In this document: in pieces, positions 1-39,270 of the stretch
Position numbering within the stretch: position 1 is the stretch's first letter
Layout: each line of letters starts with the position of its first letter
Virus record (IMG/VR): IMGVR_UViG_3300042731_000955
Span: 1 to 39,270 of that record
Length of the DNA: 39,270 nt
DNA from: a virus
Direction: 5' to 3' (one strand)
Program-made: the position numbers and the translations under genes
Notes under the pieces: generated by a model
Told to the model about the DNA's origin: nothing
The model's input: the letters and a program-made list of their open reading frames with translations, nothing else
Database searches by the model: none

Positions 1-2
1 AA

Positions 3-212
3 CAAACTTATATCCCTAGTGATATCAAGAGTGGTTCTGTAATTTTCTTCCCATCATCAATTCATCATTATACTGTACCAAGTCAAAGTGATAAGGAGCG
101 ATTGATTCTTTCCTGGAACCTAGATATTCCAAGAATGAGTATTGATGAACTTCTTCCCAAAAAAGAAGAAGTTGTGGAAGAAAGACCAAAGATCAAGTTA
201 AACTACCTATGA
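3..212 (+). CDS. C-terminal end of a 2OG-Fe(II) oxygenase-like protein (5' truncated)
   Basis: Frame 3 is open from the window edge to a TGA at 210-212, giving 69 residues of a protein that begins outside the window. The visible part has the C-terminal signature of the 2-oxoglutarate/Fe(II) dioxygenases often carried by T4-like cyanophages: a GSVIFFPSS strand, then HHYTVP with the distal metal-binding His, then the ERLILSWN strand whose Arg would bind the 2OG carboxylate. The tail after that is charged (KKEEVVEERPKIK). It overlaps the next gene by an ATGA, which suggests translational coupling. The substrate is unknown; in related phages hydroxylation of a virion or host protein is only a guess. 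The family call rests on this short motif alone. Confidence 0.7.
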   Translation, partial: QTYIPSDIKSGSVIFFPSSIHHYTVPSQSDKERLILSWNLDIPRMSIDELLPKKEEVVEERPKIKLNYL

Positions 213-898
213 ACTTAATCTGCAATCTCCCTGCCGAGAAGGTATGGGTACGTAAAGAATACTTACGAGATCACCAAGACGGTCATGGGGAGTTTGTTGA
301 GGGCGTCTGGGTATGTGCTAAGAGCATACCTGGACGTGCTTTTTATTTTGAGACGTACTTGCCCGAGTATGGTGCAATGTATGACAAACTTCCGATCAGT
401 GCATTTGTACGATCCCCCGAAACCCCAGTCATAGACATGAGTTTGGAGAATCTACAATTCTGGAATTGCATGGATTATGGTGTTGCATGTATGAACAAAG
501 GTTTTGTATCATCGATGGATTGTGAGGTCTTTACTCGTGATCATGGATTGATGCGAGGTCAATATCTATTCACACTAGACAACTATCATGCAAATCCTGA
601 TGTAATAGATAATAATGTAAGTGAAGTGCCTCAAGAGCACAAATCACATAATTGTATTGCATTGAACAATGGTCAGTTTGCATTGTATCCTAACAATAGG
701 ATGCGTCTGTATGACCTCTCTATCACCCCTGAGGAACCCAAGTTCCCTGACTTCAAGGTTTCTACCATAGAATACCAAGTAGAGGCAGGAATCGACTGGG
801 GACGCCTAGGTGACAACGATAATTATTTTTGGGAAACTAATGCTGAACGAAAACTACGGACGGAGACCACAAATGGACAAGAGAGTGGACAAGAGTGA
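209..898 (+). CDS. Conserved-type phage protein of unknown function (229 aa)
   Basis: A 229-residue soluble protein with no signal peptide or membrane segment. It is rich in aromatic residues and Asp/Asn, and runs from a WVRKEYLRDHQDGHGEF start region to a hydrophilic tail (RKLRTETTNGQESGQE). I do not recognise a domain. The ATG is the ATGA overlap with the upstream oxygenase stop, and no strong Shine-Dalgarno is visible, so translation is probably coupled. Its position just before gene 25 suggests that it is expressed with the baseplate genes or is a structural accessory protein. That is inference from context only. Confidence 0.75.
   Translation: MNLICNLPAEKVWVRKEYLRDHQDGHGEFVEGVWVCAKSIPGRAFYFETYLPEYGAMYDKLPISAFVRSPETPVIDMSLENLQFWNCMDYGVACMNKGFVSSMDCEVFTRDHGLMRGQYLFTLDNYHANPDVIDNNVSEVPQEHKSHNCIALNNGQFALYPNNRMRLYDLSITPEEPKFPDFKVSTIEYQVEAGIDWGRLGDNDNYFWETNAERKLRTETTNGQESGQE
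862..865 (+). promoter_or_regulatory. Shine-Dalgarno GGAG deciding the start at 873
   Basis: GGAG lies 7 nt before the ATG at 873, inside the end of the 229-aa gene. It favours 873 over the upstream in-frame ATG at 810, which would give a 77-aa product whose first 21 codons overlap the preceding gene. Confidence 0.55.
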
Positions 899-1043
899 AG
901 AGTTCGTCAAAGAGGGGATGACCCTTATTACCGAGGTTGACAGCGAGCGTCATCTAAGGAGAGCGCAAAAGTTGAAAGATGTCAAAGAGGGTGAAATCTT
1001 TGACAACCAAGAGGAGTGGGCAGACGGATTCTGTGGCAAGTGA
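873..1043 (+). CDS. Small highly charged protein (56 aa), overlapping start
   Basis: This 56-residue ORF begins inside the end of the preceding gene (26-nt overlap) and stops at TGA 1041-1043. The product is strongly charged and looks helical (DKRVDKSEEFVKEG, then SERHLRRAQKLKDVKEGE), with a C-terminal EEWADGFCGK. I do not recognise a family. The start at 873 has a good Shine-Dalgarno; an upstream in-frame ATG at 810 would add 21 residues that look like out-of-frame translation of the overlapping gene. Most of it lies outside the overlap and fills the whole gap before gene 25, as a real small phage gene would. Confidence 0.6.
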   Translation: MDKRVDKSEEFVKEGMTLITEVDSERHLRRAQKLKDVKEGEIFDNQEEWADGFCGK

Positions 1044-1049
1044 TAAATA
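1042..1049 (+). promoter_or_regulatory. Candidate T4-type late promoter (GATAAATA) for gene 25
   Basis: GATAAATA differs from the T4 late element TATAAATA, recognised by gp55-bearing RNA polymerase, only at the first base. It ends 25 nt before the gene 25 start and overlaps the stop codon of the small upstream gene. A short hairpin (53-57 pairing with 63-67 of the 1000s) lies between it and the ATG. Confidence 0.5.
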
Positions 1050-1073
1050 GAAACAGCCTATTGCTGTGTCTAA

Positions 1074-1466
1074 ATGCCTGCCTTTGAGACATTCAAAGAT
1101 TTGAGTGTTACGTTCAAAACGCATCCTGTCACTGACGATCTAGTCACGGTAAAGGACAAAGCAGCTATCGTTCAATCGATATTTGCTTTGCTCCTTACCA
1201 ACAAAGGCGAGCGTCCATTCAAACCAGATCTAGGGTGTGATATTCAAAAATCTTTATTTGAACCACTAGATTACGCTACTGCTGGTATCATTAGATCGCA
1301 AGTTAGCGAAGTTCTCATCAAGTATGAACCAAGGATCACTGTTGATTCTGTTCGTGTCATTCCTGATGAGTTGAATAATGGATATATCGTAGAACTCTAC
1401 TACACGATTGTAGGTAGAGATGACACGCCAGAGGCATCCGAATTCTTCTTAGAGCGTACACGATAA
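1074..1466 (+). CDS. gp25: Baseplate wedge protein gp25
   Basis: This 130-residue protein matches T4 gp25 (132 aa) in size and carries the GPW/gp25 domain over roughly residues 25-120. The family's signature is visible: IVQSIFALLLTNKGERPFKP (helix and turn), then GCDIQKSLFEPLD, then the conserved EPR motif at residues 85-87 (KYEPRI). gp25 is part of the baseplate wedge next to the tail-sheath start, where it is thought to help initiate sheath assembly. Its stop overlaps the gene 6 start by one base (TAATG). No clear Shine-Dalgarno is present. A late-promoter-like GATAAATA lies just upstream. Assignment is firm from size, motif and the following gene. Confidence 0.95.
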   Translation: MPAFETFKDLSVTFKTHPVTDDLVTVKDKAAIVQSIFALLLTNKGERPFKPDLGCDIQKSLFEPLDYATAGIIRSQVSEVLIKYEPRITVDSVRVIPDELNNGYIVELYYTIVGRDDTPEASEFFLERTR

Positions 1467-3262
1467 TGCCTTATACTCAGGTTTCTAATCTAGATTTTAA
1501 TGACATTAAAAGTTCTCTGAAGGAATACCTCAGAGCAACATCAGATTTTACTGACTATGACTTTGAGGGTAGTGTCTTATCTACGCTTCTAGACACCCTT
1601 GCTTATAATACCTATTATACGGCGTTTAATACCAATTTGGTAGTCAATGAACTATTCATTGATTCAGCGACCCTCAGGGACAACGTAGTAGCGATTGCGA
1701 AGCAATTAGGGTACAGACCCAAGAGTGCAACTGCACCTGTAGCGTATATTGACTTTACTGCAACGTATGCAAACCCAACAACTGATACCGAACTCCTACT
1801 GAAGAAGGGAACTGGTTTTATCGCAAACTTTGATAATACCATCTATCAGTATGTTGTAGAAGAAGATGCAAAGGCGCAGGTTGTTAATGGTGTAGCAACT
1901 TGGAGCGATGTTCCCATTAGAGAGGGATCTGTTATCGTTAATACCTTTACTGTTAATACATCTCTAAAGAATCAAAGATTTATTCTTGACAACCAGCAGA
2001 TTGATACTAACACTATCAAGGTTAAAGTATTCCCAAGTGGCGGATCATTCAGCGAACCATATCTTGTAGCAGATAACATTCTTGATATCGACGGAACATC
2101 TAAAGTTGTGTTCCTTGACGAGATTGAAGATGAGAGATATGAACTCTTGCTGGGTGATGGTGTCCTTGGTGCAAAAATTGAGAATGGTTCTCGTGTTGAG
2201 GTATCGTATGTTGTTACCAACGGACCAGAGTCGAACGGTGTAAGAACATTTGTATTCAACGGTGTTCTTGAGAACCTCAATGGCGCATCTCCTGCTAACG
2301 TTACAGTTGATGTTGTATCTGCTGTAGCAGCATCAGGTGGTGAGGACATTGAGACCACAGAGAAGATTAAGTACAATGCTCCTAAGTCATATGGCGCACA
2401 GGACCGCGCTGTGACCGCCCAGGACTACGCTACAATCGTTCGTAAGGTATATCCTGCCACCAGCGACATTCTGGTCTTTGGAGGCGAAGAGCAAGACCCT
2501 CCACAGTATGGTAAGGTATTCATTGTATTGAAACCTAGAGATGCATCTTACCTTACATCATTTACTAAGAATCAAATTGTTGATGAATTGAAGAAATATG
2601 TGGTTGCATCTGTAGAACCACAACTGATTGATCCATCAATTCTTTACATTGAGATTAGCAGCAAGATTTTCTATGATGGATCTGCTACCGATATGACACC
2701 TGCTAATGTAAGAGATAAGGTCATCGGCAATTTACAATCGTTCATTGATTCTTCTGGTATGGAGAAGTTCAATGGCACATTTAGATATAGTAAGGTAGTT
2801 GGTATTATTGACGATTCTGATCGTGCAATTAGTTCAAACTTAACAGAGGTCTTTATGAGAAAAGACTTCTATCCACAGTTGAATTCTTCCTTCTATTATG
2901 AGATTTGTTTCCAGAACCCATTTGCTAAGGATTGTGACGGTCCAGTCCTGTCCAGCACTAAGTTTAGGGTGACTGAATACCCCAATTTTGATGTGTACGT
3001 TGAAGACAGGGATGGCAAAATTGTCCTATATAGACTAGACGCTCTATCTGGTGAAAAAGTCGTTCTCGACAGCGAAGTTGGCGAAATTGATTATGCAAAA
3101 GGCGAACTTAAAATGTATAATTTGACCATCATCAAAGGAACCACTTTCGATAATCGTATCTCTCTTAGAGTAAGACCACTATCTAACGACATTAAGGCAC
3201 TCCGCGAGGTTTATCTTGATGTTGATGTGGCAAATTCCAGTTTCGTTGCATACAAAGAGTAG
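1466..3262 (+). CDS. gp6: Baseplate wedge protein gp6
   Basis: A 598-residue homologue of T4 gp6 (660 aa), the protein that dimerises to form the inner ring of the baseplate and joins neighbouring wedges. The N-terminus (SNLDFNDIKSSLKEYL, then DFTDYDFEGSVLSTLLDTLA, residues about 7-50) is characteristic of gp6 and baseplate J-like proteins. A baseplate-J core motif, AQDRAVTAQDYATIVRKVYP, starts at about residue 311 and is followed by a QYGKVFIVLKP strand. Translation is probably coupled to gp25 through the TAATG overlap, and gene 7 starts 8 bases after its stop. Order 25-6-7-8 is that of T4-like phages. Confidence 0.95.
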   Translation: MPYTQVSNLDFNDIKSSLKEYLRATSDFTDYDFEGSVLSTLLDTLAYNTYYTAFNTNLVVNELFIDSATLRDNVVAIAKQLGYRPKSATAPVAYIDFTATYANPTTDTELLLKKGTGFIANFDNTIYQYVVEEDAKAQVVNGVATWSDVPIREGSVIVNTFTVNTSLKNQRFILDNQQIDTNTIKVKVFPSGGSFSEPYLVADNILDIDGTSKVVFLDEIEDERYELLLGDGVLGAKIENGSRVEVSYVVTNGPESNGVRTFVFNGVLENLNGASPANVTVDVVSAVAASGGEDIETTEKIKYNAPKSYGAQDRAVTAQDYATIVRKVYPATSDILVFGGEEQDPPQYGKVFIVLKPRDASYLTSFTKNQIVDELKKYVVASVEPQLIDPSILYIEISSKIFYDGSATDMTPANVRDKVIGNLQSFIDSSGMEKFNGTFRYSKVVGIIDDSDRAISSNLTEVFMRKDFYPQLNSSFYYEICFQNPFAKDCDGPVLSSTKFRVTEYPNFDVYVEDRDGKIVLYRLDALSGEKVVLDSEVGEIDYAKGELKMYNLTIIKGTTFDNRISLRVRPLSNDIKALREVYLDVDVANSSFVAYKE

Positions 3263-3269
3263 TAGTTAA

Positions 3270-6200
3270 ATGACCGTAAAGACGAAGAGAATCTCAACTC
3301 TTATTGAGTCGCAACTTCCTGAATTCATCACAACTGAGTATGAACTTTTTGGAAAGTTCTTACAGAAGTATTATGAAGCTCAAGAGGTTCAGGGCGGTCC
3401 TTTGGATGTTATCAATAACATTCAAAAGTATGCTGATATTGATTTTTACGAAAAGAATCTACTAAAGCAGCAAGATAAACTAGCAGCAACAGTATCTTCT
3501 GCTGATACTACTATTACACTAGTAGATGCAACGTCCTTTCCAGAGAAGGATGGTTATGTAAGAATTGATAATGAGATTATCTTCTATAGAAATAGAACTG
3601 ATACTCAACTTCTAGAGTGTGTTAGAGGTGTTAGTGGCAACACTACACTAGGTGATCTATATGAGACCACCAACTTTGTCAGCACTGAAGCTGCTGTACA
3701 TAATGCAAACAGAGATGTTTATAACGTCAGCAACCTATTCTTGTATGCATTTGTAAAAAACTTTGAGAACCAGTATCTTGGATCTTTCCCAGAGAAGTAT
3801 CTAAAAGGAGAGGTTGACAAGAGAACACTAATCAAGAACATTTCCAAGTTCTATAAGTCAAAGGGAACTTCTAGTTCTATCAAGTTTGTTTTCAACACTA
3901 TTATTGCTAAGGATACTGAGAACAAACCCGAAGTATACAAACCAAGAGATTTTACATACAAGTCATCAGAATCAGATTGGGTCAATGTTTATGCATTGAA
4001 AGTAAAAGTCATCTCTGGTGATCCAACGAGTCTGATCGGACTTCCTGTTGTTCAGAATGACGAAGAAGCAGGTTATGCATCTGCTACTGTAGATAATGTT
4101 TATGCAGATGGCACTATTGATGATGAAAAGATTTGGAACATCGTTCTTGCTCCAGAGACAGTTAATGGATCGTTTGGTGTTTCTACAAAAACAAGACTAG
4201 AGCAGGATCTCTCTGCTGGTGCAGGTGCTGGAAGCAAGATCAATGTTTTCTCTACTGTTGGTTGGGGTTCTTATGGCAAGATTCTAATCAATGAAGAGAC
4301 AATTGAGTTTGATGATAAGAACGTAGTCCAGTTCAACATTCTCAAGAGAGGTGTTGCTGCAAATCACACAGCAGGTGATTCTGTATATAAACCAATCACT
4401 ATTACTGGTAGTGATGTAGAACTACTGACACTAGGTGTAGTCTACAATCTAGATGCTACAGATGCACAACCACTTGCCAGCAGTGGTGATACTATTGAAA
4501 TCTCAAATCCAGGATTTGAAACTTCTGATCCAAAGATTGTACAGACTGGCACTAATCAACCAAGATGGATCATTGGTGGCAATCCTGTATCTTCTACAAC
4601 TATTCCTAGCATTGCTGCAGGACTTAGTGATGTCCCAACTAACGTCTCATCTATCTACGGAGACGATGAATACTATTATATCACAAGTTCTAGTTTCCCA
4701 TCTTACAATATCTTTGATGGAACAACTCCTGAGCAGACACTACAGGATCAAAAACATCTTAGAATTATCAGAAAGCAATCAACTGATACTACCGAAGTTT
4801 ATAAGACTTCAAATAGAGACGTTGGTATTCTAGTAAATGGTGTTCCTATCTTTGGTTATAAAGACAGAGATAGCATTAAGTATGGAAAACTAGAAGAGAT
4901 CAAAGTTAGTGCTAGAGGTAGAAACTACGCAAAACCACCATTCATTCTCATCAATGGTGTTCCAAATCAAGCAACAGCATACTTGAATGGTCAGGTTCTT
5001 GATAGAATCGAAGTTAACACAGGAGCAATCTTTACTGATGTTCCTAGAGTAGAGGTTGTCTCTGGTCGTAAGGCAAAGGTTAGTGCTGTTGTTACTGGTG
5101 GTAAGATTACCAGTTTAGTCATTGATAATCCTGGTGAGTATTATTCAAGTCCTCCAACTGTAAGAATTAGAGATCTTTCTGGCAAAGGAAGATTTGCTGA
5201 CTTCAATGCTATTGTTAACACTGCTGGTGCTATCACTGGATTTGAAAAAATCAGTGAAGGTAGTTTCTACACTCCTGGTTCTGTAGTTGTTGACATCTTA
5301 GCAGTTGGCGAGGATGCTACTGCAACACCAGTTCTCAAAGAATGGGTCAAGAATAGATTTGCATCACTAACAAGTGAGTTGGATACAGAATTTGGTTATG
5401 TCTTTGAAAACTATGATTACGTTCAGAACTATGGATATGGTCAAGTTGCTAATCCAAAATCTCTACGTATTCAATTAGGAGACAATCTCAACTTAGCAGG
5501 AACTGAACCTGCTACAAAGACACACTCTCCTATCTTAGGATTTGCTTATGATGGCAATCCTATCTACGGACCTTTTGGACATGAAAATCCACTTGACTCA
5601 TCCTCATCTATTGTAAGGATGACATCTAGTTATTCACTGAAAGGCACACGTACTGCTGGACCAGATGTTCTTCAATATCCTTTAGGTTCTTTTATCGATG
5701 ATTACCAATACAACCACAGGAGCGGTTCACTCGATGAGAATAACGGACGATTTTGCATTACCCCCGACTTTCCAGAAGGAACTTATGCTTATTTCCTTAC
5801 TATTGATAGCAATCAAGTACCGAAATTTCCATATGTCCTAGGAGACAATTTCTATTCACTGCCAGTGGATAGCAACTATAGTTCTCCAATTAATCAAAAT
5901 GATATTCCCAAGAATGCCAAGAGACTATACACTCCTGGTATGCCTGGCAATGGCGGCGGACTGATTGCTAAGATTGCTGATGTAAACTCTGGTGGAGTTG
6001 AGAGTGTATTTGTAGAGAGATCTTCAGATAATTTCTCTGTAAACTCACAGATCTTCTTCGACAATCTAAACACTGAGGGTGAAGATGCAGAAGCAATTGT
6101 TTCTTCAGTCAAAGGCAAGCAAGTTAACTACTTGCAATCAAAAGAGAATAAGGTAGTAAAACTTACCACAATTCAGAACGCATATCTTTTCCAAGACGAT

Positions 6201-9200
6201 GTTTTAACACAACCATCATCTAGCGCACAAGGAACAATCGTTGGAACTGTACAGAATGACAATGTTATTGTCCTTAAAGATGTTATTGGAACATTCGACA
6301 ATACAGGTACGTTCTCTGCAGCGACCAAAACATTCATTTTTGTTCTAGATCAAGATAGTTCATATACCAAGGGTGCTATCTTAAGTTTAACCGATGGTGT
6401 CAATCCGCCAATCGCTACAGGCGAGGTTCTAGAAGGAACTAGCAGACAAAATACAGTACAGATCAAGGTGTTGTCTGGAACTTGGATCTTGGATGATGAC
6501 TACTTCCTCCAGTCAGACAACTTGTTCAATACTTCTGGAACAAAGATTACCGTCATCACATCACTTAGTGATAACTTAGAACCATTTGAAGTTAATCAGA
6601 GTGTTGCTCTAGTAGAGACTACAACTCCACATGGTCTTGGTGTTGGTGATACTGTTAATATCGATATCAATCCAGATGATGCTACAAAGACACAAACTTA
6701 CTACGTAAGAAAGAGATTATATCAGAATGTAGTATTCCAGTCATTTGATAATGACACAACTATCAACTATAGTGGTGTTGGTAGATTCACCATCATGAAT
6801 GGTGGTGCTGATTATACAGAAGGTGTATATACAGATGTTCCACTGATTGGTGGATCAGGAACTGGAGCAAAAGCAGTTATCACTGTATCTGCAGCAGGTA
6901 TCGTAAATGACATTCAGTTGGAGACTGGTGGTGCCGATTACAGAAGAGGAGATTTCCTGAAAGTAGATGATGATGAACTAGGCAGATCAGGAGCATCTCT
7001 ATCATCTTCTCGTCTATCAATCTATGTTGACCATGCTGGTGTTGGATCCCAATCATCAGAGATGAGGGTTGCTAGTGTTGATGGATTTGCAGCAGGTGAT
7101 TTGCTTCAGGTTGGCAGCGAGATTGTTGAGATCTCTTCAATCACTGGAGATGTCCTTAATATTCTTAGAGGTAGAGAAGGAACCGAAGCAGTCAATCACT
7201 ATGATGGCGGCGCAGTTGGATTATACAAACCAAGATATAATTTTGCAGAGAATTTTGCAATTACAGGAAATGATGGCACTGGTTATATCAAGTCGTATGA
7301 TCTAGAGACTCAAACAGCAACAATCATTTTTGATTATGGTGTTGATAAAGTAAATGCAGAGAGTCTTACTATTAGCACCACATTCTTTGACAGCAGCACG
7401 CCAAGTAGACTTGTAAAAGTAAGTTCTGTTGAAAATCCAACGTTTAGATTTGAGATTTCTCCAGACAATGTTAACTTTACAGATAATCCTGACTTAGACA
7501 TCCAAGAATACTATAGGTATGTCTTTGACACCTCTCACTCTTCGATGACTGGTGTTCAGTTTAGTGTAAGTCCAAGTGGCAACTTTAACCTGTTAACTCT
7601 AGAGCAAATTGTCTCTACTGCAGCACCAGGCATTGCTGGATCATTTGTCGATCTCAAATTTGGATTTGGATCAAGACTAGCACAAAATGATTACACTGTC
7701 AAGAGAGGAACAAACTTCTCTAGTTTCTATTACTTTGACAAGAACGGTAATGTTGCATCAGACAATGCACAATTGAACATCGTTCAGGATCCTCTACAAG
7801 GTGAGAAGAAAGTCAATTACGTAACTTCTAGTAGGTTTGTATATGACGTTCCATCCACTCCACTATGGGACGGATCTGGTCAAATTTCATATACAACGAA
7901 CGGTCAGTTTGCCATTGGCGAAATTAATAATATCAATATTATTAACTTTGGTCAGAACTATAAAAAACTACCAACAATCACTGGCGTCGATCCTTCTCTA
8001 GATTATAGAGGTGCTGCTACTGTTAGATTTGATACCAACACAAATACTATTGTTGGTGTTGATATTACTAACAAAGGTTCAAATTATGTCAACCCAATTG
8101 CAATCATCACCGATGGCGATGGCACAGAGGCAAGATTCAAAACGATTTCTAGGAATGGCGAATTGTTCTCTATTACTGTAGAGAACCCTGGCAAAAATTA
8201 CACTTATACTCCAACAATCAGAATCATCGAAGGAGATACCGATCTATTTGCTGAGAGTAGTGAGATTGGTGTCCCACGTAGTGTTAACATTATTAGAAAC
8301 GGTGGTGCATTCCATCTAGACAAAACTGTAGCATCAACTATCACATCGAAATATGCAGTTGCACTACGTGGCATTACTGGCGACTTCCAAAAGGGCGAAG
8401 TTGTAGAACAGAGAATCAATGGTGTTGTTGTCTTTAGAGGATATGTTGCCGAATGGAGAATCGGTTCTAATATCCTTAGAGTAGAAGATATCTCTGGTAT
8501 TCTCAGAGAAAATGCAATTATCACTGGCAGAGCATCTCTATCTACTGGTATTGTAAAATCTGTATTCCTTACAACTTTTGCTGAGAGAATCACAAGTTTC
8601 TATGATAATCTAGGATATTACACTTCTGACAAAGGTAGACTTGGTGTAGCAAACCAAAAACTTACTGATAGCGATTTCTATCAAGACTACTCATATGTTG
8701 TCAAGTCTAAGACATCTATTGAGCAGTGGAGAGATCTCATCAAATCCACCACACACCCTGCTGGTTTCAAACTGTTTGGACAAGTTGATATCGAAGGATC
8801 TGCAACTACATCCATGCCATCAGGTCTTGGTAATAAGGCAAGTCATTTTACATCGATTCAACTTTGGAATCCAGAGAAGAATAAGATCACTAGTGATATC
8901 AAGCAGAGAGTTGTTACTCAGTCCATTCAAAAAGTTCAGAACACTAGAATTCGCAAAGGACAAGGTTCTGCTGCTACTTCAGAGTTCAACTTCAACGAAA
9001 CTCGTGCATTTGATTTTACTCTAGGTGCTCCTTTTGATGGATACTATGATACTGATGGTAGATTGCAAGGAACAAGAACCTTCACTCTATTTGACGATCT
9101 GAATAATCCATTCTTCCCAGTCAGTGCAGAGAATTTGATTATTACATTAGATGGAGTTCTACAAGAACCAGGAATTGCATATACTGTCAATGCTAACCAG

Positions 9201-12200
9201 ATTACATTTGCACAACCACCACTTGGTGATAATGTAAAACTGACTGGTCAGAGTGCTGGCAACGTCACACCATATAAAGGTGTCAAGTTTTATGGTAGAA
9301 ACTTCAATTTCAATCAATCGCAGTATAACCCAAGATACATTAGAAAAATCAGAAACATTTTCCAACGCAATGGAAGATGGATTGATGCTGCTAATCAGAT
9401 TGAAAGAAACAGAACCTTTATTATTCAAGAAGCACTAGGATATGGTCAGTCTAAATTTGCAGTAATCGATTGGAGCACAAAACTTGACGACTACACCGCA
9501 GATGTTGGATATCTACTCGATGCATATGCTCATGACTTAAGATTTGGTGGAAATGCAAAAGTAATTGATTATTCTACGATTTTTGCCAACACTGGATATA
9601 TCACTCAGAATACTACCGAGTCTCTAGAGATTTATCATTATGCTACTAGACTAGCAAGACTTGCTATTAGAAACTGGGATGTAACTGATGAAAATGTTTC
9701 TTATCTACAAGGAGACAACAAAATCACGGTTAGCAGCACAAAAGACCTAGCAATTGGAATGCATGTCAGTTCTGGTAGAGCATTCCCATTAGGAACAAAA
9801 ATTGTCTCTATTGACAGTCTGACACAAATTACAGTCAGCAACTTCGCTGATGCCAACTCTGGTGGTGCAGGTGGTGCATCTGTTCAACAGACAAATATTA
9901 GTGGTAGCACTGGTGGTCAAAATGTTGTCTTCCCAACTAGTGTCGCTGCTGTTCTACCAGGAGATGAGTTCCAAGTTGATTTAGGAGATACTGCATCTGC
10001 TCCAATCTCATTCTCTGGAATTGAAAGCGCAACATTCTATCTAAGTGCTATTAATACTGGCACATTTTATGATGCAGCAAACCTAATTGAAGCTAACTTT
10101 GAATTAATTGCCGAAAGAGCATTTGAAGATACTTTTTTAGCAGGTGTTCAGGGTACTACAGGTGGTTTTGCAGAATACGTAATCAACCTTGAAGATCACT
10201 GGTATAACTTAAAAGACTATATCGATTCTGTTGTGTATCATTTAAGATATGGTGGTAATGAGAGGATTACATCTTTCTGGCAAAGAGTAAATCTTGCAGT
10301 TCCAGCAGATAATGAGAGTTTCCCAGCACCAGATACAATTGTAGATATTGATGCTGGAATGACTTTCAAACAATATCATGAAACATTCCATGCAGATGCA
10401 TTGTATGCATCAACCCAGTATATGGTTGCTGCAATGCGTAATACGCTACAACCATCTAATGAGGATTATCAAGGTGCAAATCGCCAACCATTCATCGACA
10501 ATACAGTAGCTGCTGATACTCAATTCCCATATTGTATTGAAGTTGAGTCTGCTCTCAACACGATGCAGGAGATCGTTCAAGGATCTATAGAATATGAATT
10601 GAATTCATCTTACACTGGTCCTGTTGATCCAACACCAGAAAATGAGAACAAGCGCGGACAATGGACAGAAGTTCTAACATATTCAAACTACAATATCATT
10701 GCTGATCCACTAATTACTGCTGAAGAATGCAATGATGTAATCTCCACAGTTGATACCTTGTATGATACTGTTGAGGATATTTTCAACGATATCAATGTAG
10801 AACTTGCTATTCCTGACTTTGTTGATGGAGAAAACAAAGAGTTTGAACTATATTGGAGCAATGGCGACCCTGTAATTACAGAAAAAGATGAAAATCTATT
10901 GGTCACCATCAACGCTGTATTGCAGGCAACTAAGTTTAATGCTACCTATCCTGGTGAAGATTCATATTACATTGACAGAACTGTTGTTCCAAACAGACTA
11001 GTATTTGATGTTGCTCCTATCTGGGATCAGGATGCTGGTGCTAAGACTCTAGGCGAACCAACTGCTGTAGAAAAAGTTGCTGGTATTGGTATTGGTAATT
11101 ACAAGAGACTAACAATTGATCAAAATCTCATCAACAATGTAAGATCTGGTCCATTCCTAATTCTCGATCTTGAGGATCGTACTGTACAAAGTGTAGATGA
11201 ACCAGACTACTTATTGGTATTTGTAGATGGTGTTCTACAGGTACAAGGCGAGAGTTATAACGTTTCTGGACCCAACATCTTCTTTGAGTTCCCAATCACG
11301 GAACAGATGAAGATTGATATGAGATATCTCTATGGTAGAGATGTCGGTCAGATTCTTAACATCTATGATTATAACCCAGATCAGTATTTTGCACAAGCAG
11401 AGATTATTCTCCGTACAACTTCTGGTATTCCTGAATTTGTAGCAGGCAATTGGTCTGGTATTTACAGAGGTGGTGTTATGCAATTGGTGCAGTTCAGACC
11501 AGATGGAACTACCAATGCTATCGGTGAGATTACTGATTACTCTATTAGTGGCAATACATTTAATGCTAAAATCTTTGGTGCTCAAGCAGAGATCGAAGAT
11601 TTAGATGTATATGTTTGTATCAAAGGAAGATACGATATTAACAATCGTTTTGAAATTAATCGTCTTCTCTCGTCTATTGTATATGAGAGAGATGAGAATG
11701 GCAGAATTACTCTAAGAGGTATTGATCAGATTTGGAGAGGTACGTATTTAAGAAATACTTACAGAAATCCATTCATCAGTCTGTCTAATAGCACTCAAAT
11801 TAGAGTAGAGGGTCAGGATACTTTCAGAAGAATCAAAAAACTTCCTTCTACACTAACAAGTAAGGAACAAAGACTGCAAGAGGATGTATCAAACTCTTAC
11901 TTCGGATTTGTTGAAATTGATTCTTACAATGGTGTCAGCAGAGGTGAAGGTCTCAGTATTGTTGCTGAGATTGAAAACGGATCTGTTGTTAATCTTGTAT
12001 GGAACCAACGTAGTTATGATCCTATCACACAACCAACAGCATATCAATATTATACACCACCTGTAATCAACTTTGTACCCAAAGATGGCAATGGTGGTGG
12101 TGCATCTGCTAAGGTTCTGGTAAGCAAAGGTCAAGTCATTAGTGTTGAACTTGTTAGCGGTGGTTCTGGATACACAGAGGCACCACAAGTAGTTGTAGCA

Positions 12201-13835
12201 CGTAGATACGAAGTTATCGAAGAGACTGACATTGGTGTCTCTCTTATCAATGTTGGCATCAATAAGGAAGCAATCCTTACGATGTCTGGATTCTCAACAA
12301 TTTCTATCCTTGGCAATCAGGTATCTGGTGTTAATACATTTACTTCTATCCTATTCAATAGTCCAATTGATGCAGACAGAGTAATTACTGCTGAAATTCA
12401 ACTGGTCGAAGAATGTAGTGAGGATCTATCTGCTGGTCTAGTAAGACCTATTCTCATCGCGGATGACTTCTTCGCTGATGATACTCTTCCACCCACGCTT
12501 GAGCATAACCAAACTCAAGTCAATATCAGTATTGCTACTCCTGCTATTGTTAATATTGAGTCTGAATCTACTCTCACTGCCACTGCTACGAGAGAGATTA
12601 CGACATCTATTGCAAATGTAATCAACAATACAGCACTATCCAACATCAACTACTATGAGGTTGCATCCTTCCTAGATGTTCAACTTGATCCTGGTGATAC
12701 TATTGTATATGTTGCGGATACCAGTAAGTTTAAGACAAATGGATATCTGCTGATCGGCAAAGAGATTGTACGCTACATGCGTAAATTGACTGATCGTTTC
12801 ATGATGGTCCAGAGAGCGCAGCAGGGAACTGCTGAAGGAACATGGGCAGCAGGAACATATCTCAGACAGATCCCAGATCCAGTATCTATTGCATACGGCG
12901 GTATCACTGCTATTGAGTCTGAGTCTCAAGTTGCAACTCTGCAAGGCGGATCTCAGATTGGTGGTATTGAATCCATCAAGCAAAAGCAGATTATTACGCC
13001 AGTCAATACAGTACAGACGGTTCATAAGGTAGTTGAGTCTCAACTACAAATTGGTGTTGATATTGAAAGTTCCTTCTCTATCACCACTCAGGTTAGATAC
13101 AAACTTGAGCAACCACTGAGTGCTGTAACCCCAACATCCCTGTCATACCAAGAGACTACAGTTGCTGCACAAGTTCAGATTGTATCTACTGAGATCAATA
13201 TTCAGAAAGCTGCTCTAGAAGTCCTGCTCATCCCACCCCCAGGTGGAGTAATTGATGGTTATGAAGAGAGCATCTTTATTACTGATCCTGTTGAGACTAG
13301 AGTAAATGGTTTTGTTGATCTATTAAATGATTATGGTGTTACAACTAGATCTGGTGATACAGTCTTTATCACTAACTCTGTATCTGGTGAAAATGCAGAG
13401 TATGTTGGACAATATACAAGAACTAATGTTGGTGCTACTCTAGGAAACTGGTATTCCGCATTTGATGATGGTACTGCTCAAGTATCTTCTCCAACTATTG
13501 AGATGATGTCCGCATATTTTGCATCACTAACAGTTGGCGACTTTGAAGAGAGAAAGAATTCTAGTTACACCAAGTCTGGAATTAAATTCAACTTGGGCAA
13601 TCCATCTATCCAAAACCCAGTCACCACCGTCACTGGTGGCGGTCTTGGCACTTTAACTGCATTAGATGCAAGTTACTTCCCACAAGAAGGATACTTAATC
13701 TATGAAATATCTGGACAACTCAATGTTGTTCAATATACTTCATTGGGTGGTTCTACATTCTCAAATGTCACTCAAGTACGCGGAGTTAATCCTCCAGTTG
13801 CTGGAACATTGATCCAACCATTTACAATTTCCTAA
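3270..13835 (+). CDS. gp7: Giant baseplate wedge protein gp7-like (3521 aa)
   Basis: Position between gp6 and gp8 and the N-terminus (KRISTLIESQLPEFITTEYE, then FLQKYYEAQE) mark this as the cyanophage gp7, which links the inner baseplate to peripheral parts. T4 gp7 has 1032 residues, so this is more than three times longer. Visible modules: five EIIxY...RG..GT repeats (about 72-125, 311-376, 1259-1321, 3131-3204, 3453-3521); GxGY-type beta repeats (about 578-675, 1168-1231, 1550-1652, 2931-2979); a YHYH-family domain near 700-880 (GFAYDGNPIYGPFG at about 757); two helical DAA...RNW modules (2037-2136, 2266-2393); and three DGVLQ modules (about 1954, 2541, 2644). No membrane segment or frameshift is visible. 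Its first 19 arginine codons are all AGA. The gp7 call rests on position and N-terminus; the functions of the added modules are inferred to be host contact. Confidence 0.85.
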   Translation: MTVKTKRISTLIESQLPEFITTEYELFGKFLQKYYEAQEVQGGPLDVINNIQKYADIDFYEKNLLKQQDKLAATVSSADTTITLVDATSFPEKDGYVRIDNEIIFYRNRTDTQLLECVRGVSGNTTLGDLYETTNFVSTEAAVHNANRDVYNVSNLFLYAFVKNFENQYLGSFPEKYLKGEVDKRTLIKNISKFYKSKGTSSSIKFVFNTIIAKDTENKPEVYKPRDFTYKSSESDWVNVYALKVKVISGDPTSLIGLPVVQNDEEAGYASATVDNVYADGTIDDEKIWNIVLAPETVNGSFGVSTKTRLEQDLSAGAGAGSKINVFSTVGWGSYGKILINEETIEFDDKNVVQFNILKRGVAANHTAGDSVYKPITITGSDVELLTLGVVYNLDATDAQPLASSGDTIEISNPGFETSDPKIVQTGTNQPRWIIGGNPVSSTTIPSIAAGLSDVPTNVSSIYGDDEYYYITSSSFPSYNIFDGTTPEQTLQDQKHLRIIRKQSTDTTEVYKTSNRDVGILVNGVPIFGYKDRDSIKYGKLEEIKVSARGRNYAKPPFILINGVPNQATAYLNGQVLDRIEVNTGAIFTDVPRVEVVSGRKAKVSAVVTGGKITSLVIDNPGEYYSSPPTVRIRDLSGKGRFADFNAIVNTAGAITGFEKISEGSFYTPGSVVVDILAVGEDATATPVLKEWVKNRFASLTSELDTEFGYVFENYDYVQNYGYGQVANPKSLRIQLGDNLNLAGTEPATKTHSPILGFAYDGNPIYGPFGHENPLDSSSSIVRMTSSYSLKGTRTAGPDVLQYPLGSFIDDYQYNHRSGSLDENNGRFCITPDFPEGTYAYFLTIDSNQVPKFPYVLGDNFYSLPVDSNYSSPINQNDIPKNAKRLYTPGMPGNGGGLIAKIADVNSGGVESVFVERSSDNFSVNSQIFFDNLNTEGEDAEAIVSSVKGKQVNYLQSKENKVVKLTTIQNAYLFQDDVLTQPSSSAQGTIVGTVQNDNVIVLKDVIGTFDNTGTFSAATKTFIFVLDQDSSYTKGAILSLTDGVNPPIATGEVLEGTSRQNTVQIKVLSGTWILDDDYFLQSDNLFNTSGTKITVITSLSDNLEPFEVNQSVALVETTTPHGLGVGDTVNIDINPDDATKTQTYYVRKRLYQNVVFQSFDNDTTINYSGVGRFTIMNGGADYTEGVYTDVPLIGGSGTGAKAVITVSAAGIVNDIQLETGGADYRRGDFLKVDDDELGRSGASLSSSRLSIYVDHAGVGSQSSEMRVASVDGFAAGDLLQVGSEIVEISSITGDVLNILRGREGTEAVNHYDGGAVGLYKPRYNFAENFAITGNDGTGYIKSYDLETQTATIIFDYGVDKVNAESLTISTTFFDSSTPSRLVKVSSVENPTFRFEISPDNVNFTDNPDLDIQEYYRYVFDTSHSSMTGVQFSVSPSGNFNLLTLEQIVSTAAPGIAGSFVDLKFGFGSRLAQNDYTVKRGTNFSSFYYFDKNGNVASDNAQLNIVQDPLQGEKKVNYVTSSRFVYDVPSTPLWDGSGQISYTTNGQFAIGEINNINIINFGQNYKKLPTITGVDPSLDYRGAATVRFDTNTNTIVGVDITNKGSNYVNPIAIITDGDGTEARFKTISRNGELFSITVENPGKNYTYTPTIRIIEGDTDLFAESSEIGVPRSVNIIRNGGAFHLDKTVASTITSKYAVALRGITGDFQKGEVVEQRINGVVVFRGYVAEWRIGSNILRVEDISGILRENAIITGRASLSTGIVKSVFLTTFAERITSFYDNLGYYTSDKGRLGVANQKLTDSDFYQDYSYVVKSKTSIEQWRDLIKSTTHPAGFKLFGQVDIEGSATTSMPSGLGNKASHFTSIQLWNPEKNKITSDIKQRVVTQSIQKVQNTRIRKGQGSAATSEFNFNETRAFDFTLGAPFDGYYDTDGRLQGTRTFTLFDDLNNPFFPVSAENLIITLDGVLQEPGIAYTVNANQITFAQPPLGDNVKLTGQSAGNVTPYKGVKFYGRNFNFNQSQYNPRYIRKIRNIFQRNGRWIDAANQIERNRTFIIQEALGYGQSKFAVIDWSTKLDDYTADVGYLLDAYAHDLRFGGNAKVIDYSTIFANTGYITQNTTESLEIYHYATRLARLAIRNWDVTDENVSYLQGDNKITVSSTKDLAIGMHVSSGRAFPLGTKIVSIDSLTQITVSNFADANSGGAGGASVQQTNISGSTGGQNVVFPTSVAAVLPGDEFQVDLGDTASAPISFSGIESATFYLSAINTGTFYDAANLIEANFELIAERAFEDTFLAGVQGTTGGFAEYVINLEDHWYNLKDYIDSVVYHLRYGGNERITSFWQRVNLAVPADNESFPAPDTIVDIDAGMTFKQYHETFHADALYASTQYMVAAMRNTLQPSNEDYQGANRQPFIDNTVAADTQFPYCIEVESALNTMQEIVQGSIEYELNSSYTGPVDPTPENENKRGQWTEVLTYSNYNIIADPLITAEECNDVISTVDTLYDTVEDIFNDINVELAIPDFVDGENKEFELYWSNGDPVITEKDENLLVTINAVLQATKFNATYPGEDSYYIDRTVVPNRLVFDVAPIWDQDAGAKTLGEPTAVEKVAGIGIGNYKRLTIDQNLINNVRSGPFLILDLEDRTVQSVDEPDYLLVFVDGVLQVQGESYNVSGPNIFFEFPITEQMKIDMRYLYGRDVGQILNIYDYNPDQYFAQAEIILRTTSGIPEFVAGNWSGIYRGGVMQLVQFRPDGTTNAIGEITDYSISGNTFNAKIFGAQAEIEDLDVYVCIKGRYDINNRFEINRLLSSIVYERDENGRITLRGIDQIWRGTYLRNTYRNPFISLSNSTQIRVEGQDTFRRIKKLPSTLTSKEQRLQEDVSNSYFGFVEIDSYNGVSRGEGLSIVAEIENGSVVNLVWNQRSYDPITQPTAYQYYTPPVINFVPKDGNGGGASAKVLVSKGQVISVELVSGGSGYTEAPQVVVARRYEVIEETDIGVSLINVGINKEAILTMSGFSTISILGNQVSGVNTFTSILFNSPIDADRVITAEIQLVEECSEDLSAGLVRPILIADDFFADDTLPPTLEHNQTQVNISIATPAIVNIESESTLTATATREITTSIANVINNTALSNINYYEVASFLDVQLDPGDTIVYVADTSKFKTNGYLLIGKEIVRYMRKLTDRFMMVQRAQQGTAEGTWAAGTYLRQIPDPVSIAYGGITAIESESQVATLQGGSQIGGIESIKQKQIITPVNTVQTVHKVVESQLQIGVDIESSFSITTQVRYKLEQPLSAVTPTSLSYQETTVAAQVQIVSTEINIQKAALEVLLIPPPGGVIDGYEESIFITDPVETRVNGFVDLLNDYGVTTRSGDTVFITNSVSGENAEYVGQYTRTNVGATLGNWYSAFDDGTAQVSSPTIEMMSAYFASLTVGDFEERKNSSYTKSGIKFNLGNPSIQNPVTTVTGGGLGTLTALDASYFPQEGYLIYEISGQLNVVQYTSLGGSTFSNVTQVRGVNPPVAGTLIQPFTIS
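9384..9677 (+). repeat. Helical DAA...RNW module, copy A (in gp7)
   Basis: Residues about 2039-2136 of the gp7-like protein: DAANQIERNRTFIIQEA, then GYLLDAYAHDLRFGGN, ending LARLAIRNW. The same three landmarks recur at 10071-10446 in this gene and at 31861-32445 and 32632-32943 in the 3013-aa fibre gene. Confidence 0.7.
10071..10446 (+). repeat. Helical DAA...RNW module, copy B (in gp7)
   Basis: Residues about 2268-2393: DAANLIEANFELIAERA, then IDSVVYHLRYGGNERI, ending YMVAAMRN. The final Trp is replaced by Thr. There is longer spacer sequence between the last two landmarks than in copy A. Confidence 0.65.
12159..12175 (+). repeat. 17-bp GGSGYT word, variant copy
   Basis: ggtggttctggatacac in the gp7 gene encodes GGSGYT. 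It differs at one base from the identical 17-bp word found at 29728, 34999 and 35953 in the fibre gene. Confidence 0.6.
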
Positions 13836-13842
13836 ATATCCG

Positions 13843-13856
13843 TATAAATATAAATA
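13843..13856 (+). promoter_or_regulatory. Double T4-type late promoter TATAAATATAAATA before gene 8
   Basis: Two perfect TATAAATA elements overlap by two bases (13843-13850 and 13849-13856) in the 57-base gap between genes 7 and 8. TATAAATA is the T4 late promoter consensus used by gp55-containing RNA polymerase. The second copy ends 37 nt before the gene 8 ATG. A further CTAAATA lies at 13832-13838, over the end of gene 7. Confidence 0.75.
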
Positions 13857-13892
13857 ACTCAGGCACAAACACAACGTCGGACAAAGAAACCC

Positions 13893-15734
13893 ATGGCTGC
13901 TATTATCTCTGATAAGTTTCGTATTTTTAACGCGAAACAGTTCCTCGAATCCTTAACAGAAGGTCCTTCTGACACTAGTGCAGAGAGATCAAGAATGTAC
14001 TTCTTTGTTGGGCGACCCCAACCATGGAGAGCATACTTGGAAGTATACTCCAAGGGATCAACCAATTTTACAGTTGGAAACGAAGTGTTCGTTGGAACAT
14101 ATGGTTCCACCGCTTTCCGTGCCACTGTTGCTGAAGTTTATGATAGTGCCCTTCTTCTGACCGACGTTTTTGGCAGCAACGGAACTAACTCTGTACCTCC
14201 TGTAGGCAGCGATCTTCTAGAGACTGCTGATGGTGGTTCGACGACTACAAGTGCTACTGCTAAGTCTGGCGTTTATCGTTATGCAACTGAGGAGATTCCA
14301 CCCCTTCCCCTCGATAACCAGAGAGAAAAAGTCAATATCTATGACGAGATCATCGCTGCTAAGCGTATTACCGATGCTTTCGCAAGAACTGTTATCCGTC
14401 GCTACAACTGGGACGTAGTTGCTAATCCCAAGTTCGACATGTGGAAGCCTGACTACTCTGACACTCCTGGTGGCGGTGGTCAAGTTGGCAAGACAACTGC
14501 AACTGGTCAAACTTCAATTGCAGATGCTAAGTTCTATGTAATGAACTCTGACTACGAAGTATTCAAGTGCCTCTATAACGGTGAGGGTCCTGGAAACCTC
14601 TCTGGTCAGAATGCTACTGAAGAACCCAAGACTTCTGGCGGCAACTATGATGCTGCTACTGGTCTCTACACTGAGACCTCTGGTGCTGGATACATTTGGA
14701 AGTACATGTATACCACTCCAACCGATGATGTCCTAAGATTCCTATCTTCCGACTTCATGCCTATCGTTCTTCCTTCTAACAACTCTCGTGTTAACGTAGA
14801 GGCACAGGCAGTTGCTGGTGCTGTTGATGTTGTTCTAATTGAAGACGGTGGTCTAAACCTCCCCGCATCTCAGACTCTATACGCTGCTGTAGTTGGCGAT
14901 GGTGCTGGCGGTGTCGTTGAGTTTGCTACCGATGGTTCTGGAACTATCACTTCTGCAAGCATCTGGTCTCGTGGATCAGGTTATACCTATGCTAGCGTAC
15001 TTCTAGGCAATGGCAACCTCTTCTCTGACGCTGGTCTAACCACTGGTGTTGCAACTCCTGCTAACGCAGTTGGTGCTTTGGAAGTTGTTCTACCTCCTCA
15101 GGGTGGTCATGGTTCCGATCATGAACTAGAACTCAACGGTAAGCGCGTAATGACCAACATTCGCCTAACTTACTCTGAAGGTTCTGGAGACTTCCCTGTT
15201 GATAACGACTTCCGTCGTATCGGTATCATCAAGGATCCATACAACTACGGAACTACTACCTTCTCAACCGCAGACACCCTCTCTGGTTTGAAGGCAGTCA
15301 AGATCACTGGTGCAACTGCTGATTACATTCCTGATGAGACCATCACCCAGACTGTAACTGGTGGTACTGCATACGGTACTGTCGTTTCCTGGACTCTCGA
15401 CAGCGGTTCAACTACCGATGGTGTTCTTAAGTACATCCAGACTGTTGATTCTCACGTCGATCAAGGTGTTGTAAGAGCATTTGAGGCAAGCGGTGCTAAC
15501 GCTATCTCTGGTGGTCTATCTGCTGCACAGGGTAATGTTGATACTACCTATACAGGCGCTCTCCTCGGTTCTACCTTCGCAACTGGTCTAGATCCAAACA
15601 ACCCAGGCGCAGGTGGTCTTGCAAATCCAGAGATTGAAAACAACTCTGGTGATGTTATCTACCTAGAGAACCGTCGTCTAATCACTCGTGCTCCTGACCA
15701 GATTGAAGACATCAAACTAGTCATCGAGTTCTGA
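13893..15734 (+). CDS. gp8: Baseplate wedge protein gp8
   Basis: A 613-residue protein with the cyanophage gp8 start (AAIISDKFRIFNAKQFLESL, then RMYFFVGRPQPW) and the family's core motif IWKYMYTTPTDDVLRFLSSD near residue 265. The C-terminus (VIYLENRRLITRAPDQIEDI) has the ENR...QxE pattern typical of gp8. T4 gp8 has 334 residues and sits as a dimer in the outer wedge; the extra length here includes a GxGYT-type beta repeat at about 320-375 (SRGSGYTYAS). It is preceded by a double late promoter and followed by a terminator, so it may form its own transcription unit. Codon use differs from the giant genes: 16 of 23 Arg codons are CGN. Confidence 0.93.
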   Translation: MAAIISDKFRIFNAKQFLESLTEGPSDTSAERSRMYFFVGRPQPWRAYLEVYSKGSTNFTVGNEVFVGTYGSTAFRATVAEVYDSALLLTDVFGSNGTNSVPPVGSDLLETADGGSTTTSATAKSGVYRYATEEIPPLPLDNQREKVNIYDEIIAAKRITDAFARTVIRRYNWDVVANPKFDMWKPDYSDTPGGGGQVGKTTATGQTSIADAKFYVMNSDYEVFKCLYNGEGPGNLSGQNATEEPKTSGGNYDAATGLYTETSGAGYIWKYMYTTPTDDVLRFLSSDFMPIVLPSNNSRVNVEAQAVAGAVDVVLIEDGGLNLPASQTLYAAVVGDGAGGVVEFATDGSGTITSASIWSRGSGYTYASVLLGNGNLFSDAGLTTGVATPANAVGALEVVLPPQGGHGSDHELELNGKRVMTNIRLTYSEGSGDFPVDNDFRRIGIIKDPYNYGTTTFSTADTLSGLKAVKITGATADYIPDETITQTVTGGTAYGTVVSWTLDSGSTTDGVLKYIQTVDSHVDQGVVRAFEASGANAISGGLSAAQGNVDTTYTGALLGSTFATGLDPNNPGAGGLANPEIENNSGDVIYLENRRLITRAPDQIEDIKLVIEF

Positions 15735-15752
15735 TTAAAACAAACAATTATT

Positions 15753-15782
15753 AATCCCTCCAGAGATGGGGGGATTTTTTTT
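15753..15782 (+). terminator. Rho-independent terminator after gene 8
   Basis: TCCCTCC at 15755-15761 pairs with GGGGGGA at 15768-15774 across a 6-base loop (AGAGAT), with one T-G wobble and two more A-T pairs at the base. A run of eight T follows directly (15775-15782). It lies 20 bases after the gene 8 stop. Confidence 0.85.
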
Positions 15783-15789
15783 ATCTGTA

Positions 15790-15796
15790 CTAAATA
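15790..15796 (+). promoter_or_regulatory. Candidate late promoter CTAAATA before the DUF4815 gene
   Basis: CTAAATA lies 8 bases after the terminator's T-run and ends 35 nt before the ATG at 15831. The same heptamer lies at a matching distance before the 29524 gene. Terminator followed by promoter restarts transcription for the downstream structural genes. Confidence 0.6.
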
Positions 15797-15822
15797 CTAG
15801 AGACAAGATGCTAGTATTTGGC

Positions 15823-15826
15823 GGAG
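15823..15826 (+). promoter_or_regulatory. Shine-Dalgarno GGAG for the DUF4815 gene
   Basis: GGAG in GCGGAGTACC ends 4 nt before the ATG at 15831 and supports this start. An ATG at 15808 is out of frame with the gene. Confidence 0.55.
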
Positions 15827-15830
15827 TACC

Positions 15831-18800
15831 ATGCCACAGAAGACTAACCTTAATGTAAATCCTTATTATGAGGACTTCGATGCAAATAAGAATTTTTATA
15901 AGATCTTATTTCGTCCTGGGTATTCTATTCAGAGCAGGGAACTAACACAACTTCAATCTATTCTACAGAATCAGATTGAGTCTTTTGGTAAGTATGCTTT
16001 CAAGCAAGGCGACTTAGTGGTTCCTGGTGAGGTTGGTCTTAATACCAAGTTAGATTATGTCAAATTGTCTTCTGTATCAGAAGTTGCTATCAACGAAGGC
16101 AATACAGTCGTATATAAAAAATATGACATCAGTGATTTAACTGGTCTTCAACTACGAGGACTAAGTTCTGGTGTTGTCGCTACGGTACTTGCGATCAAAC
16201 TAGCAACTGAAACGTCCGCTGACACACTGTATGTTAACTATTTGAACAGTGGAGATTCAAACACTTCTACCACCTTCCGCCAAGGTGAGACTCTAGAAGT
16301 TGTTGATGGTGTTAATACTCCTCTTCTTGTCGTAGGAACAGATGGTAGCGTTCTACCAACTAGCATTTCGGTAACAAATCCAGATACACAAGAGACTACA
16401 TCTGTTAATAGTCCCGCTATGGGATATGCTTCTGCTGTCAAGGTAGAAGAAGGTATCTACTTCGTCAATGGATATTTTGTACGTAATCAGACTCAACTAC
16501 TTGTTATTAATGATTATTACAATATCCCTTCTGCAAAAGTAGGATTTAAGATTACAGAAGAGATTGTATCTCCTGAGCAAGACGATAGTCTATATGATAA
16601 CTCTATCGGATCTTCTAATTATACCGCACCTGGAGCACACAGACTCAAGATTTCACTTGAGTTGGTAAGGTATAATCTTGGAGAATCAACCGACAAGAAC
16701 TTTATTCAGTTGATTACTGTATATAAAGGTGCAGTACAGAAAAAAGTCAGTCCAACAAACTACAATCTCCTAGAGCAAACTCTTGCACGTAGAACTTTTG
16801 ACGAGAGTGGAGACTATGTTGTTGACAACTTCTCTGTAGACATCAGAGAATATGCACAAAGAAATAATAATGGTGGTCTCTATGCACCAGATGATTTCAA
16901 TCTGTATAATGGATATACAGAGTCTGAAGCTGCTAGAAAGATGCTGGCAAGCATTGGTCCTGGTAAAGCATATATTAGAGGATATGAAATTGTCAACAAA
17001 GAGACAAAGTATCTAGAAGTAAATAAAGCAAGAGAAAGTCTCTCTAGCGACAATGTTCTACTCAAGTCAAAAGGACTACCAACATTTGTTGTTAATAATG
17101 TATATGGTAGCGTTCCTCTAAACAAAGAAGGTGGAGATCTCACTGCTTATCCATATGTAAATCTATATACTTCATTTAATGACGGTTCTGTTGGAACTAA
17201 CAATACTGAGTCAGCATCTGATCATAGACAGACACTCAATAGAAGAGGAAAACTCTTTAATGCTAATCAGGCAGTAAAAACTATTACGATTGAAGTAACT
17301 AGTGCTACCAACCCACTTGGTTCTATTACAGATGGAACTTTTGAAAGCACTCTTGGTACTCTACACTTTATTAAGACCAGAAATGATGGAGGAAGTCCAA
17401 CATCCACTGGATCATTCCAATCAATTGCATTTGCTAGTGTCAACAAACCACTAATCAATCCAGCAGATACTGTCAAGTTCCTAGAACTTACAATTGTTGG
17501 CGATAAAGATGATCTAGATTTGACAATGCTTGATTATGATCTAGGTGACTCAAATTTCAGAAGAAAAGTATTTTTAACAAGCAATGATGCTGCTGTTGAT
17601 GCAAATCCACTCGGATATATTGTAGATTATAGTGAGAGCATCACTCCTTTGATTGGTAGAGCAAAACCAAACAACTTCTTCTTACAAAACAGAGGTGCTG
17701 GTTTTAATTCCGACTCAGATGTTGTACTTTCAAAAGGTCGTTTAGCAGAAGGAACTGCATCTTACAATGCAAACTTTGGTCTTTCATACTTTGATCCTCA
17801 ATTCTTTACTAAGATTAAACTAGATGCTGCTCCAAGTGCAGGTTTTGGAGTTGGTAAGTATATCTTTGGATTGAAGAGTGGCGCTTATGGTGTCGTCGAA
17901 GGACCACCTAATGGTAAGTATTCTGTTGGAAAAACTCTATTTGTAAAAACTCTGTTTGGCAGATTCCAATCTGGTGAGACTCTAAGAGACGAAGCAGGCA
18001 ATACTAATAGAATTGCTACTGACAATACTATCTCACACTTCGTTGTTGTCAATAGAGGACTTGGATATGCTGATGGTTTGACACTGATGATTAATGGTGT
18101 CAATTACGATCCTTCAGTTGTAGAAGTTTCCCGCAGAAACAATGGTGAGGTTTATCGTGTTTCTATCAATAATAGAACAGCACTACTTACAGAATTTGTT
18201 CAACCACCAGCAGTTTCTATTGTACAACCAGATGGTTCTAGTGAACCAACTCAAGGTGCAGTAATTCTACCAGTTCTTACTAGAAATGCAGTAACAACTT
18301 ATACCCCACAGAATGTTAAGTCTGTTGCAGCAGAGTATGGTTCTGGAAATGCAAACGTATTTACTGCTGACGTTGTAGTAGATGATCGTACTTTGTCCGA
18401 GATCAAGTCTGTAACTGACTTTACTTTCTTTGGATCTAAAGGATACAACTTTATCGAGTCAACTAGTTTCAATGCAGATGCTAGCACTCTACTACAGCAA
18501 GGAGACATTGTACAGTTCTCTGATGTTGATAACAACTTAATTCGTGCAACCGTACAATATGCAACCGAGCAAGAAGGTGTTGCTAAGTCTAGAGTTTATC
18601 TTGACATTGCTCTACCTGGAGATGTTGTTAATACCAGTATTGTTCGTTTGCGTCCAAAAGTACAAAACTCTAACCAAGGATCTCTAGTATTCCCAACAGG
18701 TAGCAATCAGATCAAGAAGATTGCTGCTAATTCGGAAGATACTAAGATTAAGTATTACCTACGTAGAGACTTCTTAACTACGGCATCTAGTGGTGGCGGT

Positions 18801-21800
18801 ACTATTACGTTTGCTGCACAACTAGAATTTGGTACTCAGAGATTTGTTTCCTTCACAGAGCAAAACTTTATCATCACCGTATTAGATAAAGGAGATGCAA
18901 CCAACATTGAAGATGGTGATATTATCTATGTCGATAGAGATAATGTAGCAATTACATCTTCTACGGATACTGCAAGCGGTTTGACTTCTGGTAGTATTAG
19001 TTTGAATCTACCATCAACTTATTTTGGCACAATTGCTTCTAATGGCAACTTCCCCAAACTAAAACTAACTGCAACTATTGAAGTTGAAAATGCAAAACCA
19101 AGACTAAAGACTTCGGTTGAGAACAAGAGAATTGTTGTTTCTTCTGCTGGTGATAGAGTTATCCCATTCAGAGGAACTGATTATGATACTGATATCGTTG
19201 AAATTCTATCTTACTCTGATGCATACAAACTAAGATATGTTTATGAAGGTTCTGCAACTCAACCACCACAGGTTGATACTTCTGGAAATCTCATCTCTGG
19301 TAATGATGTAACCGATAGATTCACATTTGACAATGGTCAAAGAGATACAGTCTATGACGTTTCCAGAATTGTTCTAAAACCAGGATTTGAGCAGACTACT
19401 GGTCAACTTCTAATTGCATTCGATTATTTTGAACAGTCTCAAGGAGACTTCTGTACTATCGATAGTTATCTACACGAAGCAGGCGTACCAGAGGATGAAA
19501 TTCCTTCATTCAATTCATCTGTTCATGGTAATGTAAGTCTAAGAAATGTCATTGACTTCAGACCAAAAGTAGATAGCACTGCAGTTATTGCTGGTTTCCA
19601 AGATACATCTTCTCTATCATACAACGTTGGAGCATTCTCTGGTGCTGGTGCTGTTGTAGCATCTACTCCTGCACCTGATACTAATTTAGAATACACAGTA
19701 TCGTTTAGTCAAGTTCAATATCTTGACAGAATTGATGGTGTGTTCCTCAATAAGAAGGGAGAGTTTCTTGTCAAAGAAGGTAATTCTTCACTCAACCCAT
19801 CAAAACCAGATCCAATTGATGATGCCGTACCTCTATTCTATGTACATATCCCTGCATTTACTCAGTCTAGCAAGGATGTAAGAATTACTCCTGTCGATAA
19901 TCGTCGCTATACAATGCGTGATATCGGCAAACTAGAGAAGCGTATTGAGCGTCTTGAGTATTATACCACACTTAGCATTCTAGAGCAGCAAGCTCTTAAC
20001 ATGCAAGTCAAAGATGAGATTGGTTTAGACAGATTTAAGAGTGGATTTATTGTAGATAACTTTGAAGCACATAGAAGTGGTAATCTATCTGCTTTAGACT
20101 ATCAATGTTCTATCGATTCTCAGCAATCAGTATTACGCCCTCAGTCAAAAGAAGATTCTTTCCTCCTCAAGGAAGTGAATACCAGAGAAGACCAAAGAAT
20201 CGTATCTGGTTATAAGAAGTCTGGCGACATTATTACACTACCATATTCAAGTCTATCTTTGCTTGGCAATGACTTTGCATCCAAGACACTAAATCCAAAT
20301 CCATTTGTTGTTCTTCAGTATGTTGGAGATGCTGAAGTATCACCAAGCATTGATCAGTGGTACGATGATACACAAGAACCACTAGTTGTAGATACTAATA
20401 CAGACATCTATAAGATCTTCCTTGCCAAAGAAGATGTCAGAGAGAGTCTTTCCAGTCTACACAACTCGTTTGTAATTAACTGGGTTGGTTCTTCACCATC
20501 ATTTACAGCAATCAATTCTCTCGGTGGTGTCAATTCACAAGATGCAGTTGCTACTGTAAGTGCTGCTTCTGTAGGTAGCACCTCAAACATCAGTCCACAA
20601 AACAACGAAGTTGGCAAGGGTGTACAAAATAAAACTACCAGAGGCAATAGTGTTTCAACAGCACTACAGTTCTTTGCTAGAAGCGTACCCATTAAGTTTG
20701 TTGTAAGAAGACTAAAACCAAATACTGAGATCTCAGTATTCTTAGAGGGAAGAAACATTAGCAGATGGGTCAATCCCGATCTGAGATTCACTGGTATTGC
20801 TGGTAGTTCTCCATCAGCATTCAACGGTAAGATTACCACTGACGATGATGGCAATGCTAGCGGCACCATTCTTCTCCCAGCAGGTGCTCCTCCTAGAGAA
20901 AACGCTACCTGGACTGGAGATGTAGATACTGTTGATTATGATTCATCCGCAGAAGAAGTAAGAATCTCTGCAGGTATTAAGACCTTCAGATTTACTTCTA
21001 GTGCAACTGATGCAGATAAGACAACAGTAGATACTTACGCCGAAGTTAAGTATTATGCAACTGGTATTCTACCAGAAAATCCTGTCAGCATTATCTCTAC
21101 AAAACCATCATACTTCAAAGCAAACGAAGGTGTACAATTTGTAGATAGCAACACTGATAATCCAGTAAGACCTAACCCACTTGCTCAAACTTTCAAGATT
21201 GAGAACTACGAAGGTGGATTGTTCACAACTGGTTTAGATCTGTACTTCAATAAGAAGAGTTCTACAATTCCAGTAAAAGTATATCTAACCAATGTTGATT
21301 CCGACAAACCTGGCAAGAACATCATTCCTGGAACCGAAAGAGTCCTCTCTCCATATACATTCTTGAAGTTCTTCACCAACGGAAACGTATATATTACTCA
21401 GGGTGAGAGTATCACTGGCGCAACTTCTGCTGCTAGTGGTCCTCTTGCTAAGGTTATCGATAAGAACGGTGTTGAGTTAGTTCCATCTTCATCAGGAAAA
21501 TACCTGCTCACTAATGAGCAAGTTTATACAATGGTCTTGAGCAATCATAACGGTCGCTCATTTAGTCAGAACGAAAATTTAATCATCCCATCTGTTGTAT
21601 TGGCAAATGCTACCGAGGGTAAAACATCTGTACTAACCATTGCGAAGGATAGCGGAAAACTCTCTTCTATCCGTGTATTGAATCCTGGTGATAACTACGA
21701 AAGTGCAATTCTGACTATCGAGAGTCCACAACTCCCAGGTGGTTCTGTTGCAACAGCAAGAGTAGGAGTATCTGGTGGTAAAGTTTATAATACAGAGATC

Positions 21801-23948
21801 TCTCTAACTGGTTTCGGATACACCGAAGCACCATCAGTTGTTGTCAGAGGCGTCGGTAATGGCGCTGGAGGATGCGTAGTAGAGACTTCTATTGAGATCG
21901 ACACACCTGCAGTTAGAATGGGCATAGCAGTCGATCAGGAAGGTCTGACGGACTCTACAGTTCCAACACACTTCATGTTTGATCATCCAGTCTATCTACA
22001 GAATGACACCGAATATGCTCTAGCAGTAGAGACCGATTCTACTGATTATGAACTTTGGGTATCTAGACTAGGAGAGATCGACGTTGCAACTAGCACTGTA
22101 ATTACTACACAACCTTCACTAGGTTCAGTATACAGATCTCAAAACGTTGATGTTTGGACAGAAGATATTTTTGAAGATCTCAAATTCACTCTCTACAGAG
22201 CAGAGTTTGCTATTGACAGACCATGTGAACTTCTTCTCAAGAATGAGTCTCTTGGTTATGAACTTCTGAATAAGAATCCATTTGCTACTAACGCAACTGC
22301 AAATACAAATGCAACTTCCAAACTATTTAAAAACAACAACAGCGTTGTAAGAGTATCTCATAGAGATAATGGTTTCGAGGGAACTGGAGACTCTTATGTA
22401 TTCTTCAGAACTGCACAGCAGACTGGTGGTGTTACATCTGACGTTCTTAATAATTCACTATTCAAAGTTTCAAACACTGGTGTAGATTCATATAACATCG
22501 TTTCTAGCATCCAAGCATCTGGCAATTCAATTGGCGGTGGTGAGACAGTATATGCATCATACAACAGAAAGTTTGAAACACTATATCCTCAGGTTCAGTA
22601 TTTGACATTTACTGGAACTAAGATTGAATCTATGGTTAAGACAACCAACATGATCCCTGTTGATTCTAGCACAACCAATTATACATCATATTCACAATCT
22701 GAATATGAGAAGACTTTCTTGAATGAACCACATTACTTCACAAATCAGAAAGTTCTTGCTTCTGAAATCAATGAAACTCTAAATGATCTAGATGAGTCTC
22801 TAGTGTATAAGTTAGATCTTTCATCCACAGTATCATACCTATCTCCTGTAATTGATCTTGCAACTAGCAGCGTCAAGACTGCATCGAATAGAATTGATAA
22901 TGCTTATGGTCAGGAAGATAGATTCGGTAGAAGAGATCAAATCGTAGAGTTCTACCCAGTATATACTTTTGAAATTTCTGATCTAGGTGATGTTGATATT
23001 ACCAATAACCAGTCTATTGAAGGATACACTTCTAAAGCATCTGGAACTATTGCTAAGGTAGATGGTACTACAGTATGGGTGAGAGTTAAGACTACACAAT
23101 TCTTCCAGAAGGGTGAGAGAGTAACTCTTGGTAGTCAGTTGACATTAGTAGAGAATGTTGGTGGCGAAGATCTACCACTAGGCAAGATCGGAACAAATCC
23201 ATCACAGATTCTAGTCAATATTAACGACGCATCTACTATTGTCGCTAGAAACCCATCCACCATCACCGAAACATATGATAATGTGGTTACTGGTAAAACT
23301 GTTATCTGGAACAATCAAACTCAAGAATTGACTCTTAGAGTTGATACCCAACCAATTCTAGATGATTTTACAGGAAGAATCCAAGACAATACTGCGTTCA
23401 ATAGAAATGCAATTGTTGGAGATCAGGTAAATGATATCTTTAGAGTTGGAGACTTTATTAAGTATCCAGAGCAAACAGATGACGAGGCATACTTCCTAGA
23501 GATTGGCACAGTATCCTACACTAATGGATCCGAATTTGTTCCCGAAGATAGTTCTAGAAACAGTTCTTCTATTGCGAAGTATATTACCAAAGAGGTTGCC
23601 ATTAGCAGTCCTGCTACTGCAATTGATGTACATCTAACTGTCAATGTAAAAGACTTTGCAAATGTCAAGGTTCTTTACAAGTACAAGAAAGCATCATCGC
23701 AGGAGAACTTCGATGACCTTGATTGGGAATACTTCAATGTAGATGGATCTCCAGATAACCTGGAAATTGCTACTCCAGAGAATAGCATTTCTAGTGTTGT
23801 TGAGAAGCAATCTTCTTATCAAGATGTCAAGTATAGCGTATCAGATCTACCTGAGTTCTCATCCTTTGCGATTAAGGTTGTTATGAAGGGTGTAGATCCC
23901 GCGTTTGTTCCTAAGATCCAAGACATTCGAGCTGTCGCTGCTTTCTAA
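15831..23948 (+). CDS. DUF4815-type virion structural protein (2705 aa)
   Basis: The N-terminus (NVNPYYEDFDANKNFYKILF, then RPGYSIQSRELTQLQSILQ) is the hallmark of the DUF4815 proteins found in the tail gene block of T4-like cyanophages. Other recognisable parts: a coiled-coil segment IGKLEKRIERLEYYTTLSIL at about 1365; a strand-rich FARSVPIKFVVRRLKPNTEI stretch at about 1614; PLAQTFKIENYEGGLFTTGL near 1780; VYLQNDTEYALAVETDS near 2053; and GxGY-type beta repeats near 740 and 1944-2020. The C-terminal domain begins around YKYKKASSQENFDDLDWEYF. There is no signal peptide or membrane helix. It is likely a peripheral baseplate or fibre-attachment protein, possibly replacing T4 gp9/gp10; that role is inferred from position. 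Confidence 0.8.
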   Translation: MPQKTNLNVNPYYEDFDANKNFYKILFRPGYSIQSRELTQLQSILQNQIESFGKYAFKQGDLVVPGEVGLNTKLDYVKLSSVSEVAINEGNTVVYKKYDISDLTGLQLRGLSSGVVATVLAIKLATETSADTLYVNYLNSGDSNTSTTFRQGETLEVVDGVNTPLLVVGTDGSVLPTSISVTNPDTQETTSVNSPAMGYASAVKVEEGIYFVNGYFVRNQTQLLVINDYYNIPSAKVGFKITEEIVSPEQDDSLYDNSIGSSNYTAPGAHRLKISLELVRYNLGESTDKNFIQLITVYKGAVQKKVSPTNYNLLEQTLARRTFDESGDYVVDNFSVDIREYAQRNNNGGLYAPDDFNLYNGYTESEAARKMLASIGPGKAYIRGYEIVNKETKYLEVNKARESLSSDNVLLKSKGLPTFVVNNVYGSVPLNKEGGDLTAYPYVNLYTSFNDGSVGTNNTESASDHRQTLNRRGKLFNANQAVKTITIEVTSATNPLGSITDGTFESTLGTLHFIKTRNDGGSPTSTGSFQSIAFASVNKPLINPADTVKFLELTIVGDKDDLDLTMLDYDLGDSNFRRKVFLTSNDAAVDANPLGYIVDYSESITPLIGRAKPNNFFLQNRGAGFNSDSDVVLSKGRLAEGTASYNANFGLSYFDPQFFTKIKLDAAPSAGFGVGKYIFGLKSGAYGVVEGPPNGKYSVGKTLFVKTLFGRFQSGETLRDEAGNTNRIATDNTISHFVVVNRGLGYADGLTLMINGVNYDPSVVEVSRRNNGEVYRVSINNRTALLTEFVQPPAVSIVQPDGSSEPTQGAVILPVLTRNAVTTYTPQNVKSVAAEYGSGNANVFTADVVVDDRTLSEIKSVTDFTFFGSKGYNFIESTSFNADASTLLQQGDIVQFSDVDNNLIRATVQYATEQEGVAKSRVYLDIALPGDVVNTSIVRLRPKVQNSNQGSLVFPTGSNQIKKIAANSEDTKIKYYLRRDFLTTASSGGGTITFAAQLEFGTQRFVSFTEQNFIITVLDKGDATNIEDGDIIYVDRDNVAITSSTDTASGLTSGSISLNLPSTYFGTIASNGNFPKLKLTATIEVENAKPRLKTSVENKRIVVSSAGDRVIPFRGTDYDTDIVEILSYSDAYKLRYVYEGSATQPPQVDTSGNLISGNDVTDRFTFDNGQRDTVYDVSRIVLKPGFEQTTGQLLIAFDYFEQSQGDFCTIDSYLHEAGVPEDEIPSFNSSVHGNVSLRNVIDFRPKVDSTAVIAGFQDTSSLSYNVGAFSGAGAVVASTPAPDTNLEYTVSFSQVQYLDRIDGVFLNKKGEFLVKEGNSSLNPSKPDPIDDAVPLFYVHIPAFTQSSKDVRITPVDNRRYTMRDIGKLEKRIERLEYYTTLSILEQQALNMQVKDEIGLDRFKSGFIVDNFEAHRSGNLSALDYQCSIDSQQSVLRPQSKEDSFLLKEVNTREDQRIVSGYKKSGDIITLPYSSLSLLGNDFASKTLNPNPFVVLQYVGDAEVSPSIDQWYDDTQEPLVVDTNTDIYKIFLAKEDVRESLSSLHNSFVINWVGSSPSFTAINSLGGVNSQDAVATVSAASVGSTSNISPQNNEVGKGVQNKTTRGNSVSTALQFFARSVPIKFVVRRLKPNTEISVFLEGRNISRWVNPDLRFTGIAGSSPSAFNGKITTDDDGNASGTILLPAGAPPRENATWTGDVDTVDYDSSAEEVRISAGIKTFRFTSSATDADKTTVDTYAEVKYYATGILPENPVSIISTKPSYFKANEGVQFVDSNTDNPVRPNPLAQTFKIENYEGGLFTTGLDLYFNKKSSTIPVKVYLTNVDSDKPGKNIIPGTERVLSPYTFLKFFTNGNVYITQGESITGATSAASGPLAKVIDKNGVELVPSSSGKYLLTNEQVYTMVLSNHNGRSFSQNENLIIPSVVLANATEGKTSVLTIAKDSGKLSSIRVLNPGDNYESAILTIESPQLPGGSVATARVGVSGGKVYNTEISLTGFGYTEAPSVVVRGVGNGAGGCVVETSIEIDTPAVRMGIAVDQEGLTDSTVPTHFMFDHPVYLQNDTEYALAVETDSTDYELWVSRLGEIDVATSTVITTQPSLGSVYRSQNVDVWTEDIFEDLKFTLYRAEFAIDRPCELLLKNESLGYELLNKNPFATNATANTNATSKLFKNNNSVVRVSHRDNGFEGTGDSYVFFRTAQQTGGVTSDVLNNSLFKVSNTGVDSYNIVSSIQASGNSIGGGETVYASYNRKFETLYPQVQYLTFTGTKIESMVKTTNMIPVDSSTTNYTSYSQSEYEKTFLNEPHYFTNQKVLASEINETLNDLDESLVYKLDLSSTVSYLSPVIDLATSSVKTASNRIDNAYGQEDRFGRRDQIVEFYPVYTFEISDLGDVDITNNQSIEGYTSKASGTIAKVDGTTVWVRVKTTQFFQKGERVTLGSQLTLVENVGGEDLPLGKIGTNPSQILVNINDASTIVARNPSTITETYDNVVTGKTVIWNNQTQELTLRVDTQPILDDFTGRIQDNTAFNRNAIVGDQVNDIFRVGDFIKYPEQTDDEAYFLEIGTVSYTNGSEFVPEDSSRNSSSIAKYITKEVAISSPATAIDVHLTVNVKDFANVKVLYKYKKASSQENFDDLDWEYFNVDGSPDNLEIATPENSISSVVEKQSSYQDVKYSVSDLPEFSSFAIKVVMKGVDPAFVPKIQDIRAVAAF

Positions 23949-23956
23949 TTCCGCGC

Positions 23957-24163
23957 ATGAATTATATCAAAGTTGAAGGGCATGATGGTCTCGTTAGAGA
24001 CGAGACCACAGGTGCCATCTTGAATCACGACGATTCTGCTATACAAGCTCGTCGTAAACAAAAACAACTGAATTCCGCGTTGGAAGACATAAATATGTTG
24101 AAGAATGAAATCTCTGAAATCAAATCACTACTTAGAGAGTTAGTAAAAGATGCCCGCAATTAA
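23957..24163 (+). CDS. Small coiled-coil protein (68 aa)
   Basis: A 68-residue ORF starts 8 bases after the DUF4815 gene and overlaps the next gene by 14 bases. The first part (YIKVEGHDGLVRDETTGAI) looks like a small beta hairpin; residues about 30-66 form a heptad-like helix (LNSALEDINMLKNEISEIKSLLRELV) that should make a coiled coil. I do not recognise a named family. Tight packing between two large virion genes suggests an oligomerising connector or chaperone for one of them. No clear Shine-Dalgarno is visible, so it may depend on translation of the gene before it. Confidence 0.75.
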   Translation: MNYIKVEGHDGLVRDETTGAILNHDDSAIQARRKQKQLNSALEDINMLKNEISEIKSLLRELVKDARN

Positions 24164-27100
24164 CGTCGCAAGAACTGACACCTTTGAACAGCAAAGGGTC
24201 AAAATTAATGAAATTTCAAACGCGATTTTCAACATCACTGCTGGTGGTAGTGATCTCGCTACTGGCAAATTAAGGATTGGAGATGGTACTAAACAAGAAC
24301 CATCTCTAGCATTTGAGAATGATACCACACTAGGTATCTACAGAGCAAATGTTGGTGTCTTAGGATTTGTTGCCCAAGATAAAAAAATTGTTAATTTTTC
24401 TTCTACTGAGATTCTTGGTTTCCAAAGTTTCAATTTACAGAAGAATGTTGTAAGCGAAGTTATTATCTCTAATGCTGGTCAAAATTATGATGCTGGCATT
24501 TATAGTGATGTATTTGTCAATGGAGGAACTGGTAGTGCCCTCTCATTAGATATTGAAGTTATTGCACATGATGGTGTAATTAATAATACAGGAGAAGGAT
24601 ATACACCAGGATCATTTAGTAATATTCCTCTAACTGGAGGAAATGGTAGTGGTGCTCTCCTTAACTTCACTGTAGAAGAGATTGTAGGTGATATCACTAA
24701 TGCTGGTTCTGCTTACGCTCCTGGTAATTATTTTAGCGTACCGTTAACTACGAGTGGAAGTGGTTCAAATGCAACTGCAGATATTCTAATTGATGGTACT
24801 GTTGATTATAATGCATCTATCACAAACGCTGGTACTGGTTATACAGAAGGAACATATGAGGGAGTAAGTCTTTTTAACGCTGCAACAACAACGTATACAG
24901 TTGCTGCTATTACAAACCCAGGAACTCCACCACCATCTGAAGTTTATACTATTAATGGCAATACTCAACAGGTTCTAACTCTAACTGTAGGAAACACATA
25001 TAGATTTGATGTTTCTGATGCAAGCTTGACAACTCACCCATTAGCTTTCCAAAATACTGGGGGAGAACCTTTAGATCCAGTATTCTTCTCTACTCAGTTT
25101 GCTGGAATCCCTGGAAATGCTGGTGCTTTTATTGATCTTATCATTAAACCAGGCGCTCCAACTACTGCGATTGAATATTATTGCACCAGTCATTCTGGAA
25201 TGGGTGCAGCTATCAATCTACAAACTGGTGCTGCAGGAAGTTCTGGTAATGGAATGACTATAGACATTGAAGTTGACGCTTCTGGTGTCGTAACTTCAGC
25301 ATCTATGAATACAGCTGGACAGGGATACTCCACTGGCGATGTTCTAAGTGCTTTAGATACTATCTTAATTGGTGCTGGTAATGGATTTGAATACACATTA
25401 GGAGGATCATTTACTTATACTGGTACTGTTAGTAGTATCACTATTACCAATCAAGGTAGTGGTTATGAGACAGGAGATACACTATCCATTGCAGATGCTG
25501 ATGTTGGCGGTGGAGGTGGATCTGGATTTTTATACACAATCACATCAAACCCTGGAAGTATAACTGGTATTTTCTGGCAAGACAGAGGAACAGGATATCT
25601 AGTTGGTGATACATTAAATCCTGCAGGACCAGTAAATAATGTCGCTACTACTTTAAGTGGAACTGTTGCTGGTGTCAGTGGATCTTGCTTGCAAGCAAGT
25701 ACAACAATTACTGTTACTTCGACAACAGGAATTCTGAATGGAATGATTGTTAGTGGAGATCAGATTGATGCTGGTACAACAGTAGTCAATGTTATAAATG
25801 CAACTCAAATTGAAATTTCTGCTAATCCAACTGCTGATGAACCAAGTGCAACATTTAGTTTCTCTGGTCCTGGTCTGAATAACGTACTCAGCGTTGCTAC
25901 AACTGCTGGTATTTTTGAAGGAATGATTGTTACTGTTGCTAGTGGTGTTGGAACATTGCTACCAAACACCACGGTACAGAGTGTTGATTCAGACAACAAT
26001 GAAATTACCATTTCACAAGATGCAGATAGTCCTGGAAATGTTAGCGTTAACTTCACACCTCCATATGGAACTGGATCTCCTTCATGGGAGTATGAAATAA
26101 ACAGTGTTGGTGTTGTTGACACAATTGCTGTTAATGGAGAGGGTAATGGATATGAAATTGGTGATCAAATCACTGTTGATGAATCTCTACTAGTACAACC
26201 AGAGACATTTGCAGTTACAAACCAATCTTTAACGAAGATTACATTTGCAACACCACCTGCTGCAGGAACATTTACTACTAGTGATCAGATCACAGAAGAT
26301 GGAGTCATTAACTTTGATGTTGTTCTAGTAAAAGAGTCGGGTGGATCAACAGATTATATCTTAGTTCAAAATACAACAATTGTTGCTGGTGCTGATATTG
26401 AAACAGTAGCAAATCCTGGTACTACCTACACCACAAATACAATTGAAAATACATTTAGATATGCAATTGATGGATCTATTGAACCATCTATTACTTTATA
26501 TGTTGGAAGTTCATATACATTTGATCTATCGGATGGTACTAACTCAGGTCATCTATTTGCTCTTAGTGCATTTAGAGATGGTGTATATGCTCCAAGTATT
26601 GTAGAAAACGTAACTGTCGATCTTACAGCAAATAGTGCAGAAATCACAGTTACTGCTGCACAAGCAGCTGCTATTCTACCAGGGATGGCAATCACTCAGA
26701 CATCTGGAAGTGGAATTCCCAGTGGAACTACAGTTGTATCTGTTAATACAGGAACTAATGTAGTAACAATGAGCAATAACTCATTGATTGATACTACTGG
26801 TTCTGTATTAGATTTTGCTGGTGTAGAATATACTGATGGAGTAACTAGAACTGATGAGTCTTTAACTATTATTGTTAGAGACACCACACCAACTCTTTAT
26901 TACTATTGCGGAACGGGAGTTGGACATGAAAATGAAGGTGGTTTTGACAATGAAGAAATTGCAATTACTATCGATCCAAATAATCCAAAAACTTTTGGAT
27001 CTGACGCTCTATTTGTAGTTTCTGATATCACAAGTAGCAATTCTGTTGGACTGGATATTGTTGAGGGAGAAGTTACAGCAGATAAAGTTACCACAACAAA

Positions 27101-28976
27101 TGGAACGATTACAACTCTAGAATCAACATCTCTTACTTCACAAACTGGAGATTTTACTACTTCTATTACATCTCCTTTGTTGAATAGAGAGTCCGATAAC
27201 TTTGAATTAATTGCAGGTACTTTTAATGTAAATGCATCTATCAATGTCAACGATAAACTAACTATTGCAAAAACCACTGGTAATTTAGAAACTAGTGGAT
27301 ATGTCAAGATTTCGGATTATCTGTTGATTGATAATCTACTCAAGATTGATACCAATGTTATTTCCACAATTACACAGCAAGATATTGTTTTACAACCTTC
27401 TGTTGGAAAACTAGTCAAGTGTGATGCTACCAGTGCATTGGTAGTTCCTGCTGGTACTACTATCCAAAGACCAGGCGTTGCTACTGCTATTGATGGATCT
27501 ATTAGATACAATACTCAAACAGAGCAGTATGAAGGATATAATGGAACTAATCAATCTTGGTCATCACTTGGTGGTGTTAGAGACCTAGATGGAAACACCT
27601 ATATTCTAGCAGAAGAAACTACAGGAGCAAACGATAATACGTTGTGGTTCATTAACGACAACGTTAATACCATGAAGTTTACTCCAAACTACATGGAGTT
27701 TGTAAATGTAAAGAAAGCAAGATCTCTTAACGTATCTGCTCCTACATTTATTGAGTGGAGAGCAAACATTCCTGTAAACCTAGGACAGTTTGTTAAGTAT
27801 AAGAATAATCTTTATGAAGTAACTGTTGGTGGTACAACAGGAACATCTGGTTCTGAACCTGTTCATACAAGTGGAGCAGTAGCAAACGGATCTGCTGAAC
27901 TAACTTGGTCTCAACTTGCTGTTGCACCGATTACATTTGAAGACTACGAAGAGTTTAGATTTGATCCATTTGGATCATCACCAGTCAGGGTTAATAATAA
28001 TCTCAAGTTCCAAAATGCTACCATTTCTACATCAGTAGATGACCTAACCCTATCACCAAACTCTGGTAAGAAGATTGTCTGTGATGCAGCAACCACACTT
28101 GCTCTACCTGTAGGTGCTGACGCTGACAGAGGTGTTCCTATTCAAGGTTCTGTTAGATTCAGTACAACTTCTGGTCAATTTGAAGGATACGATGGAGCAA
28201 ACTGGGGTTCTCTTGGTGGTGTTAAGGACGTTGATCAAAACACTTACATTATTCCAGAATCTTCTCCTGGAGCAAACGAGAATACACTGTACTTCTACAA
28301 TGATGGACAGAAGAGTGCTGAGTTAACAACAACTGCACTTGACTTCTATGCGGTCGATGCTGTTCGATCAATGACATCTGATGAATTTGAATTGACTGCA
28401 TCTCTATTAACTATTGATCAGTCTGCAACTACATTAGACAACACTTCTGCCACAACTACATTCTTACATTCATCTAAGCAATACTTCGATATCGGACTTT
28501 CTGCTGGTGTTACAGTAGATCCTATTCTAAGACTAGATGATCAGGGTGATGTTTATTTCAATACAACATTTGGTTCTGGATTTAATGGTGTTAAGATCTT
28601 TGATAGCGAACTTAAAGAATTTGAACTTGCTGATGTTCGTATTTTAACAGATAAGATTACTTTAATCAAAGGAACGATTGATAATGGAGGCAGTGAAATT
28701 TATTCTGCTGCAACTGAAGAAAGTGCAAAGGTTGTTGTTACTGCACACAACCCAACCACGAATGATAAGCAAATGATTGAATTTGGTTGTATTGATAACG
28801 GAACAGATGTCTATTATACAGAGTATAACAATATACTAACTGGAGTTAGACTATTTGAACCAACCTTTGAATACACTGCAAATAATACCGTCAGACTAAA
28901 TATCTCAGTTGGGGCTGACGTTGGTGGCACCCAGAACGTTAATATCACCGTTGTTTCGCACATTACTAAGAAATAA
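24150..28976 (+). CDS. Virion structural protein with cupredoxin-like domains (1608 aa)
   Basis: The N-terminus (ARTDTFEQQRVKINEISNAI) resembles the KIN...I helix at the start of T4 gp9/gp10-type baseplate proteins, followed by an ENDTTLGIYR strand region typical of phage fibres. Then come GxGY beta repeats (about 97-240, 380-497, 657-680); a cupredoxin-like domain (246-361) with H296, C345, H348 and M351; two GM-V-G/GT-V repeats (514-637); a second, degenerate cupredoxin (about 770-945) interrupted by a third such repeat (827-891); a duplicated module (1090-1177 and 1310-1392, each ending in LGGV, then NTYI and GAN-NTL); and a carbohydrate-binding-like NLYEVT...HTSG stretch at 1200-1256. The ATG overlaps the previous gene. 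It is probably a peripheral baseplate or fibre protein; metal binding is unproven. Confidence 0.8.
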   Translation: MPAINVARTDTFEQQRVKINEISNAIFNITAGGSDLATGKLRIGDGTKQEPSLAFENDTTLGIYRANVGVLGFVAQDKKIVNFSSTEILGFQSFNLQKNVVSEVIISNAGQNYDAGIYSDVFVNGGTGSALSLDIEVIAHDGVINNTGEGYTPGSFSNIPLTGGNGSGALLNFTVEEIVGDITNAGSAYAPGNYFSVPLTTSGSGSNATADILIDGTVDYNASITNAGTGYTEGTYEGVSLFNAATTTYTVAAITNPGTPPPSEVYTINGNTQQVLTLTVGNTYRFDVSDASLTTHPLAFQNTGGEPLDPVFFSTQFAGIPGNAGAFIDLIIKPGAPTTAIEYYCTSHSGMGAAINLQTGAAGSSGNGMTIDIEVDASGVVTSASMNTAGQGYSTGDVLSALDTILIGAGNGFEYTLGGSFTYTGTVSSITITNQGSGYETGDTLSIADADVGGGGGSGFLYTITSNPGSITGIFWQDRGTGYLVGDTLNPAGPVNNVATTLSGTVAGVSGSCLQASTTITVTSTTGILNGMIVSGDQIDAGTTVVNVINATQIEISANPTADEPSATFSFSGPGLNNVLSVATTAGIFEGMIVTVASGVGTLLPNTTVQSVDSDNNEITISQDADSPGNVSVNFTPPYGTGSPSWEYEINSVGVVDTIAVNGEGNGYEIGDQITVDESLLVQPETFAVTNQSLTKITFATPPAAGTFTTSDQITEDGVINFDVVLVKESGGSTDYILVQNTTIVAGADIETVANPGTTYTTNTIENTFRYAIDGSIEPSITLYVGSSYTFDLSDGTNSGHLFALSAFRDGVYAPSIVENVTVDLTANSAEITVTAAQAAAILPGMAITQTSGSGIPSGTTVVSVNTGTNVVTMSNNSLIDTTGSVLDFAGVEYTDGVTRTDESLTIIVRDTTPTLYYYCGTGVGHENEGGFDNEEIAITIDPNNPKTFGSDALFVVSDITSSNSVGLDIVEGEVTADKVTTTNGTITTLESTSLTSQTGDFTTSITSPLLNRESDNFELIAGTFNVNASINVNDKLTIAKTTGNLETSGYVKISDYLLIDNLLKIDTNVISTITQQDIVLQPSVGKLVKCDATSALVVPAGTTIQRPGVATAIDGSIRYNTQTEQYEGYNGTNQSWSSLGGVRDLDGNTYILAEETTGANDNTLWFINDNVNTMKFTPNYMEFVNVKKARSLNVSAPTFIEWRANIPVNLGQFVKYKNNLYEVTVGGTTGTSGSEPVHTSGAVANGSAELTWSQLAVAPITFEDYEEFRFDPFGSSPVRVNNNLKFQNATISTSVDDLTLSPNSGKKIVCDAATTLALPVGADADRGVPIQGSVRFSTTSGQFEGYDGANWGSLGGVKDVDQNTYIIPESSPGANENTLYFYNDGQKSAELTTTALDFYAVDAVRSMTSDEFELTASLLTIDQSATTLDNTSATTTFLHSSKQYFDIGLSAGVTVDPILRLDDQGDVYFNTTFGSGFNGVKIFDSELKEFELADVRILTDKITLIKGTIDNGGSEIYSAATEESAKVVVTAHNPTTNDKQMIEFGCIDNGTDVYYTEYNNILTGVRLFEPTFEYTANNTVRLNISVGADVGGTQNVNITVVSHITKK
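24885..25232 (+). other. Cupredoxin-like domain with complete type-1 copper ligand set
   Basis: Residues about 246-361 of the 1608-aa protein. LTLTVGNTYRFDVSD is followed by TTHPLAF with His296; then IEYYCTSHSGMGAAI gives Cys345, His348 and Met351. The C-x2-H-x2-M spacing equals that of amicyanin. Strand pattern and ligand order fit a plastocyanin/amicyanin fold. Confidence 0.65.
26460..26985 (+). other. Second, degenerate cupredoxin-like domain with an inserted repeat
   Basis: Residues about 771-945. LYVGSSYTFDLSDGTNSGHL matches the first copy, with His801. The C-terminal strand is LYYYCGTGVGHENEGG, with Cys920 and His926 but C-x5-H spacing and no Met. Between the two lies a GM-I-x-GIPSGTTV repeat (about 827-891) that is not part of the fold. 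Confidence 0.5.
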
Positions 28977-28978
28977 AA

Positions 28979-29479
28979 ATGGCATCTACAAAAGAAAAGT
29001 TTGATTCAGCTGGTGGATTTTCTGTAGAAAAAACAGTTCATATTGATGAACTGCACAATATTCAGAATATAAACTCTGTAGAATTAAAGAATACATATTA
29101 TGCTGATAGCAGACATAAAACTGTTATTCTCCGTGGACTCAATACGGCAGTTCTACAGTTAGATGACATTGGAACACAACCTACAATTGATAACAATACC
29201 ATTAACTTTATTACTGGAAGAGTTATTGCAGTAAACCCACAAGGCACTGTTTATTCTGCAAAATTAGAGTCTGTTGTTACGTGTGGTCCCGCTGGAGCAA
29301 CAACAGTTTTATCCACAATGACTACTGTTATTAAGGATGATATTCCAACTGGTCAGACATGGGACATTGTTCCATTGGGATCAACAAACCGTTTCAGTTA
29401 TTCAACTACGAGAGCAGGCACGACAAATACAATCAAGTGGTTAGTGGCTACTGAGATTGTTAGTATTGCATGGACCTGA
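28979..29479 (+). CDS. Structural-type protein of unknown function (166 aa)
   Basis: A 166-residue, strand-rich protein without signal peptide or membrane segment. The middle contains VILRGLNTAVLQL and a GTVYSAKLESVVTCG strand, and the end has FSYSTTRAGTTNTIKWLVAT. The layout of its last 90 residues (GTVYSAK, then strands, then an NTIKW strand) loosely parallels the C-terminal domain of the preceding 1608-aa protein (EIYSAATEESAKVVV, then NTVRLNI), so the two may share a terminal beta domain. It starts 2 bases after the previous stop and is the last gene before the promoter at 29482. I do not recognise a named family; a small virion protein is the likeliest role. Confidence 0.75.
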   Translation: MASTKEKFDSAGGFSVEKTVHIDELHNIQNINSVELKNTYYADSRHKTVILRGLNTAVLQLDDIGTQPTIDNNTINFITGRVIAVNPQGTVYSAKLESVVTCGPAGATTVLSTMTTVIKDDIPTGQTWDIVPLGSTNRFSYSTTRAGTTNTIKWLVATEIVSIAWT

Positions 29480-29481
29480 TG

Positions 29482-29488
29482 CTAAATA
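29482..29488 (+). promoter_or_regulatory. Candidate late promoter CTAAATA before the fibre gene
   Basis: CTAAATA (within GCTAAATATAA) lies directly after the stop of the 166-aa gene and ends 36 nt before the ATG at 29524, matching the spacing of the promoters before 13893 and 15831. A purine-rich AGGCGGA at 29504-29510 may serve as the Shine-Dalgarno, though 13 nt from the ATG is long. Confidence 0.6.
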
Positions 29489-29523
29489 TAACAGAGGATA
29501 ACTAGGCGGAGCACGCGAGCGTC

Positions 29524-32500
29524 ATGAGTTTTAATATCAATTCCGATAAAGAGTTTATTAGAGGTTCAAAACCTCAACTCATCGGTGATAACGAACTTAC
29601 TATTAGAGCAGGTTCTGGTACTCTCGAAAGAGAGATTATTAGAACACAATTAGATGCAAACACAGGATTGCCTCGTGTTGGTATTAACAGAACAGGACAA
29701 AGAGTCAACGAAGTTAATATCACTTCTGGTGGTTCTGGATATACAACTGCTCCCAGTGTTCAAATTGATCCTCCTTCTACTCCTGGTGGACAGCAAGCAC
29801 TAGCATCTGCTTTTATCTTTAACGGGCAAGTAATTAACATTGCTATCAACAACCCTGGTAGTGGATATACTTCTGCTCCTGAAGTAACTATTAGTGGTGG
29901 TGGAGGTGCTGGTGCCGACGCAGACGCAGTTCTTGATACCGTTGATTTTGAACTTGACATCAATGGTGCTATTAGAACTTCAACGTCGATCATTTCAGAC
30001 ACGGCAAGAATTCTAAACCTTGATATTGATAATGTTGTTACTCCTGACCTAGTATTAAGAGGTCCAAACCTCAAGACATACATGAATGGCACTGGAACCC
30101 TTTGGGATTCCAATGTTATTGTACAGAAAGATGCTTACAGATATTTTGGTGCAAACGTATATCAAGCAATTGAAACTGGCACCACATCAGATTCTGCACC
30201 AGTACATACTGATGGTATTGAACTAAATGGTACTGTTCCATTTAAGCATATTGGTATTAGATCAAATGACCAGAATGCATTTGCATTTGGTGAAACTGGA
30301 GAAGCAGGCATCTTCCCTCGTTCTATTACCCCATTACTTGGTGATAGATCCGATAGAATTGCTACTACAGAATACGTCCTCAACCTAGCGACAAATGACG
30401 TTGGTGGTCGTATCTATGTTTCTGAGCAGATTGGTTCTGACTTGAACGATGGTCGTTCAGCAGTTAATCCTGTTCGTACAATTAAGAAGGCAGCGCAACT
30501 AGCGTGGGCAACTCCTGGCGTCAAAGAAACGCTAGTTGTTTCTGGTGGTGATTACCTAGAAGATAACCCAATCTCTCTACCACCAGATTGTTCTATTGTT
30601 GGTGATAACTTACGTCTTGTAATCATCAGACCAAAAAACCCTGGCAAGCATATTGTCAAGTTTGGTGATAAGAACTATGTTATTGGTGTCACTTACAGAG
30701 ACCAGATTGATGCTAACGGAGATCCCGTTGCTACTTGGGATTTTGCTATGGTCTTTGATGACAAGCAAAGAATTTGTATTGACAAAGAAGCAAATGGCGA
30801 TTTTGGCACTGCATACCCAATCGGTCACCAAATTTTTGGACCAGACAGATTCCGTGTTGATTTCCAACAGAACACTGGTCTACAACAACTTACGACTGGA
30901 TTAACAGTTGTTGGTGTTAACACTGGTGCTAGAGCAACTATCATTGATAACACATTTACAACAACTACAGGTGCTAGTGCATACATTAGTGGTACACTCG
31001 ATGTAGAACTAACCAGTGGTTCTTTTGTAGAAGGTGAACAATTTAGATACATTACTTCTGCATCTACCAATAGTGCAATTACTGCATTCACTATTACGGA
31101 AACTAGTGGTCAAAATACATTCAGAACGACTACAGATCCAACGTCAGAAATTCCTGGTGGTTCGTACCTCTATCTAGATGATATTGATGATTCTAGTTTC
31201 ACTCAAGGATACTACGAAGTTGCTAGTATTACACCAGATGATGATGTCAATCCAACTTATTGGGATGTTGAGGTTGTTCCTATTCTAGGATCCCCACAAT
31301 GGAATACAACTCAATCAGAAGGCATTTTAATTTATGATGCTAGTGTAGTATCATACACATTCGACTCTACAAGTCTAAAGTCAATTAGAGCAGAAGGTGA
31401 AGTTGTATCTGTTGATGATGACATCACAAATACTTTACCTATTCAGAGAATCGACTTCTCTCTACAGGGTGATCCATCTATTGCAACTGGTGGTTTCCAG
31501 TCCGCTCAGTTTGGTAATGCTGAAGACCTTGGTGGTATTGTATTCTACACCAACGAACTAGTTGGTAGAGCAAATACTCACGACTTCAAAGAAGGTCAAG
31601 AAATTTTAATTCAAGGACTACCAACTGGCGGAGGAACAGACTTAGGATTCCTAAATGGTAAGCAAAGAATCTATAAGGTTCTAGAAGATGCTGACGGTCG
31701 TGCAAGAAGATTCGTTATTCCTAAAAAGTCATCAATTAACGATGCAAACTTTGATCCTGGTCAAAACGCTACAGTAAGCACCTTCTCTAAGAGTATTACT
31801 CTATCACTACTCAACTCACCAAACACCTTCCCTCTTGCAACACCTGTAGATAGAAGGTATCAAGATGCTTGTACTTTCATCCGCAACAACAGAGAGTTTA
31901 TTGCTGATGAAGTCGTCGGAAGAATTAATGATGAATTTAAGAAAGATCACTATGCAGTCTATGATGTTTCTGGAAATGATTTCAAAATCTATCTTGGAAC
32001 TTCGGGTCCTGCAAACATTTATGACAACACAAATCCAACTGGCACAGTAAGTTTTGGTGGTAGTGTATATAATATCACCGATTTTGTCTATGATAATACA
32101 GTCACTGGTGTAGCGACGATTACAACTAGCGTTTCAATCCCATCACTTAACGAAGATGATATTGTTAAGTTAGCAGGAATTGAAGTCAGTTGCGATAATG
32201 GAACTAAGATTTACCCAGCATACTCTTCTCCTGGAAGTGATGATCAGTGTCGCGAAGATGTCATTCACTTCTGTAATGCAATTGTCAGAGATTTAGAATT
32301 TGGATCAAACCACAATGTTATTGAAGCAGCACAAAAATATATTGTTGGTGCTAAAGTTACATATGTAGAAAACGAAATTATTCAAACTGTACGTGCAATT
32401 GAATATGCACGAGAGTTGTGCATCTATGCAATGAGAAACTGGAGAACCGAAAACGGAACTCCATCGGATCCAGTATATGTACCACAATATTCTTCTGTAA

Positions 32501-35500
32501 CAAGATACTTTGATGATACTGTTATCACAACAACAGCAGGAACACCTGCTTGTGCCAACGTAGCATCTGCTATTGACGCTCTAGCATTTCTCTGGGTAGA
32601 TGTTATTTCAAATGATGCAAGTGGTACGTATCTAGATGCTGCATATTTGATTGCTAGAAACAGAGATGTGATTGCAGATCAGGCACTGATTGATACCGAG
32701 ACAGCTTATCCTGGATTGGGTCTAGATGATATCAATCAAAGAAAGTGTCGCAGAGATATTAACTATGTACTTGGTGGATTGATTAGAGACCTTGTTCTTG
32801 GTGGAAACTCTGGTATTGTAACAAATGCAGAATTCTACTTCACTGGAACTGAACTTACTGGAATTCCAGAAACTCAAAAAGCTGAAACTATCTACGCATT
32901 CCAGAGAGTAGCAGAGTATGCCAAGCAGGCAATGCGTAATTGGTCTAGCAGTGGAAACATCACTGCTTCTGCACCAACCAATGCTACTTATAGTCCAACC
33001 AGTGGTCAACTTATTCTTACTATCCCAACCGCAAATCTCCCTGCAGGGTTCCGTGGAGGTACTCCAGATAGCAGAGTAGGATTCCAGTTGGGAGCATTAT
33101 CTTTCACCTGCAATCATGATGGTGGTGGAACAGACGCAAGTCCAAAAATTCTGGATGCAAACGTAGGTCAATCATTCCCAGTTCTAGGATATAGTGAGAG
33201 TGGTGGTATTTCTACAATCCAGTTGAATGTTGGTCCTGCTGGAAGTAATACAGATGCACATACTTTTGATAGTGCTCTTCCAAACGGAACAATTTTCGTA
33301 AGTGATTACACAGCACTAACTACACCTATTCCTAGATTTGAGGACCACTCGATTCTAACAGATTATCCAAACACACCATTGTGTGCTGGTGTAGAATCAA
33401 CAATCTCTACTGCAATGGGTCTGTTTGAGGACATCCTCGATGGAACTATTGAACCTGGAGCAACTACAAAAACTACAGGAACAATCTTCGATCCTGCGGA
33501 GATTATTACATATCCAGATTCTTACATCTATGACCAGAATAACGTCAGAACGGCAGTTCGTGCTATCTATGATGATTATCCAATCATTGAAGCATCACCA
33601 TATACTCAGAACTCTTCTGTTATCTCTTTCCTTGGTGGTAGTGGTGCTCTGGTCGATGGTTCTAAGGTCAAGCAACCCAACTGTCCTTTCCCAGGTCTAG
33701 AGTTAGACGGAACAGCGTCCTTCCCTAACCAGGGTAAGTCGATGGTTGCATCTGCATTCACCATCGTCTCCTTTGGTGGTACAGGATACAAGGTTATCGA
33801 AGATGGATACACCCAGTTGGTTTCGGTCTTCGTTATCTTCTGTGCTGACGGTGTGCTTGCTGAGTCTGGTGGTTATTGCTCCATCACGAACTCTGCTACT
33901 AACTTTGGTATCCACGCTCTTCGTGGTGTTGGATTCAGAAGAGAAGCATATAGTTTTGACGTTGGAACAATCACCAACGTATCCTCTACCCCAACTGGTA
34001 GAGCAATTCTGACAGTTGATGGTCTTGGAAGAGAACCACTAGAGCATTATGTTGTCAAGATTGACGGATATGAAAATACAAACGAAGTAGAATACTTCAT
34101 TGATTCTGTAGGAGATGTAGGTGCTGGACCACCGTTCCAAGCAGATCTTACCATCGATGATGGTCAAGGTCAACCTATGGACATCACTGACAGTGCTACT
34201 GGTCTTCCAGTTTCCACCAGTGTTCTTACTGGTAAAACAATCAGACTACACAGACCTTCTATCGTTAACTCTTCTTCCCACACTTGGGAATTTGCAGGTT
34301 CTGGTACTAACTACTTAGCACTACCTGAGAACGGTGGTACTAAGGATGAGGCAGAAGAGCAGGTATCAGAAAACTATGGTCGTGTGTATGTCTCAGGTAC
34401 TGACGAACTAGGCGACTTCAAGGTTGGTACGTTCGCTAGAATTGAGAACAGAACTGGCGCTATCACCTTTACAGGTACGGTTACCATCTCAGAAGTTGAA
34501 TTCTTGAAACTGAAGGGTGGCGACGTTGTTGTTACTGGATTCTCTGCTGATAATACTCTTGGTGGAGCAGCAACTAGCGACTCTGTACTACCTACTCAGA
34601 AGGCAGTTAGAGATTATATCACTAACAACCTTGGTCCTTTCATCAACAAACCATACTCCACGAACGCTGTTCCTAGAGCACTGGTCGAACTTACTGATTC
34701 TGGTAAGATCTCTATTGACCAGATCCCAGCACTCAGACCATTTGAAGTCTATACTGTTGCTGACGCTGCAGCAAGACGTTCTATTGAAGGCGCACTTGCT
34801 GGTGATATTGCTATCCAACAGGATACAAACGCATCGTTTATTCTTAACAACGATCTAACCAGTCAGTTCTTAGCATTCCAACCAGATCCAACACTACAGT
34901 TTACTCTCAATGACATCTTTACTGGTAGTGTATCTAATGGTCGTATTCAGGCAACTGAGTATAGAGAAGGTGTTGTCTATACCCTAACTCTAACTAATGG
35001 TGGTTCTGGATATACCCAGGCACCAACAGTCCAAATTAACGGAACTCTAGGTCAAGGTGGTGTAGAAGCTAAAGCGGAATGTACTATCGCAAATGGCGAA
35101 GTTGTAACTATTTCGCTAATTGAATACAATGGATATATTGGTGGTAAAGGATATTCTTCTACTGATCCAATTACTGTTGTTATTACTTCACCTCCTGGAG
35201 CAGGTGTTACAGCACAGGCAAACGCTTTACTTGAATCAAGACTTTACGGTGATATCGTCAACAGAATTCAAATTGAAGATACCGATACTATTGAAAGTAG
35301 CGATGTTCCATCGGTAACAGTTAACTTAACTAGAGTCGTTAATACATCTTCTTCACTAGAATCTAACTGGGTAGCACTATCTTCAAACCAGATTGCTGCT
35401 TCTGATATTACTAGTGGTGTTCTTGAGACAGATAGACTTGCTCTTGGTGGCACTGCAAACTCCTTTACATTCTTGAGAGGAGACTCAAACTTTGCACTTG

Positions 35501-38500
35501 CAGTTCAGTCGATCAAAGGTGCTGAAGTTAGATACTTTGCTAAACTATATTCTCAAGCAAGTGGTGGATCTAGTCAACTTGTTTTCACCACAAACTCTGA
35601 CTTCTTAAAAGGTCATGAAGTTCTTCCTTCCGTAAATGGAATTCCATTAAACACAACCATTGACGGCGTACTTACCTCAGGTGGATTAACAACAATTGCG
35701 TTGAATAATGCAATTACTCAGACCATCAACGCTGGAACAGTCATTGAATTTGAGCGTGGTGCATCACCAATGGTCTTTGAGTCCACATACACTCAAGGAA
35801 ATTTTGTTGATAGCATTATCATCACTAATGGTGGTAGTGGATTTACAAACGGACAATATTTTGACGTTGGACTTGACGGTGGTACTGGCACAGGACTAAA
35901 AGCAACGATCACAGTTTCTGGTAATACAATTACAGAACTAGTTGTAACTGATGGTGGTTCTGGATATACTAGCGACTTTACTATTATCACTCCACCAACA
36001 GATATTGGTGCTGGATCCAGTATGGTTCTGGAAGCTAAAGTATCGACGGTCAACAGACAGTATGCGAACATTGCAGTTGACGTTGCAAGAACAACAGATC
36101 TAACAATTTCTTCGGATCTTTATGGCACAATTGGTGTTTCAAGATTCAAGAAAGATCAGTTTAATATCGGTACTGCAGGCAATGGTTCCATCGAACTTAA
36201 GACTGGTCCTGGTTCAGGACTAGACGCTGACTTACTTGATACCAAGCAAGGTTCTTTCTATACCAACGCAACAAACCTGTTCTCTGGTACAGTACCAACT
36301 GACCGACTAGCAGGTTCTTACAATATCAGTGTTTCTGGTTCTTCTGGTAATACCTTAAGACTGGCAACTGGTACTAACAACCCAACCTCCAACCCATCAC
36401 CAAACAACTTCGTCGAAGGTTTGGTTGCTAACACAATCAACAACTCCGCTGATGGTTTGAATGATGGCGGTTCTCAACACCTTGTTCTAACAATTAGAAA
36501 CAAAGGTCAGGGTCTAACTGCTGAAGGTGGTGTCAGACAAATGGCATTCACCGACAACGATAACATCTATCTACGTGGTTCTGGAACTGGAGTTACCACA
36601 TTCGGTACATGGGCAAAACTCTGGACATCACTAAATGATGGTCCTGGTTCTGGTCTAGATGCTGATAGACTTGCTAACAAGTCATCAACTTGGTATAGGA
36701 ATGCATTGAACATCAACTATGGTGTTCTTTCTGACAATAGAATTCCTACATTCTTACAAGCAACTAAGTTTAAGGATGATATTATCATCCAATCTTATAA
36801 TGGAGATCCTAGATATCGCGTTTATATCTCTGGTCAAATTCTCAACACATCTCCATTTACTCCTGGTAATGCAGTCAATCTATACAACGCACTTTCACAG
36901 GCAGTTGGTAGAATTGAGATCGACAATATCATCATTAACGATGATACTGATGATAATTTCAATGATTATACCATTATCATTGGTAGATTAACAAGTGGAG
37001 ACTTCAATGCACAAGGTGGTGCTGAGACTATTGGTAGTGCATCAAACAAAATTCCATTTGATGAATATGCAATTGATGACGGCAACGTCTTAGAAGTTGC
37101 AAAACTAGAAAGTGATGGCGGCACTGCTAACCTAAGACTAGGTAGAAAAGATGGTACTGCTTCTTCTCCTGGTGTTTATTTCAACAGTTCTCAGTTGGTT
37201 GCTAACTACAACACCGCAATTGTTGCTACTGGTGGTAATGCTACTGATGGATCAGGTACATTAAACGCACTCGTAGTTAATGCTGATGGATTTAACATTA
37301 ACGGTAATGTTGTTTGGAACGCTGGCAATATTACATTCCAGTCTTCAAACGTTGCAGATACTGCAGTAAAACGTGATGGATCTGGCAATTTTGCTGCTGG
37401 AACTATTACTGCTTCACTAACTGGTGCTGCATCACTCAACGTTCTGAAGACTGGCGATACCATGACTGGTTCGTTGAGTATTTCTGGAACTGGTTCTAAC
37501 CTATCAGTCGCTGGAACATCTCTATTGACTGGTGTTGTCACCATGTCAAATGATCTAAATGTTGATTCTGGTGCTCTATTCGTCGATGCTTCTTCTAACG
37601 AAGTTGGTATTAACGCTGGCAACAATCCACTATCTACTTTAGATGTTGTTGGTGATTCTGGTATCTATATCCGCACATCCACGAATGCTGTTGGTGCAAA
37701 AATCAGATTCTCTGATCAATCAGGTTCTACAACTCAAATTGGTACTTTCAGATATAACCACTCTGATAGTCAATCACCTAATAGCAATTATGGTGAAACC
37801 TTCACTATTGAAGGTACAGAACCAGAACTAGCACTCCGTGTTGTTGGCGACATTATTTCTTCCAGAAATATCGGTATCAACATCAACAGACAACCAAACT
37901 ACAACTTGGAAGTCGATGGTACTGGTTTCTTCAGTGGTATTCTGACACTTCAGAATACTGGAGCAGGTCAAATCAACTTCAACAATAACTCTGGTACGCG
38001 CTACTGGAAAGTTGGTTCTAACACAAATACATCTAATGTCTTCTCGTTTGAAGCATCTGATGCAAATGGAGGAACTGCCTTCAGTGGAGCACCTGCTATC
38101 TCACTTCATGGTGCTACCAATGCAGTAACAATCAACACAACTGCAACATCTGGTACTGATCCAACTGATGGATCTACTGTTAGAAACTATAAGTTCAATG
38201 TCGAAGGAGACATGAACATCAACGGTCAGTTCTTCCAGAACAATGCCGAGTTTGTAACATCCAGATGGACTGAGGCGACTAACGGAAATGACATCTATAG
38301 ATTGTCCAAGGTTGGTATCAATAAAGCAGATCCACAATATACTTTGGATCTCGATGGTGATTTTAATATCACGGGTATCCAGTATATTAATGGTAATGCA
38401 CAATGGTTGGATGCTAATGGAATTATCAAGGTTGTTCAAAATGCAGATATTGCAGAGAACATCACTATTACCAATTCTACCGATGCTTACTCAGATGGTC

Positions 38501-38565
38501 CTATTGTAATTGCAAACGGATATACAGTTACTATTGGTACTGGATCTTCATGGTCAATTAGATAA
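29524..38565 (+). CDS. Giant tail-fibre-like protein (3013 aa)
   Basis: A modular adhesin. In order: GxGYT repeats (about 59-140); a carbohydrate-binding-like YQAIETGTTSDSAPVHTDG stretch near 216; IATTEYVLNLA (about 279); the first part of a pectin-lyase-like beta-helix (294-450, GRIYVSEQIGSDLNDGRS); two helical DAA...RNW modules (781-973, 1038-1140); the resumed beta-helix (about 1340-1490, VISFLGGSGALVDGSKV and GGYCSITNSATNFGIHALR); LPTQKAVRDYI (about 1690); more GxGYT repeats (about 1820-1900, 2095-2170); GLDADLLD and GLDADRLA fibre motifs (about 2232, 2377); LKTGDTMTGSLSISG (2641); and a VTIGTGSSWSIR end. These motifs are typical of trimeric phage fibres. No S74 chaperone domain is visible. 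Likely role: receptor contact on the cyanobacterial surface. The beta-helix could bind or cut polysaccharide, but no catalytic residues can be assigned. Confidence 0.85.
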   Translation: MSFNINSDKEFIRGSKPQLIGDNELTIRAGSGTLEREIIRTQLDANTGLPRVGINRTGQRVNEVNITSGGSGYTTAPSVQIDPPSTPGGQQALASAFIFNGQVINIAINNPGSGYTSAPEVTISGGGGAGADADAVLDTVDFELDINGAIRTSTSIISDTARILNLDIDNVVTPDLVLRGPNLKTYMNGTGTLWDSNVIVQKDAYRYFGANVYQAIETGTTSDSAPVHTDGIELNGTVPFKHIGIRSNDQNAFAFGETGEAGIFPRSITPLLGDRSDRIATTEYVLNLATNDVGGRIYVSEQIGSDLNDGRSAVNPVRTIKKAAQLAWATPGVKETLVVSGGDYLEDNPISLPPDCSIVGDNLRLVIIRPKNPGKHIVKFGDKNYVIGVTYRDQIDANGDPVATWDFAMVFDDKQRICIDKEANGDFGTAYPIGHQIFGPDRFRVDFQQNTGLQQLTTGLTVVGVNTGARATIIDNTFTTTTGASAYISGTLDVELTSGSFVEGEQFRYITSASTNSAITAFTITETSGQNTFRTTTDPTSEIPGGSYLYLDDIDDSSFTQGYYEVASITPDDDVNPTYWDVEVVPILGSPQWNTTQSEGILIYDASVVSYTFDSTSLKSIRAEGEVVSVDDDITNTLPIQRIDFSLQGDPSIATGGFQSAQFGNAEDLGGIVFYTNELVGRANTHDFKEGQEILIQGLPTGGGTDLGFLNGKQRIYKVLEDADGRARRFVIPKKSSINDANFDPGQNATVSTFSKSITLSLLNSPNTFPLATPVDRRYQDACTFIRNNREFIADEVVGRINDEFKKDHYAVYDVSGNDFKIYLGTSGPANIYDNTNPTGTVSFGGSVYNITDFVYDNTVTGVATITTSVSIPSLNEDDIVKLAGIEVSCDNGTKIYPAYSSPGSDDQCREDVIHFCNAIVRDLEFGSNHNVIEAAQKYIVGAKVTYVENEIIQTVRAIEYARELCIYAMRNWRTENGTPSDPVYVPQYSSVTRYFDDTVITTTAGTPACANVASAIDALAFLWVDVISNDASGTYLDAAYLIARNRDVIADQALIDTETAYPGLGLDDINQRKCRRDINYVLGGLIRDLVLGGNSGIVTNAEFYFTGTELTGIPETQKAETIYAFQRVAEYAKQAMRNWSSSGNITASAPTNATYSPTSGQLILTIPTANLPAGFRGGTPDSRVGFQLGALSFTCNHDGGGTDASPKILDANVGQSFPVLGYSESGGISTIQLNVGPAGSNTDAHTFDSALPNGTIFVSDYTALTTPIPRFEDHSILTDYPNTPLCAGVESTISTAMGLFEDILDGTIEPGATTKTTGTIFDPAEIITYPDSYIYDQNNVRTAVRAIYDDYPIIEASPYTQNSSVISFLGGSGALVDGSKVKQPNCPFPGLELDGTASFPNQGKSMVASAFTIVSFGGTGYKVIEDGYTQLVSVFVIFCADGVLAESGGYCSITNSATNFGIHALRGVGFRREAYSFDVGTITNVSSTPTGRAILTVDGLGREPLEHYVVKIDGYENTNEVEYFIDSVGDVGAGPPFQADLTIDDGQGQPMDITDSATGLPVSTSVLTGKTIRLHRPSIVNSSSHTWEFAGSGTNYLALPENGGTKDEAEEQVSENYGRVYVSGTDELGDFKVGTFARIENRTGAITFTGTVTISEVEFLKLKGGDVVVTGFSADNTLGGAATSDSVLPTQKAVRDYITNNLGPFINKPYSTNAVPRALVELTDSGKISIDQIPALRPFEVYTVADAAARRSIEGALAGDIAIQQDTNASFILNNDLTSQFLAFQPDPTLQFTLNDIFTGSVSNGRIQATEYREGVVYTLTLTNGGSGYTQAPTVQINGTLGQGGVEAKAECTIANGEVVTISLIEYNGYIGGKGYSSTDPITVVITSPPGAGVTAQANALLESRLYGDIVNRIQIEDTDTIESSDVPSVTVNLTRVVNTSSSLESNWVALSSNQIAASDITSGVLETDRLALGGTANSFTFLRGDSNFALAVQSIKGAEVRYFAKLYSQASGGSSQLVFTTNSDFLKGHEVLPSVNGIPLNTTIDGVLTSGGLTTIALNNAITQTINAGTVIEFERGASPMVFESTYTQGNFVDSIIITNGGSGFTNGQYFDVGLDGGTGTGLKATITVSGNTITELVVTDGGSGYTSDFTIITPPTDIGAGSSMVLEAKVSTVNRQYANIAVDVARTTDLTISSDLYGTIGVSRFKKDQFNIGTAGNGSIELKTGPGSGLDADLLDTKQGSFYTNATNLFSGTVPTDRLAGSYNISVSGSSGNTLRLATGTNNPTSNPSPNNFVEGLVANTINNSADGLNDGGSQHLVLTIRNKGQGLTAEGGVRQMAFTDNDNIYLRGSGTGVTTFGTWAKLWTSLNDGPGSGLDADRLANKSSTWYRNALNINYGVLSDNRIPTFLQATKFKDDIIIQSYNGDPRYRVYISGQILNTSPFTPGNAVNLYNALSQAVGRIEIDNIIINDDTDDNFNDYTIIIGRLTSGDFNAQGGAETIGSASNKIPFDEYAIDDGNVLEVAKLESDGGTANLRLGRKDGTASSPGVYFNSSQLVANYNTAIVATGGNATDGSGTLNALVVNADGFNINGNVVWNAGNITFQSSNVADTAVKRDGSGNFAAGTITASLTGAASLNVLKTGDTMTGSLSISGTGSNLSVAGTSLLTGVVTMSNDLNVDSGALFVDASSNEVGINAGNNPLSTLDVVGDSGIYIRTSTNAVGAKIRFSDQSGSTTQIGTFRYNHSDSQSPNSNYGETFTIEGTEPELALRVVGDIISSRNIGININRQPNYNLEVDGTGFFSGILTLQNTGAGQINFNNNSGTRYWKVGSNTNTSNVFSFEASDANGGTAFSGAPAISLHGATNAVTINTTATSGTDPTDGSTVRNYKFNVEGDMNINGQFFQNNAEFVTSRWTEATNGNDIYRLSKVGINKADPQYTLDLDGDFNITGIQYINGNAQWLDANGIIKVVQNADIAENITITNSTDAYSDGPIVIANGYTVTIGTGSSWSIR
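29728..29744 (+). repeat. 17-bp GGSGYT word, copy 1
   Basis: ggtggttctggatatac, identical at 34999-35015 and 35953-35969 in the same gene; encodes GGSGYT at the heart of the beta repeat. Confidence 0.8.
31861..32445 (+). repeat. Helical DAA...RNW module, copy C, with internal insertion
   Basis: Residues about 780-974 of the fibre protein: DACTFIRNNREFIADEV, then CREDVIHFCNAIVRDLEFGS, ending ELCIYAMRNW. About 100 residues (about 805-905, ending VSCDNGTKIYPAYS) are inserted between the first and second landmarks. Same module as 9384-9677. Confidence 0.65.
32632..32943 (+). repeat. Helical DAA...RNW module, copy D
   Basis: Residues about 1037-1140: DAAYLIARNRDVIADQA, then CRRDINYVLGGLIRDLVLGG, ending AEYAKQAMRNW. 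This is the most regular copy and has no insertion. Confidence 0.7.
34999..35015 (+). repeat. 17-bp GGSGYT word, copy 2
   Basis: Identical to 29728-29744; lies in TNGGSGYTQAPTVQI. Confidence 0.8.
35953..35969 (+). repeat. 17-bp GGSGYT word, copy 3
   Basis: Identical to 29728-29744; lies in VTDGGSGYTSDFTII. Confidence 0.8.
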
Positions 38566-38571
38566 TAAATA
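38564..38571 (+). promoter_or_regulatory. Candidate late promoter (AATAAATA) before the last gene
   Basis: AATAAATA overlaps the fibre gene stop and ends 24 nt before the ATG at 38595, the same distance class as the gene 25 element. AGGA at 38579-38582 could be a weak Shine-Dalgarno. Confidence 0.45.
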
Positions 38572-38594
38572 ACGTTATAGGAAATCGGTAAAAA

Positions 38595-39270
38595 ATGTCC
38601 CAAGTAAATGCTGATAGAATTAATGTGGGAATGGGTGTTAAGTTTCCAGCTTTAACCCAATCCCAAATTAATGCCCGCTCCACTCAACCTGGAGATATGG
38701 TGTATAACATCACTGAGGAATCTTTCCAAGTTTATAATGGACTTGAAGGTCAATGGGAAATCATTGGAGAAGGGGCAGAGTTGTATGAGTTTAGCAGTGT
38801 TACTTTTACTCCTGGTGGTCAGACTGGATATACTGGTCCATCACTAGCACAAGTTAGATCTGCAATTAGTGGTAATGACGCATGGAAAAACGATACTAGT
38901 CTTTTCAATGTATCTAGTGGAAAGATTGAATGGACTGTCCCTGCAGATGCTGATTATTCAATCACAGCAGTAGGTGCTCAAGGTGGTAGAAGTAATTGCT
39001 ACGGTCCTAATGGTGGATTAGGTGCTTCAATGCAAGGTGTATTTACGCTTACTGCAGGACAGAAACTGTATATGGTTGTTGGACAAAGAGGCGGAGATAA
39101 TTGTTATGATGGCGGTGGTGGTGGAGCATCTTATGTCTGTACTGCATCAAGTGGTAGTGCATTACTTGTAGCTGGTGGAGGAGGTGCTGGATCTGCATCT
39201 GGTATGAATGGTCCTGGTCCTTTCCATGGTCATACTGGAACTACTGGAGGTGGTACAGCATGGGCTAATG
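38595..39270 (+). CDS. Adhesin-like virion protein with glycine-rich domain (3' truncated)
   Basis: An ORF open from ATG 38595 to the window end, 225 codons so far. The N-terminal part (NVGMGVKFPALTQSQINARS, then PGDMVYNITEESFQVYNG) resembles the short MVYNT...FQVYNG segment common in phage fibre proteins and in the 1608-aa protein here. From about residue 113 it reads WTVPADADYSITAVGAQGG, then TLTAGQKLYMVVGQRGG, then DGGGGGASYV and LLVAGGGGAG. This order matches the glycine-rich domain known from ALK/LTK receptors and from phage and bacterial surface proteins. Probable host-contact or fibre-tip protein; the missing C-terminus prevents a firmer call. Confidence 0.8.
   Translation, partial: MSQVNADRINVGMGVKFPALTQSQINARSTQPGDMVYNITEESFQVYNGLEGQWEIIGEGAELYEFSSVTFTPGGQTGYTGPSLAQVRSAISGNDAWKNDTSLFNVSSGKIEWTVPADADYSITAVGAQGGRSNCYGPNGGLGASMQGVFTLTAGQKLYMVVGQRGGDNCYDGGGGGASYVCTASSGSALLVAGGGGAGSASGMNGPGPFHGHTGTTGGGTAWAN

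Follow-up and report, generated by a model that had tools for sequence, protein, structure and literature searches.

An ALK/LTK-type TNF-like and glycine-rich domain in tandem putative fibre-tip genes of probable T4-like cyanophages

The stretch of DNA analysed here (the window) corresponds to one virus record, 39,270 bases long (G000); its features are collected in Table 1 with those of related loci, which are designated by L numbers. The window ends within the first gene past a giant fibre gene, and this gene is read from an ATG at 38595 in a frame that stays open to the contig end at 39269 (225 amino acids). The original prediction had placed an ALK-like glycine-rich domain and the start of a new virion gene at 38930–39270; the glycine-rich motifs that it quoted do lie there, all within one open frame on the + strand, but the gene start does not, since the open reading frame (ORF) begins at the ATG and the range covers only its second half. 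The proposed virion or fibre setting was supported by gene order, and the giant gene occupies the position of the 'tail fiber-like protein' in ACG-2014e and S-WAM2. Judged by sequence, the virus is very probably a T4-like cyanophage, because its gp6-like baseplate protein shares 77.6% identity with the counterpart in S-WAM2, a Synechococcus phage and member of the Kyanoviridae.

Table 1. Positions of features in the window and, where a locus is named, in related contigs (GRD, glycine-rich domain).
Feature	Position	Strand	Remarks
Baseplate wedge (gp6-like)	1466..3262	+	S-WAM2 protein, 77.6% identical
Virion structural protein	28979..29479	+	phrog_5449, E 4e-72
Giant tail-fibre-like gene	29524..38565	+	3013 amino acids; directly upstream of the window GRD gene; assigned by gene order
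ATAAATA, late-promoter-like	38565..38571	+	30 bases before the ATG of the window GRD gene
Putative fibre-tip gene, 5' part	38595..39269	+	225 codons, about two thirds; 3' end missing at contig end
N-terminal anchor module	38595..38780	+	residues 1–62; 71% / 69% identity to L002 / L003 position-1 anchors
ALK/LTK-type TNF-like plus glycine-rich (TG) domain	38781..39269	+	about 60% of the domain present
DUF6171 motif	L002:7016-7507, L085:100-564, L011:5460-5975 (by eye), L037:2897-3379		C-terminal in some small genes
Stand-alone DUF6171	L021:7074-7361, L025:7134-7391		

The window ORF matched phrog_22713 (8.5e-15). Full-length relatives comprise 335–347 amino acids in L002, L003, L005 and L085 and 338–376 amino acids in L011. 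The homologous domain opens at residue 63 ('LYEF', at about 38781), upstream of the range first proposed, and the part present in the window includes 'LYEF...FTPGG..G..GPSLAQ', the counterpart of which in relatives aligns to ALK. The missing 3' end was searched for with two 30-base exact patterns (one near the window end, one in the anchor), neither of which matched a viral contig. Window positions 39202–39270 and L005 positions 1–69 (a contig end and a contig start) represent the same tip stretch and are 90% alike over 69 bases, and the last 26 bases of the window are present twice in L005; from this likeness and the 26-base repeat one might guess that both contigs broke at repeated tips.

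The profile search that the original prediction had proposed was run with the Pfam model of the domain (PF12810, ALK_LTK_GRD), which matched the window ORF with 27.3 bits (curated cut-off 24.5). Alone, this model is a weak witness, because it missed the full-length relative L002:6001-7005 at E ≤ 1 and matched only 17 of the 39 members of alignment A3 at E ≤ 0.01. With the single L002 protein as query, phmmer retrieved eight matches at E ≤ 1 from 177,635 PDB sequences, all of them ALK or LTK (best 1.6e-8). A profile built from 39 viral relatives gave nine distinct matches in the same PDB set at E ≤ 0.1, all ALK, LTK or scd-2, and no other glycine-rich PDB protein was matched at this threshold; the best match (6.2e-41) was collinear over the whole domain (profile positions 45–321 to chain positions 36–336). 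The glycine content of 23% in the window part of the domain and the 40-bit HMMER bias of the PDB match obtained with the profile would be in keeping with a purely compositional likeness, glycine-rich sequence aligning to glycine-rich sequence. The chance of this is virtually negligible: a less glycine-rich stretch of the L002 protein matched the PDB by itself (7e-5, bias 0.7 bits), and a control profile, from which the window row and its 10 close rows had been dropped so that 28 distant relatives remained of the 39, scored 163 bits on the window domain, with best scores of 6.0 on 1000 residue shuffles, 18.1 on 1000 5-mer block shuffles and −1.5 on the reversed sequence. Composition as the cause of the ALK match was ruled out by the shuffles, the reversal, the confinement of PDB matches to ALK/LTK/scd-2 and the fold match (Z 33, see below). 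The homology of the window domain to the ALK/LTK glycine-rich domain is real, and the likeness first proposed was upheld by profile, by the predicted fold of the L002 relative and by the shuffle controls. The original prediction was to be abandoned if the full protein gave no profile match; full-length relatives were searched in place of the cut window protein, and the outcome favoured homology. No kinase domain was found in Pfam scans of the window ORF and the L002 relative, and the relatives of 335–347 amino acids end with the GRD. Cellular genome contigs were scanned with A2, and none of the 35 pattern matches was a relative, a result that says little on distant relatives because the patterns were narrow.

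Since the window protein was too short to be tested as a whole, an AlphaFold2 model of the full-length L002 relative was calculated from a 39-row alignment (mean pLDDT 90.3, pTM 0.82). A TNF-like sandwich with an inserted glycine-rich bundle is present in the predicted model, and all 21 Foldseek matches at E ≤ 0.001 were ALK, LTK or invertebrate ALK. VIA-align comparison gave Z 31.8–33.3 with human ALK/LTK (rmsd 1.9–2.8 Å, 232–248 residues aligned, 34–38% identity) and Z 22.1 with invertebrate ALK (scd-2); the next rows were phage proteins, namely the mycobacteriophage Bxb1 tail-tip chain (9d93, Z 8.5 over 138 residues) and, as moderate matches, Pam3 (7ypx, Z 8.2, 134 aligned; 7yfw, Z 7.7, 130 aligned). 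Because Z was 31.8–33.3 for ALK/LTK and 7.7–8.5 for phage fibres, the modelled viral family is nearer to the animal receptors than are the solved phage fibres among the fold matches listed. S16 gp38 and snow-flea-type glycine bundles were not among the 50 fold matches listed, which excludes nothing. In ALK, the ligand sits mainly on the TNF-like part, and the statement in the original prediction that poly-Gly helices bind ligand there does not seem accurate. Residues 1–62 of the model contain one 6-residue helix and three strands; the anchor (model residues 15–57) resembled a stretch close to the C-terminal end of CBA120 TSP3 (VIA Z 5.3–5.4) and the N-terminal segment of Mtd, whose N-terminal domain has a beta-prism fold (Z 4.5–4.8, 42 residues only), a likeness that in both cases rests on about 40 residues.

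The TG domain of ALK/LTK (7nx1, 7nwz, 7lrz, 9g5i; PF12810) and the phage family match over the whole domain in collinear sequence and in fold. They differ in that no kinase or other Pfam domain was found in the phage proteins, which end with the GRD and carry an N-terminal anchor, and a long insert of ALK in the profile alignment is missing from them; further parts of ALK are MAM, EGF-like and transmembrane regions (PMC10605310). Among phage proteins, Pam3 gp24 (7YFW/7YPX) is likewise a fibre protein whose distal domains are TNF-like and glycine-rich, and it too has a small partner. It is likened by its authors to C. elegans ALK (2.6 Å, 125 residues) and described as a trimer with variable distal loops and a chaperone, gp25, and gp24 but not gp25 was detected in virions (PMC9608196). 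However, gp24 has an alpha-helical N-terminal shaft where the L002 model has an anchor, Pam3 has a single fibre protein whereas the cyanophage relatives have an array, and the likeness of gp25 to the small genes described below is only putative. Bxb1 is distant, its chain belonging to the tail tip of another phage type, and the Bxb1 domains have been likened to the S16 glycine bundle (PMC13243192). The Salmonella phage S16 gp38 adhesin (6F45) is also a polyglycine-rich host-recognition tip, but has a beta-helix middle domain and a three-layer lattice of 10 motifs (as told in PMC9608196). Finally, phrog_22713, phrog_7388, BFVD entries and a DSL-LC01 protein match the domain by sequence or fold, while their sizes and other parts differ.

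Relatives were collected by a scan of viral contigs, in which 82 of 460 pattern matches were confirmed, the best 80 of the 82 giving 78 distinct loci with relatives; an annotated phage collection (50,697 records) contained four matching records (S-CREM1, two records of S-SZBM1, and DSL-LC01). The nearest relatives keep the order of the window, giant fibre gene followed by GRD gene. The full order in L002 and L003, and likewise in the divergent L011, is giant fibre – GRD – small – GRD – small – GRD – gp13 – gp14 (L002 and L003 are 94% alike, L004 is identical to L003 over the shared part and L012 to L011 over 10,099 bases). Of the first GRD gene, L085 retains only the final codons ('AGGGSYNGGT...GSISITKIA*'), after which come small – GRD – small – GRD – short gene – gp13 – gp14; L005, which begins within a GRD gene, covers the right-hand part of the array. 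The array is thus whole in two divergent lineages and, in a third, cut in its first gene. In the same slot, ACG-2014e has a 301-amino-acid protein and two short ones, and S-WAM2 has seven genes annotated as hypothetical. A comparison of pelagimyophages and cyanomyophages describes a host recognition cluster with VrlC on one side and the neck genes on the other (PMC7029224); by gene order in L002, L011, L085, ACG-2014e and S-WAM2, the slot fits a variable island of this cluster. The window's own array presumably continues past the contig end. The short gene between the last GRD gene and gp13 in L085 (2970-3185, phrog_580) encodes a 71-amino-acid charged, probably coiled-coil protein, and short genes stand at its place in ACG-2014e and S-WAM2 as well. 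In L058, L059, L062, L063 and L064, the GRD match is broken by a stop after 24 codons of the called frame, possibly by a frameshift, through another start or in a pseudogene.

In T4, the gene order is gp12-wac-gp13, with wac directly before gp13. In L002, L003, L085, L005 and L011, no fibre-type gene precedes gp13/gp14 more closely than the last GRD gene, from which gp13 is separated by one short gene at most, an arrangement that would suit collar or neck fibres, stand-ins for the T4 fibritin whiskers, which would aid fibre attachment or sense the environment without receptor binding. Such a role is unlikely for the GRD proteins: the content of the slot varies among relatives, and its region is published as a host recognition cluster (PMC7029224); tips of L085 and L005 diverge more than the anchors (72% versus 94% alike); and receptor binding has been reported or proposed for proteins with a domain of this kind.

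For comparison of their two parts, proteins were split at residue 63 into anchor and tip. Anchors of the same position were alike across lineages, with 69–71% at position 1 (window versus L003 and L002), 74% at position 2 (L002 versus L085) and 73–74% at position 3 (L002 versus L085 and L005), and anchors of different positions were only 19–32% alike. Tips followed another pattern. Within L002, the proteins of positions 1 and 3 are 89% alike in their tips and 24% alike in their anchors, and within L003 the tips of these positions are 92% alike; this equals the likeness of matching tips between L002 and L003 (89–92%) and exceeds that of L002/L003 tips to the matching position of other lineages (60–68%). 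At the DNA level, positions 6190-7013 of L002 match 9094-9917 with 88%, from near residue 64. The position-2 tips are an exception, being distinct from those of positions 1 and 3 within L002 and L003 (54–57%). In the tree, the position 1 and 3 proteins of L002/L003 form one clade (support 100/99) with the L005 position-3 protein outside. An anchor of this kind recurs in the ACG-2014e protein of the same slot (34% over 58 residues, E 2e-8, one comparison), the C-terminal part of which gave no significant match. Anchors are hence kept by position, and tips move or are homogenised. Such modularity, as read from the sequences, would be that expected of receptor-binding proteins and may have arisen by duplication or gene conversion of tips.

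ATAAATA is the late-promoter core motif of T4-like phages and cyanophages. Within 80 bases upstream of the GRD genes it was found in 8 of 13 cases and CTAAATA in the remaining five, at a distance of 23 to 38 bases (one extra ATAAATA lies at 7 bases in L011), and neither motif was found before any of nine small genes; CTAAATA was added after the sequences had been seen, and since some GRD genes are near-copies the counts are not independent. On this distribution, each GRD gene seems to form one transcription unit with its small gene. The window contains five copies of ATAAATA, all on the + strand and 30–61 bases before ORF starts at 1074, 13893, 24150 and 38595; with 9.4 sites expected by chance for both strands, it is not enriched in number. 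The L002/L003 lineage and L011 have three consecutive GRD genes, as does L085 with the first cut by the contig start, there are three position-specific anchor types, and Pam3 gp24 is a trimer, so that the products of the three genes might also be thought to form one hetero-trimeric tip, in the manner of TNF-family heterotrimers, rather than three homotrimers. This is very unlikely, given that every one of the 13 GRD genes examined is preceded by an [AC]TAAATA motif of its own and that the first two in the array each have their own small gene, that anchors of different positions have so little in common, and that the search found one GRD place in each of the annotated S-CREM1 and S-SZBM1 records.

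The first two GRD genes of the array are each trailed within 13 bases by a gene for a protein of 86–171 amino acids, all of one family (A5); in L011, one GRD/small gene pair overlaps by 4 bases. The family was found in 10 of the 84 loci examined (18 ORFs), corresponding to about six distinct genomes because several of the loci repeat one contig or differ little from another, and among the 73 loci in which the GRD ORF is intact, 6 have a small gene next to it on the downstream side. In the family search, the best reversed ORF reached E 0.012 and true matches 1.6e-28 or better, the latter value being that of the first small-gene copy of L011, which had been left out of profile building. Likeness to phrog_4998 was seen for the small gene of L037 (8e-6) and, at 0.0014 to 0.054, for four others, two giving none. 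By tblastn, relatives were found in FENT2 (annotated phrog 4998, directly after the tail fibre gene) and Salmonella phage 19 (after a tail protein gene), and a third is itself annotated 'phage tail assembly chaperone protein'. Searches for structural counterparts were negative: the A5 profile found nothing in the PDB under E 0.28, one member searched by phmmer nothing there at E ≤ 10, hhalign gave no match to the Mu tail-fibre chaperone U (probability 0.05), and an AlphaFold2 model of poor quality (pLDDT 69.8) had no Foldseek match at E ≤ 0.001 and no VIA hit with Z ≥ 2. On account of gene order, phrog_4998 likeness and the three tblastn relatives, we lean slightly towards folding partners (chaperones) of the GRD proteins as the role of the small genes. 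A four-cysteine motif (DUF6171/phrog_13558, probable zinc ribbon) is found fused to, or after, fibre-tip genes (Table 1; below Pfam's cut-off in L021, L025 and L037).

We consider it likely that the GRD genes encode swappable receptor-binding fibre tips of two modules, of which the window holds the first of three in a row, with partner genes. Residues 1–62 would be an anchor fixing the protein to a set place on the virion, and the second module a TNF-like beta-sandwich with projecting glycine-rich strands, of the fold that serves ALK/LTK as ligand-binding TG domain. The window protein would most likely be the first of three tips encoded between the giant fibre gene and the neck gene gp13, the first two each with a small gene for a probable folding partner. 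The glycine bundle may act as a rigid scaffold, with loops at its free end touching the host surface, and recombination that moves tips between anchors could provide several binding specificities, changeable without rebuilding the virion. Trimerization, display on the virion surface, receptor contact by the end loops and partner-assisted folding are inferred after Pam3 and the Klebsiella phage TFP_Y, in which infection-restoring mutations are reported to map to the glycine-rich domain (PMC12671077). On the other side, hypervariable regions of cyanophage S-TIM4 in experimental evolution are reported to have received 14.5% of mutations while making up 16.6% of the genome, that is, without concentration of mutations (PMC6224464); this counts in part against rapid adaptation via such islands, in an experiment blind to exchange between phages.

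A phage fibre with TNF-like and glycine-rich domains resembling ALK was already known from Pam3 (PMC9608196). As far as searched, three things are new: a family that stands much nearer to ALK/LTK, the tandem cassettes that it forms within the host recognition cluster in relatives of T4-like cyanophages, and the decoupling of anchor and tip; none of the literature matches listed reported tandem fibre arrays with ALK-type domains or transfer of an ALK-type domain between phages and animals. The ligand-binding region of a human oncogene receptor is thereby tied to a family of probable virus fibre tips by sequence and predicted fold, far more tightly than through the phage fibre structures solved to date, and a tractable system is offered for target recognition by a glycine-bundle head; the array with fixed anchors and mobile tips could serve as a model of how marine cyanophages multiply and swap host specificity. 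It is tempting, if doubtful, to regard the ligand-reading head of ALK/LTK and the viral fibre tips as one module moved between viruses and animals, the receptor head being, most boldly, a captured viral adhesin tip. In phages this module would serve as a plug-in, with three position-fixed anchors and exchangeable tips, each tip gene having its own late-promoter-like motif and the first two also a partner gene. As evidence on the direction of transfer, a 42-row tree (truncated window row left out) was set aside, the placement of ALK being unreliable: one ALK segment stood beside L083 (95/84) with a branch length of 2.33 and unlike composition, and was flagged unsure. BFVD matches of the L002 model include A0A7M3UP39 (Pyramimonas orientalis virus), A0A7D3R0D4 (Fadolivirus) and A0A3G4ZVB1 (Edafosvirus), with low TM-scores; such matches in large viruses that infect eukaryotes could bear on the module's route to animals.

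Some phage proteins are named 'receptor protein-tyrosine kinase' (BFVD) or 'ALK tyrosine kinase receptor' (DSL-LC01 WJZ48558.1), which is likely annotation transfer, apparently from the glycine-rich domain alone, and the domain likeness explains these misleading labels. Clusters of genes annotated as 2OG-Fe(II) oxygenases lie a few kb from the GRD gene in S-CREM1 (L006, 17674-23164; eight plus a JmjC gene, with a collagen-like gene) and S-SZBM1 (L007, 17152-23215; three), where hydroxylation of fibres is possible. By eye, two slot proteins of S-WAM2 (L090:17721-19039) are similar to 2OG-Fe(II) oxygenases, and an ORF at window positions 3-212, open at its left end, resembles the C-terminal part of the 2OG-oxygenase-like S-WAM2 slot protein P0011.
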